Source of the DNA: Komarekiella atlantica HA4396-MV6
GTDB taxonomy: Bacteria; Cyanobacteriota; Cyanobacteriia; Cyanobacteriales; Nostocaceae
DNA: 64,000 nucleotides
Reading direction: 5' to 3'
Assembly (NCBI GenBank): GCA_019359395.1
Contig: JAHHHK010000014.1
Span: 62,001-126,000 of the forward strand
In this document: positions 1 to 64,000 of the stretch, one piece after another
How positions within the stretch are numbered: position 1 is the first letter of the stretch
How the letters are laid out: every line of letters starts with the position of its first letter
The notes under the pieces: model-generated
The model's database searches: none
The model's input: the letters and a program-made list of their open reading frames with translations, nothing else
Told to the model about the DNA's origin: nothing
Position numbers and translations under genes: made by a program

Positions 1-250
1 AAGTATTTAGTATTGGGTACGGGGTTTTGGGTACTGGGTATTGGGTATTGGGTACTGGGTATTGGGTATTGGGTACTGGGGATTGAGTATTTGGAAAACT
101 TTTTCCTAGTCCCCAGTCCCCAGTCCCTAGTCCCCAGTCCCCAGTCCCTAGTCCCTAGTCCCTAGTCCCCAGTCCCTAGTCCCCAGTCCCTAGTCCCCAG
201 TTTCCAGTCCCTAGTCCCCAGTTTCCAGTCCCTAGTCCCCAGTCTCTAGT
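1..250. repeat. STRR heptanucleotide tandem repeat array
   Basis: Two blocks of 7-bp tandem repeats are visible. Positions 1-75 are variants of TATTGGG/TACTGGG and positions 108-250 are variants of AGTCCCC/AGTCCCT. This is the short tandemly repeated repetitive (STRR) DNA typical of Nostoc-type cyanobacteria. The two blocks are near reverse complements (CCCAGTA against TACTGGG), so the region could fold back on itself. The right edge runs into the 3' end of cbiT and provides its stop codon. Confidence 0.9.
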
Positions 251-848
251 CCAGTTTCTCACCACTGAGGATAAAAATGGGATCGACGGCGGTAAAGGTT
301 TGAGAAAAGCCGCGTGTTTCTAATCGGTTAACCGCAGACTGAACAACTTCTATATTTCTAGCCCTTAACTGAGAAAATATTTGGGAAATAGCATACAGAC
401 TTTCTAAATTAGCAGCTGTAGCTACAACCCGACCTGATGATGGTAAATAATGCCAAGCAGCTTGTAAAATTTCCTGGATGGGGCGTCCTCCCTCAATACA
501 GACACGATGAGGGGTAATTTTGAGGTCATGCAAACACTCTGGAGCGCTCCCTTCAATTACTTCGACATTCTTTACCTCGAAGCGATCGCAATTGCGTTTA
601 ATTAGGTTGGCTACTTCTTCATCCCTTTCTACAGCGATAATCTTGCCGTTTGGACACAGCAGCCCCACTTCTACCGGAATTGTACCCGTTCCTGCACCAA
701 TATCCCACAACACTGAATCAGGTTTTAATCGCAGTTGGGCAATTAACAACAGCCGGACTTCTCGCTGGCTCAGGGGAATTCCTGGCAAGTGCTCAAACAA
801 TTCATCGGGAATACCAGGAGTAATGTAAGGCCAAAGTTGTGAGGGCAT
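246..848 (-). CDS. cbiT: Precorrin-8X/6Y decarboxylating methyltransferase subunit CbiT
   Basis: The product (200 aa) is an S-adenosylmethionine-dependent methyltransferase of the CbiT family, which methylates C15 and decarboxylates the C12 side chain of the corrin ring in cobalamin synthesis. The glycine-rich SAM loop WDIGAGTGTIPVE lies near residue 50, followed by the acidic ribose-binding IIAVERDEE strand. The N-terminal PGIPDELFEHLPGIPLSQREVR is typical of CbiT. I chose the ATG at 848; a TTG four codons upstream is possible. The last codons and the TAG stop lie in the first STRR unit. The gene is divergent from the kinase at 943. CbiT as a stand-alone protein, not fused to CbiE as in CobL, is inferred from length. 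Confidence 0.88.
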   Translation of the reverse strand: MPSQLWPYITPGIPDELFEHLPGIPLSQREVRLLLIAQLRLKPDSVLWDIGAGTGTIPVEVGLLCPNGKIIAVERDEEVANLIKRNCDRFEVKNVEVIEGSAPECLHDLKITPHRVCIEGGRPIQEILQAAWHYLPSSGRVVATAANLESLYAISQIFSQLRARNIEVVQSAVNRLETRGFSQTFTAVDPIFILSGEKLD

Positions 849-942
849 AGAATCACACAATTATACTAAAGATATCGGCTTGCCAATTCAACAAACTATA
901 AGCTACAAAAACATTTAATTCGTTGCGTTATAAGTAATCATA

Positions 943-2370
943 ATGACTGGAGAAATGTTAGGCGATCTCTGGGGACAAGACGCTGCGCGTCTACGTTATG
1001 CAATTCAGCAGCAATTAGGAAAAAAAGCAGGGCGGCGAACGCTGTTAGCGCGGGATCAAATCACTGGTGAATTAGTGGTTATCAAGTTACTTTCTTTTAA
1101 TAGTGACTTTGAATGGGATGATCTTAAGTTGTTTGAGCGTGAAGCTGAAACCTTAAAATCTTTATCACATCCTTTGATTCCTCGCTATTTAGACTATTTT
1201 GAGGTAAATTCACCTATCAAAGGATTTGCTTTAGTACAAACTTATATCCCAGCACAAACTTTAGAGCAATACTTACAATCTGGACGGACTTTTACAGAGA
1301 TTGAAATCAAACAGATAGCTAAATCTTTATTAGAAATTCTGATTTATCTGCATGGGCTGCATCCACCTGTGATTCACCGTGATATTAAGCCTAGCAATAT
1401 TTTATTGGGGGAGCGTTCTGGTAATAGTGCTGGTCAAGTTTACTTAGTAGATTTTGGCTCAGTGCAGACAGTTCTCGCCGCAGAAGGTGGAACTAGGACT
1501 GTGGTAGGAACCTATGGATATATGCCACCAGAGCAATTTGGCGCACGTACTGTTGCAGCTTCAGACCTTTATAGTTTAGGCGCAACTTTGATTTACTTAG
1601 TAACGGGTACTTATCCAGCAGATTTACCCCAAAAAGATTTTCGCATTCAGTTTGAGCAGTTGACTAATTTGAGTCCTAGCTTTACCAATTGGCTAAAGTG
1701 GATGACTGAACCCAGTTTAGAACGGCGTTTGAATTCTGCTAGTCAAGCACTTGCAGCTTTAGAAGAACCACAATTGAGAAGCACCTCTGCTTTGGTTTTC
1801 GGTAAACCAGCTGGTAGTAAACTTCAACTGACCAAAAATTGGGATTCGCTAGAAATTATCGTTCCACCTGTTGGCTTTCATCCTTCAATTTTGTTTACAG
1901 GTTTGTTTGCGATCGCCTGGAATTCATTTATTCTATTTTGGACAATTGGCGCTCTCTCGGCCCCTTTTCCTGTCAATATCCCCTTTGCCTTGTTCTCACT
2001 CCCTTTTTGGAGTGCTGGCTTTTTCATGCTGTATACATTTCTCTTCCATTTGTTTGGACGCATCCGCTTACGTCTTAATCAGGAACAAATTGCCTTAACC
2101 TGGGAGTTGTTTACTTTTCAATTCCATCGTCCCCGTCCATCGCCAAGACAAAGCATCACCAAGCTGGTTTACATTCCGCAACACTTTACTAAAGACTCTA
2201 AAGGTAACAGAGTTGACGTTCCGCCGCAACTGGATGTCTGGTCAGGAATCTATAAGTATCGGCTAGGTGGTGCTGGTGGCGGTATCAAACATGAAGCAGA
2301 ACTTGAATGGCTAGCTAATGAATTAAGCGATTGGTTAGATTTACCAATCACACGAGAAAAAGCCTCCTAA
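943..2370 (+). CDS. Serine/threonine protein kinase with C-terminal membrane domain
   Basis: This 475-aa protein has a complete eukaryotic-type kinase domain (about residues 20-270). The invariant Lys is in VVIKLLSF, the catalytic HRDIKPSN loop starts at His145, the metal-binding DFG is at Asp170, and GTYGYMPPEQ marks the activation segment. A linker is followed by two hydrophobic stretches (about 310-345 and 350-370) that should anchor it in the membrane, and then a cytoplasmic tail of about 100 residues. No PASTA, WD40 or TPR repeats are seen. The substrate cannot be told from sequence. ATGs at 943 and 955 are both possible starts. tatA follows 38 bp downstream on the same strand. Confidence 0.88.
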   Translation: MTGEMLGDLWGQDAARLRYAIQQQLGKKAGRRTLLARDQITGELVVIKLLSFNSDFEWDDLKLFEREAETLKSLSHPLIPRYLDYFEVNSPIKGFALVQTYIPAQTLEQYLQSGRTFTEIEIKQIAKSLLEILIYLHGLHPPVIHRDIKPSNILLGERSGNSAGQVYLVDFGSVQTVLAAEGGTRTVVGTYGYMPPEQFGARTVAASDLYSLGATLIYLVTGTYPADLPQKDFRIQFEQLTNLSPSFTNWLKWMTEPSLERRLNSASQALAALEEPQLRSTSALVFGKPAGSKLQLTKNWDSLEIIVPPVGFHPSILFTGLFAIAWNSFILFWTIGALSAPFPVNIPFALFSLPFWSAGFFMLYTFLFHLFGRIRLRLNQEQIALTWELFTFQFHRPRPSPRQSITKLVYIPQHFTKDSKGNRVDVPPQLDVWSGIYKYRLGGAGGGIKHEAELEWLANELSDWLDLPITREKAS

Positions 2371-2408
2371 TGTCTATAGTTAATACAGGAAGCAAACAGG
2401 AGAGGCAT

Positions 2409-2582
2409 ATGTTTGGACTAGGATGGCCAGAAATTGGTGTAATTGCTATGGTTGCTATTCTAATTTTTGGCCCCAAAAAAATCCCCGAACTGGGAAACGC
2501 AATGGGCAAAACCCTACGGAGTTTTAAGGAAGGAATGAAAACTTCTGATGACGATACTAATTCAGAACAAGAACAACAATAG
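2409..2582 (+). CDS. tatA: Twin-arginine translocase subunit TatA/TatE
   Basis: The 57-aa product has the TatA layout: a short periplasmic N-terminus, one membrane helix (GWPEIGVIAMVAILIF), the FGPKKIPELG hinge, an amphipathic helix (NAMGKTLRSFKEGM) and an acidic, Gln-rich tail. It forms the pore of the Tat pathway that exports folded proteins across plasma and thylakoid membranes. The start at 2409 is chosen because ACAGGAGAGG lies just upstream; an in-frame upstream extension would add residues unlike the family. A dispersed palindromic repeat begins directly after the stop. Confidence 0.93.
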   Translation: MFGLGWPEIGVIAMVAILIFGPKKIPELGNAMGKTLRSFKEGMKTSDDDTNSEQEQQ

Positions 2583-2583
2583 T

Positions 2584-2641
2584 CAAGGGTCAAGAGTACA
2601 GACGCGATTAATCGCGTCTGTACAAGAGTCAAGGGTCAAAA
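2584..2641. repeat. Dispersed palindromic repeat, copy 1
   Basis: The core GACGCGATTAATCGCGTC is a perfect palindrome, flanked by TCAAGAGTACA on the left and TGTACAAGAGTCAAGGGTCA on the right, so the hairpin extends past the core. Related copies lie near 7700, 11270 and 12500. All are directly 3' of plus-strand genes, here tatA. Confidence 0.85.
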
Positions 2642-2683
2642 AGCATATTTATTAACTTTTGACTTTGGAATCTTGACTCTTAA

Positions 2684-5389
2684 CTACAGCAGAGTATTAA
2701 CAACAGAAGAAGGTGTGATTCCATTTTGGGAATCTACGATAGTCGTGCCGGGATTTTGTTGAAGAATTTCTTCTTTGACTAAACCACGCAGCCTAATTAA
2801 CTTGATAGCTCGTGTAACGCTTTCTGGCAAAATTACCACCAGACTGTTATCAGGAGCCATATCTAAGGCTTTATTAATCGCTTGAGTTTCATCCAAAATT
2901 GATTCGTAGCGGCAATCAGACTTAACTTGGGTGATACCTTGAGTAATCAATTCAGCGGCCGATCCCCGTGGACGTCCCCTTGTGTCATCGTCTTCTTTGA
3001 TGATGATGTAATTAAAAATTTGTGCTGCCAGTTTACCCAAGGTAACAAAATCTTCGTCGCGGCGATCGCCTGGGCCACCAACTACGCCAATTCGTACTCC
3101 TGTAGTCCAGTTACGGACAAAAGCACCTACAGCCTCATAACTGGCTGGGTTGTGAGCATAGTCTACTAAAGCGTGGTAGTTGCCTAAATTAAATAAATTC
3201 ATCCGTCCTGGCGTTTGACTAACTGAAGCGCGGAAACTCTTCAAGCCGGCACGAATCTGCTCAATTGTGACGTTTTGGACGAACGCTGCCAAACTAGCTG
3301 CTAAAGCGTTGGCAATCATAAACGGCGCACGTCCACCCATTGTGATGGGAATCTGTTCTGCTCTTTCTATGCGGTGTGTCCAATCACCTTTGACAATAGA
3401 TAAATAGCCATTTTCATATACCGCTGCTACTCCACCCTTTTGGATGTGCTTATTCACTAATTCCGAATCTGGGTTCATGGTGAAGTAAGCAATATTAGCT
3501 TTAGTTTTTTGTGACATGGCGGCGACGCGGCGATCATCGGCGTTGAGTACCGCATAGCCATCAGGGAATACAGCTTCCGATACTACGCTTTTGAGGTTAG
3601 CTAACTGGTCTATGGTATCTATATCGCCTATTCCTAGATGATCGGCTGCGATGTTTAACACTACACCGACATTGGCAGCTTCAAAACCTAGCCCAGAGCG
3701 GAGAATACCACCACGAGCCGTTTCTAGTACCGCTACTTCCACTGTCGGATCTTGCAGAATGACGTGGGCACTTTGGGGGCCTGTGTTGTCCCCAGCTTCT
3801 ACTAAGTAATCACCGATATAAGTTCCATCAGTAGTTGTATATCCTACTACTTTACCTGTTTGTTTATAAATATGTGCTAACAGTCGGGTAGTAGTAGTTT
3901 TACCATTAGTACCCGTGACGCTGAGAATAGGAATTTGACTGGATTGTTCGTTGGGGAACAGCATATCCATGACTGCTCCGGCGACGTTGCGGGGAATGCC
4001 CTGACTGGGGGCGACGTGCATCCGAAATCCGGGAGCTGCATTGACTTCGACAATTACACCATCCATTTCTCTCAAGGGACGGCTAATATCCGAGGTGACA
4101 ATATCTAGTCCGGCAATATCCAAACCGATAATCTTGACTACCCTTTGAGCCAGCCAAAGGTTTTCTGGGTGAATTTCATCGGTACGGTCTACGGCACTAC
4201 CACCTGTACTTAAGTTGGCTGTTGCCCTGAGATAACAAATTGTGCCCTTGGGTGGCACGCTATTCAGGGTATAACCTTGCCTTTCTAACAGTTGGTAGCT
4301 GGTGCGGTCTAGTTCAATTTTGGTAAGGACGTTATCGTGTCCTTCACCGCGATTTGGGTCAAGGTTTGTTTCCTCAATCAGTTCGGCAATAGTTGATCTA
4401 CCGTTGCCAATTACATGGGCTGGTACGCGTTCGGCTACTGCTACTACTTTGCCATTTACAACCAGTACTCGGTGGTCGCGTCCAACGTAATACCGCTCAA
4501 CAATAATTGACCGGGAAACCTGTCTAGCAGCTTCGTAGGCAGCTTCAGCTTCTTCCCAACTCCTAATATCAATTGTGATCCCGCGTCCATGATTGCCATC
4601 TAAAGGCTTAATGACAATGGGGTAGCCGCCAACATATTCAATGGCTTCTTGCAAATCGTCCAAAAAGTTGATCACCGTACCTCTAGGTACTGGTGCGCCA
4701 GCGGCAGCTAAGATGCGTTTGGTGGCTTCCTTGTCGCAAGCTAGTTCTACGCCGAGAATGCCAGTGTTGTCTGTCATTGTGGCCTGCATCCGCTTCTGAT
4801 TGACGCCGTAGCCTAGCTGAATCAAAAAGCGTGCTTCAAGAGGCATCCAAGGAATACCTCTTTTTTCTGCTTCTTTGACGATCGCTTCTGTAGAAGGGCC
4901 TAAAGATGCATCACGGCTAAAGTCTTTCAGGTCTTGGATGTCTTGCTCTAGTTCTGCTTTGGGATAACGGCCTCGATCAACGATACTTTGGCACAGCCGT
5001 ACTGCGGCTCGTCCTGCGTAGCGTCCCGCTTCCTCATTCAGGTACTCGATCACTACTTGGAATATTCCGGGTGTGGCGGTTTCACGAGTGCGACCAAAGC
5101 CTACGTGCATCCCGGATAATTCTTGCAGCTCTAAGGCTACATGTTCCACAATGTGGCCCATCATCGTGCCTTCTTTCACCCGCATCAGAAAACCACCGCG
5201 ACAGCCAGGCGAACAATAATGACCCTCCAGACTTGGCAGCGCCTCTACTAATCCTTCATAAAAGCCAGGGATTTCATTCGAGGGCGTCTCGGCAAGGGTT
5301 TCTAAATCGAGGCGCATGACGATCAGCTTGTGGCGTCGAATGCTCCAGTAGTTTGGGCCGCGTAGGGTCTGGATCTTGAGGATTCTCAT
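2684..5389 (-). CDS. cphA: Cyanophycin synthetase
   Basis: This 901-aa enzyme polymerises aspartate and arginine into cyanophycin (multi-L-arginyl-poly-L-aspartate) using ATP, without a ribosome. The N-terminal domain begins MRILKIQTLRGPNYWS, the usual start of cyanobacterial CphA, so I place the start at 5389; an in-frame extension of 10 residues is ignored. An ATP-grasp domain (about 215-470) adds Arg, and a Mur-ligase-like domain from about 490 carries the P-loop GTNGKTTTTR and adds Asp. Length and order match the family. It lies 171 bp downstream of cphB on the same strand, consistent with a cphBA operon. All key motifs look intact. Confidence 0.97.
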   Translation of the reverse strand: MRILKIQTLRGPNYWSIRRHKLIVMRLDLETLAETPSNEIPGFYEGLVEALPSLEGHYCSPGCRGGFLMRVKEGTMMGHIVEHVALELQELSGMHVGFGRTRETATPGIFQVVIEYLNEEAGRYAGRAAVRLCQSIVDRGRYPKAELEQDIQDLKDFSRDASLGPSTEAIVKEAEKRGIPWMPLEARFLIQLGYGVNQKRMQATMTDNTGILGVELACDKEATKRILAAAGAPVPRGTVINFLDDLQEAIEYVGGYPIVIKPLDGNHGRGITIDIRSWEEAEAAYEAARQVSRSIIVERYYVGRDHRVLVVNGKVVAVAERVPAHVIGNGRSTIAELIEETNLDPNRGEGHDNVLTKIELDRTSYQLLERQGYTLNSVPPKGTICYLRATANLSTGGSAVDRTDEIHPENLWLAQRVVKIIGLDIAGLDIVTSDISRPLREMDGVIVEVNAAPGFRMHVAPSQGIPRNVAGAVMDMLFPNEQSSQIPILSVTGTNGKTTTTRLLAHIYKQTGKVVGYTTTDGTYIGDYLVEAGDNTGPQSAHVILQDPTVEVAVLETARGGILRSGLGFEAANVGVVLNIAADHLGIGDIDTIDQLANLKSVVSEAVFPDGYAVLNADDRRVAAMSQKTKANIAYFTMNPDSELVNKHIQKGGVAAVYENGYLSIVKGDWTHRIERAEQIPITMGGRAPFMIANALAASLAAFVQNVTIEQIRAGLKSFRASVSQTPGRMNLFNLGNYHALVDYAHNPASYEAVGAFVRNWTTGVRIGVVGGPGDRRDEDFVTLGKLAAQIFNYIIIKEDDDTRGRPRGSAAELITQGITQVKSDCRYESILDETQAINKALDMAPDNSLVVILPESVTRAIKLIRLRGLVKEEILQQNPGTTIVDSQNGITPSSVVNTLL

Positions 5390-5560
5390 GGGAATAGGTA
5401 GATGGAGATTCGGAACCAAAATTCTAGTTTCTTACTGGAATTGACCGCTAAACTGTTCATCATAAACAGTTTTTTCTTTTTACATGGTATTCTTGTAATT
5501 TTTCTACAGCAGTAAATAATTCCGCGGTCAACTCAGTGTAACCTCAGATACTCTATCCCG

Positions 5561-6424
5561 TCAGCTGGAAATCCGGTGTACAGCGGGCAGTACAGTCCGC
5601 TGGTACAGGTGGAACCGATCGCCATAGCTGAGGATATGCAGACGTAAATTATGCACAGTAAGTGGTTCATCGGCACCGACATGCGGTTCGTTTGTATGTG
5701 TTACCTCAGTGGGGTCAACAATCGTCACGCTGCCTTTGCCCATAACTTGTAACCAACCATCGCGTTCAAATACAGCACAAGTATCTTCGTCAATACCGAT
5801 GCCTAGGCGATCAGGATGAGCTGCGATCGCACTAATCAGCCGTCCCATCCGATTCCGGTTGTGAAAGTGTTGGTCAACAATCACTTCGGGAATAAATCCC
5901 AAACCCGTCGCCATATCGACCAGGGAACGATTTGGCGATTCCCCACTACCACCGCCAGCAATCATATGATGTCCCATCACTGCTGCTCCTGCACTGGTGC
6001 CAGCTAAAGTCAGTTGCCCTGCCCTCACCCGCTGTCGGATAATTTCCATCGCTGGCGTATCTGCCAATACGCCACAGAGGCGTAATTGGTCTCCTCCCGT
6101 CAAAAATATTCCACTACAGGCTTCTAAGGATGCTTTGATTTGAGAGGCTTCACATTGTTCTCGTTCCCGAATATCTAGAATTTCAACCTTCTGAGCGCCC
6201 ATTTCTTCAAAAATCCGAATGTACCGACCACCGATGATGGCAGGTTCACGAGAGGCAGATGGAATAATTGTAATATAGGCCTTACTAGCACCGGCACGAT
6301 CAAAAAAAGTTCTCAGGATATCACGTCCGTGAACTTTGTCTTCTGCGCCTCCGATGACCAGAACAGCGGTTTTAGTTGCTTGGGGTGTCCTCATTTCCAG
6401 CGATTTAGCTTTTAATTGCGGCAT
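5561..6424 (-). CDS. cphB: Cyanophycinase
   Basis: This 287-aa serine exopeptidase of the S51 family splits cyanophycin into beta-Asp-Arg dipeptides in the cytoplasm. The nucleophile is in GTSAGAA (Ser near residue 144), and the family motifs VIGGAEDK, FLTGGDQLRL and VDQHFHNRNRMGRL are present. The start MPQLKAKSLEMRT is chosen because AGGAGAAACACA precedes the ATG; a longer frame adds 13 unrelated residues. It is the first gene of cphB-cphA, so synthesis and breakdown are encoded together. Confidence 0.96.
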   Translation of the reverse strand: MPQLKAKSLEMRTPQATKTAVLVIGGAEDKVHGRDILRTFFDRAGASKAYITIIPSASREPAIIGGRYIRIFEEMGAQKVEILDIREREQCEASQIKASLEACSGIFLTGGDQLRLCGVLADTPAMEIIRQRVRAGQLTLAGTSAGAAVMGHHMIAGGGSGESPNRSLVDMATGLGFIPEVIVDQHFHNRNRMGRLISAIAAHPDRLGIGIDEDTCAVFERDGWLQVMGKGSVTIVDPTEVTHTNEPHVGADEPLTVHNLRLHILSYGDRFHLYQRTVLPAVHRISS

Positions 6425-6981
6425 TGTGTTTCTCCTGTCAACAACTTCAGGTGAATGTAACAAGGTTTAGTAGCCTAATGATTACGCTTTGCTTGTTTGA
6501 GAGGACACTTTTATGAAGTTTGGAGCGGCGACTAAAGTTTTGATAGTTCAGAAGCCAACCCTTAGACTTCTTGCTTGACCCACACGATGTCTCAGTTTTC
6601 ATGTGTCCGTTACTGTTCCTCAAAGCCAGCGCCTTGTTTTTCACCTGTCTACTCTTTCCAGGCTGGCAAAATAGTACTTGGTGGCTAGAATTACGCTCTG
6701 GGCTTGGGGGCGAGTAGGTCTTGACACGCTTTTTTCTGAGGCTGGCTCGATGCATCCTGGAAGTTGTTAACTTAATCGGATTAATAATTTAAATGTAGTT
6801 GTGACAATATTTAAACATAAATTAAGTAATTAGAAAAACTTTTGATCGCACCGAGAATCTAAGAGTTCTGGTACTTTTAGATACTATTGATCAAGTTTAT
6901 CTGTACTCTATACCCGACATTGGCTTCTTGTGTTTGCTAGACATTCAAATTTAAGATTAGTGTCCTTGAATACGAATAACT
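6425..6981. other. Long intergenic region upstream of cphB and trmD
   Basis: This 557-bp gap separates cphB (minus) from trmD (plus) and must hold both promoters. It contains an exact GTA-N8-TAC palindrome at 6871-6884. A frame of about 100 codons on the minus strand overlaps the cphB start, but it is basic, low in complexity and unlike any family I know, so I do not call it a gene. Confidence 0.6.
6871..6884. promoter_or_regulatory. Candidate NtcA-binding site
   Basis: GTACTTTTAGATAC fits the NtcA consensus GTA-N8-TAC exactly. NtcA is the global nitrogen regulator of cyanobacteria and is known to act on cyanophycin genes. A TAN3T-like box (TACTCT, 6904-6909) lies 19 bp downstream on the plus strand, near but not in the usual 20-24 bp spacing. 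On the cphB side the site is about 450 bp from the start codon and I see no clear -10 at the expected distance. Confidence 0.4.
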
Positions 6982-7692
6982 GTGCGCTTTGATATAGTTA
7001 CGCTGTTTCCTGACTGTTTTACTTCTGTTTTAAGTTCTGGGTTGCTGGGTAAAGCCTTAGCCAAACAGATCGCCCAAGTGCATCTGGTTAATCCACGGGA
7101 CTTTACCAACGATAAGCACCGGAAAGTAGATGATGAACCCTACGGCGGTGGTGTGGGGATGCTAATGAAACCAGAACCCATCTTTGCTGCTGTGGAGTCG
7201 CTGCCGATTTTACCTCGAAGAGAGGTCATTTTGATGAGTCCACAGGGGGAAACAATCAATCAACCACTGTTACGAGAATTAACGACAAATTATGAGCAAT
7301 TAGTAGTTATTTGTGGGCATTACGAAGGAGTTGATGAGCGGGTACTGCATTTAGTCACTCGTGAGGTGTCTTTGGGTGATTTTATTTTGACAGGTGGAGA
7401 AATTCCAGCAATGGCTTTAATTAATGGCGTCGTGCGTCTCTTACCAGGAACCGTAGCCAAGAAAGAATCTCTAACAGCAGAAAGTTTTGAAGAGGGGTTG
7501 TTGGACTATCCTCAGTACACTCGTCCAGCAAATTTTCGCGGGTTAAAAGTGCCCGATGTCTTACTATCTGGGAATCACGCCGCGATCGCTCAATGGCGTT
7601 ACGAGCAACAAATTCAAAGAACACGCGATCGCCGTCCTGATCTTTTGAAGAAATGGGAGCAGGAGAGCAGGGGAGCAGAGGAGCATGAATAA
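6982..7692 (+). CDS. trmD: tRNA (guanine37-N1)-methyltransferase
   Basis: This 236-aa SpoU/TrmD-type enzyme methylates G37 next to the anticodon, which prevents frameshifting. It starts with GTG and MRFDIVTLFPDCF. The trefoil-knot SAM site is visible in VICGHYEGVDERV and LGDFILTGGEIPA, and RPDLLKKW is near the end. The last residues (EQESRGAEEHE) are encoded by a purine-rich GGGAGCAGGGGAGCAG-type repeat at about 7655-7690 rather than by family-conserved sequence, so the C-terminal tail appears to be a repeat insertion. Confidence 0.95.
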   Translation: MRFDIVTLFPDCFTSVLSSGLLGKALAKQIAQVHLVNPRDFTNDKHRKVDDEPYGGGVGMLMKPEPIFAAVESLPILPRREVILMSPQGETINQPLLRELTTNYEQLVVICGHYEGVDERVLHLVTREVSLGDFILTGGEIPAMALINGVVRLLPGTVAKKESLTAESFEEGLLDYPQYTRPANFRGLKVPDVLLSGNHAAIAQWRYEQQIQRTRDRRPDLLKKWEQESRGAEEHE

Positions 7693-7696
7693 TAAC

Positions 7697-7775
7697 CTTT
7701 GACCCTTGACTCTTGTACAGACGCGCTTGACTCTTGTACAGACGCAATTAATCGCGTCTCTACTCTTGACCAATG
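7697..7775. repeat. Dispersed palindromic repeat, copy 2 (imperfect)
   Basis: This copy contains a duplicated TTGACTCTTGTACAGACGC and the half-degraded core CAGACGCAATTAATCGCGTCT. It fills most of the gap between trmD and ispF and ends in ACCAATGACAAATGACAAA, a second short repeat found at several gene starts in this window. Confidence 0.75.
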
Positions 7776-7790
7776 ACAAATGACAAAAAC

Positions 7791-8273
7791 ATGAATATTC
7801 GTATTGGTAACGGCTACGATATCCACCAACTGGTAAGCGATCGCCCTTTAATTTTAGGAGGAGTTCACATACCTCATGAACTGGGTTTGTTGGGTCACAG
7901 TGACGCCGATGTGCTAACCCATGCAATTATGGATGCCATGCTTGGGGCATTATCTTTAGGGGATATTGGCCATTATTTTCCGCCTAGCGATCCTCAATGG
8001 GCAGGAGCAGATAGTTTAATACTATTAACTCAAGTACATCAGCTGATTCGAGATCAAGGCTGGCAGATAGGAAATATTGACTCAGTAGTAGTAGCAGAAC
8101 GCCCCAAATTAAAACCGCATATTCACAACATGCGTGACAAACTAGCAGCTGTTTTAGAATTACAACCGAATCAAATTGGCATCAAAGCTACTACCAACGA
8201 AAAACTAGGCCCCGTTGGACGCGAAGAAGGAATTTGTGCTTACACCGTTGTCTTGCTAGTTGCTTCAGAGTAA
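7791..8273 (+). CDS. ispF: 2-C-methyl-D-erythritol 2,4-cyclodiphosphate synthase
   Basis: This 160-aa enzyme makes MECDP in the MEP isoprenoid pathway. The start motif [11 protein letters not shown] holds the metal-binding Asp and His, followed by [41 protein letters not shown] and [17 protein letters not shown], all hallmarks of IspF. I start at the ATG at 7791 ([10 protein letters not shown]) because the extra upstream residues come from the TGACAAATGACAAA repeat. The length equals the family norm. Confidence 0.96.
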
Positions 8274-8374
8274 CTTTTAATTTGCTGCATCAATGAAGCT
8301 ATTTAAAAACCGTTAGGATTGAGATTAATGGTGATCTGAGATAACGAAACTTAATTTAGTCAGGAATTGGAGCA

Positions 8375-8836
8375 ATGTTAGCTACTAACATAGAAGATGT
8401 AGACCGTCCAGATTTCGGAGTGTTAGATAAAGATGGGCAACTTATTCTTATAGCTGAAGTCAAAGGTTTTCCATTCAATTTTAAAGAAACAAAAGCCAAA
8501 AGCTATGCTATTTTGCGGCTTATTGATTACTTACAAGCCGCAAAAACAGTAATTCCCTTTGCTATGCTAGTTGATTTAGAAAAAATTGTAATTTTTCGGT
8601 GGAACGGTAGTAATTTGTCAGAACCAAGAATCAGCTTAAATACTGCTGATGTACTGAGTCAGTATGAGCCAGATTTCGTCAGTATACAAGTGTTTAGTCT
8701 TTATTTGGCAACTCTGACAGAAGCTTGGATAAGTGATTTAGCTTATCACTGGAACTCAGAAATACCACCAGCATCAAAAGAGATGGCAGAAATCGGTTTA
8801 TTGCAACGTTTAGAAGGTGGTGCTATTCAAATTTAG
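8375..8836 (+). CDS. Hypothetical protein, PD-(D/E)xK nuclease-like
   Basis: I do not recognise this 153-aa protein by name. Its N-terminal PDFGVLDKDGQLILIAEVKG places Asp13, Glu28 and Lys30 in the PD-x(n)-ExK arrangement of restriction-endonuclease-like folds, followed by a helix and a strand (PFAMLVDLEKIVIFRW). It resembles the HSDR_N/type I restriction R-subunit N-terminal type of domain, without a helicase. GGAG precedes the ATG. The PIN-like gene starts 10 bp after its stop, so the two are probably co-transcribed. Function is inferred only from the motif. Confidence 0.65.
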   Translation: MLATNIEDVDRPDFGVLDKDGQLILIAEVKGFPFNFKETKAKSYAILRLIDYLQAAKTVIPFAMLVDLEKIVIFRWNGSNLSEPRISLNTADVLSQYEPDFVSIQVFSLYLATLTEAWISDLAYHWNSEIPPASKEMAEIGLLQRLEGGAIQI

Positions 8837-8846
8837 GTAAATACTG

Positions 8847-9452
8847 GTGGTAATACTTTACATTGAAACTAATTTTTTGATGGGAATTGCTAAGGGGCAA
8901 GACACTCAAGCAGAATACTTATTGCAAAACACACCAACCTCAGTTCATCTAGTAATACCCAGTATTTGTTATGTAGAAGCTCTAACAACATTAGAGCAAG
9001 AAGAAAAACACAACCAAGATTTTCTCCGTAGGTTAGAAATTCAAATTAACGAAGCAGGAAGAGAGCAAAGTTCGCAAAACTCTAAAATATTGGTTTCCCG
9101 ATTAAAACAATCTCAAATTAGATTTAATAAACGAATCAATGAAATTGAACAACGCTTTTATGTAGCTTTTAACCAGCTTTCTATCAAAGCAGAAATGATT
9201 ACATTGAATAATGACATCATACATGAGAGCTTAAATAAAACTATTTTGGAAAAACACATTGTAGACAAGTTTATTTTAAAGTGCATAATTCACCATGCAC
9301 GCTTACATAGTGAAGAAATAAAGGTATTTACGAGTAGCAATTCTAAAGAATTTGGCAGACATGAAGTTATAGAGATTTTACGAGACACTGGTGTTCAGTA
9401 TTTCAATAAAACTCAAAACTTCCTCGGTTGGCTACAGTCTCAGTCAAACTAA
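8847..9452 (+). CDS. Hypothetical protein with PIN-like domain
   Basis: This 201-aa product starts with GTG. It begins VILYIETNFLMGIA, which matches the first strand of PIN nucleases (usually LDTNVLL) with Glu in place of the first Asp. Other acidic positions follow: YVEALTTLE, VDKFILKCIIHHA, and the C-terminal FTSSNSKEFG, like the final TSD/N motif. The middle is a long charged helical stretch not usual for small VapC toxins. It is coupled to the upstream nuclease-like gene (10-bp gap). A toxin or defence role is possible but not shown. Confidence 0.6.
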   Translation: MVILYIETNFLMGIAKGQDTQAEYLLQNTPTSVHLVIPSICYVEALTTLEQEEKHNQDFLRRLEIQINEAGREQSSQNSKILVSRLKQSQIRFNKRINEIEQRFYVAFNQLSIKAEMITLNNDIIHESLNKTILEKHIVDKFILKCIIHHARLHSEEIKVFTSSNSKEFGRHEVIEILRDTGVQYFNKTQNFLGWLQSQSN

Positions 9453-9476
9453 TTACACTATTCACGTATTGAAATT

Positions 9477-11264
9477 ATGAAATTTTTGCGGAAAACCTTT
9501 TTAGCAATTCACCGTTTTTGGTTGCCAATAATTCTGGCTATATCAACAGCACTCACAGTTACCGCCTGTAACCCAGCTAACTTTAAGAGCGCAGCCGCTC
9601 AAGTACCGCAATTGGTAAGTGGTATTCTCAGTGATCCTAAAACCTTTAACTACCCGCTCAGTCAAGAGTCTCCCAATGTTTTTCCTCTGACTTACGAGGG
9701 GTTAATCACCGAAAATTATGATACGGGTGAAGTTGAGCCAGCATTAGCAGAATCGTGGCAATTTTCTGATGATAAATTAAAGATTGTTTTTACCATGCGC
9801 GAGGGTTTGAAATGGTCTGATGGACAACCGCTTACAGTAGACGATGTAGTGTTTACTTACAATGACATTTACCTCAACGAAGCAATCCCCACAGATGTCA
9901 GAGATGTATTGAGAATTGGCGAAAGTCGGAAGCTGCCAATTGTGAGAAAAATCGATAATCGGCGAGTTGAGTTTACTGTCCCAGAACCCTTTGCTCCATT
10001 CCTGCGTAGTGCTACAGGATACCCGATTTTACCAGCCCATGCACTACGGGAATCGGTGAAAACAAAAGACGCTGAAGGTAAGCCAATATTTCTGTCAAAA
10101 TGGGGTGTTGATACTCCTCCCGACCAAATTATTGTTAACGGCCCCTACAAACTAGAGCGCTATGACACTAGTCAGCGTGTAGTATTCCGACGCAATCCTT
10201 ATTACTGGCGCAAAGGGCCTCAAGGAGAATCTCAACCTTATATTGAACGGGTAGTCTGGCAAATTGTAGAATCAACAGATACCTCTTTGTTACAATTTCG
10301 TTCTGGTGGATTAGATACTCAGGCGGTTTCACCAGATTACTTTTCTTTGCTAAAAACACAAGAAAAACAGGGTAATTTCAAAATTTATAATGGTGGCCCG
10401 GCAACTGGTACTACCTTTGTTTTGTTCAATTTGAATAAAGGTAAAAGGGATGGAAAACCGCTAGTCGATCCAGTAAAGTCGCGTTGGTTTAATACTGTAG
10501 AATTTCGGCAGGCAGTAGCCTACGCGATTGATCGTGAGACAATGATTAATAATACTTTTCGTGGCTTGGGCACTCCACAAAATTCACCGATTACCGTGCA
10601 AAGCCCCTATTACCTCTCGCCTAAAGAAGGGCTAAAAGTCTACAATTATAATCCAGAAAAAGCGAGAGAACTGCTACTAAAAGCAGGATTCAAATATAAC
10701 GACAGAAAGCAACTAGTAGATGCTCAGGGAAATCGTGTTCGTTTCTCGTTGCTTACCAATGCTGGGAACAAGATCCGCGAAGCAATTGGCTCGCAAATTA
10801 AACAAGACTTAAGTAAAATCGGTATTCAAGTTGATTTCACTCCTCTGGCATGGAATACTTATACAGACAAGCTTTCTAACTCTTTAGATTGGGAAGCTTC
10901 TATGCTAGGTCTGACTGGTGGTTTAGAGCCAAATGATGGAGCTAACGTTTGGTATCCTGAAGGGGGATTGCACATGTTTAATCAAAAACCTCAACCAGGA
11001 CAAAAGCCGATTCAAGGTTGGGAAGTGGCTCCTTGGGAAGCGCAAATTGGTAAGCTCTATATTCAAGCGGCAAGGGAATTAGACGAAGCAAAGCGCAAAG
11101 AAATTTATGCCGAAAGCCAACGGATTACTCAGGAAAATTTACCATTTATTTACCTAGTTAATCCTTTATCATTATCAGCGGTACGCAATCGTTTTGATGG
11201 GATCAGATTCTCCGCTCTTGGTGGCGCATTCTGGAACATTCATGAAATCAAAGTAACGGATTAG
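9477..11264 (+). CDS. ABC transporter substrate-binding lipoprotein, oligopeptide/nickel type
   Basis: This 595-aa protein belongs to the SBP_bac_5 family (OppA/DppA/NikA-like). An N-terminal hydrophobic helix ends in a lipobox (VTAC), so it should be a lipid-anchored periplasmic binding protein. Family motifs include YEGLI near the start, LAESWQFSDD, FTMREGLKWSDGQPLTVDDVVFTY and FRQAVAYAIDRETMINN. No permease or ATPase genes lie beside it, so its partners are elsewhere and the ligand (peptide, sugar or nickel) cannot be told. Confidence 0.9.
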   Translation: MKFLRKTFLAIHRFWLPIILAISTALTVTACNPANFKSAAAQVPQLVSGILSDPKTFNYPLSQESPNVFPLTYEGLITENYDTGEVEPALAESWQFSDDKLKIVFTMREGLKWSDGQPLTVDDVVFTYNDIYLNEAIPTDVRDVLRIGESRKLPIVRKIDNRRVEFTVPEPFAPFLRSATGYPILPAHALRESVKTKDAEGKPIFLSKWGVDTPPDQIIVNGPYKLERYDTSQRVVFRRNPYYWRKGPQGESQPYIERVVWQIVESTDTSLLQFRSGGLDTQAVSPDYFSLLKTQEKQGNFKIYNGGPATGTTFVLFNLNKGKRDGKPLVDPVKSRWFNTVEFRQAVAYAIDRETMINNTFRGLGTPQNSPITVQSPYYLSPKEGLKVYNYNPEKARELLLKAGFKYNDRKQLVDAQGNRVRFSLLTNAGNKIREAIGSQIKQDLSKIGIQVDFTPLAWNTYTDKLSNSLDWEASMLGLTGGLEPNDGANVWYPEGGLHMFNQKPQPGQKPIQGWEVAPWEAQIGKLYIQAARELDEAKRKEIYAESQRITQENLPFIYLVNPLSLSAVRNRFDGIRFSALGGAFWNIHEIKVTD

Positions 11265-11265
11265 T

Positions 11266-11310
11266 TAAGAATAGAGACGCGATTAATCGCGTCTGTACAA
11301 GAGTCAAAAT
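11266..11310. repeat. Dispersed palindromic repeat, copy 3
   Basis: GACGCGATTAATCGCGTC with TAGA on the left and TGTACAAGAGTCAAA on the right. It starts a few bases after the stop codon of the binding-protein gene. Confidence 0.85.
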
Positions 11311-11364
11311 TAATTACTTTGAATTTTTGACCTTGGACTTTATGTTGCAGCAAAGAAATAACAA

Positions 11365-12153
11365 ATGACAAATGACAAAACTTTGCGATCGCTCCTAGAA
11401 GCGGTTGCCAATGGTAAAGTTACCCCAGATATAGCATTAGATTCACTCAAAGACTTAGCCTATGAATCTGTGGGTGAGTTTGCCAAAATTGACCACCATC
11501 GCACCCTGAGAACTGGTTTCCCAGAGGTGATTTGGGGGCCAGGTAAAACGCCTGAGCAGATTGCTCAAATTATGGAGGTGATGCGCCTCCGCAACCCGGT
11601 GGTAATGGCAACCCGGATTGAACCAGGAGTTTATGCCGCACTGCAATCAAAAGTTAGCGGGTTGCAATACTATGAATCAGCGCGAATTTGTGCGATCGCT
11701 CCTCCTATCATCGAACCACAGTTCGGGGGTGAAATCGGCATTCTCTCTGCTGGTACTGCTGATTTACCCGTCGCTGAAGAAGCCGCTGTAACAGCCGAAC
11801 TTTCCGGTTTTTACGTCCAGCGTCTCTGGGATGTCGGCGTTGCTGGGATTCATCGTTTGCTAAGTAACCGCCACGTCATCGAGTCAGCATCAGTGTTGAT
11901 TGTTGTGGCGGGGATGGAGGGCGCTTTACCCAGCGTCGTCGCAGGTTTGGCGGATTGTCCTGTGATTGCCGTTCCCACCAGTATTGGTTATGGCGCAAGT
12001 TTTGGCGGACTAGCACCCCTATTGACAATGCTTAATTCTTGTGCTGCTGGAGTGGGTGTAGTAAATATTGATAACGGTTTTGGTGCAGCAGTTTTGGCGG
12101 GGCAAATTTTGCGGACAGCCGAGAAATTGCGGTTGGCATCGCCAGCATCTTAG
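11365..12153 (+). CDS. larB: Nickel pincer cofactor biosynthesis protein LarB
   Basis: This 262-aa protein is of the LarB/AIR-carboxylase-like family. LarB carboxylates and hydrolyses nicotinic acid adenine dinucleotide in synthesis of the nickel-pincer nucleotide cofactor. The N-terminal helix region ends in IDHHRTLRTGFPEVIWGPGKTPEQI, typical of LarB. The PurE-like core has ILSAGTADLPVAEEA and VVAGMEGALPSVVAGL, and PTSIGYGASFGGLAPLLTMLNSCA follows. The start codon lies in an AAATGACAAATGACAAA repeat. larC and larE are not in the window. Earlier annotations often name such proteins PurE homologues. Confidence 0.92.
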   Translation: MTNDKTLRSLLEAVANGKVTPDIALDSLKDLAYESVGEFAKIDHHRTLRTGFPEVIWGPGKTPEQIAQIMEVMRLRNPVVMATRIEPGVYAALQSKVSGLQYYESARICAIAPPIIEPQFGGEIGILSAGTADLPVAEEAAVTAELSGFYVQRLWDVGVAGIHRLLSNRHVIESASVLIVVAGMEGALPSVVAGLADCPVIAVPTSIGYGASFGGLAPLLTMLNSCAAGVGVVNIDNGFGAAVLAGQILRTAEKLRLASPAS

Positions 12154-12257
12154 GTTATGACAGTGACGTAATTACCGCCAACGCTACGGGCGATCGCGGG
12201 AGTTACCTATTACATCGGCTACTCATAACTAACAAATGCAGCCCATAATCACCAAAT

Positions 12258-12464
12258 ATGAGCCACTACAGCGATTTGATATCTCAGTTACTTTGGCATT
12301 TGCCAGTAAATTTAACGGTGCTAGCGCAAACAATTACTGACCCAGACCTGATGGGGCAAATCCAAAAATCTTGGAGCCATTTTATACAGACAGGCCAAGT
12401 GTGGGCATTATTGATTGGTTTGGTCATTGGTTATATGATTCGGAATCTCACTAGCTATGGTTAA
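12258..12464 (+). CDS. Small conserved membrane protein of unknown function
   Basis: This 68-aa protein has one clear C-terminal membrane helix (VWALLIGLVIGYMIRNLTSYG) and a weaker hydrophobic N-terminal part. I do not recognise a named family. Its length, position between larB and argH and sequence character fit the small single-helix proteins common in cyanobacteria, so I believe it is real. Confidence 0.6.
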   Translation: MSHYSDLISQLLWHLPVNLTVLAQTITDPDLMGQIQKSWSHFIQTGQVWALLIGLVIGYMIRNLTSYG

Positions 12465-12489
12465 ATCGATGGGGAGATAGGAGTCATTT

Positions 12490-12600
12490 GTCATTGGTCA
12501 AGAGTCAAGAGTAGAGACGCGATTAATCGCGTCTGTACAAGAGTCAAGGGTCAAAGATTATTATTTTTTATGCTCCCCTGCTCCCAATCTCCTCATCCTC
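12490..12600. repeat. Dispersed palindromic repeat, copy 4, plus C-rich repeat
   Basis: GACGCGATTAATCGCGTC is flanked by GGTCAAGAGTCAAGAGTAGA and TGTACAAGAGTCAAGGGTCA, nearly the same as copy 1. A pyrimidine-rich stretch (CTCCCCTGCTCCCAATCTCC and further TCCCC units) follows, the complement of the repeat forming the trmD tail. It runs up to the argH start, which therefore lacks a clear Shine-Dalgarno sequence. Confidence 0.8.
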
Positions 12601-12633
12601 CCCATCTCCCCGTCCCCTTCTCTTTTGAAGTCT

Positions 12634-14019
12634 ATGACCGAAAAACAAACTTGGAGCCAGCGGTTTGAATCATCGTTGCATCCGGCGATCGCTCTTTTTA
12701 ATGCCAGCATAAATTTCGATATTGAATTAATAGAATATGACTTGACTGGTTCTCAAGCTCATGCCAAAATGCTGGCTCACACGGGGATTATTTCCCCAGA
12801 AGAAGGAGAGCAACTAGTTGCTGGTTTAGAACAAATTCGCCAGGAATACCGCCAAGGAAAATTTCAACCAGGTGTCGATGCTGAAGATGTACATTTTGCG
12901 GTTGAACGACGACTAACGGAAATTGTCGGCGATGTAGGTAAAAAGCTGCATACGGCGCGATCGCGTAATGATCAAGTTGGCACAGACACTAGACTCTATC
13001 TCCGTGACCAAATTCAACAAATCAAAAGCCAATTACGAGAATTTCAAACCGTCTTACTAGATATAGCTGAACAGCACATTGAAACTCTAATTCCTGGATA
13101 TACTCACTTGCAACGTGCCCAACCGTTGAGTTTAGCGCATCATCTCTTGGCATACTTTCAAATGGCCCAACGCGATTGGGAACGTCTAGGAGATGTTTAC
13201 CGCCGCGTGAATATCTCACCTTTAGGATGCGGTGCTTTGGCGGGAACCACTTTCCCCATTGACCGACACTACACAGCCGAACTCTTGAATTTTGACAGCG
13301 TTTATGCTAACAGCTTGGATGGAGTGAGCGATCGCGATTTTGCGATCGAATTTTTGTGTGCTGCTAGCATAATCATGGTTCACCTCAGCCGTCTTGCCGA
13401 AGAAGTCATTCTTTGGTCAACTGAAGAATTCCGCTTTGTCACTCTCAAAGATAGCTGTGCCACAGGTTCCAGTATCATGCCCCAAAAGAAAAACCCCGAT
13501 GTACCAGAATTAGTACGGGGAAAAACGGGACGTGTATTCGGTCATCTCCAAGCCATGTTGGTAATTATGAAGGGGCTACCCCTGGCATACAACAAAGACC
13601 TGCAAGAAGATAAAGAAGGTTTGTTTGATAGCGTCAACACAGTCAAAGCCTGTCTAGAAGCAATGACAATTTTGCTGCGGGAAGGTTTGGAATTTCGTAC
13701 CCAGCGCTTAGCAGAAGCCGTGACGGAAGATTTTTCTAATGCTACTGATGTAGCAGATTATCTAGCAGCGCGAGGCGTTCCTTTTCGGGAAGCCTACAAC
13801 CTTGTGGGTAAAGTAGTAAAAACCAGTATTGCCGCAGGTAAACTTCTGAAAGATTTGAAATTGGAGGAGTGGCAAGAACTGCATCCAGCATTTACAGCAG
13901 ATATTTATGAAGCAATATCCCCCCGTCAAGTTGTTGCGGCGCGTAATAGTTACGGTGGTACTGGTTTTGCACAGGTAAGAAAAGCACTTCTAACCGCCCG
14001 CACTCAAATTTCTGAATAG
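12634..14019 (+). CDS. argH: Argininosuccinate lyase
   Basis: This 461-aa enzyme of the fumarase/aspartase superfamily splits argininosuccinate into arginine and fumarate, the last step of arginine synthesis. Arginine is also a substrate for cyanophycin made by the cphA product in this window. The signature [20 protein letters not shown] holds the catalytic serine loop; [13 protein letters not shown] and [11 protein letters not shown] are the other conserved regions. I use the ATG at 12634 ([11 protein letters not shown]); a TTG nine bases upstream is in frame. Length is normal. Confidence 0.97.
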
Positions 14020-14072
14020 CAAGAGTAGGGAAGGAAAGCTTTTTCCCAATGCTTTATATGAATAAATTAAAG

Positions 14073-14112
14073 TTTGTAGTTAGCGCTTTAGGATTAAAGC
14101 ACTAATTACAAG
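14073..14112. repeat. Inverted repeat in the argH downstream region
   Basis: GTAGTTAGCGCTTTA and TAAAGCACTAATTAC form a stem of about 15 bp with a GGAT loop and two mismatches. It lies in the 271-bp gap between the convergent argH and isochorismatase-like genes; it is a dispersed-type hairpin and may end transcription. I see nothing else in this gap. Confidence 0.65.
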
Positions 14113-14290
14113 CTACTAACGGGACTTAAACATTTTTGGGGCATAAACAAGCCTAAAACCCATACAGGGCAAAGGAAATACACCAAAGGCTCAAAAATGC
14201 TTGAAACCCGGATATATCAAGAAACTAGGCAAATCGATGTTAAAGTCTCTTTGTATATACATTTGAGACTTTTTTCTGACTACTTTTTGT

Positions 14291-14929
14291 CTAAGTCCCA
14301 CTAATCAGCCTTTGACTAAATGTATCAATGTCTGTTACTAGACCAACTGACTGGAGGTTCTTCAATGATCGTGCTCGATTTTGCTCAGAGAAAGAGTAGC
14401 ACGCATCTTGAATCAAGACCGGGACGTAGCCTAGATCAGCCGCATGGCGAACTGTGGGTTCGATCCCAAACTCTAGCACTGCTCCGGCGATCGCAACTGC
14501 TTCAATGCGGGCATCACGTAAGGCTAAATCAAGATATGATCCAACAAACGCTGACATTGTGAGTTTGTCAAATGCCACTTCTGACGGCAGTGGTTTCAAT
14601 TCTGGGATGATCGCATGGGCTGAAGAATCAGGCAGAAAGTTCGGTTTTACTTGTACAACGTTAGTTACTCGTTGTAAAGCCATCGCGCCTTTGAGTTGCG
14701 AGACTCCAGCAACTTCAGTTGGTAATGTAGTGTGACGTGAGAAAAAAATCCGCATTTGATGAGATCGCGCCACTTCGATAACTGTCTTTACTTGCTGAAT
14801 GAATGCAGCACTATCGGGTAATTGTTGAGCGATCCCGACCTGCATATCATAAACCAGCAGTGCCATTTTTTGAGGATTACACACATCCTCTAAGATCATG
14901 GGAATATTAAGGCCGAAAGCGGTTTGCAT
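14291..14929 (-). CDS. Isochorismatase-like hydrolase
   Basis: This 212-aa protein has the isochorismatase/cysteine-hydrolase fold. Asp28 in LLVYDMQ and Lys in FDKLTMSAF are the first two catalytic positions. The third position, normally Cys in the GxxTxxCV motif, is Gly here (GAVLEFGIEPTVRHA). True isochorismatases also lack this Cys, while nicotinamidases and other amidases need it, so an amidase role is unlikely. It follows the NmrA-type reductase with a gap of 2 bp, so they form an operon. The substrate is not known. Confidence 0.8.
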   Translation of the reverse strand: MQTAFGLNIPMILEDVCNPQKMALLVYDMQVGIAQQLPDSAAFIQQVKTVIEVARSHQMRIFFSRHTTLPTEVAGVSQLKGAMALQRVTNVVQVKPNFLPDSSAHAIIPELKPLPSEVAFDKLTMSAFVGSYLDLALRDARIEAVAIAGAVLEFGIEPTVRHAADLGYVPVLIQDACYSFSEQNRARSLKNLQSVGLVTDIDTFSQRLISGT

Positions 14930-14931
14930 GA

Positions 14932-15813
14932 TTAACTCCTAGGAGTTGCAAAGAAATCTTGAGCACGTGTTTGAGCATAGTATTGAGCGAACTCTTCATA
15001 AGTAGTAGCAGGATAGCGGGTGAGAGTTGCGATCGCATCAGTTATAGCAGACCCCGCACCATGTTTCCAACAATCAAATAACTCTAACTCAGCGTCTAAA
15101 TACCATTCCGGTTCTCCATTGGCGAGTCGCGCAGCTTTAAGATCTGCGGGCGGAAGATCGACATACGCCACAGTTCGACCGAGTGCTTTTGCAAAAATGT
15201 CCGCGATTTTATTGAATGTAATTGCTTGAGATCCGGTCAAGATATAATTCTTGTTTTCATGTCCTGGTTCAGTTAGACAAACCCCCGCCACAGCAGCCAC
15301 ATCACGAGCATCAACATGAGAGATTTTAGTATCTCCAACGCAATTGTAAATTGAGCCACTTTGCGCGATCGTTTGAGCAAACCAGCGCATATTCTGCATC
15401 AACATATTTGGGCGGAGGTGCGTCCATGCTATTCCTGACTGCTCTAAATGTTCTTCAATTTGGCGATGCCATTTTTGAAATGTACTCGGCAATTCACCTG
15501 CTCCCATTACTGAAAGTTTTACAATTTGTTGTATGCCTGCTTGTTTGGCAGCATCAATGAACGTGCATTCTAGTTCTACTTGATTGGGAAAATTAGGCAA
15601 CACTAAGAATGCTTTTTCGATACCCTGCAAAGCTACGTTAAGAGTTTCAGGCTGTGATAAGTCACCAATTACAAGTTCTACCCCTTGCTGTGCTAGTTTA
15701 GTTGCCTTTTTCGGGTCGCGTACCAGTCCTCGAATTGAAGCTTTCCGTTCAAGGAGATACTGAACTACCTCACCGCCAATATTTCCGGTTGCGCCAGTTA
15801 CAAGAATTGTCAT
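14932..15813 (-). CDS. NmrA-like NAD(P)-binding protein / SDR oxidoreductase
   Basis: This 293-aa protein has the atypical short-chain dehydrogenase fold. The Rossmann loop VTGATGNIGGEVV is at residues 4-16, VRDP is at the NADP-selecting site, and the middle has LRPNMLMQNM, as in NmrA/QOR2-type quinone or sensor reductases. AAGGAGAAC precedes the ATG. It is the first gene of a two-gene unit with the isochorismatase-like gene 2 bp downstream. Whether it is an enzyme or a redox sensor is open. Confidence 0.85.
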   Translation of the reverse strand: MTILVTGATGNIGGEVVQYLLERKASIRGLVRDPKKATKLAQQGVELVIGDLSQPETLNVALQGIEKAFLVLPNFPNQVELECTFIDAAKQAGIQQIVKLSVMGAGELPSTFQKWHRQIEEHLEQSGIAWTHLRPNMLMQNMRWFAQTIAQSGSIYNCVGDTKISHVDARDVAAVAGVCLTEPGHENKNYILTGSQAITFNKIADIFAKALGRTVAYVDLPPADLKAARLANGEPEWYLDAELELFDCWKHGAGSAITDAIATLTRYPATTYEEFAQYYAQTRAQDFFATPRS

Positions 15814-16114
15814 CTAAAGTTCTCCTTGGCTAAAGAAATCTTTAAAATTTGAGATGTAGCCAATGTTAAAACAGCCGCATCATGCGTGGCATTATTATAT
15901 AAGTCTTGGTAGAAACCAAGATAGCTGTCAGTAGGCTTCTTAAAATAGCTGGTATCACTGTAAGCATTAAAAATCACGCCTCTACTGACGACTGAAGTCA
16001 CATAACTAATGATTCTTTATTCTTATCTAATCCTTAGTTACCAATAAATAAAGGCGCACAAATGTACGCCTTTATTACTAAAAGATTCAAAGAGCAAGGA
16101 TTATAATAGGCAAC
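15814..16114. other. Intergenic region, nothing clear
   Basis: About 300 bp upstream of the reductase operon and downstream of the small basic gene. A 63-codon frame overlaps the reductase start by 4 bp but has no recognisable sequence. The CGCACAAATGTACGCC/GGCG-like inverted repeat around 16047-16075 (AAGGCGTAC against GTACGCCTT) could end the small gene's transcript. Confidence 0.5.
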
Positions 16115-16279
16115 TTACTCAGTATCAGCTGCTGCTGCGCCTTCTTCTTCCTCACTCTTCGGTGGTCTTTGTTGGAACCTTCTCTGCATTCTTCCTGTCG
16201 TAGTCCGTTTACGAAACTTTCTGGCATACGCCTGGTTCCGTAGCGCCTTTTCTTTTTTCGGGTTACGGCGCTTGGCCAT
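16115..16279 (-). CDS. Small basic conserved cyanobacterial protein
   Basis: This 54-aa protein starts MAKRRNPKKEKALRNQAYAR, is strongly basic for 45 residues and ends with an acidic tail (SEEEEGAAAADTE). I recall similar short proteins from other cyanobacteria without a function. The charge pattern suggests binding to RNA or the ribosome, which is inference. GAGGTGAAC lies just before the ATG at 16279 and decides the start; a longer frame adds 12 hydrophobic residues. Confidence 0.75.
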   Translation of the reverse strand: MAKRRNPKKEKALRNQAYARKFRKRTTTGRMQRRFQQRPPKSEEEEGAAAADTE

Positions 16280-16869
16280 GTTCACCTCATTAATAAACAA
16301 CAAAAAAGGGAGCAACTAGGCATCACGTAGGCAATATCAGCTACCAATGTTATTGATATGCTTTTAACCTAGTTCAGCTAATAAACTTTTAACAGTATAC
16401 TAGACTACCGTGTTTTACTGGGCTATGTCAATACTACTTTAGAAATATGTAATTGGTAGCTAAATAGAAATACTTTTTGTTTGTTAGATTAAAATAGGTC
16501 AGCTATATGTAAATTAGTTAACTAGTTATTGCGGCTCTTAAAATAACTCGATATTTGATTAACATAAATTTTAATTAGGAAATAGTAGAGAGCTAAAATT
16601 AGCAATTAAGTCTTAAGAGTTAATACAAGCAATGAAACTATATAATTTAGATTTTTTATATTGATTTTCTGAATCAGTGTTATGTATATATATACACAGT
16701 AAAATTATTTAAGCCTGATGTTAGAATTAAGAATATTCTACGGAAAACCTTAGAATAAAATCCCAATCACAAACATTTTTGTATAAAACAAAACTCAACT
16801 AACATTTTATTAGTTGATTGTTATTGTAAGTGGTAGGGAATTATAAAGTACAACACAGAAATTTGAAGA
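16280..16869. other. AT-rich divergent intergenic region
   Basis: This 590-bp region lies between the small basic gene (minus) and the Nudix gene (plus). It is AT-rich with many TAAAAT- and TATAAT-like boxes and the alternating run TATGTATATATATACAC near 16681. No coding frame or repeat of the other families is evident. It probably holds both promoters. Confidence 0.6.
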
Positions 16870-17364
16870 TTGAACGTTCTTGCTTTTTTTGCGGCAGCTG
16901 TACAGTCCACACGTACCCTATGGCGTTATGGACAAACAGTACTGGGTATCATATTTCGGCATCCCATTACTGGCACTAGTATCATTCCGATTTTACCAGA
17001 TGGTCGCATTGTACTGATTCGGCGACGCGACGATGGTCGCTGGGCATTGCCGGGAGGTATGGTGGACTGGGGAGAAGATATTCCTAGTACAATTCGCCGG
17101 GAGTTAAAAGAGGAAACTGGGCTGGAATTGGCAGAAATTCGGCGTTTAGTTGGAGTTTACTCCGCGCCAGACCGTGATCCTAGAATCCATTCAATTTGTG
17201 TTGTGGTTGAGGCCGAGGTACATGGGACAATGGAGGTTCAGGATACTTTGGAAGTCATGGAAATCCAGGCTTTCCCTGTCAATTCCCTACCTCCAGGACA
17301 AATGTCTCACGACCACACACGGCAATTGCAAGACTATTTGAATGGGCTGACAACACTAGCATAA
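16870..17364 (+). CDS. Nudix hydrolase
   Basis: This 164-aa protein has a complete Nudix box (GGMVDWGEDIPSTIRRELKE, then ETGLEL), which binds the metal and cleaves nucleoside diphosphates linked to another group. A hydrophobic N-terminal stretch (NVLAFFAAAVQS) precedes the domain. A stop codon lies two codons upstream of the TTG at 16870, so that TTG is the first usable start; no clear ribosome site is seen. The substrate cannot be named. Confidence 0.88.
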   Translation: MNVLAFFAAAVQSTRTLWRYGQTVLGIIFRHPITGTSIIPILPDGRIVLIRRRDDGRWALPGGMVDWGEDIPSTIRRELKEETGLELAEIRRLVGVYSAPDRDPRIHSICVVVEAEVHGTMEVQDTLEVMEIQAFPVNSLPPGQMSHDHTRQLQDYLNGLTTLA

Positions 17365-17456
17365 AACTATTTTGTCATTGGTCATTCGTTCTATGTCAAT
17401 TCCTAATGACTAATGACTATTTACTAGTATTCTAAAAGTTAACTACTAAATTAAAT

Positions 17457-18269
17457 ATGGATACGCTATTCCGTAACTCCCGGAGAAAGCTTTCGCAAGG
17501 GCTACTATTCTGGCGTGAAGTTGGTGAAGGAACTCCTGTCATTTTTTTACATGGTGCTTGGAATGATAGCAGTCAATGGATATCTGTAATGAAATCGCTC
17601 TCGCAAGATTTCCATTGCTTCTCACCTGATTTACTAGGGTTTGGTGAATCAGAGAATCCTAATATTCATCACTCAATTGATTTACAAGTAGAATGTCTAT
17701 CTGAGTTTCTGCAAGCTGTGAAACTAGAAAAGGTATATTTAGTAGGACATTCTCTTGGGGGTTGGGTTGCTGCTAGCTATACTCTAAAGTATCCAGAGAA
17801 AGTAGATGGTGTGGTACTGTTAGCACCAGAAGGTGTAGAGATACAAGGACAAGAAGAGTATTGTCGGAAAATGCGGCAGTTACTAAACTATCCACCATTA
17901 TTAGTTAAACTGTTGCGATCGCTAAGTCCTTTAACTAAAATCCTGGGTTGGTATGAGAAAATTGCCCAAGATTTGCAGCTGCGTCAGGAGTTATCACCAT
18001 ATCCCATAGCTTGCCAATTACTTTTCAAAAGAAAGCAAGCAGAAATTGAAGCGGAATTACTGCAAAAGCGACTTTATATGATAGAAGTCCCAGTTTTAAT
18101 TTTACAAGGTAGTCAAGATACACCAGATGCTCTAGCCAAAAGTCGGGTTTATGCTCAACTAACTCCGAAAGTTGAGTTGAAAATGATTGCCCATGCAGCA
18201 AATGATTTACCAGAATCTAGTGCTGAAATTGTGGCGGTCGATATTCGGGAGTTTATTAAAGGGAATTAA
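17457..18269 (+). CDS. Alpha/beta hydrolase
   Basis: This 270-aa protein has the alpha/beta hydrolase fold. The oxyanion region is HGAWNDSSQW, the nucleophile elbow is GHSLGG, a late Asp lies in LQGSQDTPDAL and a His in IAHAANDLPESS. Similar proteins act as esterases, lipases or C-C hydrolases; the substrate is unknown. The gap to the Nudix gene holds TCATTGGTCATTCG/TAATGACTAATGAC repeats. Confidence 0.87.
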   Translation: MDTLFRNSRRKLSQGLLFWREVGEGTPVIFLHGAWNDSSQWISVMKSLSQDFHCFSPDLLGFGESENPNIHHSIDLQVECLSEFLQAVKLEKVYLVGHSLGGWVAASYTLKYPEKVDGVVLLAPEGVEIQGQEEYCRKMRQLLNYPPLLVKLLRSLSPLTKILGWYEKIAQDLQLRQELSPYPIACQLLFKRKQAEIEAELLQKRLYMIEVPVLILQGSQDTPDALAKSRVYAQLTPKVELKMIAHAANDLPESSAEIVAVDIREFIKGN

Positions 18270-18490
18270 TATAATCAAAATATTTCAAGTACTGCTGTAC
18301 TTTTGGGTCTATTTTTTAGATGCGTTATTTTACTCAAGGTAAGTAGAAGGGCTTAATTAAATCAAAGCTACTTAATTAAATCAAAGTTAGTAGTAAGCGG
18401 CTCTAGCCCTTGATAACCTTATAGAGAGCGATAAATCGCTCACTACGAACTTGTGAGTATTTAACAATATGGCTTTACTCATCTTTGCTA
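18270..18490. repeat. Intergenic direct and inverted repeats
   Basis: CTTAATTAAATCAAAG occurs twice, 19 bp apart (18352 and 18371). AAGGGCT and AGCCCTT, and GTAGTAAGCG and CGCTCACTAC, form possible stems around it. The region lies between convergent genes and could end transcription from both sides. Confidence 0.5.
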
Positions 18491-18691
18491 TTATACTGAC
18501 AGCCCATTCTGAGTTAAAGCCACCTCAATCTGAGGATAAACTTCTTCATCATATCCTGATTCATCAGTCATCCACTCATCAACTACTTCTATTACTTTTT
18601 CTAAGGAATTATCCTCATTAACTTCTAGTTCAGACAAAGAGGTAATTTGAGATATGGAAGTGCTGTTAAAATTCAGATTACTATTGCCCAT
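18491..18691 (-). CDS. Small acidic hypothetical protein
   Basis: This 66-aa acidic protein ends in [20 protein letters not shown] and [12 protein letters not shown], a C-terminal pattern (W[10 protein letters not shown]) I have seen in short cyanobacterial proteins of unknown role. Its ATG overlaps the 3' end of coaX by 11 bp, so it is probably translated from the coaX transcript. No function is proposed. Confidence 0.6.
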
Positions 18692-19523
18692 TTTCCATTA
18701 CCATTTTTTGCATTCCCCAAAAAATTAAATTTTGTTCCACAATTAAACGTGCAGCAATTTCAGGATACAAGGCTTGTATATAGTTGATCAATAGAGTGCG
18801 ATCGCCTCCTTTAATTGCAATCTTTCCTTCAGGAAATAAATGCCACCACGCCTCAATAAAATCTTTGATTCCGGCTAATAAAGTGTAAATAACTCCACTT
18901 TGAATTGCCTCTAATGTATTAAGTGCAAAACGTGGGGGAAGAGATGTAATTACTTGCGTTTCTAATTGTGGTAATTGTCCTGTTTTTTGACTGAGAGTTG
19001 CAAACTGTAAGCCTAATCCTGGTAAAATTGCTCCGCCAACTAAACATTGATTAGCATCTGCACCTGTAAAAGTAAGTGCTGTTCCAGCGTCAATAACTAG
19101 CATTGGAAAATCCCAAGTTTTCCCTGCACCCCATAAAGCCAAGGCACGGTCAATTCCCAGTGTGGGATATATTCCCTTCAGCGGTAATTGGTCTAATGTA
19201 ATAACGCGAATATGGGGATACTTTTGCCAAAGCGTTGTTTGTTTGGGAACTACAGAAGCTACAAAGATGGGTAGATAGGAAGATGTTTCTGCAATAATTT
19301 CTCTTTGTTTCCCACTCAGTAAGTTGAGTGGAAAAATTTCTGCTGGTACATCCAGTGTTCGACATTGAGCCATCTGCTGTATGACAGACTCAGGTAAATG
19401 CTCAGTATCCCAAACACACTCCAAAGCTTCGCCAATAAACAACGCCCAATGCAACCGAGAATTCCCAATTTCCAGAGCTAACCAAGGATTTTTTCTGTAT
19501 TCTGGGTGTTTTTGGAGTTTCAC
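18681..19523 (-). CDS. coaX: Type III pantothenate kinase
   Basis: This 280-aa ASKHA-fold kinase phosphorylates pantothenate, the first step of coenzyme A synthesis. Visible motifs are the phosphate loop [13 protein letters not shown] near residue 16, [25 protein letters not shown] and [11 protein letters not shown]. The first motif is normally DxGN; here Glu stands in place of the catalytic-region Asp. The N-terminus is longer than in the shortest homologues. An acidic small gene overlaps its 3' end. Confidence 0.92.
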
Positions 19524-19632
19524 ACTTTTAATTTTTTTAAGTCAGCCATAGGTTTTTTAATAAAATTTAACATTCCCGACGTGTAACAATAAAATCAGAG
19601 GAATAAATACTCAATTTGTCAAGGAGGGAGTT

Positions 19633-21357
19633 ATGGTAGCGCTCACCGAAAAAACTGAAAAACGGCTCACCATACAGACTGTAGAAATCGCTCAAGATAC
19701 GACGGCAATTCGCTCTTTAGACTGGGATCGCGATCGCTTCGATATTGAGTTTGGTCTGCAAAACGGTACTACTTACAACTCGTTTCTCATCCGAGGCGAG
19801 CAAACTGCCTTAGTTGATACCTCCCACGAAAAGTTTCGTCAACTATATTTTGATACGCTCACCGGGCTAATTGACCCAAAAGAGATTGATTATTTGATCA
19901 TTAGTCACACCGAGCCAGACCACAGCGGCCTAGTTAAAGATATGCTGCAACTGGCTCCAGAAATCACCGTTGTTGGCTCTAAAGTGGCGATTCAGTTTCT
20001 TGAGGATTTGGTACATCAACCATTTAAGCGGCGGATTGTGAAAAATGGCGATCGCTTAGATTTAGGTAATGGTCACGAATTTGAATTTGTAATTGCGCCA
20101 AATTTACATTGGCCAGACACCATCTTCAGCTTTGACCACAAAACCCAAATTCTCTACACCTGCGATGCTTTTGGGTTGCACTATTGCTCAGATAGCACAT
20201 TTGACGAAGATTTGGCAGCTATTGAAGCAGATTTTAAATATTATTACGAGTGCTTGATGGGGCCAAATGCGCGGTCAGTTTTGTCTGCCCTCAAGCGGAT
20301 GGGAGAACTGAAAACCATTGGCATGATTGCCACAGGTCACGGCCCATTATTATCTCACAATGTTGAGGAACTAACTGGACGTTACCGCAGTTGGAGCCAA
20401 AACCAAACCAAGGCAGAAACAGCAGTTGGGATATTTTACGTTTCCGAATATGGGTATAGCGATCGCCTAGCTCAAGCAATTGCCAACGGTATCAGTAAAA
20501 CTGGTGTCGCTGTGGAAATTGTGGACTTGGGATCAGACGTAGATTTACAAGAGTTGCGGGAACTCGTTAGCCGTTGTACAGGACTTGTGGTTGGCACGCC
20601 TCCGGCTTCTGGTGCTGCTAGCATCCAAGCTGCACTCAGCACAGTTTTAGGATCTGCCAAAGAAAAGCAAGCCATAGGCGTATTTGAAACTGGCGGTGGC
20701 GATGATGAGCCAATAGATCCGTTACTGAGTAAATTCCGCAATCTGGGTTTAACAACAGTTTTCCCAGCGATTCGGATTAAACAAACACCTACAGAAAACA
20801 CCTACAAGCTGTGTGAAGAAGCGGGTACAGACTTAGGTCAATGGCTTGGACGCGATCGCAGTATCAAAGCGATGAAATCCCTAGATGCTGACCTAGATAA
20901 AGCATTAGGTAGACTCAGCGGCGGACTATATATCATCACCGCCAAAAAAGGCGATGTCTCCAGTGCGATGTTAGCCTCTTGGGTGAGTCAAGCTAGCTTC
21001 AAACCGCTGGGATTCTCCATTGCAGTAGCCAAAGACAGAGCCATCGAATCACTGATGCAAGTAGGCGATCGCTTTGTCCTCAACGTTTTGGAAGAAGCCA
21101 ATTACCAAAAACTCATGAAGCACTTTTTGAAGCGATTCACCCCTGGTGCTGATCGTTTTGAAGGTGTGAAAACTCAGCCAGCCGAAAATGGTGCTCCCAT
21201 CCTCACCGACGCCCTCGCATACATGGAGTGCGAAGTCATCAGTAGAATGGACTGCGGCGACCACTGGGCAGTATACAGCACCGTCTACGCCGGACGAGTT
21301 TCTAAGCCGGATGCACTGACAGCAGTTCACCATCGCAAAGTTGGTAATCATTATTAG
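19633..21357 (+). CDS. flv3: Flavodiiron protein Flv3
   Basis: This 574-aa A-type flavoprotein reduces O2 to water with photosynthetic electrons. Order: metallo-beta-lactamase-like diiron domain (1-250), flavodoxin domain (about 260-400, FYVSEYGYSDRLA), flavin reductase domain (about 430-574). The iron ligands H-x-E-x-DH are intact (HTEPDH, residues 92-97), as in Flv3/Flv4 and unlike Flv1/Flv2. The N-terminal IRSLDWDRDRFDIEFGLQNGTTYN matches Flv3. AAGGAGGG precedes the ATG. With flv1 directly downstream and no gene between, it resembles the flv3B-flv1B pair active in heterocysts. Confidence 0.93.
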   Translation: MVALTEKTEKRLTIQTVEIAQDTTAIRSLDWDRDRFDIEFGLQNGTTYNSFLIRGEQTALVDTSHEKFRQLYFDTLTGLIDPKEIDYLIISHTEPDHSGLVKDMLQLAPEITVVGSKVAIQFLEDLVHQPFKRRIVKNGDRLDLGNGHEFEFVIAPNLHWPDTIFSFDHKTQILYTCDAFGLHYCSDSTFDEDLAAIEADFKYYYECLMGPNARSVLSALKRMGELKTIGMIATGHGPLLSHNVEELTGRYRSWSQNQTKAETAVGIFYVSEYGYSDRLAQAIANGISKTGVAVEIVDLGSDVDLQELRELVSRCTGLVVGTPPASGAASIQAALSTVLGSAKEKQAIGVFETGGGDDEPIDPLLSKFRNLGLTTVFPAIRIKQTPTENTYKLCEEAGTDLGQWLGRDRSIKAMKSLDADLDKALGRLSGGLYIITAKKGDVSSAMLASWVSQASFKPLGFSIAVAKDRAIESLMQVGDRFVLNVLEEANYQKLMKHFLKRFTPGADRFEGVKTQPAENGAPILTDALAYMECEVISRMDCGDHWAVYSTVYAGRVSKPDALTAVHHRKVGNHY

Positions 21358-21385
21358 GGATTGGTGATTGGACATCAGGAATTGG

Positions 21386-21600
21386 GGAAAGGGAAAGGGG
21401 TAAGGGGGAAAGGGAAAAAACCATCCCCTTACCCTCTCTTACAAAGTTCTGAGCGGAGGAAGCCTCTCTTACAAAGTTCTGATCGGAGGAAACCTCCGCT
21501 CAGACTTTGCGCTCCGATCAGACTTTGCGCTTTAACCTTTTCCCCGTCTTCAGAGTCCCCAGTCCCCAATCCCCAATCCTCAGTCCCCAATCCCCAATCA
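21386..21600. repeat. Composite repeat between flv3 and flv1
   Basis: The gap contains a G-rich block (GGGGAAAGGGAAAGGGGTAA), two copies of CTCTTACAAAGTTCTGA followed by hairpin halves (GGAGGAAACCTCC) and AGACTTTGCGCTCCGATCAG, then TTTAACCTTTTCCCC and STRR units (CAGTCCCCAATCCCCAATC). The last unit ends 3-5 bp before the flv1 ATG and replaces the usual ribosome-binding region. Confidence 0.85.
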
Positions 21601-21604
21601 AGCC

Positions 21605-23314
21605 ATGTCAACAAAACCTCGTGACGTTCAAGTTTATCCAATTGCTACAGATACAAGAGTACTGCGATCGCGCAGTTGGTCAAGGCTCAGGTTTGAAATT
21701 GAATATGCTCTTGCCAAGGGTACAACTGCCAATTCTTATTTAATAGAAGGCGATAAAACTGCCATCATTGATCCTCCAGGGGAAACGTTTACGCAAATTT
21801 ATTTAGAAGCTTTGCAGCAGCGTTTCGATGTCACAAAGCTGGATTATGTAATTTTGGGTCACGTCAATCCCAACCGCGCTGAAACTTTAAAAGCTTTACT
21901 AGAAATTGCTCCTCAAATCACTTTTGTGTGTTCTAATCCAGGGGCAAAAAATTTGCGCGGAGCGTTGGAAAACCCCGATTTGCCAATTATCGTGATGCGA
22001 GGGGAAGAAACTCTAGATTTAGGTCAGGGGCACTATCTGCAATTTATTCCCACCCCTAACCCCCGCTATGCAGATCAGCTTTGCACCTACGACCCGCAAA
22101 CAGAAATTCTCTACTCAGATAAGCTATTTGGGGCGCATGTTTGCGGCGATCAGGTTTTTGACGAAGGTTGGGAAATCTATAACGAAGATCGGCGCTATTA
22201 TTTTGATTGCTTGATGGCTCCCCATGCCCGTCAAATTGAAACAGCGCTGGAAAAACTAGCCGATTTTCCCGTGAGAATGTATGCCACCGGACACGGCCCT
22301 TTGGTGCGTTATAGCTTAATCGACCTCACCAAAGCTTACCGAGAGTGGAGCCAACAACAAACATCTGCTGACTTGACAGTAGCGCTAATTTATGCATCAG
22401 CCTATGGGAATACTGCAACTTTAGCCCAGGCGATCGCTCGTGGCATCACAAAAGCTGGCGTCGCTGTAGAATCGATTAACTGCGAATTTACCGATCCTGA
22501 AGATATCCGCGCAGCTATCGAAAAATCTGCTGGCTTTGTCATCGGTTCCCCCACCCTCGGCGGACATGCACCCACGCCAGTACAAACAGCTTTGGGAATT
22601 GTCTTATCTACCGCCACTAACAATCAACTCGCTGGTGTGTTTGGTTCCTTTGGCTGGAGTGGTGAAGCAGTTGATTTAATTGAAAGCAAACTTAAAGATG
22701 CTGGCTATCGATTTGGTTTTGACACTATCCGAGTGAAGTTCAAACCCGACGATGCGACACTGCAATTGTGCGAAGAAGCCGGAACCGACTTTGCTCAAGC
22801 ACTGAAGAAAGCTAGAAAAGTGCGATCGCAAAGTGTTCCTGCCACTACTGTAGAACAAGCAGTTGGTCGAATTGTCGGTTCTCTTTGCGTTCTCACTGCC
22901 AAAGAAGGCGATAGATCTAGTGCCATGTTAGCCTCCTGGGTATCTCAAGCCAGCTTTAGTCCCCCTGGTTTAACCATCGCCGTTGCTAAAGACCGCGCCG
23001 TAGAAACTCTGACACACTCAGGAAACAAATTTGTCCTCAACATCCTCAAGGAAGGCAATCACTTAGGTTTGATGAAGCACTTTCTCAAGCCTTTCGGCCC
23101 AGCACAAGACCGATTTGCTGGTGTTGCTGCTGAAGAAACTGAAAATGGCTCTCCTGTCCTTACAGATGCTCTGGCATACTTGGAATGTTCTGTACAAAAT
23201 CGCATGGAATCCGGTGATCATTGGCTGGTTTATGCAACTGTCGAGAATGGCAAAGTTTTAAATCAAGATGGTGTCACCGCCGTGCATCATCGCAAGTCAG
23301 GAACTCATTATTAA
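21605..23314 (+). CDS. flv1: Flavodiiron protein Flv1
   Basis: This 569-aa protein is the partner of Flv3 in light-driven oxygen reduction. It has the same three domains, but the first diiron motif is HVNPNR (residues 86-91) in place of HxExDH, the altered ligand set that is a mark of Flv1/Flv2. LRSRSWSRLRFEIEYALAKGTTANSYLI matches Flv1. The flavodoxin (LIYASAYGNTATLAQ) and flavin reductase domains are intact. It follows flv3 after 247 bp of repeats, with no Shine-Dalgarno sequence in front of its ATG. Confidence 0.92.
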   Translation: MSTKPRDVQVYPIATDTRVLRSRSWSRLRFEIEYALAKGTTANSYLIEGDKTAIIDPPGETFTQIYLEALQQRFDVTKLDYVILGHVNPNRAETLKALLEIAPQITFVCSNPGAKNLRGALENPDLPIIVMRGEETLDLGQGHYLQFIPTPNPRYADQLCTYDPQTEILYSDKLFGAHVCGDQVFDEGWEIYNEDRRYYFDCLMAPHARQIETALEKLADFPVRMYATGHGPLVRYSLIDLTKAYREWSQQQTSADLTVALIYASAYGNTATLAQAIARGITKAGVAVESINCEFTDPEDIRAAIEKSAGFVIGSPTLGGHAPTPVQTALGIVLSTATNNQLAGVFGSFGWSGEAVDLIESKLKDAGYRFGFDTIRVKFKPDDATLQLCEEAGTDFAQALKKARKVRSQSVPATTVEQAVGRIVGSLCVLTAKEGDRSSAMLASWVSQASFSPPGLTIAVAKDRAVETLTHSGNKFVLNILKEGNHLGLMKHFLKPFGPAQDRFAGVAAEETENGSPVLTDALAYLECSVQNRMESGDHWLVYATVENGKVLNQDGVTAVHHRKSGTHY

Positions 23315-23439
23315 TTGGGCATGGGGCACTTGTACTGAGCGACTCGTTGGCGCAGCCTCTCGTAGAGAAGTATTGGGCATTGGGGATTGGGAATAGAAAA
23401 TTCTTTTCCAGTCTCTAGAAATGAAGTTTAGACATTTTG

Positions 23440-23645
23440 GCGTTTCGAGTTCCGAACACGAAGTTCCGAGTTCTGAACACGAAGTTCCGAGTTCCGAACA
23501 CGAAGTTCCGAGTTCTGAACACGAAGTTCCGAGTTCCGAACACGAAGTTCCGAGTTCTGAACACGAAGTTCCGAGTTCTGAACACAAAGTTCCGAGTTCC
23601 GAGCACAAAGTTCCGAGTTCCGAACACGAAGTTCCGAGTTCCGAG
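23440..23645. repeat. 21-bp tandem repeat (minisatellite)
   Basis: About nine to ten copies of a 21-bp unit made of three 7-mers: GTTCCGA, GTTCCGA or GTTCTGA, and ACACGAA (some ACACAAA). Alternate copies carry the C/T change in turn. The period of 21 keeps every frame open on both strands, so the repetitive frames here are not evidence of a gene. It lies just after flv1. Confidence 0.92.
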
Positions 23646-23703
23646 GTAAAAAGTAGAAGTTTTGAGAGCGATCGCATCTGCTTAAAACTAGTCAAGAAAG
23701 CAG

Positions 23704-23730
23704 GGTGGGTAATGAATGCCCACCTTTTTT
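23704..23730 (+). terminator. Rho-independent terminator
   Basis: GGTGGG and CCCACC form a 6-bp stem with a 9-nt loop, followed by six T. It is the first terminator-like structure after flv1 and the minisatellite. Confidence 0.6.
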
Positions 23731-23770
23731 GCTTAGGGTAGTATAAAGTTAGTTTCTGAGAAACAAGACA

Positions 23771-23801
23771 AGATCCCCGACTTCTGAGAAGTCGGGGATC
23801 T
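23771..23801. repeat. Palindromic repeat, GATCCCCGACTTCT family
   Basis: AGATCCCCGACTTCT and AGAAGTCGGGGATCT form a 15-bp perfect stem around a single G. A related, less perfect copy is at 60125-60159. Confidence 0.85.
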
Positions 23802-23827
23802 GCGGGTTGCAGAGTAGCCCAATTGAA

Positions 23828-23959
23828 CTGCGCTTGGGTTGGCTAATCAATCCTCAAGAGCAACAGGTAAAAATTTATCGACCAGGACAGTCTGTAGAGG
23901 TAGTTGCGATACCAACACTACTCTCTGGAGAAGAAATGTTACCTGAGTTTGAGTTATAA
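23828..23959 (+). pseudogene. Uma2-family endonuclease, C-terminal remnant
   Basis: Reading from 23828 gives LRLGWLINPQEQQVKIYRPG and then QSVEVVAIPTLLSGEEMLPE-FEL-stop. This is the conserved end of Uma2/DUF820 proteins (GWLINPxxxxVxIYRPG and LSGExxLPxFxL), a restriction-endonuclease-like family abundant in cyanobacteria. The N-terminal two-thirds are missing; the hairpin repeat and minisatellite occupy the place where they should be. Confidence 0.75.
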
Positions 23960-24180
23960 GTGTAATTGCTGGCGAGAAACTCACTCTTCACTCTGTTTTT
24001 TCATAGCCAACGCAGTAAATAATTATCTATCTCATGCAGTATTTACTACTAATTAGCTTCAACCTTCCTAAAGAACTGAGTAGAACTTGTTACACGACGT
24101 ATATCCTAGGGTTCTATTTTCTTTTTAATAAATTCTTTAGCCTAATTGTAGAGTTCATTTAAGCATAGGGAAAAAATTGT

Positions 24181-24756
24181 ATGACAACTAATGTTTCTGA
24201 TGACGTTAACATCAAAAAAAATATTAATGGATCGCTAATAACTGGCATTATCCTGATTATTTTTGGGATTATTGCGATCGCAATCCCTACTATTTCAACG
24301 ATTTTTGCTGAGACTTGGTTTGCTATAATTCTGATCTCTTCAGGATTTGCCAAACTAGTTTACGCTACTCAAACACGCGATCGCGGAGGTTTCGTTTGGA
24401 AGCTTTTATTGAGCGGACTTTATATTGCAACAGGTGTGATGCTCTTTGTTTACCCAAAAACAGGTATCCTGACGCTGACTCTGTTGTTAGGTAGCTTTTT
24501 ACTGACTGAAGGTACATTTGAGCTGATCCTCGCATTCCGGTTGCGTCCGCAACAAAACTGGACTTGGGTACTTGGTGATGGCATCATTACTCTAATATTG
24601 GGCGCAATGATTTGGTTCCAATGGCCCTTCAATGCACCCTGGATTCTTGGCACACTAGTAGGTGTCAGCGTTCTCTTCACTGGCGTTTCGCGCGTGATGC
24701 TGTCACTAAATGCACGTTCTTTCTTGAAGCAATCAGACACCACTGCAAGCGCTTAA
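24181..24756 (+). CDS. HdeD/DUF308 family membrane protein
   Basis: This 191-aa protein has about six membrane helices in three pairs, the pattern of HdeD. Examples are LITGIILIIFGIIAIAIP, LLSGLYIATGVMLFVYP, LTLLLGSFLLTEGTFELILAF and GIITLILGAMIWFQWP. HdeD in enterobacteria is linked to acid resistance; the role in cyanobacteria is not known. The C-terminus is short and hydrophilic. A GTAGAGAC-type hairpin repeat follows the gene. Confidence 0.82.
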   Translation: MTTNVSDDVNIKKNINGSLITGIILIIFGIIAIAIPTISTIFAETWFAIILISSGFAKLVYATQTRDRGGFVWKLLLSGLYIATGVMLFVYPKTGILTLTLLLGSFLLTEGTFELILAFRLRPQQNWTWVLGDGIITLILGAMIWFQWPFNAPWILGTLVGVSVLFTGVSRVMLSLNARSFLKQSDTTASA

Positions 24757-24775
24757 AGTCTTGTAATTTGCTCTA

Positions 24776-24803
24776 GTAGAGACTTTACATGGAACGTCTC
24801 TAC
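24776..24803. repeat. GTAGAGAC hairpin repeat, copy 1
   Basis: GTAGAGACTTTACATGGAAC followed by GTCTCTAC: an imperfect hairpin 3' of the HdeD-like gene. It belongs to the family seen at 54763, 56995 and 58599. Confidence 0.7.
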
Positions 24804-24827
24804 TAGGATTTCAGTTAACGCATAATT

Positions 24828-25187
24828 ATTCTAGAGATGCTTATTCCCTCTACGACTTACGCAAAAAACCTCTCAAAATCTCATTTCTCCGTGACCTCTG
24901 TCTTGAGAAGTTCTGATGCCTGTCTTGAAAAGTTTCCTACGGCGGGAAACCCGCCTACAGAACTTTTCGCTGCGGCGGGCTGCACCAACGGATAGCGCAG
25001 CGTAAAGCCTGCGGCATGGCTACGCTTAGAGCGAGTCTTGCCTACGGCACGCTTTGCGAACGAGCGTCGGAAACCTCCGCTCAGACTTCTCGCTGTGCCT
25101 CTGTGGTAGCCTACGGCAAGCCGCTCCGCGTCTACGATTTTCCGTAACCCATGCGTAAGTCCTGTATTCTAAAGATGCTTATTCCCT
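24828..25187. mobile_element. MITE-like element with flanking direct repeats
   Basis: An element of about 308 bp (24854-25161) is bounded by the inverted ends GACTTACGCA and TGCGTAAGTC. It is flanked by 22-bp direct copies of ATTCTARAGATGCTTATTCC(CT) at 24828-24849 and 25166-25187, with one mismatch. Inside are palindromic modules (GAAAAGTTTCCTACGGCGGG, CCTACGGCAAGCCGCTCCGC) seen elsewhere in the window. It encodes no transposase. The right flanking copy overlaps the stop codon of the bilin lyase gene. Confidence 0.7.
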
Positions 25188-25740
25188 ATTCCCTGCTATC
25201 AATCTCAATTCTCTTTTCTAAATACTGCCCAATCATCAACTGTTCTCCAGCGCGAGAAATAATCGTTTGTCTCGTCCGGTATTTGCTGCCAACTAATTTT
25301 AACTCTTCCTCAAACACTGAACCGTTGTACTCGGTTCGCAAACATAGAGTTTTGGGGTTGGAGAAATAATATCTAGCTGTGACTGGTTTGGATGTGGCAA
25401 AACCGCGATCGCGATATAAAATATTTCCCAAAGCACCAAACAATGTAGAACCCTTCGACTCCTTCCTTGGTTTGAGCAAATCTGTACTTTCCCAAATAAC
25501 TTCTGCACCACATTGCAAACTTGCTGAATCGGCTAAATCGTGCATCTGAGCAAGCTGTTGCAATTTATCACACCCCTGTTCTAAAAACCGGATGGTGATT
25601 ATACTCTCCATCTCTTTGGTTTCTCCTTCCGGTAAGGTGTAGTAGCGCCGTTCCGAACGCCATTTCCCTGCTGATTCCTGGAAAAATTCCGCAATCTGCG
25701 ATCGCTCAGCGGTTTGTGCAATTTGTAGTGGTGATATCAC
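25186..25740 (-). CDS. Phycobiliprotein lyase, CpcS/CpeS family
   Basis: This 184-aa lipocalin-like protein has the family N-terminus EFFQESAGKWRSERRYYTL and a later beta-rich region (RYYFSNPKTLCLRTEYNGSVFEEELKLV). CpcS/CpeS/CpcU lyases attach phycocyanobilin or phycoerythrobilin to Cys82-type sites of phycobiliproteins. Which subtype this is cannot be decided by eye. It starts with GTG, supported by GAGGAG eight bases upstream. The last codon and stop overlap the direct repeat that flanks the MITE-like element. Confidence 0.82.
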   Translation of the reverse strand: MISPLQIAQTAERSQIAEFFQESAGKWRSERRYYTLPEGETKEMESIITIRFLEQGCDKLQQLAQMHDLADSASLQCGAEVIWESTDLLKPRKESKGSTLFGALGNILYRDRGFATSKPVTARYYFSNPKTLCLRTEYNGSVFEEELKLVGSKYRTRQTIISRAGEQLMIGQYLEKRIEIDSRE

Positions 25741-26350
25741 TCGTAATTCTCCTCACCTAAAGTAAATAGAAGTCTGGCAAAAGTTAATTGCTCTAGTTGT
25801 TGTGAAATATATCAGCCTGTTCTTTGCCATATATGCAAGGGGCCGAAGAAAAAATTGGGTTTATCTACATTATGACGCTGAAAAAGCAATTTATCTTTAA
25901 TATTCTTAATATATTACTTGAGCAGCGAAAATCACTAGTCTTTTTGCTATACTAAATATGAGTATCTAAAAACAAATATAACTATTTGATACTACCTATA
26001 TTAAAAGTCAAGACATAAAAGTCTCATATCTTTAGGTATTACAGGTCTTCTCCTAGGGGTAGATGCCAAGAAAGTAAAAGATATTTATACTAAGTTAATA
26101 ATTACAACGTCTGCAAGAAGATTGTTTACCTCCGCGTAAGCACTACAGTAGTGACATTTTTTTGAGTTTTAAAAAAATAGTAATTTCTGGTACAGAAAAT
26201 TTAGGAGATATAATCGTGGAACTTTTGTTTTCCATTAATTGTATCTTGTAGAATTGCTTGCTCAGAATTACTTGGTAATACACGGCTGTATAACCCAGAA
26301 ACTCCCCAACGGCTGTATAACCCAGAAACTCCCCAATAGGAGAAAAGTAA
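25741..26350. promoter_or_regulatory. Intergenic region with 27-bp tandem duplication
   Basis: This AT-rich region of 610 bp separates the bilin lyase gene (minus) from the RND operon (plus). At 26283-26309 and 26310-26336 an exact 27-bp unit starting CGGCTGTATAACCCAGAAAC is repeated head to tail. It ends 14 bp before the efflux start codon, so the repeated stretch lies in the 5' leader. AGGAGAAAAGTAA follows as ribosome site. No gene is seen. Confidence 0.65.
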
Positions 26351-27904
26351 ATGATTTTGGACGGAAATAAGCCGCATAAGCAGGCGGAAAAATCAGCTTT
26401 AGCAGCTGCTAATCAGGTAGTTAATACTCAGTTAGATTCATCTGCGAAAACTGACGCGGCTGTTGCAGACGTAAATAGTAGTTTTAATACTTTATCTAGG
26501 TTCCAGTATTTCTTGGTTTCTGTATCTTCCCATTTTGCATCTATCTTATTGATTCCCTGTTTGCTGGGCATAGGAGTATTGGTAGCAAGTTGCGGAGCGC
26601 TACCCAAAGAATCAGCCGGGGCCCAATCTCAGAATCCTGGTGATGGTAGTGGCGGTGCAACACCTGTGGATGTAGCGATCGCCCGAACTGATGTGCTAGA
26701 AAAACAACCAGAGTATACAGGAAACACCACACCATTCCGCATAGTGTCACTGCGATCGCAAGTAGAAGCCAGACTATTGGCTTTAAACCTAGATGTAGGC
26801 GATACAGTTAAACGAGGGCAAAACGTCGGACAGTTAGATGATGCCATCCTGTTGACAGAATTAAAGCAAGCAGAAGCAGAACTAGCAGCCCTCAAATCAG
26901 AAGTAGCCAGAGTTACAAATCAAGTAAGTAATGCCCGTGCTGAAGTAGAACGAGCACGGCTCCAAGTTGTCCAAGCTCAAGCAGACTCAGAACGGCAACA
27001 GAAACTATTCAAAGCAGGTGCGATCGCTGAACAAACTGCTCAACAAGCACGTACAGAAGCCCAAACAGCTGCTCAAGCACTACGAGCAGCTCAAGAGCAA
27101 GTCCGTACAGAACAGCAATCTGTTGCTGCGGCCCAAGGCAGAGTAGTTGCTCAACAGGCATTGGTTGCCCAAACCAAAGAACGCAGATCTTATGCTCGGT
27201 TAACATCCCCCATCAACGGTGTAGTCACAGAAAAGGTGACAGAACCGGGTAATCTTCTGCAAGCAGGTAGTGAAGTCTTGAAAATTGGCGACTTTAATCG
27301 CGTCAAAGTCGTTGTTCAAATCTCCGAATTAGAACTGGCACAAATTCAGGTTGGGCAATCTGTGCAAGTTCGTTTAGATGCCTACCCCAATCAAACATTA
27401 ATGGGCAGAGTTACGCGCATTTCTCCAGCTGCGGATGCCACGGCTCGCTTGATACCCGTGGAAGTAGTGATTCCCAACAATGATGGCAAAATTGGTAGCG
27501 GGCTACTGGCGCGGGTCAACTTTGAAAACCAGACGCCACAGCGAGTAGTAGTGTCGCAAGCAGCTATTCAGAAAGCAGGTAACAAAAACTCCAAGAATAC
27601 AGGGGCAACACAAACAAATGTAGAGCAGTCCTCTCCCACATCCAATACACCCAATGCCACAGCGGCAGAAAAGCGTACAGGGACACTATTTGTGGTGACA
27701 GACACAGAAGGCCAGACAAAAGTGGCGGCGCGTGCTGTAACTTTAGGAAACAGAGGTGATGGCAAAGTAGAAATTTTATCTGGTTTGCAGCCGGGAGAAC
27801 GCTATGTAGTTCGCAGTGGTCAACCTTTAAAAGATGGAGCCGCTGTACGTTTATCGATTATTTCTGAAACAGCGGAGTCAGCCCCTAGAGGGAATTCACA
27901 ATAA
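26351..27904 (+). CDS. RND efflux periplasmic adaptor subunit (HlyD/AcrA type)
   Basis: This 517-aa membrane fusion protein links an inner-membrane RND pump to an outer-membrane channel. It has an unusually long N-terminus before the membrane segment (FASILLIPCLLGIGVLVASC, with a possible lipobox Cys). A lipoyl half (RIVSLRSQVEARLLALNLDVGD), a long Ala/Gln-rich coiled coil (about 160-285) and the second lipoyl half (RLTSPINGVVTEKVTEPGNL) follow, then a beta-barrel domain. The pump gene is 112 bp downstream. Substrates are unknown. Confidence 0.92.
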   Translation: MILDGNKPHKQAEKSALAAANQVVNTQLDSSAKTDAAVADVNSSFNTLSRFQYFLVSVSSHFASILLIPCLLGIGVLVASCGALPKESAGAQSQNPGDGSGGATPVDVAIARTDVLEKQPEYTGNTTPFRIVSLRSQVEARLLALNLDVGDTVKRGQNVGQLDDAILLTELKQAEAELAALKSEVARVTNQVSNARAEVERARLQVVQAQADSERQQKLFKAGAIAEQTAQQARTEAQTAAQALRAAQEQVRTEQQSVAAAQGRVVAQQALVAQTKERRSYARLTSPINGVVTEKVTEPGNLLQAGSEVLKIGDFNRVKVVVQISELELAQIQVGQSVQVRLDAYPNQTLMGRVTRISPAADATARLIPVEVVIPNNDGKIGSGLLARVNFENQTPQRVVVSQAAIQKAGNKNSKNTGATQTNVEQSSPTSNTPNATAAEKRTGTLFVVTDTEGQTKVAARAVTLGNRGDGKVEILSGLQPGERYVVRSGQPLKDGAAVRLSIISETAESAPRGNSQ

Positions 27905-28016
27905 AAAATTGCAAGATTAAAAATTCTTTTTGAATTTTAAGAGAAGTCTGAGCTTCAGCTTCCAATCATCAGAACTTCGGTAATTTGGCATTTTTAATTG
28001 GAGCATAGCGATAGTA

Positions 28017-31000
28017 ATGCAGCAAGTTAAGAACGGCGGCGGATTTAGTATTAGTGCTATATCAATCCGCCAACACATCGGCACACTCATGCTCACCCTA
28101 GCAGTGATAGTTCTGGGTGTATTTTTTGTCCTCAAGTTACCCGTAGATTTGCTACCATCAATCACCTATCCCCGAATTGGTGTGCGGATAGAAGCACCGG
28201 GAATTTCTCCTGAGGTAGCAGTTGATGAAGTAACAAGGCCCTTAGAAGAAGCCTTTGCCGCTACTGAGGGCGTGATCCAAATTTTTTCCCAAACTCGTGA
28301 GGGGCAGGTGAATTTGGATCTGTACTTTCAAACGGGAGGCAACATTGACCAAGCATTAAACGATGCCACAGCTGCCTTTAACAGAGCTAGAAGCACTTTA
28401 CCAGACACCATTGAAGAACCACGATTATTCAAAGTTGATCCTTCCCAGTTACCAGTTTACGAAGTGGCATTAACTTCCCCCTCGTTAGAAGGCGTTGATT
28501 TGCGCGTTTTTGCCGAAGAAGAACTAGCCCGTGAACTGAGTGTTGTACCTGGAGTCGCAGGGGTAGATGTGTCGGGCGGAGTTCAAGAAGAAGTTAGAGT
28601 AAATATTGATCTAGATCGCTTGCAAGCTTTGGGTGTAGGTTTGACTGATGTGCTAGACCAACTCAGAGATCGCAACGTAGATATCTCTGGCGGTCGGATT
28701 TTAGGGCAGGATTCTGAACCGTTAACTCGTACCGTCGGGCGCTTCCAAGATGCCGATGAAATTAGCAATCTTTCTTTTGAAGTCTCCTCTCCCACTGCTG
28801 CTGCTTCCTCAACTTCTAATGCCCAGTCACCAGTCACCAGTACCCAATCCTCAGTCCCCAACCGCCGCGTCTATTTGCGGGACTTTGCCGAGGTCATTGA
28901 TGGCTCAGAACAACAAAGAGTGTTCGTCTTGCTTAACGGGGAACAAGCTGTAAAAGTCAGCATCCAAAAGCAGCCAGATGCTAACACCATCAACGTTGTT
29001 GAAGGTGTGAAAAAACGGATAGAAGAACTCCGGCAATCTGGTGTAATTCCCGAAGGAACAGTTCTTACACCTACCTTGGATGAATCGCGGTTTATCAACA
29101 ATTCCATCTCGAATGTTACCAGTTCTGGGTTAATCGGAACAGTACTAGCCGCGATCGCCGTTCTCCTATTCCTTGGTTCCCTACGGCAAACTTTTATCAT
29201 CGTCTTTGCCATCCCCTTGGCAACCCTCGCCGCCATCATCTTTATGGGTCTATTCGGCTTATCTCTCAACGTTTTCAGCTTAGGCGGTTTGGCGCTGGGT
29301 GTTGGTATTGTGGTAGATAACTCCATCGTCATGTTGGAGAACATTGCCGAGGGTGCTGGTATGACTCCTGGCAAAGATACGAAAACCCGCTTGAATTCGC
29401 AGCAACTAATTTCTCAGGCGGAACAAAGTAGCCAGGAAGTGGAATCAGCTTTAGTTGCTTCTACTAGTACGAACTTGGTGGCAGTATTGCCGTTTTTGCT
29501 CATCGGTGGCTTTATCGCATTACTATTCAATGAGTTAATTCTCACCATCACCTTTTCTGTAGCGGCTTCAATTTTAATAGCTGTTACCGTTGTTCCCATG
29601 CTTGCCTCCCGGATGTTGGCATGGCGGTTTTCTAGTCGTTTGAGCCAATTTTGGCTATTGCGGAAGTTTAATGACCGCTTTGAGGCTTCTACGAGGGGAT
29701 ACGGCAGTTTTTTAGCTGGGATATTACGCTGGCGGTTAGTAACGGTGGCGATCGCTCTTATCCTTTTTGGTGGGGGCAGTTTGTGGATGGCTCCGCAAAT
29801 TCCCCAAGAAATCCTTCCCCGGATCAATACTGGACAAGCCAACTTCAATGCTCAGTTTCCGCCCGGTACACCTTTAGAAACCAACCGAAAAGTCATGGCT
29901 GCGACGGATGAGCTAATCCGCAAACAGCCAGAAACGGAGTATGTTTTCTCAACATCTGGTGGTGCTCTATTTGGGAGCAATACTAGTGAGAATGCCCTAC
30001 GCGGCTCCAGTACCATTACCTTAAAACAGGGTACAGATGTAGAAGCTTATGTAGAACGAGTTACCCAAGAGTTTAACAAGCTAAATTTGGCAGGAATTCG
30101 CCTACGCCTTTCCCCCGGTCAAGTGCGGGGTTTGATTCTCAGTAACTCTCCAGTACGTGGCGCTGATGTTGATGTAATTCTACAGGGAAATGACGCAAAT
30201 ATTTTACAACAAGCAGGTCGTCAGGTACTAGCAGCCTTAGAAGAACAAGTTACCCAAGCGAGATTCCGTCCTGATGCAGACGATCGCCAACCAGAAATTC
30301 AGATTCGTCCTGACTGGGAGCGGGTTTCTGCTTTGGGCTTAACTACTACAGATATTGGGCAAACAATTCAGACAGCACTCGAAGGCAGTACACCGACTCA
30401 GATACAACGCGGCAACCGTTTAGTTGATGTGCGAGTGCAGTTGAATGAAACATCGGTGCAAACACCTTCTCAATTACAGAGGTTGCCTTTGTTTGTAGAC
30501 AACAATCGCCAAGTCCGCTTGAGCGATGTTGCCAAAATTGTTGAAGGGCAAGCTCCTGGAGAGGCTCAACGGATTAATCAACGTCAAGTTTTCTTGATTG
30601 CTGGCAATTTGACTGAGGGAGCTAGCCTTAGTGGCGCTCTAGAACAGGTGAGTACAGTACTGGAAAGCATAGATTTGCCTGAAGGCGTTAGCATATTACC
30701 CAGTTCGGCTGCCGAATCTAATCAACAACTGCAAGGCTCTCTCCAGTTGTTAGGTGCATTAGCTGCTTTTCTAGTCTTTGTGGTGATGGCGGTGCAATAC
30801 AATTCCCTCATTGACCCGCTGGTAATTATGTTTACCATCCCATTAGCACTAGCTGGGGGTATTTTCGGACTTTACATTACCAAAACTGCTATTGGCGCAA
30901 CAGTAATTGTCGGTGCAGTATTGTTAGTGGGTATTGTGGTCAACAACGCTATCATCATGGTGGAATTGGCGAATCAAATTCTGGAACGGGAAAAGGTTGA

Positions 31001-31286
31001 TCGGAAAACGGCGATTTTGAAAGCTGCTCCTCAACGCTTACGTCCAGTGTTAATGACTACCATTACCACTGTTTTAGGTATGTTTCCCCTGGCGTTGGGA
31101 ATTGGGGAAGGCTCAGAATTTTTGCAACCATTAGGCGTGGTGGTATTTTCTGGTTTGTCTTTAGCAACCGTTCTGACGCTGTTTATCATTCCCTGCTTTT
31201 ATACTCTGTTGCACGATTTATTTGGTGGGAACTGGGCAAAGCCGATATTAATTTGGTTGCGTGGGTTTACTAAAAAATTTATTTGA
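28017..31286 (+). CDS. RND multidrug efflux permease (HAE1/AcrB type)
   Basis: This 1089-aa inner-membrane pump has the AcrB layout: a first helix (LTLAVIVLGVFFVLKLPVDLLP), a porter loop, helices 2-7 with GGLALGVGIVVDNSIVMLENI (the proton-relay Asp region), a second large loop, and helices 8-12. It is driven by the proton gradient and works with the adaptor upstream. An insertion of about 25 residues (Ser/Thr/Ala/Pro-rich, about residues 257-283) sits in the first porter loop; its end is encoded by STRR heptamers at 28822-28860. No outer-membrane channel gene is present. Confidence 0.95.
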   Translation: MQQVKNGGGFSISAISIRQHIGTLMLTLAVIVLGVFFVLKLPVDLLPSITYPRIGVRIEAPGISPEVAVDEVTRPLEEAFAATEGVIQIFSQTREGQVNLDLYFQTGGNIDQALNDATAAFNRARSTLPDTIEEPRLFKVDPSQLPVYEVALTSPSLEGVDLRVFAEEELARELSVVPGVAGVDVSGGVQEEVRVNIDLDRLQALGVGLTDVLDQLRDRNVDISGGRILGQDSEPLTRTVGRFQDADEISNLSFEVSSPTAAASSTSNAQSPVTSTQSSVPNRRVYLRDFAEVIDGSEQQRVFVLLNGEQAVKVSIQKQPDANTINVVEGVKKRIEELRQSGVIPEGTVLTPTLDESRFINNSISNVTSSGLIGTVLAAIAVLLFLGSLRQTFIIVFAIPLATLAAIIFMGLFGLSLNVFSLGGLALGVGIVVDNSIVMLENIAEGAGMTPGKDTKTRLNSQQLISQAEQSSQEVESALVASTSTNLVAVLPFLLIGGFIALLFNELILTITFSVAASILIAVTVVPMLASRMLAWRFSSRLSQFWLLRKFNDRFEASTRGYGSFLAGILRWRLVTVAIALILFGGGSLWMAPQIPQEILPRINTGQANFNAQFPPGTPLETNRKVMAATDELIRKQPETEYVFSTSGGALFGSNTSENALRGSSTITLKQGTDVEAYVERVTQEFNKLNLAGIRLRLSPGQVRGLILSNSPVRGADVDVILQGNDANILQQAGRQVLAALEEQVTQARFRPDADDRQPEIQIRPDWERVSALGLTTTDIGQTIQTALEGSTPTQIQRGNRLVDVRVQLNETSVQTPSQLQRLPLFVDNNRQVRLSDVAKIVEGQAPGEAQRINQRQVFLIAGNLTEGASLSGALEQVSTVLESIDLPEGVSILPSSAAESNQQLQGSLQLLGALAAFLVFVVMAVQYNSLIDPLVIMFTIPLALAGGIFGLYITKTAIGATVIVGAVLLVGIVVNNAIIMVELANQILEREKVDRKTAILKAAPQRLRPVLMTTITTVLGMFPLALGIGEGSEFLQPLGVVVFSGLSLATVLTLFIIPCFYTLLHDLFGGNWAKPILIWLRGFTKKFI
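28822..28860. repeat. STRR heptamers inside the RND pump gene
   Basis: CCCAGTCACCAGTCACCAGT followed by ACCCAATCCTCAGTCCCC: five 7-bp units of the type seen in intergenic STRR. They are in frame and encode QSPVTSTQSSVPN between LSFEVSS and RRVYLRDFAEV of the pump. Confidence 0.85.
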
Positions 31287-31669
31287 ATCCTTGATTTCAG
31301 GATTAAAGCAAAACTAACCCCTCCCTTCATACTGTTCGGATGAGCCTAACATTTTTTCTTGTAGCATGGGCAAAGGGGAAAGAGGTGAATTAAAATCCTT
31401 CCCCTTTAACCGAAAGGTATTTGCCCCCTCTCCCATACAATATTTAAAGCAGTTATTAAACAATACCAAGCTGTTCACTTGCTCTAAAGTAAAGCTTGTT
31501 GCATCGTTAACTAGCTGACGTCTGGTTTATAGTCTCCTTAAATCTCTCAATCACGTCCTTTCATATCAACTTAAAATTATAAATGTTGCGATTATAAAGC
31601 TCATCAAGAAAATGTTGGTTCTTGTTATGGCAGAGTTAGTAACTCAAGAATTCTGAGGAAGTGAACACA
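31287..31669. other. Intergenic region with C/G-rich repeat
   Basis: A G-rich/C-rich repeat (GGGGAAAGAGGTGAATTAAA, then CCTTCCCCTTTAACCG) lies at about 31374-31430, related to the TTTAACCTTTTCCCC-ended elements elsewhere. The rest is AT-rich; the promoter of the secreted protein gene should be in the last 100 bp. Confidence 0.5.
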
Positions 31670-32197
31670 ATGAAAAAACTAATCTTAGTTGCTGTCTTAG
31701 CCACTTTAACCGTAGTGGCACCTGCCTATGCACAAATGGACTGGCTGACCCCACACCTTGAAACGCAGCGTTGGAACAGGCGTAAACCCACCACACGCAA
31801 GTCCAGCACACGCAAAGCTCCCGAACGGTATCCTGAGGTGCGAGTCAACGGACAACCACTCAAAAGTTCTGTCGCGCCGGTCGAAGTGAATGGGCAAACT
31901 TTCGTCCCGTTTCGAGATATCTATGAGGCATTAGGCGCAACAGTCACTTACAACAGCCGGGAGCGCCTTATTACGGCGAAGCGCGGCGCGTCCACGGTGC
32001 AGCTTTCACTGCCTGGTGGCAGTACGGCTAGAATGGAAGGTAATAGACAGAATTTCGATAGGCGCGATATGCCGTTCTTTCGCAGGGGTGTCGTAATGGT
32101 GCCGCTACACATGGTGTCTAAAACAATGGGTGTTAAGGTCACTTATGTGCAACGCCCAACTGTCCCGCTTGTCTCCATCACTAACGGGGTTCCCTAA
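31670..32197 (+). CDS. Secreted protein with copper-amine-oxidase-N-like (stalk) domain
   Basis: This 175-aa protein has a signal peptide (MKKLILVAVLATLTVVAPAYA, cut after AYA) and a basic Thr/Arg/Lys linker. One copper amine oxidase N-terminal type domain follows: VRVNGQPLKSSVAPVEVNGQ, FVPFRDIYEALGATVTYNSR and MVPLHMVSKTMGVKVTY. Such domains bind or scaffold at the cell surface and are not catalytic. The ATG at 31670 is chosen since GAGGAAG lies 9 bp upstream; the GTG at 31661 would be too close to it. Confidence 0.82.
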   Translation: MKKLILVAVLATLTVVAPAYAQMDWLTPHLETQRWNRRKPTTRKSSTRKAPERYPEVRVNGQPLKSSVAPVEVNGQTFVPFRDIYEALGATVTYNSRERLITAKRGASTVQLSLPGGSTARMEGNRQNFDRRDMPFFRRGVVMVPLHMVSKTMGVKVTYVQRPTVPLVSITNGVP

Positions 32198-32279
32198 AAC
32201 GATGAACTGCCGTTCTAACCGACAGCATTAAGAGGCTATCCATTATAGCGTTTTTTAGTCTGCTGAGGTACGAATCTAT

Positions 32280-32680
32280 CTGTGTTTATCTTTGTTCACA
32301 CCGAAGTTCAGATGCCTGTCTTGAAAAGTTTACTAGGTTGGGAAACCCCGTTCGCATGATTGCGTTTCACGCCACTTGCTCCACTTGAGGAGCCAGCGCC
32401 GTGCGGAGAGAAGTTGCCATAGCGCAGCGTTAGCGAGTCATCGAGCGTCGGAGGGTTTCCCTCCAAGCAAACTTCGGGAGGTTCCCTCCGTTGAGGCGAC
32501 TGGCGTGAGACCCCATCGCCTTACAGCCCTTTGGGCATCCTACGGCGGGCGTCTCCCCTTGGGAGAAGACCGCAGTGGCTCCCCTTCTTTACGAAACGCT
32601 ACTTCGCGTTGGGAGAAGTTCTGATGCCAACGACGTAGCCCGCCGCTCCGACTTCTCTGTGTGGTTAATTACAACTTCTG
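32280..32680. repeat. Mosaic of dispersed palindromic repeats
   Basis: About 400 bp with no gene. It is a patchwork of short GC-rich palindromes: AGATGCCTGTCTTGAAAAGT, CTTGCTCCACTTGAGGAGC, GTTTCCCTCC, CTACGGCGGGCGTCTCCCC and AGTTCTGATGCCAACGACGT. Several are shared with the MITE-like element at 24854-25161. Frames open in it are products of the repeat composition. Confidence 0.8.
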
Positions 32681-32909
32681 TGTACCTCACTTAGTTGAGA
32701 ACCGCTATATTGCGTTAATCAAAACATAACGCCCTTGCTGCACAAGGTATGAACAGCAGCACAACAAGGCGCTGCACCCGACCGCCTACAGCCCTCTTTA
32801 TTTGATGATCATTATTATTTACTTTTTGACATAACCTAGCAAAAATTGGGCAACATTGTTAGGGAAATTCAGTAATCAAACTAGGTAATGGAAAGCTGAG
32901 TTTACAACC

Positions 32910-33299
32910 ATGCCCAAAGCAGCAATACGAAACTCTGACCACGCACAATGGCATCATACCCCTACTATCGATAATGATGCGATTTCTCAGCAATTAGAAG
33001 CTTTATTGATTTCTGCTATCTTTGCTCAACAAAAGTATTATGAACAGTTAGGATTACGAGATAGGGTTCTTAATTTGTCGTTAATGGTGGTAGCAGTATT
33101 AACACTGTTATGGCGACAATTTCCTGGCGTATAAGAATTGAATTGTTTAACAGTTATTGATTTGGTTACTTGTTTACCTATTGAGGTTTGGTTTCACACT
33201 AACCCCGCCGCATCAAAGACAAATTCTGAAGCTCTACTGCTGAATTTATTGCTTAGACCGACACTAAAGACCTCAATTGCTGCAATATTTGTAAAATAA
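32910..33299 (+). pseudogene. IS4-family transposase remnant
   Basis: The first part (32910-33134, 74 codons) reads ISQQLEALLISAIFAQQKYYEQLGLRDRVLNLSLMVVAVLTLLWRQ (given here in parts: QLEALLISAIFAQQKYYEQL, GLRDRVLNLSLMVVAVLTLL), the N-terminus of a large Nostoc-type IS4 transposase family, ending in a stop. From 33147 another frame reads LTVIDLVTCLPIEVWFHTNP and AASKTNSEALLLNLL, which resembles the middle of the same transposase. The catalytic DDE parts are lost. It is an old, internally deleted copy; no terminal inverted repeats were found. Confidence 0.65.
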
Positions 33300-33687
33300 A
33301 TTCTCTTTTTCATCATTTTCCATTTAAGCATTCATATAAGAAACTCCATGAGCAATGCCTGCGTTGGGCTACATCTATGCTCACTCAGTATACTTGCACA
33401 CTGAGGCTCTAAATCAAGTTTTTTAAGCTCACATATTGCCCAATCTGTCAATATATAAGTTCTAATTTAGATTTTTGATAAAGATTGCGTGAAATTACTA
33501 GTTATGTTGATAAAGCATTATCAGAATTGCTTTATAAATCTACCTATGAGTATATATCAACCAAGTAAGTAAACACACATCAACAACAATATCTGCTAGA
33601 TAAAAAGCGGTTGAAATGCGAGTATTTGCTGTTTGATTTCACTCACACACCATAACATTCTTTGAATCTTTATAAACAGGAGAGAAC
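33300..33687. other. Intergenic region, nothing clear
   Basis: AT-rich DNA between the transposase remnant and the PEP-CTERM gene. ACAGGAGAGAAC at its end is the ribosome site of the next gene. No repeat of the other families is seen. Confidence 0.5.
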
Positions 33688-34347
33688 ATGACTACAATCG
33701 CAACCAAAATAGCATTGTCTGTTATAGGTGCAACAGGAATTAGTTTTTTGTCTTTGACACCAGCCAGAGCCGTCATTTTAGTGGAACCCATCGTAACCAC
33801 CGTCAATGAAGACATACTCAAAATGAGAGATCCAAGAAGCCTTGGGCCAGATATACACCCTGGAGAAATAATCAGATATGGTGTTCCAGATAGAGCTAAC
33901 AACTTACTAAATGCTACTGGACGGGATATAGCAAGCCTAGTTTTTGAATTAGAAACGCTCTCGTATAGCAATCCAGATTCTACTCCAGCATTTGACAATG
34001 AGCCAGTGGAGTGGGGAGATGTAAATGGAGATGGGAAGATTGGTTTCTCTAATACTTCTGGTCTAGAGGATATATTTGCAAACGTTACGATTAAAGATAA
34101 CGTCATCACCTATAGTGGTGGCGTTATCCCTAACAATACTGTGTTTTACAATCTATTCTCTAGCCAGCCCAATTTATCCCCAGGTGGTGGAATTATTCCA
34201 GCAGCACCACCCCTACCAGCAGATCAAGATGGGCCCATCCGGGTGAATAGCTATTACAATGCCGTTCCAGAACCAACTGACATTTTAGGTACATTAGCTT
34301 TTGGCGTCTTAGTTGTAGCTTTTAAACTAAAGCGTAAACTTAAGTAG
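33688..34347 (+). CDS. PEP-CTERM sorting domain protein
   Basis: This 219-aa secreted protein has an N-terminal signal peptide (IALSVIGATGISFLSLTPARA). The C-terminal sorting signal is AVPEPTDILGTLAFGVLVVAFKLKRKLK (VPEP motif, hydrophobic helix, basic end; positions about 192-219). Exosortase systems recognise this signal. The middle has DVNGDGKIGF, a possible calcium-binding or dockerin-like loop, and no known domain. ACAGGAGAGAAC precedes the ATG. It probably belongs to the surface or extracellular matrix. Confidence 0.85.
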   Translation: MTTIATKIALSVIGATGISFLSLTPARAVILVEPIVTTVNEDILKMRDPRSLGPDIHPGEIIRYGVPDRANNLLNATGRDIASLVFELETLSYSNPDSTPAFDNEPVEWGDVNGDGKIGFSNTSGLEDIFANVTIKDNVITYSGGVIPNNTVFYNLFSSQPNLSPGGGIIPAAPPLPADQDGPIRVNSYYNAVPEPTDILGTLAFGVLVVAFKLKRKLK

Positions 34348-34402
34348 CTCGCAAATTTTGGTAACACTGGGAAAGGCACAAATCTCCTAATTTCCATGCC
34401 TT

Positions 34403-35464
34403 TCACTGTGTAATTAATTCACAATATATCGTCAATGTTTCCTGATGTACGCGGCTAGCATTCAGCCACTCAAGGTTTTGATTTGCCCGATTTTTCCACT
34501 CGTACAACGTATCTGAATTACTCAGTAATTGCACTAATGCGTTAGCCAGAGCTTTACTATCTTTCGCTGGTACTAAAAGACCTGCTTGCCCATAATCTAA
34601 GGCTTCAGGAATCCCGTCTACCTGAGTACCAATAATAGCGGCGCCAGCTTCCCTTGCTTCTGAAAGTACTAGGGGACAGGGGTCACGGTGAGAAGCGAGC
34701 ACAAATATGTCACAAGATTTTAGGTAGCATTGAGGCTCAGGTTGAAAGCCTTCAAAATGAATGCGTTCTGTAACAGAAGTTGCTTGCGCTTGTGCCTCAA
34801 ATAGGTCTCTATCAGGCCCATTTCCCACCAGATAAAGATGCGCTTGGGGAAAATCTAAAGCAATTTGTTCAAAGGCGGCGATTAACTCAGCAATCCCTTT
34901 ACGTTTATACATCCCGGCTACGGTAGCGATCGCCGGATGCTGTAATGGTAAAGGTTGATAATCCTGTAGGTTACGGGTGCGAGGACTACCCAGGGTTCCA
35001 TTACATACTACCCGCAACTTGTTTTCCGGGATACCGCGCCGTGCCATAGATGCTTGTACAGCCTTACTGACAGCAATTACTCTGTCAGCTAAACCCATCA
35101 GCAGGCTGGTACGCTGAAATTCGTTGTGTACTGTGGAAACTAAAGCATACTTGTGCCCATATCTGAGAAAGTGTGCTAACACTATTCCCGTCATCATGTG
35201 AGCATGAACGATATCCGGCTGAAATTCTGCTGCGATCGCCCGATAACGCATAGCTGCTTTTATAATATTTATCGGGTTTCTCTGCTGGTCTAAGTGGTAA
35301 TGTTTAACGCCACAAACAGCTAGTAGTGCCTCGTATTCTCCACCAGCAGAAACTACCGCCACTTTATGCCCAGTTTTTGCTTGTAGACAGGCAAGATCCA
35401 CAGCCACATTTACAATACCGTTACCTATCTCTTGAACGTGATTCAAAATATGGATTATTCGCAT
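34403..35464 (-). CDS. Glycosyltransferase family 4 protein
   Basis: This 353-aa GT-B enzyme has an N-terminal Rossmann domain (MRIIHILNHVQEIGNGIVNVA) and the C-terminal GT4 core: GMYKRKGIAELIAAFEQI, LYLVGNGPDRDLFEAQA, and the E-x7-E type region LVLSEAREAGAAIIGTQVDG. It transfers a sugar from a nucleotide donor, most likely onto a surface polysaccharide. A family 2 glycosyltransferase lies 700 bp upstream on the same strand. Confidence 0.9.
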   Translation of the reverse strand: MRIIHILNHVQEIGNGIVNVAVDLACLQAKTGHKVAVVSAGGEYEALLAVCGVKHYHLDQQRNPINIIKAAMRYRAIAAEFQPDIVHAHMMTGIVLAHFLRYGHKYALVSTVHNEFQRTSLLMGLADRVIAVSKAVQASMARRGIPENKLRVVCNGTLGSPRTRNLQDYQPLPLQHPAIATVAGMYKRKGIAELIAAFEQIALDFPQAHLYLVGNGPDRDLFEAQAQATSVTERIHFEGFQPEPQCYLKSCDIFVLASHRDPCPLVLSEAREAGAAIIGTQVDGIPEALDYGQAGLLVPAKDSKALANALVQLLSNSDTLYEWKNRANQNLEWLNASRVHQETLTIYCELITQ

Positions 35465-36164
35465 AATTTCTGACTATGTGTATAAAAATTCAGCAAAATA
35501 ACTGAGTAATAATTAGCATAGTTATTAGGTCTTAAGTGATAATTTAAGAACCTTCATTAATGAGCAAAATACCTGGAAGCTATTAGTAATCCGCTACTTA
35601 TTTTTAAAGACTTACTCATAATATACAGTCTGATTCTATAGCAGTCAGAAATGATTTGGGAGATTTATGAATTATTTATCAAGAAGGCTCAGGGGGAAAG
35701 GGGAAGGTGGGGCCCCCTCTGGGGATAAGGGGCGGGGTAAAAGGTAAAAACCGAACTTCTTTACGAGACGATGAACGCGAACGTCCCGCTACGCTAACGC
35801 CCGCAAGTGACGCGAAATAATCCTTTTATTCTGTGGGAGGTAAAACAAGCGTGGAATTGTGGGCGACCTGTTTACCCCTTTTCCCTTTAACCTTTTCCCC
35901 TATGCGTTTTTATTGTTATTTTTTCCTTAGCAGTTTTTGCTTTGCAGTAAGACTACTTAGCGGTTAGCTAAAAAATATTGTTATATTTTTGCAGATTCAA
36001 AATAATGTGTCTAAATAAAATTAACAATGGTACTTAGTTTAGAAAAATACTTAATTAATGTGAGTTTTGAAACACTATTTAAGTTAGCACCTTCCTAAAA
36101 TTACAGAGATTATACAAACGCACTGTCTCTATAAGAAAAAAGATGATTACAAAGACTCAAATAA
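35465..36164. other. Repeat-containing intergenic region between glycosyltransferases
   Basis: This 700-bp gap is AT-rich except for the TIR-bounded repeat element at 35690-35906. No gene is seen. Confidence 0.6.
35690..35906. mobile_element. TIR-bounded repeat element, copy 1
   Basis: This element begins AAGAAGGCTCAGGGGGAAAG nearby, contains GTAAAAGGTAAAAACCGAAC, the palindromic GAACGCGAACGTCCCGCTAC and AAGCGTGGAATTGTGGGCGA, and ends CTTTAACCTTTTCCCCTATG. The ends GGGGAAAAGGT-type and ACCTTTTCCCC are inverted repeats. Copies are at 52239-52367 and 63918-64000. It encodes no protein. Confidence 0.7.
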
Positions 36165-37109
36165 TTAAGAATCAATTAATACAAATTTGCGAATATGATA
36201 ATTACGTTCTGGAAATCGGCGTGATAAAAAAGCAGTCAGCAAAAGTCCCCAAGCTAGAGGAGAAAGTACAGATTGATCTATCATCATCAGAAAGCTTTTA
36301 ATGTTTCTTTGCTTCAGTGCTACTAAAATCCAATGTAGTTTCAAATAATTTTTTATATCCTGAAGAAGAGGAATCTTTGAGCGGTACTGTTCATCTACTA
36401 AGGCGTAAATCTTCTCCTTCATGAAGATGTTTGTCGCTAACCGTTGAGTCAAAGAAAATTTTTGATTATAAGCACCGGGCCAAATAGTCCGATAAGCAAG
36501 ACACTGATTCAGGAAAATGGCATGGCCAAACTGGACAATGCGAATCCACGAATCAATGTCGTCACAGTTAGCATCGAGAGTGGAGTCCCAACCACCAGTT
36601 TGCATAAAAGCATCACGCCGACAAGCCACTTGCACAGGCGTACCAAAAGGTAAAAGCTCTAGGAGCATACCGTAGTGAATATCAGCTTGTGGAATATAAA
36701 AAGCCAGTCCAGAACCAAGTTGAGGAGTGCGACTGATTTCAACTTCATTACCATCCACCTGAGCAGCCACGCATGAGCAAATCACAGCATCAGGACAAAG
36801 TGCGATCGCCCTTGCCATCTCTTGGATACAATTAGCAGCTAGGTAGTCATCATCATCTAAAAACTTAATCCAGTCGCCGCTAGCTTTCGCAACTCCAGCA
36901 TTTACCGTCGCCGCATGACCTTGGTTGACTTCGTTACGATGGTAAACAACGCTGTTACCCAAGCTTTTGACATAGGTTTGGGTGTTATCAGATGAACAGT
37001 CATCGACAACAACCACCTCGCACTGCATAGTCTGGTTAAGAGCAGAGTCAATTGCTCGTTGCAGTAAGTTTAAGCGATTATAAGTGGTGATGACGATGCT
37101 AAATTTCAT
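36165..37109 (-). CDS. Glycosyltransferase family 2 protein
   Basis: This 314-aa GT-A enzyme starts MKFSIVITTYNRLNLLQRAI, with VVDDCSSDNT for the nucleotide and the metal-binding DDDD cluster in WIKFLDDDDYLA. The C-terminal part has an Arg/Trp-rich stretch (AYRTIWPGAYNQKF) and ends without membrane helices. It transfers sugars for surface polysaccharide or glycoconjugates; the acceptor is unknown. Confidence 0.9.
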   Translation of the reverse strand: MKFSIVITTYNRLNLLQRAIDSALNQTMQCEVVVVDDCSSDNTQTYVKSLGNSVVYHRNEVNQGHAATVNAGVAKASGDWIKFLDDDDYLAANCIQEMARAIALCPDAVICSCVAAQVDGNEVEISRTPQLGSGLAFYIPQADIHYGMLLELLPFGTPVQVACRRDAFMQTGGWDSTLDANCDDIDSWIRIVQFGHAIFLNQCLAYRTIWPGAYNQKFSLTQRLATNIFMKEKIYALVDEQYRSKIPLLQDIKNYLKLHWILVALKQRNIKSFLMMIDQSVLSPLAWGLLLTAFLSRRFPERNYHIRKFVLIDS

Positions 37110-37261
37110 AAATTCTATACTTGTGGCACAGTCTTTTGTAGCATTCTTTCGATTGCAAACTATTCATATCAGAAAAATTCTCAACATCAAATAACTGGAC
37201 TCTCAGGCAGTTATAGATCTATGATTGATGATCGTGAGTTTTTTAATTAGACAGAGAGATT

Positions 37262-37624
37262 ATGAACGCTCAAGAGATCATCCGCTCCATTGAAGCGGAA
37301 CATCTAAAATCTAATTTGCCCGAAATTTATGTGGGCGACACAGTAAGAGTAGGAGTAAAAATTAAAGAAGGCGAAAAATTCCGCGTGCAACCCTACGAAG
37401 GAGTAGTGATTGCCAGACGCAACGGCGGTATCAACGAAACTATTACAGTCCGCCGGGTGTTTCAAGGTGTTGGTGTTGAACGGGTGTTTTTGTTGCATTC
37501 TCCCCGGATTGACAACATCAAAGTATTGCGTCGTGGTAAGGTACGGCGTGCTAAGCTGTATTATCTGCGCGATCGCGTTGGTAAGGCAACCCGGATCAAA
37601 CAACGGTTTGACCGCCCTTTGTGA
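37262..37624 (+). CDS. rplS: 50S ribosomal protein L19
   Basis: This 120-aa protein has the L19 hallmarks [47 protein letters not shown] and [33 protein letters not shown] (described by position 25-110). L19 sits at the subunit interface of the 50S subunit. It is the first gene of the translation/secretion cluster. Confidence 0.98.
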
Positions 37625-37658
37625 TTCGCCTTTCAAAGTATGGGAGACTCCAACTTCA

Positions 37659-37681
37659 AGCGGCTTCTGCCGCTGGTTTAT
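37659..37681 (+). terminator. Possible terminator after rplS
   Basis: AGCGGC-TTCT-GCCGCT forms a 6-bp GC-rich stem with a 4-nt loop, followed by GGTTTATT. The U tract is weak. Confidence 0.3.
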
Positions 37682-37837
37682 TCCCTCACCTAGACTACGA
37701 AAAGTCTGTAACGCTTCTGCGGTAAGCATCAAGTCGTTAAACATCAGAACTTTTCAGAAGCAAGGTAAAATAAAAGTCAAATATTGCGTTAAACTGAGAT
37801 TTAGTTCAGCGCAATGGCTGAACCAAAAACAGCTTGT

Positions 37838-37910
37838 GCGCTCTTAGTTCAGTTGGTAGAACGCAGGTCTCCAAAACCTGATGTCGGGGGTTCAAGTCCT
37901 CCAGGGCGCG
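37838..37910 (+). tRNA. trnW: tRNA-Trp (CCA)
   Basis: A 73-nt cloverleaf: acceptor GCGCTCT/AGGGCGC, D-arm TTCAGTTGGTAGAA, anticodon stem CAGGT/ACCTG with loop CTCCAAA (anticodon CCA), T-arm GGGTTCAAGTCC, discriminator G. CCA is not encoded. Its place between rplS and secE is the normal cyanobacterial order. Confidence 0.95.
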
Positions 37911-38085
37911 CTCAAGAGCAAAAACAAAGCCCGAAATAATTACACAGCTGCTAACATGGCAGTTAGTGCTAATGATTTCGGGTAAAACTTTTGTATTTGC
38001 AGCTTTTTGGCTTCCAGTTAAGTTGTAAACCTGGATAAAGATTAGCAAAGCATAGCTGTACGAGTTAACGGAGGGATAAACGGCC

Positions 38086-38307
38086 GTGGCCAAAAAAAAT
38101 GAAGCAGAATTGCCAGAAGCAACAAATGGGTTTAGCTTTAACAACTTCATCCAAGGAACCAAAGAAGAACTTGACAAAGTAGTTTGGCCCAGTCGGAAGC
38201 AAGTAGTGAGCGAATCCGCCGCTGTGTTGTTAATGGTAGTACTCTCCGCTTCTTTGATATACTTGGTCGATGGATTGTTTGGTTGGGCAGCAAAACAGGT
38301 GTTCTGA
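38086..38307 (+). CDS. secE: Preprotein translocase subunit SecE
   Basis: This 73-aa single-helix subunit of SecYEG has the conserved amphipathic part FIQGTKEELDKVVWPSRKQV followed by the membrane helix AAVLLMVVLSASLIYLVDGLF. It starts with GTG, with GGAGGG upstream. Its TGA stop shares one base with the nusG ATG, so the two are translationally coupled. Confidence 0.96.
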   Translation: MAKKNEAELPEATNGFSFNNFIQGTKEELDKVVWPSRKQVVSESAAVLLMVVLSASLIYLVDGLFGWAAKQVF

Positions 38308-38939
38308 TGACTTCCTCAACAGACGAACCACGCAACTCCACGTTACAGTCAGAAGAAACAGCAGAAGCAGCGTCAAATGAAGCACGCTGGTATGCAGTAC
38401 AAGTAGCCTCTGGCTGTGAAAAGCGTGTAAAAACTAACTTGGAGCAACGCATCCAAACCTTTGATGTAGGTGACAAAATTGTCCAGGTGGAAATTCCCCA
38501 CACGCCAGCGGTGAAAATCCGCAAAGATGGCAGTCGCCAGCATACCGAAGAAAAAGTTTTTCCAGGTTATGTACTGGTGCGGATGATGATGGATGATGAT
38601 ACCTGGCAGGTGGTACGAAACACCTCCCATGTAATTAACTTCGTAGGTTCAGAACAAAAACGTGGCAGCGGCAGAGGTCGCGGTCATGTCAACCCAATAC
38701 CCTTGGGCCCTTCAGAAGTAGAACGTATATTCAAACAAACCAGCGAACAAGAGCCGGTTGTCAAAATTGACATGGCTACTGGTGATAAGATAATCGTGCT
38801 TTCTGGTCCGTTTAAAGACTTTGAAGGTGAGGTGATTGAAGTCTCTCCAGAGCGGAGTAAGCTCAAAGCTTTGCTCTCAATTTTTGGTAGAGATACACCA
38901 GTAGAATTGGAATTTAATCAGGTAGAAAAACAGAGTTAA
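38307..38939 (+). CDS. nusG: Transcription termination/antitermination protein NusG
   Basis: This 210-aa protein has an acidic N-terminal extension of about 30 residues, the NGN domain (ARWYAVQVASGCEKRVKTNL, KVFPGYVLVRM) and the KOW domain (GDKIIVLSGPFKDFEGEVIE). It binds RNA polymerase and links it to Rho or to the ribosome. The ATG at 38307 overlaps the secE stop; a frame open further upstream is only the secE shadow. Confidence 0.96.
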   Translation: MTSSTDEPRNSTLQSEETAEAASNEARWYAVQVASGCEKRVKTNLEQRIQTFDVGDKIVQVEIPHTPAVKIRKDGSRQHTEEKVFPGYVLVRMMMDDDTWQVVRNTSHVINFVGSEQKRGSGRGRGHVNPIPLGPSEVERIFKQTSEQEPVVKIDMATGDKIIVLSGPFKDFEGEVIEVSPERSKLKALLSIFGRDTPVELEFNQVEKQS

Positions 38940-38945
38940 ATACAA

Positions 38946-39371
38946 ATGGCGAAGAAAGTAGTAGCGGTCATTAAATTGGCCCTGAATGCTGGAAAAGCCA
39001 ACCCAGCACCGCCAGTTGGCCCCGCATTGGGTCAACATGGCGTTAACATCATGATGTTCTGCAAGGAGTACAACGCCAAAACAGCAGACCAAGCTGGGAT
39101 GGTGATACCTGTAGAAATTTCGGTTTTTGAAGACCGGAGTTTTACATTTGTTCTCAAGACGCCACCAGCATCAGTGCTGATTCGCAAGGCAGCGAAAATT
39201 GAAAAAGGCTCGAATGAACCCAACAAAAAGAAAGTCGGGTCAATCACCAAAGCCCAATTACAAGAAATAGCCCAAACAAAACTGCCAGATCTCAATGCCA
39301 ATGACATAGAAGCGGCAATGAAGATTGTAGCAGGGACAGCCAAGAATATGGGCGTAGGAATTGCAGATTAG
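38946..39371 (+). CDS. rplK: 50S ribosomal protein L11
   Basis: This 141-aa protein has the normal L11 sequence: [27 protein letters not shown] at the N-terminus and the RNA-binding C-terminal domain with [10 protein letters not shown]. It begins 6 bp after nusG, so it is in the same operon. L11 forms the GTPase-associated centre with 23S rRNA and L10/L12. Confidence 0.98.
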
Positions 39372-39549
39372 TCAAGAATCAAGTCAAGAGTCATTAGTAA
39401 AAGAAAAATACAAATGACAAATGACATAGACGCCTTAGCAGCTAATCTACGAGAACGCTAAGAGCGAACCCGCAGGGTAGGACAAAGGACAAATAACTAA
39501 AATTTATCGGGGGAGAGGCGAAGCTTCGGAATTACCCCAGGAGAGACAA

Positions 39550-40266
39550 ATGGGAAAAAAATTATCACGCCGCTTGCAGGCGTTGCAAGACAAAGTAGAA
39601 GATAGGGACTATGAACCCCTAGAGGCTTTAGCCCTGCTAAAAGACACGGCAACAGCCAAATTCCCTGAAGCCGCTGAAGCGCATATCAGGCTGGGAATTG
39701 ACCCGAAGTATACAGACCAACAGCTGCGGACAACGGTAGCACTGCCCAAAGGTACAGGACAAATAGTCCGGGTGGCGGTAATTGCCAGAGGGGAAAAAGT
39801 CAACGAAGCAAGCAACGCTGGTGCTGATTTAGTCGGTTCAGAAGAGTTGATTGACGAAATCCAAAAAGGCATGATGGACTTTGACAAGCTGATTGCCACA
39901 CCGGATGTGATGCCACAGGTGGCGAAGCTTGGGAAGTTACTTGGGCCTCGTGGTTTGATGCCATCGCCCAAAGGTGGAACTGTGACATTTGACTTAGCAA
40001 GTGCGATCGCCGAATTCAAAGCTGGTAAATTAGAATTCCGAGCTGATCGAACTGGTATTGTCCATGTTATGTTTGGTAAGGCTTCCTTCTCGCCCGAAGA
40101 TTTGTTAGTAAACTTGAAGGCATTGCAAGAAACGATTGACCGCAACCGTCCTTCAGGAGCTAAAGGTCGTTATTGGCGCACATTTTATGTGGCAGCTACT
40201 ATGGGCCCATCAATTAAACTCGATATTAATGCCCTCCGAGACTTTAAATTGACCGAAGCCGCTTAG
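39550..40266 (+). CDS. rplA: 50S ribosomal protein L1
   Basis: This 238-aa protein has L1 features: [48 protein letters not shown] (residues about 117-145) and [18 protein letters not shown]1 forms the stalk at the E site. The 178-bp gap from rplK holds a piece of a dispersed repeat (GAGAACGCTAAGAGCGAACC), an intrusion in an otherwise tight operon. GGAGAGACAA precedes the ATG. Confidence 0.98.
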
Positions 40267-40339
40267 ATTTTAGTCATTAGTCTTTACGACGACTCATGAC
40301 AAAGAGCAAAATTAAATAAGCAAAGCCAAAGATAGCAGG

Positions 40340-40530
40340 TGCCAATGGCTTAATATCCTGCCGAGGTTAAAGTTTTTATTGTCTGAAGTACCACCCCCAA
40401 AAGGCGTGATAACTGTGGCATGAAGAATATTACTTTTAAACCCCGGCTGAGATAGCTGGGGTTTATTGTTTTGAGTTGCTCAGAAAAAGACACCAAGTAT
40501 GGAGGATGGTTTTAAGGAGGTGAAAAAAGC
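40340..40530 (+). promoter_or_regulatory. rplJ leader, likely L10 autoregulatory leader
   Basis: The 264-bp gap between rplA and rplJ holds CCTGCCGAGGTTAAAG, a part resembling the L10-binding leader found in front of bacterial rplJ, then a strong hairpin at 40438-40464 and the Shine-Dalgarno AAGGAGGTG. By the known control of this operon, free L10(L12)4 binds the leader and lowers its own synthesis. The assignment rests on position and structure. Confidence 0.6.
40438..40464 (+). terminator. Attenuator or terminator hairpin before rplJ
   Basis: AAACCCCGGCT pairs with AGCTGGGGTTT (11 bp, one G-U) around the loop GAGAT, and ATTGTTTT follows. It may terminate rplA transcripts or act as the attenuator for rplJL. 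Confidence 0.65.
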
Positions 40531-41115
40531 ATGGGTAGAACAATAGAAGACAAAAAAGAGATAGTAGCTGACCTCAAGGAAACTTTGAGTGGGTCAACTT
40601 TAGCACTGGTGATTGACTACCAGGGACTAACGGTTGCAGAAATCACTGACTTACGGCGGCGGTTGCGTCCAAGTGGCACTGTTTGCAAGGTAACAAAGAA
40701 TACCCTAATGGGCATTGCCATTCAAGATCAGGAAAAATGGCAGCCATTGACGGAATTGCTCACAGGTGCTTCTGCCTTTTTGCTAGTCAAAGAAGATTTC
40801 TCATCTGCGATTAAGGCTTACCAAGACTTCCAAAAAGTCACCAAGAAGACAGAACTTCGTGGTGGTGTAATGGAAGGTCGGCTGCTCAAAGAACCGGATG
40901 TTAAAGCTCTGGGAGACTTGCCATCTAAGGAACAACTGATAGCACAAATTGCTGGGGCTATCAACGCCTTAGCTACCAGGATTGCTGTGGGTATCAACGA
41001 AGTTCCTGGTTCACTGGCTCGTGCTTTGCAGGCTGTGGCCGACCAAGAGCAAAGTGGCGGTAGCACCGAAACCGCTGCTGAAGGTGATAGCAGCACCGAA
41101 ACCGCTGCTGAATAG
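40531..41115 (+). CDS. rplJ: 50S ribosomal protein L10
   Basis: This 194-aa protein has the L10 N-domain ([41 protein letters not shown]) and C-terminal helices that bind L7/L12 dimers. The tail contains a direct repeat, [17 protein letters not shown], encoded by two copies of AGCACCGAAACCGCTGCTGA; many L10 proteins lack such a tail. AAGGAGGTG is the ribosome site. Confidence 0.98.
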
Positions 41116-41208
41116 ACTTCATGGTTTATCAGTCAAGAGTCTATAGCTAAGGATTAATGACTAATGACCCATGACAAATAAATAATCAAAATTACAGGAG
41201 TTATATCA

Positions 41209-41601
41209 ATGTCTGCTGCAACCGATCAAATTTTAGAACAACTAAAAACCCTATCTTTGCTGGAAGCTTCTGAGTTAGTCAAGCAAATTGAAGAAGCTTT
41301 TGGCGTGAGTGCTGCTGCACCAGCTGGTGGGATGATGATGATGGCTCCTGGTGGTGCTGCTGCTCCGGCTGAAGAAGCTGTTGAACAAACCGAGTTTGAC
41401 GTGGTTCTAGAATCAGTCCCAGCTGATAAGAAGATTGCCGTGCTGAAGATTGTCCGGGAATTGACCGGTTTGGGTCTAAAAGAGGCTAAAGACTTGGTGG
41501 AAGCTGCGCCCAAGGCAGTTAAGGAAGGTATTGCTAAGGATGCCGCTGAAGATGCTAAAAAGCGGATCGAAGAAGCTGGTGGTAAGGTTACTGTGAAGTA
41601 G
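41209..41601 (+). CDS. rplL: 50S ribosomal protein L7/L12
   Basis: This 130-aa protein has the N-terminal dimer domain ([20 protein letters not shown]), an Ala/Gly/Met hinge ([17 protein letters not shown]) and the C-terminal factor-binding domain ([25 protein letters not shown]). It forms the mobile stalk that recruits elongation factors. It ends the operon, with a clear terminator behind it. Confidence 0.98.
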
Positions 41602-41630
41602 TCACAATTTTATTACTAGTTTTGATTAGG

Positions 41631-41656
41631 GAGCCTAAGTTAGGCTCTTTTTTTTT
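41631..41656 (+). terminator. Rho-independent terminator after rplL
   Basis: GAGCCTA-AGT-TAGGCTC followed by nine T. It is the clearest terminator in the window and closes the ribosomal cluster. Confidence 0.93.
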
Positions 41657-41781
41657 GGTTTTATTAGCTAACTGATGCGTGTTAAATTTAATACAATAAT
41701 AATTTATGTATATCAGCGGATAGTTATCTAGCTTTGAGTTAATCGTCTAACTGGGGTGCTTAATTGTAGCGACCTGCCCAA

Positions 41782-44133
41782 TTAAGCTGCCATGTTCTGT
41801 GAATACAAATACTGCTGAAACCCGATAAATACTTCACTGATATTCGCAACGCTCCCTAGTTCTTCAACAGCATCACGAACGGTATGATATTTTAACTCTA
41901 ACAGTTGAGGTAATTTAGTGCGATCGAGTTCCCCAACCCCGGCTTTGATGTATTGTTCGAGTACAAAGTCGAGAAATTCTTGCTGTTTGCCGATATACCG
42001 CGAGAAGATTAACGACTTGTGAGCGAGGACACGCTCTCGACGGCTCATGGGTGCAGAGGCATAGGCGATATAAGCCAGGACATCATATAAATCGCTTTTC
42101 TCGGCATCAATCAGGCGGCTAATTTCTGTGAGTTGTTCCTCCCCGTAGCCCTTCTCTGCCAGTCCTTCTAATAAAGCTCTACGGGTGTTAGGGCGGCTCC
42201 AGATTGCTCGTAGCTCGTTTTCATCTCTGAATAGTTCAGGAATTTCACCAAAGAGACGTTCCACAAATTCTGCGGCACTCATGGGTTTACCGTCTGGACT
42301 CCAGAAGGTCGTAGACATCCGGTGCTGGAAGGTGCGTTCTTTGCCATCAGCGAGTTTGATTTTGATAGTTTTTGGGCTGGGAACTTCTGTACTTTCGTTT
42401 CTAGTTTTGCCTCTATTTCTATCACTATCTGTTGTGGAGACATTGTATTTACCTAATTCTTCACCTCTTGAAATTTTCACGAGAACTGGTTCTTGGGGTT
42501 CACCGTCCCATTCAGGATCTTTGAAATGTTCGTAGGCTTTGACGAAATCATAAATGGTGAAGTAGTCTTTCCCATCAAATAGGCGAGTACCGCGGCCAAT
42601 AATCTGCTTAAATTCAATTATCGAATTGATGGGGCGCATCAGCACGATGTTACGAACATTCCGGGCATCAACCCCAGTGGAGAGCTTTTGGGAGGTGGTG
42701 AGAATGGTGGGGATAGTTTTCTCGTTGTCTTGAAAGGTGCTGAGGTGCTGTTCGCCAAGTTTCCCATCATCAGCGGTGACGCGAACACAGTAATTAGGGT
42801 TAGTGCTAATCTTCATTTGGTTGATTAAATCCCGCACAGCCAGAGCGTGGGGTTGGTTGGCGCAAAACACCAGAGTTTTTTGATTTTGGTCAATTTCTTC
42901 CATGAACAGTTGCACCCGATAACGTTCGCGATCGGCAATTTCAATGATGCGGTTGAAGTCAGCTTCAGTGTAGGTTCTAGCTTCATCTACTGCACCTTCG
43001 ATCAGTTCATCTTCAGTGCTGTAAATATATTCATCTAGGTTAGTTTCGATTTGCCTGACTTTAAAAGGAGTAAGAAACCCGTCGTTGATACCGTCTTTGA
43101 GGGCGTAGGTATAGACTGGCTCGCCGAAGTAGGTGTAGGTGTCTGCGTTATATTTTCGTTTAGGAGTGGCGGTGAGTCCCAGTTGTACTGCTGGGGAGAA
43201 GTATTCTAAAATGCCCCGCCAGGTGCTTTCGTCACTGGCTCCGCCTCGGTGACATTCATCAATGATGATGAAGTCAAAGAAGTCGGGGGGATAGTCGCTG
43301 AATTTTGGTGTAGGATTGCCAGCGTCGTCCCGTCCTGTCATAAAAGTCTGGAAAATCGTAAAAAAGATACTGCCATTTTTGGGGACTCGACCGCGTTTTT
43401 TGATAGCTTCGGGGTCGATGCGGACGAGGGCATCGTCGGGGAAGGCAGAGAAAGAATTATAGGCTTGGTTGGCTAAGATATTGCGATCGCTTAAAAACAA
43501 AATTCGTGGACGACGGGTGGGTTGTCTGCTAAGATTCCAACGGCTTTGAAAGAGTTTCCAGGCGAGTTGGAAGGCGATGAAGGTTTTACCTGTGCCAGTT
43601 GCCATCGTTAACAAAATCCGGTCTTGTCCTTGGCAGATCGCTTCTAGGACGTGCTTAATGGCATTGTGTTGATAATAATGGGTTTCCCATGTGCCGCTTT
43701 TGTCTTCAAAGGGGATGGCAGCAAAGCGATCGCGCCACGCATTTTTTTCGCTAAAGGTGGCTGACCATAGTTGATCCGGGGTGAGATATTGGTTGATGTA
43801 GCCTTCTGCACCTGTGTGCATATCTACTTGGTATATACCGATGCCATTTGTAGAGTAGGCGAATCGAGTTTGTAACTTTTCGGCGTATTTTTTGGCCTGT
43901 CCTAAACCTTCAGTATCTGGTAAGTCGCGTTTTTTCGCTTCGATAACGGCAAGTTTTTCACCATGATAAACCAGCACATAATCAGCGATGTCTGATTGAG
44001 CGCGTTTACCGTTGCCAATTAAACGACCAGGGGCAACAACTTCGCGGCGAATGCGGCTACCTTCGATAACTCCCCAGCTTGCGGCTTTTAGTGCGGGGTC
44101 GATTAGTTCGGCACGGGTTTCGGCTTCGTTCAT
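41782..44133 (-). CDS. hsdR: Type I restriction enzyme, R (endonuclease/translocase) subunit
   Basis: This 783-aa HsdR is of the EcoAI/EcoEI type. The N-terminal nuclease domain has DYVLVYHGEKLAVIEAKKRD (D...ExK). The SF2 helicase has Walker A (MATGTGKTFIAF), the DECH box (IIDECHRGGASDES), TATPKR and GRGTRLFDGKDY. A C-terminal EcoEI-type domain follows. It cuts DNA after translocation when hemimethylated sites are absent. All motifs look intact. It is the last gene of the locus, and a 66-bp minisatellite of over three copies begins 11 bp upstream of its start. Confidence 0.94.
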   Translation of the reverse strand: MNEAETRAELIDPALKAASWGVIEGSRIRREVVAPGRLIGNGKRAQSDIADYVLVYHGEKLAVIEAKKRDLPDTEGLGQAKKYAEKLQTRFAYSTNGIGIYQVDMHTGAEGYINQYLTPDQLWSATFSEKNAWRDRFAAIPFEDKSGTWETHYYQHNAIKHVLEAICQGQDRILLTMATGTGKTFIAFQLAWKLFQSRWNLSRQPTRRPRILFLSDRNILANQAYNSFSAFPDDALVRIDPEAIKKRGRVPKNGSIFFTIFQTFMTGRDDAGNPTPKFSDYPPDFFDFIIIDECHRGGASDESTWRGILEYFSPAVQLGLTATPKRKYNADTYTYFGEPVYTYALKDGINDGFLTPFKVRQIETNLDEYIYSTEDELIEGAVDEARTYTEADFNRIIEIADRERYRVQLFMEEIDQNQKTLVFCANQPHALAVRDLINQMKISTNPNYCVRVTADDGKLGEQHLSTFQDNEKTIPTILTTSQKLSTGVDARNVRNIVLMRPINSIIEFKQIIGRGTRLFDGKDYFTIYDFVKAYEHFKDPEWDGEPQEPVLVKISRGEELGKYNVSTTDSDRNRGKTRNESTEVPSPKTIKIKLADGKERTFQHRMSTTFWSPDGKPMSAAEFVERLFGEIPELFRDENELRAIWSRPNTRRALLEGLAEKGYGEEQLTEISRLIDAEKSDLYDVLAYIAYASAPMSRRERVLAHKSLIFSRYIGKQQEFLDFVLEQYIKAGVGELDRTKLPQLLELKYHTVRDAVEELGSVANISEVFIGFQQYLYSQNMAA

Positions 44134-44143
44134 ATTTCGCTCA

Positions 44144-44366
44144 TCTCGATTTGCTTTTAAGCACTTTTTTGTTGGTTCTGCAAGGGTTTCAGGCTTTGAG
44201 AGTGACTGATCTCGATTTGCTTTTAAGGACTTTTTTATTTGTTATGTAAGGGTTTCAGGCTTTGAGAGTGACTAATCTCGGTTTGCTTTTAAGCACTTTT
44301 TTGTTGGTTCTGCAAGGGTTTCAGGCTTTGAGAGTGACTAATCTCGGTTTGCTTTTAAGCACTTTT
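44144..44366. repeat. 66-bp tandem repeat upstream of hsdR
   Basis: Units begin with TCTCGATTTGCTTTTAAGCA (or TCTCGGTTTG...) at 44144, 44210, 44276 and 44342, so there are three full copies and a partial fourth. Copy 2 differs most. The array fills the gap between the stop of the ATPase-domain gene and the hsdR start. Confidence 0.95.
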
Positions 44367-45219
44367 ATGCCCAAAAAGGGAGATAGCGAGCATAGCGGGT
44401 AGAGGTTGATTCGGATTCATCTGCCTTGATTAAGCCAGCTTCTTTGGTGAATCCTATAATGTAAGAAACATTAGCTGCTTGTGACTCACTTAGACGAAAC
44501 CGCTCTCGTAGGGTTTGGTTAGACATTCGTTGATTGCTGACATACAGGAGACAGCAATGCTGGTAGCAGGCTCGAATTCGATCGCTCTTGCTCATATCGG
44601 CAAAATCCTGATGGGCAAACAGCACTGCTGTAGTGCGTGTGTCACCTACTCGAAAATCTGGTGCGGGTAGTTGAAACATTTCTGCTGCACTTACAACTTT
44701 GTCAATGCCACTGCCTTTTTCTTCACATATATGGAAAAGTCGCATTAAGTTGGCAAGTTGTTCGTTACGGGAGCGATTTTCATCAATAAATCGCTCTACC
44801 TTAATGGGTGGGATGCCGGGATTAGATATCTCAATGCGATCGCTATACATTTCGATCATCACTGAAGTACCTGTTGCTAGAAAATCCTGATGCACCAAAG
44901 CATTCGCAATAAGTTCTCGTAAAGCATTTCTTGGGAACATCTTTACTTCTTCTCGCACAACTTCCTCGATAAAGCGATTTTGCGGTGCTGCCGAGTGGAC
45001 AAAATCCACTAACCCCTCAAAGCCAACAGCATATCCTCGAATGCCTGTTGTGTCATTACGAGTTTTTAGCTTATTGATACCTTCGTAGATTACGACACGG
45101 GGAGCTTTACGAGCCAAGGTAGGAGAAAAGGCATCCAGTTTTTTTGCCAACAGGATGGCAGCTAGGTTTGTGATTGTCCAATCATGTGCTGTTGGTTTAA
45201 TTAACTGTTGGCTCTGCAT
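44365..45219 (-). CDS. ATP-binding (HATPase_c_4) C-terminal part of a split AlbA/RecG-like regulator
   Basis: This 284-aa frame is the second half of a protein normally continuous with the AlbA_2 part upstream. Motifs: IYEGINKLKTRNDT, RNALRELIANALVHQDF (GHKL ATP-binding N box), RIEISNPGIPP and EKGSGIDKV, and a C-terminal winged-helix-like region (LRERFRLSESQAANVSYII). It overlaps the AlbA_2 frame by 19 bp. Either a frameshift broke the gene or the ATG at 45219 restarts translation. Its stop lies in the 66-bp array. Confidence 0.8.
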   Translation of the reverse strand: MQSQQLIKPTAHDWTITNLAAILLAKKLDAFSPTLARKAPRVVIYEGINKLKTRNDTTGIRGYAVGFEGLVDFVHSAAPQNRFIEEVVREEVKMFPRNALRELIANALVHQDFLATGTSVMIEMYSDRIEISNPGIPPIKVERFIDENRSRNEQLANLMRLFHICEEKGSGIDKVVSAAEMFQLPAPDFRVGDTRTTAVLFAHQDFADMSKSDRIRACYQHCCLLYVSNQRMSNQTLRERFRLSESQAANVSYIIGFTKEAGLIKADESESTSTRYARYLPFWA

Positions 45220-45782
45220 CTTTCTAGGACGGCATCACGGGTAGTGGGATAGGGAATTTTTAGCAGTTCAAAGTATGATTGAGTATCTAAAAGAGCAATT
45301 ACATCGTCAGGACTGGCATCAGATCGAGCAGGTTGGCAAAACCAATCTTGTTGGTCTTCTGCAAAAATTTTCTTGAGTACATCTGGTGTCATCGGGCGTA
45401 AATCTTCACCAGATCGCATCAAGTATGCACCATCAAAGGTATATGCTTGTCCTACAGGACGAGGTGGTATTTCAAAGACTAATACTCGACCATTGGGATG
45501 GGCTAATTCTGTTACGTCTACGCGGAATCTAAGTTTTTCTACAATACGGGATTTAATTTCATTCAGGGAAGTCTGTGATGGAAAAGCTTGGGAACCCACA
45601 ACTTGACGGGGTGGCTTATTAGTTACACCGAAAACTAAATGTCCACCTCCTTCATTGGCTAATGCTACACAATACTTGAGTAAGTCAACTTTATTAAAAT
45701 GCTGCCTAGCTTCTTTAAATTCAAGGTTCTCAGTTTCAGCAGGTGCATTCAGCCATTTTTCAAGGGTTTCTAGGGTAATCAT
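45201..45782 (-). CDS. AlbA_2/Schlafen-type domain, N-terminal part of a split regulator
   Basis: This 193-aa frame has the AlbA_2 domain: ENLEFKEARQHFNKVDLLKYCVALANEGGGHLVFGV, followed by YLMRSGEDLRPMTPDVLKKIF. Such domains occur in putative ATP-dependent regulators and in Schlafen-like defence proteins. It ends DAVLERCRANS, where whole homologues run on into the ATPase part. AAGGAGGG precedes the ATG. Its first 23 bp overlap the end of hsdS. Its place inside a type I restriction operon suggests a role with it, which is inference. Confidence 0.8.
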   Translation of the reverse strand: MITLETLEKWLNAPAETENLEFKEARQHFNKVDLLKYCVALANEGGGHLVFGVTNKPPRQVVGSQAFPSQTSLNEIKSRIVEKLRFRVDVTELAHPNGRVLVFEIPPRPVGQAYTFDGAYLMRSGEDLRPMTPDVLKKIFAEDQQDWFCQPARSDASPDDVIALLDTQSYFELLKIPYPTTRDAVLERCRANS

Positions 45783-46680
45783 GCTGCAATTCCCTCCTTA
45801 GCAATACACCTGTTTCTGCTATATTTGCCGCAATAGTTATACATACTGTTCCTTTAGGCCACAACTTACTCTGAGCTAGACCTACTTCGTTATAAGTTTG
45901 CGAATAGCTAGTTACAATATGATTTGAATTGCGAATATCTCCTGTTTGAATAAATGGATATTCACCGCCATAAAGTTTCTTATCATTTCTTGGTCGGTGT
46001 CTTGATTTTCCTCTACCAAATTGAATTGATACCTGCTTGAGTGTTTTCTCCTCCCAACCGTCGCCTTTCTGGGTAAAGATGGCGTTTAGATAGCTTTCAA
46101 ATATTTCGCTGGAGTTGGCGAGGTTTTTTTCGGTGTTTGCGATCGCTCTATCAATCCCCTCAAACGTCTCATCCAAAATAGCCACAATCCGCTTTTGTTC
46201 AGACAGTGGTGCGATAGGAATCTCAGTATTTTTAATTTTTATTTGAGAAATATTAGGCTGTGCATTTCCCGCAGCCTTTGAAATTAGTTCTGCTTTTTTT
46301 GACAAAAGAGTATAATAGATAAACTCTGGAACAAATCTTTCATTAGGTAGTATTCCACATACAGCCTGATTAGTAGCCGCTTCAAATCTAAGGATTCCAA
46401 CTTGACCGGCTGTTGCACCATACATCGCAACAAGAACAGTATTTACAGGAAATATTTTTGCTGAAGAGTTTTCTAAACCTGCTTGAGTGATAAAATTTTC
46501 AGATTTAAATATTTCTCCTTGAGCAACTTCACCGCTTAAAAGCCAAGGAATCTGCCCACTCTCATAATATTCTTTCTTAGATTTTAAGGGTGTACCACCT
46601 GCACCAGTTTTGCATACTTCGCCAATGCTTTTAATCTCCCAACCCACTAGTAATTGTTTACTATCAACTCTCAACTGCAT
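45760..46680 (-). CDS. hsdS: Type I restriction enzyme specificity subunit, truncated
   Basis: This 306-aa HsdS has a full first target-recognition domain (WEIKSIGEVCKTGAGGTPLK to IPIAPLSEQKRIVAIL), the central helix (about 170-205) and most of a second one (WEEKTLKQVSIQFGRGKSRH to ICITIAANIAETGVL, described by landmarks). After AETGVL the sequence changes to LRRELQHDYPRNP, unlike HsdS, and stops inside the AlbA_2 gene start. The last part of the second domain and the C-terminal helix are missing (family about 400 aa). It may be inactive, or act as a half-subunit dimer. Confidence 0.85.
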   Translation of the reverse strand: MQLRVDSKQLLVGWEIKSIGEVCKTGAGGTPLKSKKEYYESGQIPWLLSGEVAQGEIFKSENFITQAGLENSSAKIFPVNTVLVAMYGATAGQVGILRFEAATNQAVCGILPNERFVPEFIYYTLLSKKAELISKAAGNAQPNISQIKIKNTEIPIAPLSEQKRIVAILDETFEGIDRAIANTEKNLANSSEIFESYLNAIFTQKGDGWEEKTLKQVSIQFGRGKSRHRPRNDKKLYGGEYPFIQTGDIRNSNHIVTSYSQTYNEVGLAQSKLWPKGTVCITIAANIAETGVLLRRELQHDYPRNP

Positions 46681-46689
46681 ATCATTCCT

Positions 46690-47019
46690 CTAATCCTTTG
46701 CAGGTTGAGCGGAGTCGAAACCAGCATTTTCATAATGTGAATAATTCTGACACTCCGCCAAAATATGCAGGCGATCCCAATCACTATTCATTAAAGCAAT
46801 CTTCTTAGCCCGACTCCAACCCTGAACCTGTTTTTCCCGATAAAAAGCATCCGCAACATGATCGTAATGCTCTGCATAAACTAACTTTACAGGTAATCGC
46901 TTCATTGTATGATTTGCACCCAAACCATTTTGATGTTGCCATAGACGAAGAGGCAAATGCTTTGTACTTCCTGTATAGAAGGAACTATCAGCACATTCCA
47001 GAATATACATATAGGGCAT
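46690..47019 (-). CDS. GIY-YIG nuclease family protein
   Basis: This 109-aa single-domain GIY-YIG protein reads YMYILECADSSFYTGSTKHL (the GIY...YIG strands), RLWQHQNG, VYAEHYDHVADAFYREKQV (with the Arg/Glu helix) and WSRAKKIALM. Small proteins like this are UvrC-like nucleases of unclear role. The ATG at 47019 follows GAGGTCATA. The C-terminal GFDSAQP comes from a dispersed repeat. It lies between hsdM and hsdS and is flanked by direct copies of that repeat. Confidence 0.85.
   Translation of the reverse strand: MPYMYILECADSSFYTGSTKHLPLRLWQHQNGLGANHTMKRLPVKLVYAEHYDHVADAFYREKQVQGWSRAKKIALMNSDWDRLHILAECQNYSHYENAGFDSAQPAKD
46703..46728. repeat. GGTTGAGCGAAGTCGAAACC-type repeat, right of GIY-YIG gene
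   Basis: GGTTGAGCGGAGTCGAAACC followed by AGCATT. It matches 47101-47126 over 26 bp with one mismatch in the same orientation, so the GIY-YIG gene lies between direct repeats. Confidence 0.85.
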
Positions 47020-47100
47020 TATTATGACCTCATGCAAAAAGACGGACTTCGACTTCGCTCAGTCCTCATATCTAGCGGGTTCAGCGAATTGCTCTGTGCT

Positions 47101-47126
47101 GGTTGAGCGAAGTCGAAACCAGCATT
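47101..47126. repeat. GGTTGAGCGAAGTCGAAACC repeat, left of GIY-YIG gene
   Basis: A direct copy of the repeat at 46703-46728. An inverted part copy (TTCGACTTCGCTCAG) lies at about 47048-47062, so a hairpin is possible. The hsdM stop lies 2 bp beyond it. Confidence 0.85.
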
Positions 47127-47127
47127 C

Positions 47128-48690
47128 TTATAGCATTCCCCCAATTCCTGCTAGAATATCAGCACTCTCCGCGTCCAAAGCCGCAATCTCATCCAAAATT
47201 TCCTGCGGTTCTCGTAACGCCGATTCCTCAGCTTTATTTGGATTCTTCACAGACAAATCAAAAGTCACCTGATCCATATCAGTAATATCCACCAACCAAG
47301 ACTTTTCCGATTCTGCAAACGTAGCCTGTAACTCGACAAACTCCTGCAAATCCTCATCATTCAGAGAATTGGTTTTACCCATATTCCGCCCCGGATCGAG
47401 TTGGTAATACCAAATTTTCTGAGTAGCCATTCCCTGAGTTAAAGGTTTTCCCTGAGAAAATAAAGGCGTTCCCTGAACAGCATCGAAGGGCTTTCCTTTC
47501 TCAAAAAACAGCACCACCGTTTTTACTCCCGCCCCGATAAAAGTCCCACTCGGACAATCTAAAATGGTGTGCAGATTGCAACTACTTAAAAGCTCTTGAC
47601 GCAACCCCCGCGAAGCATTATCCGAATTTGACAGGAACGTATTTTTAATTACTACCGCAGCTTTACCGCCAACTTTTAGCATTTTGATGAAATGCTGCAA
47701 AAATAGAAACGCCGTTTCCCCTGTCTTAATCGGGAAATTCTGCTGTACTTCCTTGCGTTCCTTCCCCCCAAATGGTGGATTAGCCAAAATGACATCAAAA
47801 CGATTCTTGTCTTGAATATCACTGAGATTTTCCGTCAGCGTGTTGGTGTGGATAATATTCGGCGCATCAATGCCATGCAAAATCATATTCATGATGGCAA
47901 TCACATACGCCAAACTTTTCTTTTCTTTACCCGTAAACGTATGTTTTTGAAGTATCTCAAGCTCTTTTGTTGTCAGCTTACCGTTCGGTTGAGCGAAGTC
48001 GAAACCCCGACGTAAATAGTCGTAACTCTCGCACAAAAACCCCGCCGAACCACAAGCACCATCATAAATGCGATCGCCAATCTTCGGCTTCACCACCTGA
48101 ATCATTGCCCGAATCAACGGACGCGGTGTGTAATACTCACCCCCATTGCGCCCCGCATTCCCCATGTTTTTGATTTTCGCCTCATAGAGATGCGATAGCT
48201 CGTGTTTCTCCTGTTGCGATCTAAACCGTAGCTCATCAATATATTCCAGTGCATCTCGCAAGCTGTAGCCACTTTGAAACCTATTCTTAATCTCGCTAAA
48301 AATTTCCCCTATCTTGTATTCGATTGTGTCTGGACTGGTAGCCCGTTCCTTAAAACTTAGTAAATACGGAAATAATTTGCGGTTGACATAATCAATCAGA
48401 TCGTCGCCAATCAGCGCATTATCATGATCCAATGTACCATGCTTACTGAGCGTAGCCGAAGTATCCGCTTTTTTCGGTGCTGCCCAAGATGACCAACGAT
48501 GCGCCTCATCAATAATAAATTCATAAGGTTTACCAGCTAGTTCCGCCTCCAACGCCCTTTCCTGCTCCAAATCATCCAAATACTTCAGAAACAGCAACCA
48601 AGACGTTTGCTCGGTGTAATCTAACTCTGTAGTACAACCCGCCTCTTTCCAGAGAACGTCATCAATATTTTTAAAAGTTTGCTCAAACAT
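47128..48690 (-). CDS. hsdM: Type I restriction enzyme, M (DNA methyltransferase) subunit
   Basis: This 520-aa N6-adenine methyltransferase has the HsdM N-terminal helical domain, the SAM loop YDGACGSAGFLCESYDYL and the catalytic ILANPPFGGKE (NPPF). With HsdS it methylates the recognition site and protects the host. Residues about 228-236 (RGFDFAQPN) are encoded by a copy of the dispersed GGTTGAGCGAAGTCGAAACC repeat at 47985-48006, an in-frame intrusion between the SAM loop and the catalytic motif. It is the first gene of the locus. Confidence 0.94.
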   Translation of the reverse strand: MFEQTFKNIDDVLWKEAGCTTELDYTEQTSWLLFLKYLDDLEQERALEAELAGKPYEFIIDEAHRWSSWAAPKKADTSATLSKHGTLDHDNALIGDDLIDYVNRKLFPYLLSFKERATSPDTIEYKIGEIFSEIKNRFQSGYSLRDALEYIDELRFRSQQEKHELSHLYEAKIKNMGNAGRNGGEYYTPRPLIRAMIQVVKPKIGDRIYDGACGSAGFLCESYDYLRRGFDFAQPNGKLTTKELEILQKHTFTGKEKKSLAYVIAIMNMILHGIDAPNIIHTNTLTENLSDIQDKNRFDVILANPPFGGKERKEVQQNFPIKTGETAFLFLQHFIKMLKVGGKAAVVIKNTFLSNSDNASRGLRQELLSSCNLHTILDCPSGTFIGAGVKTVVLFFEKGKPFDAVQGTPLFSQGKPLTQGMATQKIWYYQLDPGRNMGKTNSLNDEDLQEFVELQATFAESEKSWLVDITDMDQVTFDLSVKNPNKAEESALREPQEILDEIAALDAESADILAGIGGML

Positions 48691-48778
48691 TTAGCTTTGC
48701 TGTGGGATTTCTGCCGTCGGCAGTTACTTTAGTCAAGGAAGTTTATAAGTCTTAGTTAGCGTTATGTAGAGCAACAAA

Positions 48779-48851
48779 TGGAGAATAACGGATTTGAACC
48801 GATGACCTCTGCGGTGCGATCGCAGCGCTCTACCAACTGAGCTAATTCCCC
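48779..48851 (-). tRNA. trnA: tRNA-Ala (CGC)
   Basis: Read on the minus strand: acceptor GGGGAAT/ATTCTCC with the G3-U70 pair that marks tRNA-Ala, D-arm GCTCAGTTGGTAGAGC, anticodon stem CTGCG/CGCAG with loop ATCGCAC (anticodon CGC at 48816-48818), T-arm CGGTTCAAATCCG, discriminator A, no encoded CCA. The anticodon arm contains the HIP1 octamer GCGATCGC (48816-48823). Confidence 0.92.
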
Positions 48852-49231
48852 TTTTGAACAACCTAAACAAAGTACTCTTTAACCTGTTTTAACTGTCCTA
48901 AAGCTGTCTTAATGATAACCTAATCTAGCTATATCTGACTACTTGGATCGTGGAGTTAGCAGAGTGCGATCTGCGCTTCATAGCAGCGCTTCGCTATCGC
49001 CATCATTTCTACCGTCAGGCTGCAACACGGGTGCTTGATGAACCAGAGAGTATCAAAGGTGGGCGATCGCGTCATCATTGCCTCGACTAATGCTTCTGTT
49101 ATCAGGCTATTGGATGCCGATTCTTGAACCACTAGAAAAACAACTTCCTATATAAATTTTAAAGTCACATTACTTGACTTTTTGCTTAAACAAAAAATAG
49201 GAATATTTACTCTGTAAACAACAACCACTGT
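48852..49231. other. Intergenic region, nothing clear
   Basis: This 380-bp stretch contains HIP1 at about 49065 and a small palindromic patch (AGCAGCGCTTCGCTATCGCC). No coding frame or RNA is recognised. Confidence 0.5.
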
Positions 49232-50113
49232 TTAAAAAGATCCGGCAATCATCCCAGCAAGTAATGTAAAACCAATCCAGACATTTTGGCGGAACATTTG
49301 ACCGTATACAGGGTTAGGTAGATCTTGCTGCCTTAATTGTAGAGACTGCCAAACCCAGCCAATAGTAGCCAGTACTAGACTAATCCAAAAAGGCAAGTGA
49401 AGGTTGATTAATACACCCAACCAAGCTAATAATAAAATTGTGCCCGTAAAGAAAACTCCGATAGCTACAGGGGCGTAATTACCAAAAAATAGGGCACTAG
49501 AATTAATACCAATGCGCCGATCATCTTCGCGATCGCTCATCGCATAAAGTGTATCAAATCCCAATGTCCACAATACAGTCGCGCCCCAAAGTAGCCAAGT
49601 TGGTGAAGAAAGGTTTTGCGTCACCGCACTCCAGCTGATCAATACGCCAAAACCCCAAGCAATCGAAAGCACTAATTGCGGTACTGGAAATACCCGCTTT
49701 GCCCCTGGATAAAGCAGAATCACGGGTACTGCTGCCACAGATAACCAGAAACTCAGGGGGTTAAGATAAAAGGCCAGAACTGCTGCACATGCCATCGCTA
49801 CTATCGCGACGACAATCCCAACTTTCACAGATAAGGCGCGGGAGGCCAAGGGGCGATCGCGTGTTCTCTCTACTTCTGGATCAATATCTCGATCCCACAA
49901 ATCATTGACAACACAACCAGCTGCACTTGTGGCCAGAGTACCCAAGATGATCACACCAACCAGAGGTAAAGGCGGTTTCCCGGAAGCTGCCAAAAATACG
50001 GCCCAGAGGGCAGGAATCATCAAAATTAACCGCCCTTCTGGTTTATGCCACCGCAGAAGCCGAATAATTACAAGCCATACAGGTTCTTGGTTGCGTTCTG
50101 GCGTCCTTAACAT
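49232..50113 (-). CDS. ubiA: 4-hydroxybenzoate polyprenyltransferase (UbiA family)
   Basis: This membrane prenyltransferase of about 293 aa has the two Asp-rich motifs that bind prenyl diphosphate and Mg2+: NDLWDRDIDPEVERTRDRPL (NDxxDxxxD) and DTLYAMSDREDDRRIG (second motif), and about eight helices. In cyanobacteria this branch joins a solanesyl-type chain to 4-hydroxybenzoate for plastoquinone. I start at the ATG at 50113; a GTG at 50122 is in frame and neither has a strong ribosome site. Confidence 0.9.
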   Translation of the reverse strand: MLRTPERNQEPVWLVIIRLLRWHKPEGRLILMIPALWAVFLAASGKPPLPLVGVIILGTLATSAAGCVVNDLWDRDIDPEVERTRDRPLASRALSVKVGIVVAIVAMACAAVLAFYLNPLSFWLSVAAVPVILLYPGAKRVFPVPQLVLSIAWGFGVLISWSAVTQNLSSPTWLLWGATVLWTLGFDTLYAMSDREDDRRIGINSSALFFGNYAPVAIGVFFTGTILLLAWLGVLINLHLPFWISLVLATIGWVWQSLQLRQQDLPNPVYGQMFRQNVWIGFTLLAGMIAGSF

Positions 50114-50122
50114 AAAAATCAC

Positions 50123-50527
50123 TAAAAAATTAAGAACTTCACTTTAGCTAGATGAATTAATGCATCTTTACATCTATAGAATATCGTTATTTGCTATTTG
50201 TAAAAGCATAACTACAAGTGGCAACTTTAAAAACGTTTAAATAGTCACAAAAGTTATAAGCAGCAGGGTGAATATACTTAGCTCAGTTAGCCTCAACGCC
50301 CTTCGGGCTGGGAAAAGAGCAAGAGATAAGGGGAACCTCATAAACAAATTTAGTTGCTCTAAAGCGAGTGCGTTTGTTATTTCTTCTTTTCCCTTGAACC
50401 TTTAACCTTTTCCCTCCGAAACGCAGTTTCGGCCAAGCTGAAAGCAAGTGTGTTGCAACAAATATCAGTGCCAACTACCCCGACACACCACGTTTTACCA
50501 TTATTTCTGATAAAGAGAGAAAACTAG
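50123..50527. other. Intergenic region with repeat
   Basis: Between the divergent ubiA and ppx genes. About 50300-50420 holds GGGAAAAGAGCAAGAGATAA and the end CCTTTAACCTTTTCCCTCC, a diverged member of the TTTAACCTTTTCCCC-ended repeat family, then GAAACGCAGTTTCGG. The rest is AT-rich and should hold both promoters. Confidence 0.55.
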
Positions 50528-52180
50528 ATGCTAAATTTAGTTTCGGCTAGCTGGGAAAGTACTCCAACTCAACCAGTTGAACGACATCGGATTATTGCTG
50601 CCATTGACCTGGGAACAAATTCACTGCACATGGTAATTGTCAAGATAGACCCGACACTACCAGCTTTTAGTATTATTGCCAGAGAAAAAGATACTGTGAG
50701 ACTGGGCGATCGCGACCTGAGTACAGGGAACCTGAAACCAGAGATCATTAAAAAAGCGATCGCAGCTCTGGGACGCTTCCAAAAAGTTGCCAAAACTTTA
50801 AATGCTGAAACAATTATTGCAGTGGCAACTAGTGCTGTGCGCGAAGCTCCCAATGGTAAAGATTTTTTACACCAGGTAGAAACGGAGTTGGGTTTAAGCG
50901 TTGACTTGATTTCTGGTCAAGAAGAAGCGCGACGCATTTACCTAGGGGTGCTGTCGGGGATGGAATTTCATAACCAGCCCCACATCATTGTCGATATTGG
51001 CGGTGGTTCTACAGAATTAATTTTGGGCGATAGTCATGAACCGCGTACTCTCACCAGTACTAAAGTTGGTGCAGTCAGGCTAACTGGCGAGTTAATCACC
51101 ACCGACCCCATCAGCAACACCGAGTTTCAGTATCTACAAGCCTATGCCCGTGGGATGTTGGAACGTTCTGTAGATGAGGTGTTAGCAAACCTACAGTTTG
51201 GGGAATCTCCTCGTTTGATTGGAACTGCTGGCACGATTGAAACCCTGGCGATGATTCATGCACGAGAAAAGCTAGGTGTTGTCCCCTCCACTCTCAATGG
51301 CTACCAGTTCCATCTTAAAGACTTGCGGGAGTTGGTAAATCGCTTGCGGAAACTGAGTAACTCAGAAAGGGGTGCAATACCCGGTATGCCAGACAAGCGG
51401 GCTGAAGTGATACTTGCTGGTGCAGTAATATTACAGGAAGCAATGACCCTTTTGGGTGCTGATTCGGTAACAGTATGTGAGCGCTCTCTCAGGGAAGGTG
51501 TAGTCGTAGACTGGATGCTCTCCCACGGTTTAATTGAAGATAGACTGCGTTACCAAAGTTCGGTTCGTGAGCGCAATGTTCTAAAACTTGCTAGTAAGTA
51601 TCATATCAACTTAGAACATAGCGATCGCGTGGCAGCATTTGCCCATAGTTTATTTGACCAAACTCAAGGTACACTACACAACTGGGGGCAGGACGAACGT
51701 CAACTGCTTTGGGCGGCTACAATATTACACAATTGCGGTCATTATATTAGCCATTCGTCTCACCACAAGCATTCTTACTATCTAATTCGCAATGGTGAAT
51801 TACTCGGTTATACAGAAACAGAAATTGAAATTATTGCCAACTTAGCGCGTTATCATCGCAAATCGCCACCGAAGAAAAAACATGAAAATTATCAGAATTT
51901 GCTGACTAAACAGCATCGTCAAATGGTCAGCCAATTGAGTGCCATTTTAAGATTAGCAGTTGCATTAGATAGGCGACAAATTGGAGCGATCGCTCAAGTG
52001 CAATGCGAGTATTATCCACAACTCCGGCACGTCAACTTGTTAATTTTTCCATCTCAAACTGCTGATGACTGTGCTTTAGAACTCTGGAGCTTAGATTATA
52101 AAAAAGGAGTATTTGAGGAAGAATTTGGAGTGAAATTAATTGCAACTCTAGAAGATTCTGTCGTTGCAACTATTTCCTAG
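50528..52180 (+). CDS. ppx: Ppx/GppA phosphatase family protein (exopolyphosphatase)
   Basis: This 550-aa protein has the ASKHA phosphatase domain: AAIDLGTNSLHMVIVKID, VATSAVREAPNGKDFL, IVDIGGGSTELILGD and GTAGTIETLAMIHA. A C-terminal HD-like domain (LLWAATILHNCGHYISHSSHHKHSYYLI) of about 200 residues follows, as in long exopolyphosphatases. It removes phosphate from polyphosphate ends, or pppGpp in the GppA type; the two cannot be told apart by eye. Confidence 0.92.
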   Translation: MLNLVSASWESTPTQPVERHRIIAAIDLGTNSLHMVIVKIDPTLPAFSIIAREKDTVRLGDRDLSTGNLKPEIIKKAIAALGRFQKVAKTLNAETIIAVATSAVREAPNGKDFLHQVETELGLSVDLISGQEEARRIYLGVLSGMEFHNQPHIIVDIGGGSTELILGDSHEPRTLTSTKVGAVRLTGELITTDPISNTEFQYLQAYARGMLERSVDEVLANLQFGESPRLIGTAGTIETLAMIHAREKLGVVPSTLNGYQFHLKDLRELVNRLRKLSNSERGAIPGMPDKRAEVILAGAVILQEAMTLLGADSVTVCERSLREGVVVDWMLSHGLIEDRLRYQSSVRERNVLKLASKYHINLEHSDRVAAFAHSLFDQTQGTLHNWGQDERQLLWAATILHNCGHYISHSSHHKHSYYLIRNGELLGYTETEIEIIANLARYHRKSPPKKKHENYQNLLTKQHRQMVSQLSAILRLAVALDRRQIGAIAQVQCEYYPQLRHVNLLIFPSQTADDCALELWSLDYKKGVFEEEFGVKLIATLEDSVVATIS

Positions 52181-52238
52181 TTCACGATTTCTGAGAATCT
52201 TTATCTCGACGTATACAAGCCCCTGAATTTATTAAGAA

Positions 52239-52367
52239 GGGGAAAAGGTAAAAACCGAACTTCTCTACGAGACGATGAACGCGAACGTCCCGCTACGCGC
52301 TTTCGCCCGCAAGTGGCGCGACCTGTTTACCCCTTTTCCCTTTCCCTTTAACCTTTTCCCCTATGCG
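52239..52367. mobile_element. TIR-bounded repeat element, copy 2
   Basis: Starts GGGGAAAAGGTAAAAACCGA, contains GAACGCGAACGTCCCGCTAC and GGCGCGACCTGTTTACCCC, and ends TTTAACCTTTTCCCCTATGC. The terminal parts GGGGAAAAGGT and ACCTTTTCCCC are inverted repeats. It is shorter than copy 1, lacking the CTGTGGGAGGTAAAACAAGC part. Confidence 0.75.
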
Positions 52368-52463
52368 TTTTTATCTCTGGGGTTTTCCTGTTAACCTGGG
52401 TCGGGTCAAACCTGCTTGCTGCTGATGATTTGTACAAATACTTAGTCAATATACCTTAATCTT

Positions 52464-52844
52464 ATGCCCAAACACACGTTATTCGTCTGTAAATCCTGCC
52501 ACCATTCATCCACAGGACGACCAGATAATCCTCCTTTTGATGGCACTATTTTAATTGACCAACTCAACACTTTATGCACCAAACAATTCCCAGATAATGA
52601 AGTGGAAATTCAACTAGTGGGATGTTTATGGGCGTGCAATCATGGCTGTGTTGTATCCGTCGCCAGTCCAGATAAACCCACCTATCTCTTCGTCAATCTC
52701 ACCCCTGGAGAAAGTGCCACTGCCTTACTAGATTTTATGCAACTGTATCTCAAAAGTCCTAAAGGAAATGTAGTTTGGAAACAGATTCCTGAATTGTTAC
52801 AATCTGCTATTTTTGCCCAAATTCCACCACAAGATAATTCCTAA
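52464..52844 (+). CDS. DUF1636 family protein
   Basis: This 126-aa protein has two Cys pairs, LFVCKSCHHS near the start and LVGCLWACNHGCVV in the middle, in a thioredoxin-like ferredoxin arrangement typical of DUF1636. It probably binds an Fe-S cluster or metal. The family has no settled function; I do not recall one with certainty. No ribosome site is clear. It stands alone between ppx and the P-type ATPase. Confidence 0.8.
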   Translation: MPKHTLFVCKSCHHSSTGRPDNPPFDGTILIDQLNTLCTKQFPDNEVEIQLVGCLWACNHGCVVSVASPDKPTYLFVNLTPGESATALLDFMQLYLKSPKGNVVWKQIPELLQSAIFAQIPPQDNS

Positions 52845-53094
52845 TTTGCCCTGGGCTGGGCTCTAAGCGTAACGATGCCATTAGCTGTCTATTAAATTTA
52901 GGTACTTACAATTTTTATCATCTACCAAAAGTAAGATGTTTGCTGTAAGTTAACTGAATGTATTGCGCTCACTTTTAAATCACATTTGTTTCCAATACTG
53001 GATGTACAGGTCAACTTTAGTAATTAGCTAGAACTATAAAAACAGCTAATAGTCTTAATTTACCCTGTTAGTGTTAAATATAAGGGCGAATAAG

Positions 53095-55938
53095 ATGACA
53101 GCAACACCAAAAGAGATAATTCGGTCAAGTCAATGGCATCATCTATCTGCACAAGAAATAACTCGGCATTTAGATACAAATTTAGAAACAGGTTTAACCT
53201 CTGCTGTTGCGGCAAAAAAACGTGACCATTTTGGTACAAACGAACTCAAGAGCAAACCTGGAAAAAGTCCATTACTACGATTTCTCTTACAATTTCACCA
53301 ACCGCTGCTGTACATCTTATTAATTGCGGGTGCAATTAAGGCAATACTTGGGCAATGGGTAAATGCTGGGGTGATTTGGGGCGTAACTCTAATTAATGCC
53401 ATTATTGGTTTTGTGCAAGAATCTAAAGCAGAAAGTGCGATCGCAGCTTTAGCTTCTGCTGTGCAAACCAATGCAACCATCATTCGCAACGGTAAAAAGG
53501 TGCAACTATCTTCCACAGAGTTAGTACCGGGGGATGTGGTACTACTTACTTCTGGAGACAAAGTACCAGCTGATTTGCGTTTAGTGCAAGTACGGAATCT
53601 GCAAGTTAATGAATCAGCACTGACGGGCGAATCAATTGCAATTGAAAAAAACACGCAACTGCTCAACCTAGATGCACCCTTAGCAGAACGCACCAACATG
53701 GCTTATGCTGGTAGCTTCGTGACATTTGGCACTGGCAAGGGTATTGTTGTCGCTATTGGAGATGCCACAGAAACCGGGCGGATTTCCCAGCTAATGGAGC
53801 AAGGAACCAGCTTAAAAACTCCATTAACCCGCAAATTTGACAAATTCAGCCGTACATTGCTGTACATAATTCTAGGGATAGCTGCATTCATGTTTGCAGT
53901 TGGGCTGGGATACGGCTACTCTTGGACAGAAATGTTTGAAGCTGCGATCGCTTTTGCTGTGAGTGCCATTCCCGAAGGATTACCGGCTGTGGTGACGGTT
54001 ACACTAGCAATCGGTGTTTCCCGCATGGCGCGGCGTCATGCGATCGTTCGTAAGTTACCAGCAGTGGAAACCCTCGGCGGTGCGACTGTTATCTGTTCTG
54101 ACAAAACTGGTACGCTAACCGAAAACCAGATGACTGTACAGGCAATTTATGCCGGGAATAGACAGTATAAAGTCACTGGTGTAGGTTATGCTCCACAAGG
54201 AGAAATTTTATTCGATGAACAACCAGTAAACAGGGATAATTCTTTTGCTCTTGAAGAATGTATAAAAGCCGGATTGCTGTGTAATGACTCGTACTTAGAA
54301 AAAAAGGATGAGCAATGGCAAGTTGTTGGCGATCCTACTGAGGGAGCATTAATAGCTGTTGCCCAGAAAGTTGGATATAGCCGCAGCAGCTTAGAACAGG
54401 AAATGCCCAGATTAGATGTCATCCCGTTTGAATCTGAGTTCCAATACATGGCAACTCTGCATGAAACTTCGTCATTTATCATTGGTCACACTCCACATGA
54501 AGCTGTTAGGGCATCTACGTCATTGGGAAATGACAAAGCGCAAAGTCTGAGCGCCGGCTTCCGGCGATCAGAACTTTGTAAGAGAGGACAACGAGTTATT
54601 TTCGTTAAAGGTTCGGTCGAGGCAATCCTGAAACGTTGTCAGCAGATGTTAGATGCAGAGGGAAACCTTACGTCTGTGGATGCAGACATGGTACATCAGG
54701 AAGTTAATGCAATGGCGAATCTGGGTTTACGGGTGCTAGCGTTTGCCAAGAAATCTGTGCCTGTAGAGACGTTGCATCCAACGTCTCTACAACATGCAGA
54801 TATCGAAAATGATTTGATTTTCTTAGGATTGCAAGGGATGATCGATCCGCCTCGAACAGAAGCAATCAAAGCGGTGCAGGCCTGCCAAGAAGCTGGAATC
54901 CAAGTCAAAATGATTACAGGCGATCATGCGGTAACTGCACGGGCGATCGCTCAAAGTATGGGCTTCAACAAAAACGGCGAAGTTCTGGCTTTCACAGGAA
55001 GCGAACTTGCGCGAATGGAAAAATCAGAACTCACCACAGCTATAGAAGATGGGGCGGTATTTGCTCGTGTTGCGCCAGAACAGAAACTCCGAATCGTCGA
55101 AGCATTACAATCCAAAGGCGAAGTCGTGGCGATGACGGGGGATGGTGTCAATGATGCACCCGCCCTTAAACAGGCAGATATTGGTATTGCAATGGGAGGT
55201 GCTGGTACGGAGGTAGCCAAAGAAGCCTCTGATATGATTTTGACCGATGATAATTTCGCCTCCATAGAAGCAGCAGTTGAGGAAGGGCGAACGGTTTATC
55301 GGAACTTACTCAAAGCGATCGCCTTTATTCTACCTGTCAACGGCGGTGAATCAATGACGATTTTGATTAGCGTATTGCTGGCTAGAGAATTACCAATCTT
55401 ATCTTTACAAGTTTTGTGGCTAAATATGGTTAATTCCATCGCCATGACTGTACCTTTAGCCTTTGAGCCAAAATCTGAACGGGTAATGCAGCAACCACCG
55501 CGTAACCCCCGCGAATCATTGCTTTCCCCAAGTTTAGTCAAGCGCATCCTAGCAATTTCTGTCTTTAACTGGATTTTGATTTTTGGCGTATTTGAATGGA
55601 TACGACAAACTACAGGAAATCTCGCTCTAGCCCGGACAATGGCAATTCAAGCTTTAGTAGCAGGAAGAATTTTTTATCTTTTAAGTATTAGTCAATTAGG
55701 AAGTGCTGTTATTGCTAAACTTCGAGGAATTAGACAGAAAATTAACGATGCCTCAGCAATTGGAATTGGAATTGCTTGTACTGTAATTTTGCAGATAATT
55801 TTTAGTCTATGGAACTTGATGAATAGCTTATTTTCTACAGCACCACTGAACTTAAATCAATGGTTAATTTGCTTACTTGTTGGGTTGCCAATGGTTGTAG
55901 TATCCGCGTTAGTCAATCGTTTTGATCCTCTTGATTGA
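53095..55938 (+). CDS. Cation-transporting P-type ATPase (PMCA/SERCA-like)
   Basis: This 947-aa P2-type ATPase has an N-terminal cation-ATPase domain, TGES in the actuator domain, SAIPEGLPAVVTVTLAIG in M4, the phosphorylation site CSDKTGTLTENQM, MITGDHAVTARAIA, and GDGVNDAPALKQADIGIAMG. It pumps Ca2+ or another cation. The ATG at 53095 is chosen; an upstream GTG gives 8 more residues. Two in-frame repeat insertions lie in the nucleotide-binding domain: residues about 480-498 (KAQSLSAGFRRSELCKRG) and 557-566 (VETLHPTSLQ). The domain should still fold if they lie in loops. Confidence 0.93.
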   Translation: MTATPKEIIRSSQWHHLSAQEITRHLDTNLETGLTSAVAAKKRDHFGTNELKSKPGKSPLLRFLLQFHQPLLYILLIAGAIKAILGQWVNAGVIWGVTLINAIIGFVQESKAESAIAALASAVQTNATIIRNGKKVQLSSTELVPGDVVLLTSGDKVPADLRLVQVRNLQVNESALTGESIAIEKNTQLLNLDAPLAERTNMAYAGSFVTFGTGKGIVVAIGDATETGRISQLMEQGTSLKTPLTRKFDKFSRTLLYIILGIAAFMFAVGLGYGYSWTEMFEAAIAFAVSAIPEGLPAVVTVTLAIGVSRMARRHAIVRKLPAVETLGGATVICSDKTGTLTENQMTVQAIYAGNRQYKVTGVGYAPQGEILFDEQPVNRDNSFALEECIKAGLLCNDSYLEKKDEQWQVVGDPTEGALIAVAQKVGYSRSSLEQEMPRLDVIPFESEFQYMATLHETSSFIIGHTPHEAVRASTSLGNDKAQSLSAGFRRSELCKRGQRVIFVKGSVEAILKRCQQMLDAEGNLTSVDADMVHQEVNAMANLGLRVLAFAKKSVPVETLHPTSLQHADIENDLIFLGLQGMIDPPRTEAIKAVQACQEAGIQVKMITGDHAVTARAIAQSMGFNKNGEVLAFTGSELARMEKSELTTAIEDGAVFARVAPEQKLRIVEALQSKGEVVAMTGDGVNDAPALKQADIGIAMGGAGTEVAKEASDMILTDDNFASIEAAVEEGRTVYRNLLKAIAFILPVNGGESMTILISVLLARELPILSLQVLWLNMVNSIAMTVPLAFEPKSERVMQQPPRNPRESLLSPSLVKRILAISVFNWILIFGVFEWIRQTTGNLALARTMAIQALVAGRIFYLLSISQLGSAVIAKLRGIRQKINDASAIGIGIACTVILQIIFSLWNLMNSLFSTAPLNLNQWLICLLVGLPMVVVSALVNRFDPLD
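54533..54587. repeat. Dispersed hairpin repeat inside the P-type ATPase gene
   Basis: GCGCAAAGTCTGAGCGCCGG, CTT, CCGGCGATCAGAACTTTGTA and AGAGAGG. It is the reverse complement of the module at about 21461-21512 (flv3-flv1 gap), except that the stem GGAGG/CCTCC has become GCCGG/CCGGC. It is in frame. Confidence 0.85.
54763..54790. repeat. GTAGAGAC hairpin repeat inside the P-type ATPase gene
   Basis: GTAGAGACGTTG-CATC-CAACGTCTCTAC, a 12-bp perfect stem with a 4-nt loop, read in frame as VETLHPTSLQ. Related copies are at 24776, 56995 and 58599. Confidence 0.9.
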
Positions 55939-56057
55939 ACCAAGCAATCTTCTTTAACATCAATAGATAGAGTTAGATTAATATCAATAGATAGATTTGG
56001 CAATAAAAGAAATAAACTACTGTTAGTAAATAAAGCAAACTATTAGGAGTCATAACT

Positions 56058-56978
56058 ATGACTTTTTCACTGCAATTATTATTAGCAGCTGCATCTTTAC
56101 CAACATTATGTTTTGCAGTAAACGCAGTTGCACCATCACCAATTTATGCTCAAACTCCAACACAGACAGTTTTCAGTGATGTTCAGCCTAATTATTGGGC
56201 ACAGCCATTTATTCAACGCTTAGCACAAAGAAATATTGTGGCGGGATATCCTGATGGCACATTTCGACCAGAGCAAGCAGTACAGCGTGATGAATTAGCT
56301 GCAATCATTCGCAAAGCTTTTAATCAACCGCCAGTGCAACAAATAGAAAGTGGCTCTGTATACGAAGACGTTTCTGAAGGATATTGGGCAGAACGTCCGA
56401 TTGAGTCAGCAGTTCAACAAGGCTTTATGTCCAGCGATTCTAGTGGTAACTTTCGACCCAATCAACCTGTTACTAAAGTTCAAGCAATAACTGCTTTAAA
56501 CAAAGGTTTGGATTTAACTTCTGATACACCAGTAGCAGCTTCAACACAACCAACTACACAAAGACGAGCAAGGAGAAGACCAGTATTTGTTCCAATAGCA
56601 ATTACTTCTTTAATACAGCCTCTATTAATTTCTAGAGCCGAGGCTGTACCTTCTCCCGCGACTACTCCTAGAACGACACCTCAAGCTACACCAGACCGTT
56701 CTGCCTCAGCTATTGTCAGTGACTATTACACAGATGCCAGTAGTATTCCGCAAAATGCTATTCCTGATGTAGCTAAAGCAACGAAACAAAATATAGTGGT
56801 CAACTATCCAAATCCAAAAGTACTCAATCCTAACCAGCCTGCTAGCCGTGCAGAAATTGCGGCTTTAATCCATCAAACATTAGCTTCTCAAGGAAGAATT
56901 GAACCACTTGCGAAAGATTCACCTGCTACTCAATATATTGTTCGGACTTCCGGTAATAATCAAAATACTCCATATTAG
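56058..56978 (+). CDS. S-layer homology (SLH) domain protein
   Basis: This 306-aa secreted protein has a hydrophobic leader (LQLLLAAASLPTLCFAVNAV) and SLH motifs at about 38-95 (FSDVQPNYWAQPFIQRLAQR, GYPDGTFRPEQAVQRDELAA) and 100-150 (YEDVSEGYWAERPIESAVQQ). After a basic Thr/Pro-rich linker a third, weaker SLH-like unit lies at about 230-275 (NPNQPASRAEIAALIHQ). SLH domains bind cell wall polymers; in cyanobacteria they also occur in porins, but no porin barrel is present. TAGGAGTCATAACT precedes the ATG. Confidence 0.9.
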   Translation: MTFSLQLLLAAASLPTLCFAVNAVAPSPIYAQTPTQTVFSDVQPNYWAQPFIQRLAQRNIVAGYPDGTFRPEQAVQRDELAAIIRKAFNQPPVQQIESGSVYEDVSEGYWAERPIESAVQQGFMSSDSSGNFRPNQPVTKVQAITALNKGLDLTSDTPVAASTQPTTQRRARRRPVFVPIAITSLIQPLLISRAEAVPSPATTPRTTPQATPDRSASAIVSDYYTDASSIPQNAIPDVAKATKQNIVVNYPNPKVLNPNQPASRAEIAALIHQTLASQGRIEPLAKDSPATQYIVRTSGNNQNTPY

Positions 56979-56994
56979 TTATTCATGGTTTATA

Positions 56995-57023
56995 GTAGAG
57001 ACGTTGTATTGCAACGTCTCTAC
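56995..57023. repeat. GTAGAGAC hairpin repeat
   Basis: GTAGAGACGTTG-TATTG-CAACGTCTCTAC: a 12-bp perfect stem, 3' of the SLH gene. Confidence 0.9.
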
Positions 57024-57101
57024 CTGGTCTATCTGCCACATTCTTTTTTTTAATTGGTATGACGCATGAACTTGCGTTGCGTTGGGCGACCTTTAATATA
57101 C

Positions 57102-57440
57102 CTAGTTTGTTTTGCGGTGAGCAATCTTATCTGCGAACAGATTGAAAAAATGTTCTGTCTGCGTATCTTCTCCACCCCAGCCAGGAATTTTATTTCCTAT
57201 TCTAGTGAAGAAATCATAGACGATAAATTGAGCAACTTTTTTCTTTCTCCCTTTAGCTTCTTCATTCCAAATATAAGGATTTGGAGAACCGAAGAAAAAA
57301 TAATGAATTATGCCAGCAATCTTGTCTGTATAAAATATTTTTTTTGCTATTAAACCTTCCTGGGTAGTTACTAAAAATACCTGTCCCGACCTACCAGCCC
57401 CCAGCAATTTCCCAGGATAATTGTGCTGTAATTTTGCCAT
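57102..57440 (-). pseudogene. Kinase-like protein, N-terminal remnant
   Basis: This 112-aa frame begins MAKLQHNYPGKLLGAGRSGQ, VFLVTTQEGLIAKKIFYTDK and IAGIIHYFFFGSPNPYIWNE. The glycine loop GAGRSGQV and the AKKIF lysine look like the first two strands of a protein-kinase-like fold; I recall full-length relatives of several hundred residues in Nostoc-type genomes. After NEEA the sequence turns to KGRKKKVAQF and ends within 50 residues, so most of the kinase lobe is missing. It is probably a deleted or frameshifted gene. Confidence 0.55.
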
Positions 57441-57575
57441 TTATTTTGCTTTTTATCTTTATTTGATTCATAGCAATCATATCTATTGTCAAGAACGCTG
57501 TAACGATGAAACGTTACGCGATCGCGTAACGTTTCTTAGTGAAGAATTCGTGAATGTGCGTAAACTCTACTCAAG

Positions 57576-58436
57576 TTACTTGTCCACAATTGGACGTCCC
57601 TCGGTATCTATGTCAAGTTCTTCGCGTCGAACAGTTTCTTGAGCTTGAACTGTATCCTGTTCTACAACTTTTTTGACTTTAACTTCCTCTTTCAGTACAG
57701 CTTCTTTGCGGATATCGGGTGTTTCTTCGTAAATATCCATGCGAGCTACTTCACCTTCACGAAAAGCATTATCTGGATTGGTTGGTGTAGCATTTGTAGG
57801 ATTTGTGCGCTCAATTACTACTCGTTCTTTTTCAACGGGAACTGCAACACGAGTAGTCTCGGTTTCTACACGTTTGCCAATAGCAACTTCTCCAGTTTTG
57901 CGACGTTGTTTGCTAGCAACTAACCGTTCTTCGTATAACTTCAAAGTTTGACTATCCTGTCTGTTTATGTCGTAAAGCGACGGATCTTGTTCGTAGTTGT
58001 AAGTGTTGCGGTCATAAGTAGCAGGTTTAGTCATTCTAGAAGTAGCAGGTTTAGTCATACCAGAAGTAGCAGTTGAAGTCCGGTAAACTCCGCGTACTTG
58101 TTCTTCATAGTCGTAATCAACCTTTTCCAATTCATCAAAGTCAGGCAAGTTTTCTACTTGCTCTTTAGTCAGATTTTTGGCATAAATCCGTCTGTCAGTG
58201 TAACGAATATCAGCAAGCCCAACTGGTAGTAAAACTTTTTTACCAAAAATCCAAAAACCTGTATCTACCACAAAATAGCGGAATTTACCTGTTTGTTCAT
58301 CAACTAAAATGTTGTGAATAGAACCAATTTTGTCATTTGTTTGGTCATAGACATCAAAATTCTTGATGTCATCAATATTGTCAGAGTCATGTTCCCGATA
58401 GTCTGGGTAGAATTCTTCTAATTTCACAAGTGCCAT
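57576..58436 (-). CDS. PRC-barrel and DUF2382 domain protein
   Basis: This 286-aa protein has an N-terminal PRC-barrel (FDVYDQTNDKIGSIHNILVD, FRYFVVDTGFWIFGKKVLLP) and a C-terminal DUF2382 domain (KRVETETTRVAVPVEKERVV, DIYEETPDIRKEAVLKEEVK). A linker holds a near repeat, GMTKPATS-RMTKPATY, from a short tandem duplication. Related proteins are linked to stress in other bacteria; the function is not fixed. GGAGAGAAACCA precedes the ATG at 58436; a longer frame adds 18 AT-rich codons. Confidence 0.88.
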   Translation of the reverse strand: MALVKLEEFYPDYREHDSDNIDDIKNFDVYDQTNDKIGSIHNILVDEQTGKFRYFVVDTGFWIFGKKVLLPVGLADIRYTDRRIYAKNLTKEQVENLPDFDELEKVDYDYEEQVRGVYRTSTATSGMTKPATSRMTKPATYDRNTYNYEQDPSLYDINRQDSQTLKLYEERLVASKQRRKTGEVAIGKRVETETTRVAVPVEKERVVIERTNPTNATPTNPDNAFREGEVARMDIYEETPDIRKEAVLKEEVKVKKVVEQDTVQAQETVRREELDIDTEGRPIVDK

Positions 58437-58598
58437 TTGGTTTCTCTCCAATTTATATCTGTTAATTACTATGTTAAAAATATTTATCATATAAGCTTCT
58501 AACTATTGGATGATTAAGTATTAACATTTTTAATACTTTTTGTAGAATTAGCGATTCTTTTTTAAGATGAAATTATAGATTTGTTATCATTAATTTTA

Positions 58599-58627
58599 GT
58601 AGAGACGTTGCATTGCAATGTCTCTAC
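58599..58627. repeat. GTAGAGAC hairpin repeat
   Basis: GTAGAGACGTTGC-ATT-GCAATGTCTCTAC: a stem with one G-U. It lies in the 305-bp gap between the frameshifted DUF389 gene and the PRC-barrel gene, which otherwise holds nothing clear. Confidence 0.85.
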
Positions 58628-58741
58628 ATGGTCTGTCGCATTTTTTTTAATTAGTATTATTTCTAAATGAATTTTTCTTCAGATTTATGTTAATGGAGTT
58701 CACTGAAACTCATAAAATAGGAGGACTGAAGCTTTCACTCT

Positions 58742-59155
58742 TCAGTTGCTAGTAGGAAGTTCTAGTACACTGACATCAATAAGAGGTGTAATGTTGAGAT
58801 TCTGTTGTAGTAAACGGGTTTGGATGGCTTGAGTCAGGCGGGAACGAATTTCTTCTGAAGATGCGATCGCATCCTCACGTGGTTGGACGTAGACTACACA
58901 AAGTAGTGTGTTCTGCCCTTTGATATCTGCGCGAGTGAATCGAACATTCGCCTCTACCAAGTTCACTAGAGGGCTTTGGCTCACAACCTCTTCAATCTGA
59001 GCATTAGCGCGTTGAGCAAGAGTGGAGCGTTGCAAATTAGGAGAACTGGTAAACTGCCAAGCCAGTAAGCTTGCTATGACTGCCACAGTAAATGTCAATG
59101 CCACAGGAAACAACCAGCGTTTGCCTCGTGTATACCGTACTCCTTGGGCAGACAA
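58742..59155 (-). CDS. DUF389 protein, C-terminal part (frameshifted)
   Basis: This 137-aa frame starts SAQGVRYTRGKRWLFPVALT with a membrane helix, then a soluble periplasmic-type domain (SPLVNLVEANVRFTRADIKG). It is the continuation of the DUF389 protein upstream: a single extra T in the T6 run at 59159-59164 would join FAFF-GLSAQGVRY to it. The joined protein would be about 435 aa. Whether this is a real break or a sequence error cannot be told here. Confidence 0.75.
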   Translation of the reverse strand: MSAQGVRYTRGKRWLFPVALTFTVAVIASLLAWQFTSSPNLQRSTLAQRANAQIEEVVSQSPLVNLVEANVRFTRADIKGQNTLLCVVYVQPREDAIASSEEIRSRLTQAIQTRLLQQNLNITPLIDVSVLELPTSN

Positions 59156-60021
59156 CCCAAAAAAGCGAACAATGCAGCTGTGAAATTAATTCCTACCAGT
59201 TGTAGTAAGAGCAAAAACAAACCACTAACTACCAAATCCCACCTAGCAATTGCGCTTGCCATACCGACAATTCCCGCAGGAGGAGCTAAAGAAGCGGCAA
59301 CTAGCATTCCGGTTGCTGCCCCAGATACCAGACTACTCCTTTGAGATTGAACTAAATTCAGCGCTCCCGCCGCTCCTGCTGCTAAAGGTAACAAAACTGC
59401 TACTGAGGAAATTTGACTGCGTTCAAGCATCAAACTAGTGGCAATATTCTGCCGCATAATTAAACTGAGCATTCCGGCAACGGTTATTGTCATTGCTAAT
59501 GCTGCAAAATAGCGCAGAATGCCGCGCCAAAGTAGTTGGCTATCTCCCCTGGCTGTTGCGATCGCTACATTCATCGCTGGGCCCGCAAACGGGGCAATCA
59601 ACATTGCCGCAGTTAGTAAGTAAATTGTGTTGGTGTACAAGCCAATCCAAACGACAACACCAGCTACAGCCGCATATCCCAAAAAACCGCGCCAAGAACC
59701 AACACTTTGCAAACCACTGAGAAAAATCTCAATTGGGCTGCGTTCTTCCACATTTTTGACTTGCTGAGGTGCTTGTGAAGCGGGAGGACTTAGAGCGATG
59801 ACTCCCGTTGGCAGTAGTGTGATATGTAATTTGGGTATGTTTTCTAATTTTCCTAACAACTTTTCAACATGCTGATTGGAAACGTGAATCAGCACTAAGT
59901 CAAGTAATTCATCACAGCCTGTTGCCTCCAACTGAGCCAGATTAATCGCATTAACAGACTTGGCAATATCGAGAACTTCTTGGCCTTGTCCGCGTTGTAC
60001 CTGGACGATTAATTGGCGCAT
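59095..60021 (-). CDS. DUF389 family membrane protein, N-terminal part (frameshifted)
   Basis: This 308-aa frame has an N-terminal soluble ferredoxin-like part (LIVQVQRGQGQEVLDIAKSV) and the DUF389 membrane core: YLLTAAMLIAPFAGPAMNVAIATARGD, GILRYFAALAMTITVAGML and SGAATGMLVAASLAPPAGIVGMASAI. The last residues (GCLPKEYGIHEANAGCFLWH) arise after the frame change at the T6 run 59159-59164; the true reading continues in the next frame. The function of DUF389 is not known. Confidence 0.82.
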   Translation of the reverse strand: MRQLIVQVQRGQGQEVLDIAKSVNAINLAQLEATGCDELLDLVLIHVSNQHVEKLLGKLENIPKLHITLLPTGVIALSPPASQAPQQVKNVEERSPIEIFLSGLQSVGSWRGFLGYAAVAGVVVWIGLYTNTIYLLTAAMLIAPFAGPAMNVAIATARGDSQLLWRGILRYFAALAMTITVAGMLSLIMRQNIATSLMLERSQISSVAVLLPLAAGAAGALNLVQSQRSSLVSGAATGMLVAASLAPPAGIVGMASAIARWDLVVSGLFLLLLQLVGINFTAALFAFLGCLPKEYGIHEANAGCFLWH

Positions 60022-60124
60022 AGCAACCTCCTGCCGATAACAATCTCGGATTGCAGGATAATTACCTCTCTAGCTGAAGGTATATTTGTTGATTTTCTGG
60101 GTGATAACAATAGCTCGACGGTTG

Positions 60125-60159
60125 GTCAGATCCCTGACTTCAGAAGTCGGAGATCTGAC
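60125..60159. repeat. Palindromic repeat, GATCCCTGACTTC family
   Basis: GTCAGATCCCTGACTT-CAG-AAGTCGGAGATCTGAC: an imperfect 16-bp stem, related to 23771-23801. It lies 8 bp beyond the stop of the OB-fold gene on the minus strand and could end its transcript. Confidence 0.75.
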
Positions 60160-60167
60160 AGTCCTAG

Positions 60168-60578
60168 CTAGTTAGGCCGCGCTCCGCGATCGCGCCTAGC
60201 ACCACCAGACCAAGGTGGAGGCCCTTGCGGTGGACGAATATCAATCACAGAACCATCTGCACGAGTAATCGAATAGGCATCTAACTCCCCACCTCTGCCC
60301 AATTCACCCGTAACAGTAACCTGTTCACCAGACTTAAGATTAATCTCACGCCACCAACGCGGCCCCGCATCAACAATTAGTTGCCCAGTACCATCGTCAA
60401 TGATGAAATCATTACCGACACTTTGCGTAACTTTACCAGATACAGTTGTACCGTTGGTACGCTGTTGTAAATCACTAATTCTGGTTCTAGTTTGGGTTTG
60501 TGCCAAGGTAGGCAAGGTTGGAATTGTCATTGCAGAAATTGCTGCCAAGGCTAAGCCGAATAGTAGTTGTTTATTCAT
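60168..60578 (-). CDS. Secreted OB-fold-like protein
   Basis: This 136-aa protein has a signal peptide (MNKQLLFGLALAAISAMTIP, cut near TLAQ) and a small beta-rich domain: TTVSGKVTQSVGNDFIIDDG, TGQLIVDAGPRWWREINLKS and GEQVTVTGELGRGGELDAYS. This fits the nucleic-acid-binding-like OB fold of YgiW/NirD-type periplasmic proteins. The C-terminal tail is rich in Pro, Gly and Arg. The function is unknown. Confidence 0.75.
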   Translation of the reverse strand: MNKQLLFGLALAAISAMTIPTLPTLAQTQTRTRISDLQQRTNGTTVSGKVTQSVGNDFIIDDGTGQLIVDAGPRWWREINLKSGEQVTVTGELGRGGELDAYSITRADGSVIDIRPPQGPPPWSGGARRDRGARPN

Positions 60579-60704
60579 TGCTAATCACCTGATTAACTCT
60601 GCTTTTTTCATTATTGGAAACAAATGTGAGCAGAAAGTGACGGTTAAAAGTTAAACGAATTTTCAACAGCTATTCAATTGAATATAGATTCTATTTGAGT
60701 ACAT

Positions 60705-61394
60705 CTAGAAGTTGTAGCCAACACCTAGTAATATTCCGACATCAGTTTCATCAATAAAACTGACATTCACCCCACCCGTTGCTGTAATCTGTGGGGATAA
60801 AGGAACATCTACACCGCCAGAAATTAATGCGCCTACGGTGCTATCTCTGCCTGTAGAAACTGCAATGCCACCACCAACATAAGGAGCTACATTCAGTTGA
60901 GTAACTTCCAAATTTTCTGTAGGAAAATCTACAGTTAGTGGTATGAGAAAAACTGTATTATCTCCAACTAAAGCAGCAGGACGCGCAGACAAATTTTGTG
61001 TAAGTCCAATTTTGCTAATCACAGCAAATGAACCTTCACCTACCCGTGTATCGCCACTCAAACCAATGTTACCACCAACACCGATATAGCTAGAACCAGA
61101 ACGAGTAGCTCTACCAGGTTCAAAAGTTTGAGCTACCTTCTGCGATTGAATATTTGAGGGAGTTGATATAGTTGGAAGTTGTGTTGATTCTGTAGTCAAA
61201 CTTGATGCAGAAGTAAGAGCAGTATCGGGAGCTTCACCCACTTTTTTTGACTGATTTGCCGTCAGATTTGTCACATAACTAGCGTTATCAACAGTAGAGT
61301 TTTTATTTTCAGCACGAGCTGGCAAAGTACTACCAATAACAACCATTCCAAGAGTTAGTAAAGTAGAAGTGCGTTTGAAAAAAGTAACATTCAT
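60705..61394 (-). CDS. Outer-membrane beta-barrel-like secreted protein
   Basis: This 229-aa protein has a signal peptide (TSTLLTLGMVVIGSTLPARA), a linker of about 80 residues rich in Ser, Thr and Gln, and alternating beta strands (SSYIGVGGNIGLSG, FAVISKIGLTQNLSARPAAL, VNVSFIDETDVGILLGVGYNF). It ends in Phe, the outer-membrane barrel signature. About eight strands are likely. It resembles small OmpA/OprF-type barrels of cyanobacteria. The role is unknown. Confidence 0.75.
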   Translation of the reverse strand: MNVTFFKRTSTLLTLGMVVIGSTLPARAENKNSTVDNASYVTNLTANQSKKVGEAPDTALTSASSLTTESTQLPTISTPSNIQSQKVAQTFEPGRATRSGSSYIGVGGNIGLSGDTRVGEGSFAVISKIGLTQNLSARPAALVGDNTVFLIPLTVDFPTENLEVTQLNVAPYVGGGIAVSTGRDSTVGALISGGVDVPLSPQITATGGVNVSFIDETDVGILLGVGYNF

Positions 61395-61494
61395 GGATAT
61401 TGTTTCCTTTTCATCTTGTTATCTTGATTATTGATAACAAAAGTGAGGAAAAAGTGACAAACATGATAATATTGCTGCTACAATCACAAGATTT

Positions 61495-62448
61495 TTATCG
61501 AGAATGCTTCTGTCTGCGTTGGTTATCTTGCTTGCCTAAATGCGGTTCTTGAGATTCGTGTTGGTTGTTGCGAGAAATGTGGGTAGCATATTCTTCGGGC
61601 ATAATCGGAGAGCCATGTATTTTGGCATAAACCTTAGTAAATTCTGCGCCTAAAAATAGAATGTGAGCGGCGTAATAAATCCAAGTAATGATAATTACAA
61701 AAGAACCTGCAACACCGTAAGCAGAACCAATATCAATTTGACTAAGAAATAATCCAAATAAAAACTGCCCTACCATAAATAAAAGCGCAGTAATTGCCGC
61801 ACCCACCACAGTAGAACGCCATGCAACTTGAGCATCGGGTAGAATTGTGTAGATTGCTGCAAATAGTAGTGTGAGGACACTAAAAGAGAGTAAAAAGCTG
61901 AGAATTTGCCATAGATAACCTAAACCTGGTAGTAAATCACTCAAATTATTAACTATTACTACTAAAATATTGTTTATCAGATAGGAAACGAATAGTAAAA
62001 AAGCAATAACCAGCACCATTGCAAAAGTCAAAATACGTTTACGCAGAAAGTGAAAAATCTGCCGTCTAGGTTCTGGTTTTACTTCCCAAATTTTGTCGAG
62101 TGCGTATTGTATTTGTGCAAAAACTCCAGAAGCACCAAAGGCAAAAAAACCAAAATTGAAAATCAGTCTCAATACTCCTCCACGAGTATCTTCTCTCATG
62201 TTGGCGATCGCAGTGGCAAGTAATTGTGCGCCTTCTTCACCAACTATTTCTTGCAATTGGTCAACAATTTGTTGTTGCGCTGTTGCTTCTCCATAAATTA
62301 CACCAAGAATTGTGATAATAATTACCATCAAAGGTGCAAGAGAAAATACTGTGTAATAAGCCAAGGATGATGCTAATAGAGATACTTCGTTAAATTGCCA
62401 CTCTGAAAATGTTTCTTTTAACAGTCTCCAAACTTTTCTTAGACTCAT
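61495..62448 (-). CDS. YihY/BrkB family inner-membrane protein
   Basis: This 317-aa protein has the six-helix YihY (BrkB) core: ASSLAYYTVFSLAPLMVIII, FGFFAFGASGVFAQIQYALDKIWEVKP, AIYTILPDAQVAWRSTVVGAAITAL and GVAGSFVIIITWIYYAAHILFLGAEF. The family was once called RNase BN, but that was a misnaming. It is a membrane protein of unknown role. The C-terminal tail is basic and hydrophilic. It lies 33 bp downstream of mgtE on the same strand. Confidence 0.9.
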   Translation of the reverse strand: MSLRKVWRLLKETFSEWQFNEVSLLASSLAYYTVFSLAPLMVIIITILGVIYGEATAQQQIVDQLQEIVGEEGAQLLATAIANMREDTRGGVLRLIFNFGFFAFGASGVFAQIQYALDKIWEVKPEPRRQIFHFLRKRILTFAMVLVIAFLLFVSYLINNILVVIVNNLSDLLPGLGYLWQILSFLLSFSVLTLLFAAIYTILPDAQVAWRSTVVGAAITALLFMVGQFLFGLFLSQIDIGSAYGVAGSFVIIITWIYYAAHILFLGAEFTKVYAKIHGSPIMPEEYATHISRNNQHESQEPHLGKQDNQRRQKHSR

Positions 62449-62481
62449 AATAAAAATTACTTGGCTAGCATAGCGGCCTAC

Positions 62482-63879
62482 TTATAGTTGTAAAATTGCT
62501 CTAGCTAGCATTAGATAAATAAATACTCCTAAAACATCTACCACAGAGGTAATAAATGGGGCTGACATTAAGGCTGGATCTAAACCGATCGCACCAAATA
62601 AAAAAGGTAAACCCGAACCTGAGACAGCCGCTAAGATAGTGATTGCCAGCAAACTCATCCCCACAGTTATTGCTATTGGCAAACTACCTTCCAGGAAGTA
62701 AGCCCAGAAAATCACTGCTATCCCTAACATCACCCCTAATAGCGCCCCTGTGATTGTTTCTCGCGTCACTACTTGCAAAGCTTTTTTGATACCAACTTCC
62801 TTAAGATTAAGACCTCGAATCACCACTGTTGAAGATTGCGCTCCGACATTTCCGCCTGCGTCAATCAACAAGGGAATAAAGGCAGCTAAGGCAACAACTT
62901 GTTTTAAAACATCCTCTTGAGCACTGATCACAGCAGTAGTGCCAGTATTGGCAATTAAGAGAACAAATAGCCAGACAACGCGTTTACGAGCTGCTGTCAA
63001 CACGTTCGTTTGGAAATAGTTATCGCCCCCAGCTTCTACCCCACCCAAAGCGTAAATATCCTCGGTAGTTTCTTGCTCCATGACATCAAGCACGTCGTCA
63101 ACGGTGACAATACCAACTAGACGCTGTTCTGTATCCACTACAGGCACGGCTACTAAGTCGTAGTGTTGGATGATTTGCGCTACTTCTTCCTGGTCTGTAT
63201 CTGTGTGGACAAACACTACATCACGGGTCATAATTTTACCCAGCGTTTGTTCTGGCTGGGCAATCACCAAATCTTTAAAGGAAACAGTTCCTTTGAGACG
63301 GCGCTCTCCATCAGTCACGTAAAGATAATAAATAATTTCGGCAGCACTCGCTAAAACGCGAACCCGCTCAATGGCTTGGCTAATCGTTAAACCCTCCTTC
63401 ACAGAAAGATATTCTGTGGTCATGATCCGTCCAGCAGTGCCCTCTTTGTAGCCTAGAAGTAGGGCAGTGGCTTCGCGTTCAGCAGGACTAAGTTGTTGCA
63501 GAAGTCGGCGGACGACTTTCGCAGGTAACTCGTCAAATAGTCGCGCTCGGTCATCAGGCGACATTTGATCTACAATATCGAGAATTTCTTGATGCCTCAA
63601 TTCTGCAATCAAGGACTGCTGAACATTAGAGTCGAGATATTCATAGACTTCGATCGCCTCCTGTTTTGAAAGTAAACGAAAAGCTATAGCCTGCATAGCT
63701 TTTGGCAAACCCTCAATAGCTTGGGCAATATCTACAGGTTGTACAGGTACTAACAGAGCTTTCGCTCCCTGGAAGTTTTCTTGTTGTAGCAATGCTTCGA
63801 GTTGCGATCGCACTAACTCTACAAGTTCTTGTCGGGACATACTCGGTTGTCGTGAAGAGGAAGGCGGATTCTCAGTCAA
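62482..63879 (-). CDS. mgtE: Magnesium transporter MgtE
   Basis: This 465-aa Mg2+ channel has the cytoplasmic N domain (MSPDDRARLFDELPAKVVRR), two CBS domains (TVSFKDLVIAQPEQTLGKIM, VPVVDTEQRLVGIVTVDDVLDVM) and five membrane helices with the pore motif VALAAFIPLLIDAGGNVGAQ. The N and CBS domains sense Mg2+ and close the pore. It starts at the TTG at 63879, chosen because a near-perfect AGGAGGTG lies 6 bp upstream; the ATG at 63840 lacks such a site. Confidence 0.94.
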   Translation of the reverse strand: MTENPPSSSRQPSMSRQELVELVRSQLEALLQQENFQGAKALLVPVQPVDIAQAIEGLPKAMQAIAFRLLSKQEAIEVYEYLDSNVQQSLIAELRHQEILDIVDQMSPDDRARLFDELPAKVVRRLLQQLSPAEREATALLLGYKEGTAGRIMTTEYLSVKEGLTISQAIERVRVLASAAEIIYYLYVTDGERRLKGTVSFKDLVIAQPEQTLGKIMTRDVVFVHTDTDQEEVAQIIQHYDLVAVPVVDTEQRLVGIVTVDDVLDVMEQETTEDIYALGGVEAGGDNYFQTNVLTAARKRVVWLFVLLIANTGTTAVISAQEDVLKQVVALAAFIPLLIDAGGNVGAQSSTVVIRGLNLKEVGIKKALQVVTRETITGALLGVMLGIAVIFWAYFLEGSLPIAITVGMSLLAITILAAVSGSGLPFLFGAIGLDPALMSAPFITSVVDVLGVFIYLMLARAILQL

Positions 63880-63917
63880 AAGACACCTCCTGGATAAAGA
63901 TTTATAAAGAAGGCTCA

Positions 63918-64000
63918 GGGGAAAAGGTAAAACAAGCGTGGAATTGTGGGCGACCTGTTTATCCCTTTTCCCTTTTCCCTTTAACCTTTTCCCCTATGCG
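63918..64000. mobile_element. TIR-bounded repeat element, copy 3 (reaches the window edge)
   Basis: Starts GGGGAAAAGGTAAAACAAGC, contains GTGGAATTGTGGGCGACCTG, and ends TTTAACCTTTTCCCCTATGC at the last base of the window. It matches copy 1 at 35841-35906 very closely but lacks the GAACGTCCCGC part. Confidence 0.8.

Follow-up and report, generated by a model that had tools for sequence, protein, structure and literature searches.

The segment at positions 54533-54587 of the window (the whole 64,000-nucleotide stretch of DNA that was analysed) is most probably, with a probability of about 0.8, a copy of a tiny mobile repeat, non-autonomous and of the SDR type, inserted in frame in a P-type ATPase gene and copied via a folded single strand. 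The 48-bp unit forms a hairpin with bulges and at most 17 pairs and is present in about a hundred copies in its own genome. The host gene and the parts of its hairpin are the following:

53071-55938, + strand: cation-transporting P-type ATPase gene, host of the hairpin (open reading frame, 955 aa from GTG)
54477-54537 (approximate), + strand: older loop expansion (in L129 and L130; not in L052, L050, L053, L057 and L069), at whose end the hairpin landed in a TGACAA heptamer-like tract
54538-54585, - strand: 48-bp hairpin insert (48 bp extra relative to L129 between shared anchors, and covariance-model match)
54568-54578, - strand: 5' outer arm CAAAGTTCTGA (arm searches, alignment, model match)
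54561-54566, - strand: 5' inner arm CGCCGG, the variable stem (alignment, model match, stem counts)
54552-54557, - strand: 3' inner arm CCGGCG (alignment, model match, stem counts)
54541-54550, - strand: 3' outer arm TCAGACTTTG (arm search, alignment, model match)

The reading frame is kept across the insertion, as the first-pass annotation had reported. The encoded protein displays the Pfam domains E1-E2_ATPase, Cation_ATPase_N and Cation_ATPase_C, and its best solved relatives are the Listeria calcium ATPase lmo0841, followed by calcium ATPase type 2C member 1 and SERCA. The insert is exactly 48 bp long, although repeated letters leave 1-2 bases of doubt about its ends; because this length is divisible by 3 and one frame is open on the antisense strand, 16 codons were added and the insert was tolerated. 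The added residues are AQSLSAGFRRSELCKR, give or take one, and occupy positions of about 490-505 counted from GTG, or seven fewer if the protein starts from the ATG at codon 8; the in-frame insertion stands as first described, while the position then given (about 480-498) has to be moved and the flanking K and G then counted with the insert do not belong to it, since both are found in L129, which has no hairpin. The covariance model R1, built from 37 copies with the ATPase copy among them, matches 54538-54587 (- strand) with 80.9 bits, and the 55-nt hairpin folds with an energy of -22.7 kcal/mol (z -3.9), which none of 200 shuffles matched.

That the segment was inserted, as first proposed, is confirmed by two same-genus orthologues, L129 and L130 (91% and 90% DNA identity over the searched stretch), both of which have the older expansion but no hairpin; the inserted residues are also absent from the same loop in all the 80 other ATPases aligned (best 80 of 588 relatives). 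In the empty site of L129, AAATGACAA runs directly into AGGACAA. Measured between shared anchors, the excess of the window ATPase amounts to 48 bp over L129 and 51 bp over L130; it is thus the comparison with L129 that gives a clean difference. The alignment with L129 and L130 also indicates that the loop was already longer in the genus before the hairpin arrived; in the window ATPase it exceeds that of near relatives by about 30 residues (same best 80 of 588) and is missing from the best solved relative, the Listeria enzyme. A comparable loop expansion, with a different sequence, is found in Fischerella muscicola PCC 7414 (L048), and shorter ones in L061 and L111. In the predicted structure, which is only moderate overall (mean pLDDT 76, pTM 0.56), the insert lies between strands 459-466 and 507-514, in a stretch (469-505) with pLDDT below 50; the 16 added residues are therefore predicted to be disordered, in a floppy loop of the nucleotide-binding domain, and the hairpin insert most likely has no function for the ATPase.

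Other members and relatives of the family are found elsewhere in the window:

21433-21464, + strand: left half of an outer, interrupted copy in the flv3-flv1 gap (sequence, arm match)
21465-21512, + strand: inner 48-bp copy in the flv3-flv1 gap, with a GGAGG/CCTCC stem, nested in another copy (row L018; arm and model matches)
21513-21530, + strand: right half of the outer, interrupted copy (sequence, arm match)
24919-24970, + strand: diverged relative, 32.9 bits, whose outer arms are similar but whose inner hairpin differs (covariance model)
27944-27977, - strand: weak partial relative, 26.3 bits (covariance model)

The ATPase segment had been described as the reverse complement of a repeat module at about 21461-21512, and indeed arm searches and the covariance model (80.9 bits for the former, 78.6 bits for the match at 21463-21512, + strand) find both copies at these places with identical arms. 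The inner stems are, as claimed, GCCGG/CCGGC in the ATPase and GGAGG/CCTCC in the flv3-flv1 gap; the loops differ too (AAG versus AAA). The module in the gap is real, but it is made of two nested copies rather than one, since 21465-21512 interrupts an older copy formed by 21433-21464 and 21513-21530. The arms TCTTACAAAGTTCTGA and AAAGCGCAAAGTCTGA have three matches each in the window with at most 2 mismatches, against shuffle expectations of 0.02 and 0.07, and 0 of 100 shuffles reached three. The diverged relative at 24919-24970, which pairs similar outer arms with another inner hairpin, suggests that the inner module is exchangeable. Rfam at gathering thresholds gave three matches in the window and none at the ATPase or flv3-flv1 hairpins; an ordinary ribosomal protein L10 leader (RF00557) was found at 40308-40476.

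The repeat had been called dispersed, and its own genome holds at least 105 R1 members at E<=0.001, which is a lower bound, 150 of 4001 candidates having been scored. With 150 candidates scored per genome at the same threshold, the five genomes of the genus have at least 105, 94, 114, 105 and 44 members, and at E<=0.0001 members occur in 61 of 80 sampled genomes of the family. The loci fetched contained 338 matches; 94 of unsuitable length (interrupted or partial copies, or the same hairpin read from the opposite strand) were dropped along with 6 duplicates, leaving 238, of which 225 are exactly 50 nt long; decayed copies are under-represented, because the loci derive mostly from the best-scoring listed matches.

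Pairing is maintained across most copies. The inner stem is fully Watson-Crick in 190 of 225 copies versus 64.8 when the stem halves are shuffled, a comparison that takes the copies as independent though they share descent, and the outer stem is Watson-Crick over the nine pairs counted in 172 of 225. In alignment A1 (33 distinct rows) 90.2% of cells pair, and double-change cells number 44 versus 17.0 in shuffles (0 of 500 reach 44) and no more than 18 when the register is slid; pair 21-37 fails to pair in 28 of the 33 rows, as does pair 20-38 in 12. Among the five covariation measures one, the number of A1 pairs with any double change, is not above shuffles (5 versus 4.5; 276 of 500 reach 5), because the changes are concentrated in few pairs. 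Among the 190 fully paired inner stems GGAGG occurs 98 times, GCCGG 55, TAAGG 14, GGCGG 8, CGAGG 7 and CAAGG 3, together with three rarer types, and the main types form a chain of single pair changes, GCCGG-GGCGG-GGAGG-CGAGG-CAAGG-TAAGG, as would be expected of step-by-step compensation. The paired stem changes first noticed between two copies are thus confirmed. Copies with unpaired stem changes, which the first-pass annotation had named beforehand as speaking against its reading, do exist, but as a minority only: 35 of 225 lack a perfect Watson-Crick inner stem, or 21 of 225 if G-T is allowed, and they may be explained by decay of single copies. The loops are mostly AAG or AAA, while TTT or CTT, found in 28 of 225 copies, look like an inverted hairpin tip. 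A folded forward-strand RNA, expected to show as an excess of G-T over A-C mispairs, is not supported: the counts (33 versus 46 in 173 distinct copies, 17 versus 29 in 113) are not clearly unequal, so nothing points to it.

Comparison of filled and empty sites defines the inserted unit. The difference is exactly 48 bp in the ATPase (L129), MutS (L393), Mfd (L399) and SMC (L405 and L406); at a tnpB 3' end the net difference between L411 and the related gene L426 of another congener is 47 bp, which we read as a 48-bp insertion and the loss of one base close by. Different inserts occupy some of these places in further congeners (L396 for MutS, L400 and L401 for Mfd). At the SMC site the own genome has the hairpin, three other congeners are without it, and a second genome (L403) has a related, diverged hairpin with a GGCGG stem; therefore, this site was hit twice or changed in place. 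The Mfd loop has received different low-complexity in-frame inserts among congeners (L401, G000:C66, versus L149 and L398-L400), and in the own genome it contains a tract of the CCCCAATC/GGGGACT type without hairpin.

The same length emerges from the flanks: when 48 bp are removed, a flanking 7-bp repeat becomes continuous (6 or 7 of 7 positions) in 49 of 225 copies, versus a mean of 17.5 and a maximum of 26 with the two flanks taken from different copies; lengths of 44-46 give 0, 47 at most 15 and 49 at most 21. The copies are related, hence these counts are not independent, and the heptamer runs on through the junction in only about a fifth of them. Starts one to three bases in score about equally (48, 49 and 49 of 225). 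Single sites hint at a fixed 2-3-bp target duplication, whereas the heptamer-phase test favours the 48-bp difference. A rough text rule applied to 149 copies assigned 64 to a TTTGTCA-type context, 26 to a CTCTGCG type and 10 to nested positions, with 49 others. With the unit start placed at the third model position, the preceding base is C in 186 of 225 copies and the following one T in 205; by eye, most aligned copies start with TCTCTT or TGTCTT and end with CGC.

Genic copies are strongly depleted. Only 35 of 238 copies lie in an open reading frame (at least 20 codons on each side and at least 130 in all), versus 151-169 of 232-236 (65-72%) at six shifted positions; therefore, most genic insertions seem to be purged, while those in frame in loops survive. 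The number of distinct reading frames is 37, of which 29 were scanned with Pfam and the other 8 judged by resemblance; host names rest on Pfam domains, supplemented by solved relatives in the case of Mfd, SufD and the decarboxylase. With orthologues merged by eye, 18 Pfam-supported host-gene groups are obtained, and the element is antisense in 16 of them: ATPase, Mfd, SMC, SufD (three genomes), MutS, PLP decarboxylase (two), PutA-type protein (two), ABC ATPase, LeuA-like synthase, histidine kinase, glycogen-debranching enzyme, two TnpB groups, glycosyltransferase, MalK-like ATPase and type ISP restriction enzyme. The sense hosts are an NRPS module (L361) and an aminotransferase (L254, a weak 35-bit copy). 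A one-sided sign test gives 0.0012 for 2 of 17 and 0.0004 for 2 of 19, for groups that were formed by hand after the list was seen; left out of them were L266, L225, L359, L360, L250, L219, L040, L261 and L200 (sense, with the element outside the matched domain), as well as the reading frames opposite SufD in L020 and L269. Stop codons were rejected as the cause of the bias, because two or three frames are open in the forward direction in 180 of 238 copies and in the reverse one in only 121 of 238; a likely reason is that the purine-rich antisense strand encodes hydrophilic residues. Alignments to solved proteins break at the insert in Mfd, SufD and the LeuA-like protein, and the decarboxylase alignment passes through it without a clean break. 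In the PutA-type proteins L245 and L231, the linker between the proline dehydrogenase and aldehyde dehydrogenase domains carries further in-frame inserts in or beside the hairpin, which differ between genomes. Hairpins also occur in the IS605-type TnpB genes L327, L328, L319, L338 and L411, twice in one open frame in L327 and L328.

As for the mechanism, host or transposon machinery would copy the unit from a folded single strand; unpaired copies would not spread and only paired masters would, so that covariation of the stem would follow. The ATPase copy landed in the TGACAA tract within an already expanded loop of the nucleotide-binding domain, and the same in-frame gain occurred in MutS, Mfd, SMC, SufD and other proteins. 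Strong covariation, the location of most copies (203 of 238) outside reading frames and the proposal that STRR hairpins in cyanobacteria affect transcripts (PMC2670836) could be accommodated if the hairpin were kept for a host function, such as RNA stability, transcription pausing or a binding site, with covariation reflecting selection at each site. However, copies are found in unrelated contexts and within other copies, lie antisense inside genes in 16 of 18 host-gene groups, and vary in presence among congeners at the four sites compared, which makes a host function improbable; selection for copying competence accounts better for the stem changes. The two alternatives left by the first-pass annotation, a hairpin under selection and a family with several stem types, both hold, and, given the unrelated locations of the copies, the simplest target of selection is their capacity for being copied.

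A more serious competitor, still rather unlikely, is that copies spread because heptamer repeats recombine or switch templates, the hairpin having no dedicated means of moving. Such exchange could also put copies into heptamer tracts, the unit often lies in repeats with common short homology, and the TTT and CTT loops (28 of 225), which resemble inverted tips, fit template switching; however, the same 48-bp unit with constant ends is found in at least four repeat types (TTTGTCA, CTCTGCG, AAAATTC and CCCTTT), in addition to its own copies. Finally, the hairpin might be the right end of an IS200/IS605 element that moves with TnpA, as in one IS605-type tnpA-tnpB pair a copy overlaps the tnpB 3' end and several copies lie within TnpB genes. 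This is very improbable: only 3 of the 28 TnpB loci searched have a match at E<=0.001, and the copy of L411 is an insert relative to L426, a different terminal-looking hairpin being present downstream in both. The IS605 right end as source of the hairpin was thus rejected by the TnpB comparison, largely refuted for the L411 tnpB, and the hairpin is not at the ends of related IS copies; the L411 TnpA-TnpB pair appears to have got its end copy by insertion. As for copying via a folded single strand, four Y1 transposase matches are found in the own genome, and such an enzyme may act in trans as mobiliser.

The closest known elements are the SDRs of Nostoc punctiforme and its relatives, reportedly described by Elhai and colleagues in 2008 as tiny repeats of a cyanobacterial subgroup and judged mobile. 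They are said to be 21-27 nt long, often located in heptameric repeats, in some cases nested in themselves, and to share a common hairpin with compensatory mutations; that work is not known to report in-frame insertion in proteins. Set beside this description, the 48-bp unit is likewise a dispersed multi-copy hairpin with compensatory changes, part of whose copies lie in heptamer repeats or in one another, but it is longer than 21-27 nt; its inner part of about 24 nt could by itself be a candidate SDR. According to PMC4390886, SDR5 is inserted precisely in HIP1.

Rickettsia palindromic elements (RPEs) are described as 105-146 bp (PMC2229807) or about 150 bp (PMC10969869) long; they lie between genes as well as in frame within conserved proteins that are unrelated to one another (PMC2229807), and those of R. 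conorii are given as ending in CGTC (PMC3733652). The cyanobacterial hairpin resembles them in lying in frame within conserved protein genes, and differs in its 48 bp, in having no CGTC tag and in its frequent location in heptamer repeats. The REPs tagged GTAG or CGTC, including the cyanobacterial GTAG-12, -15 and -16, are short dispersed hairpins, some within replication and repair genes (PMC3733652); the 48-bp unit shares both traits, whereas aligned copies, by eye, have no GTAG or CGTC at their ends and no transposase is tied to the unit here. Cyanobacterial STRRs, usually 7-bp repeats according to PMC2670836, correspond to many landing sites of the unit, which are 7-bp tandem repeats of this kind; in contrast to the hairpin, however, the STRR is the host tract.

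Palindromes lying in frame in Rickettsia genes, like REPs lying in repair genes, are already established, while no report of in-frame hairpin insertion in cyanobacterial proteins was recognised among the matches listed in the open-licence literature. The family described here links tiny nested repeats, already known from cyanobacteria, with protein-coding palindromes, already known from Rickettsia, in bacteria with large genomes. A broader view can be offered only tentatively: a 16-codon mobile hairpin, copied via a folded single strand and entering heptamer repeats without target duplication, might repeatedly give rise to in-frame loops in core proteins of multicellular cyanobacteria, the DNA-maintenance proteins MutS, Mfd and SMC included, with heptamer tracts in loops serving as landing pads and hairpins then nesting within proteins. 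Since congeners carry exact empty sites, MutS, Mfd, SMC and the P-type ATPase provide natural 16-residue insertions whose age can be bracketed, and these sites form a clean set for testing how such small elements are copied.
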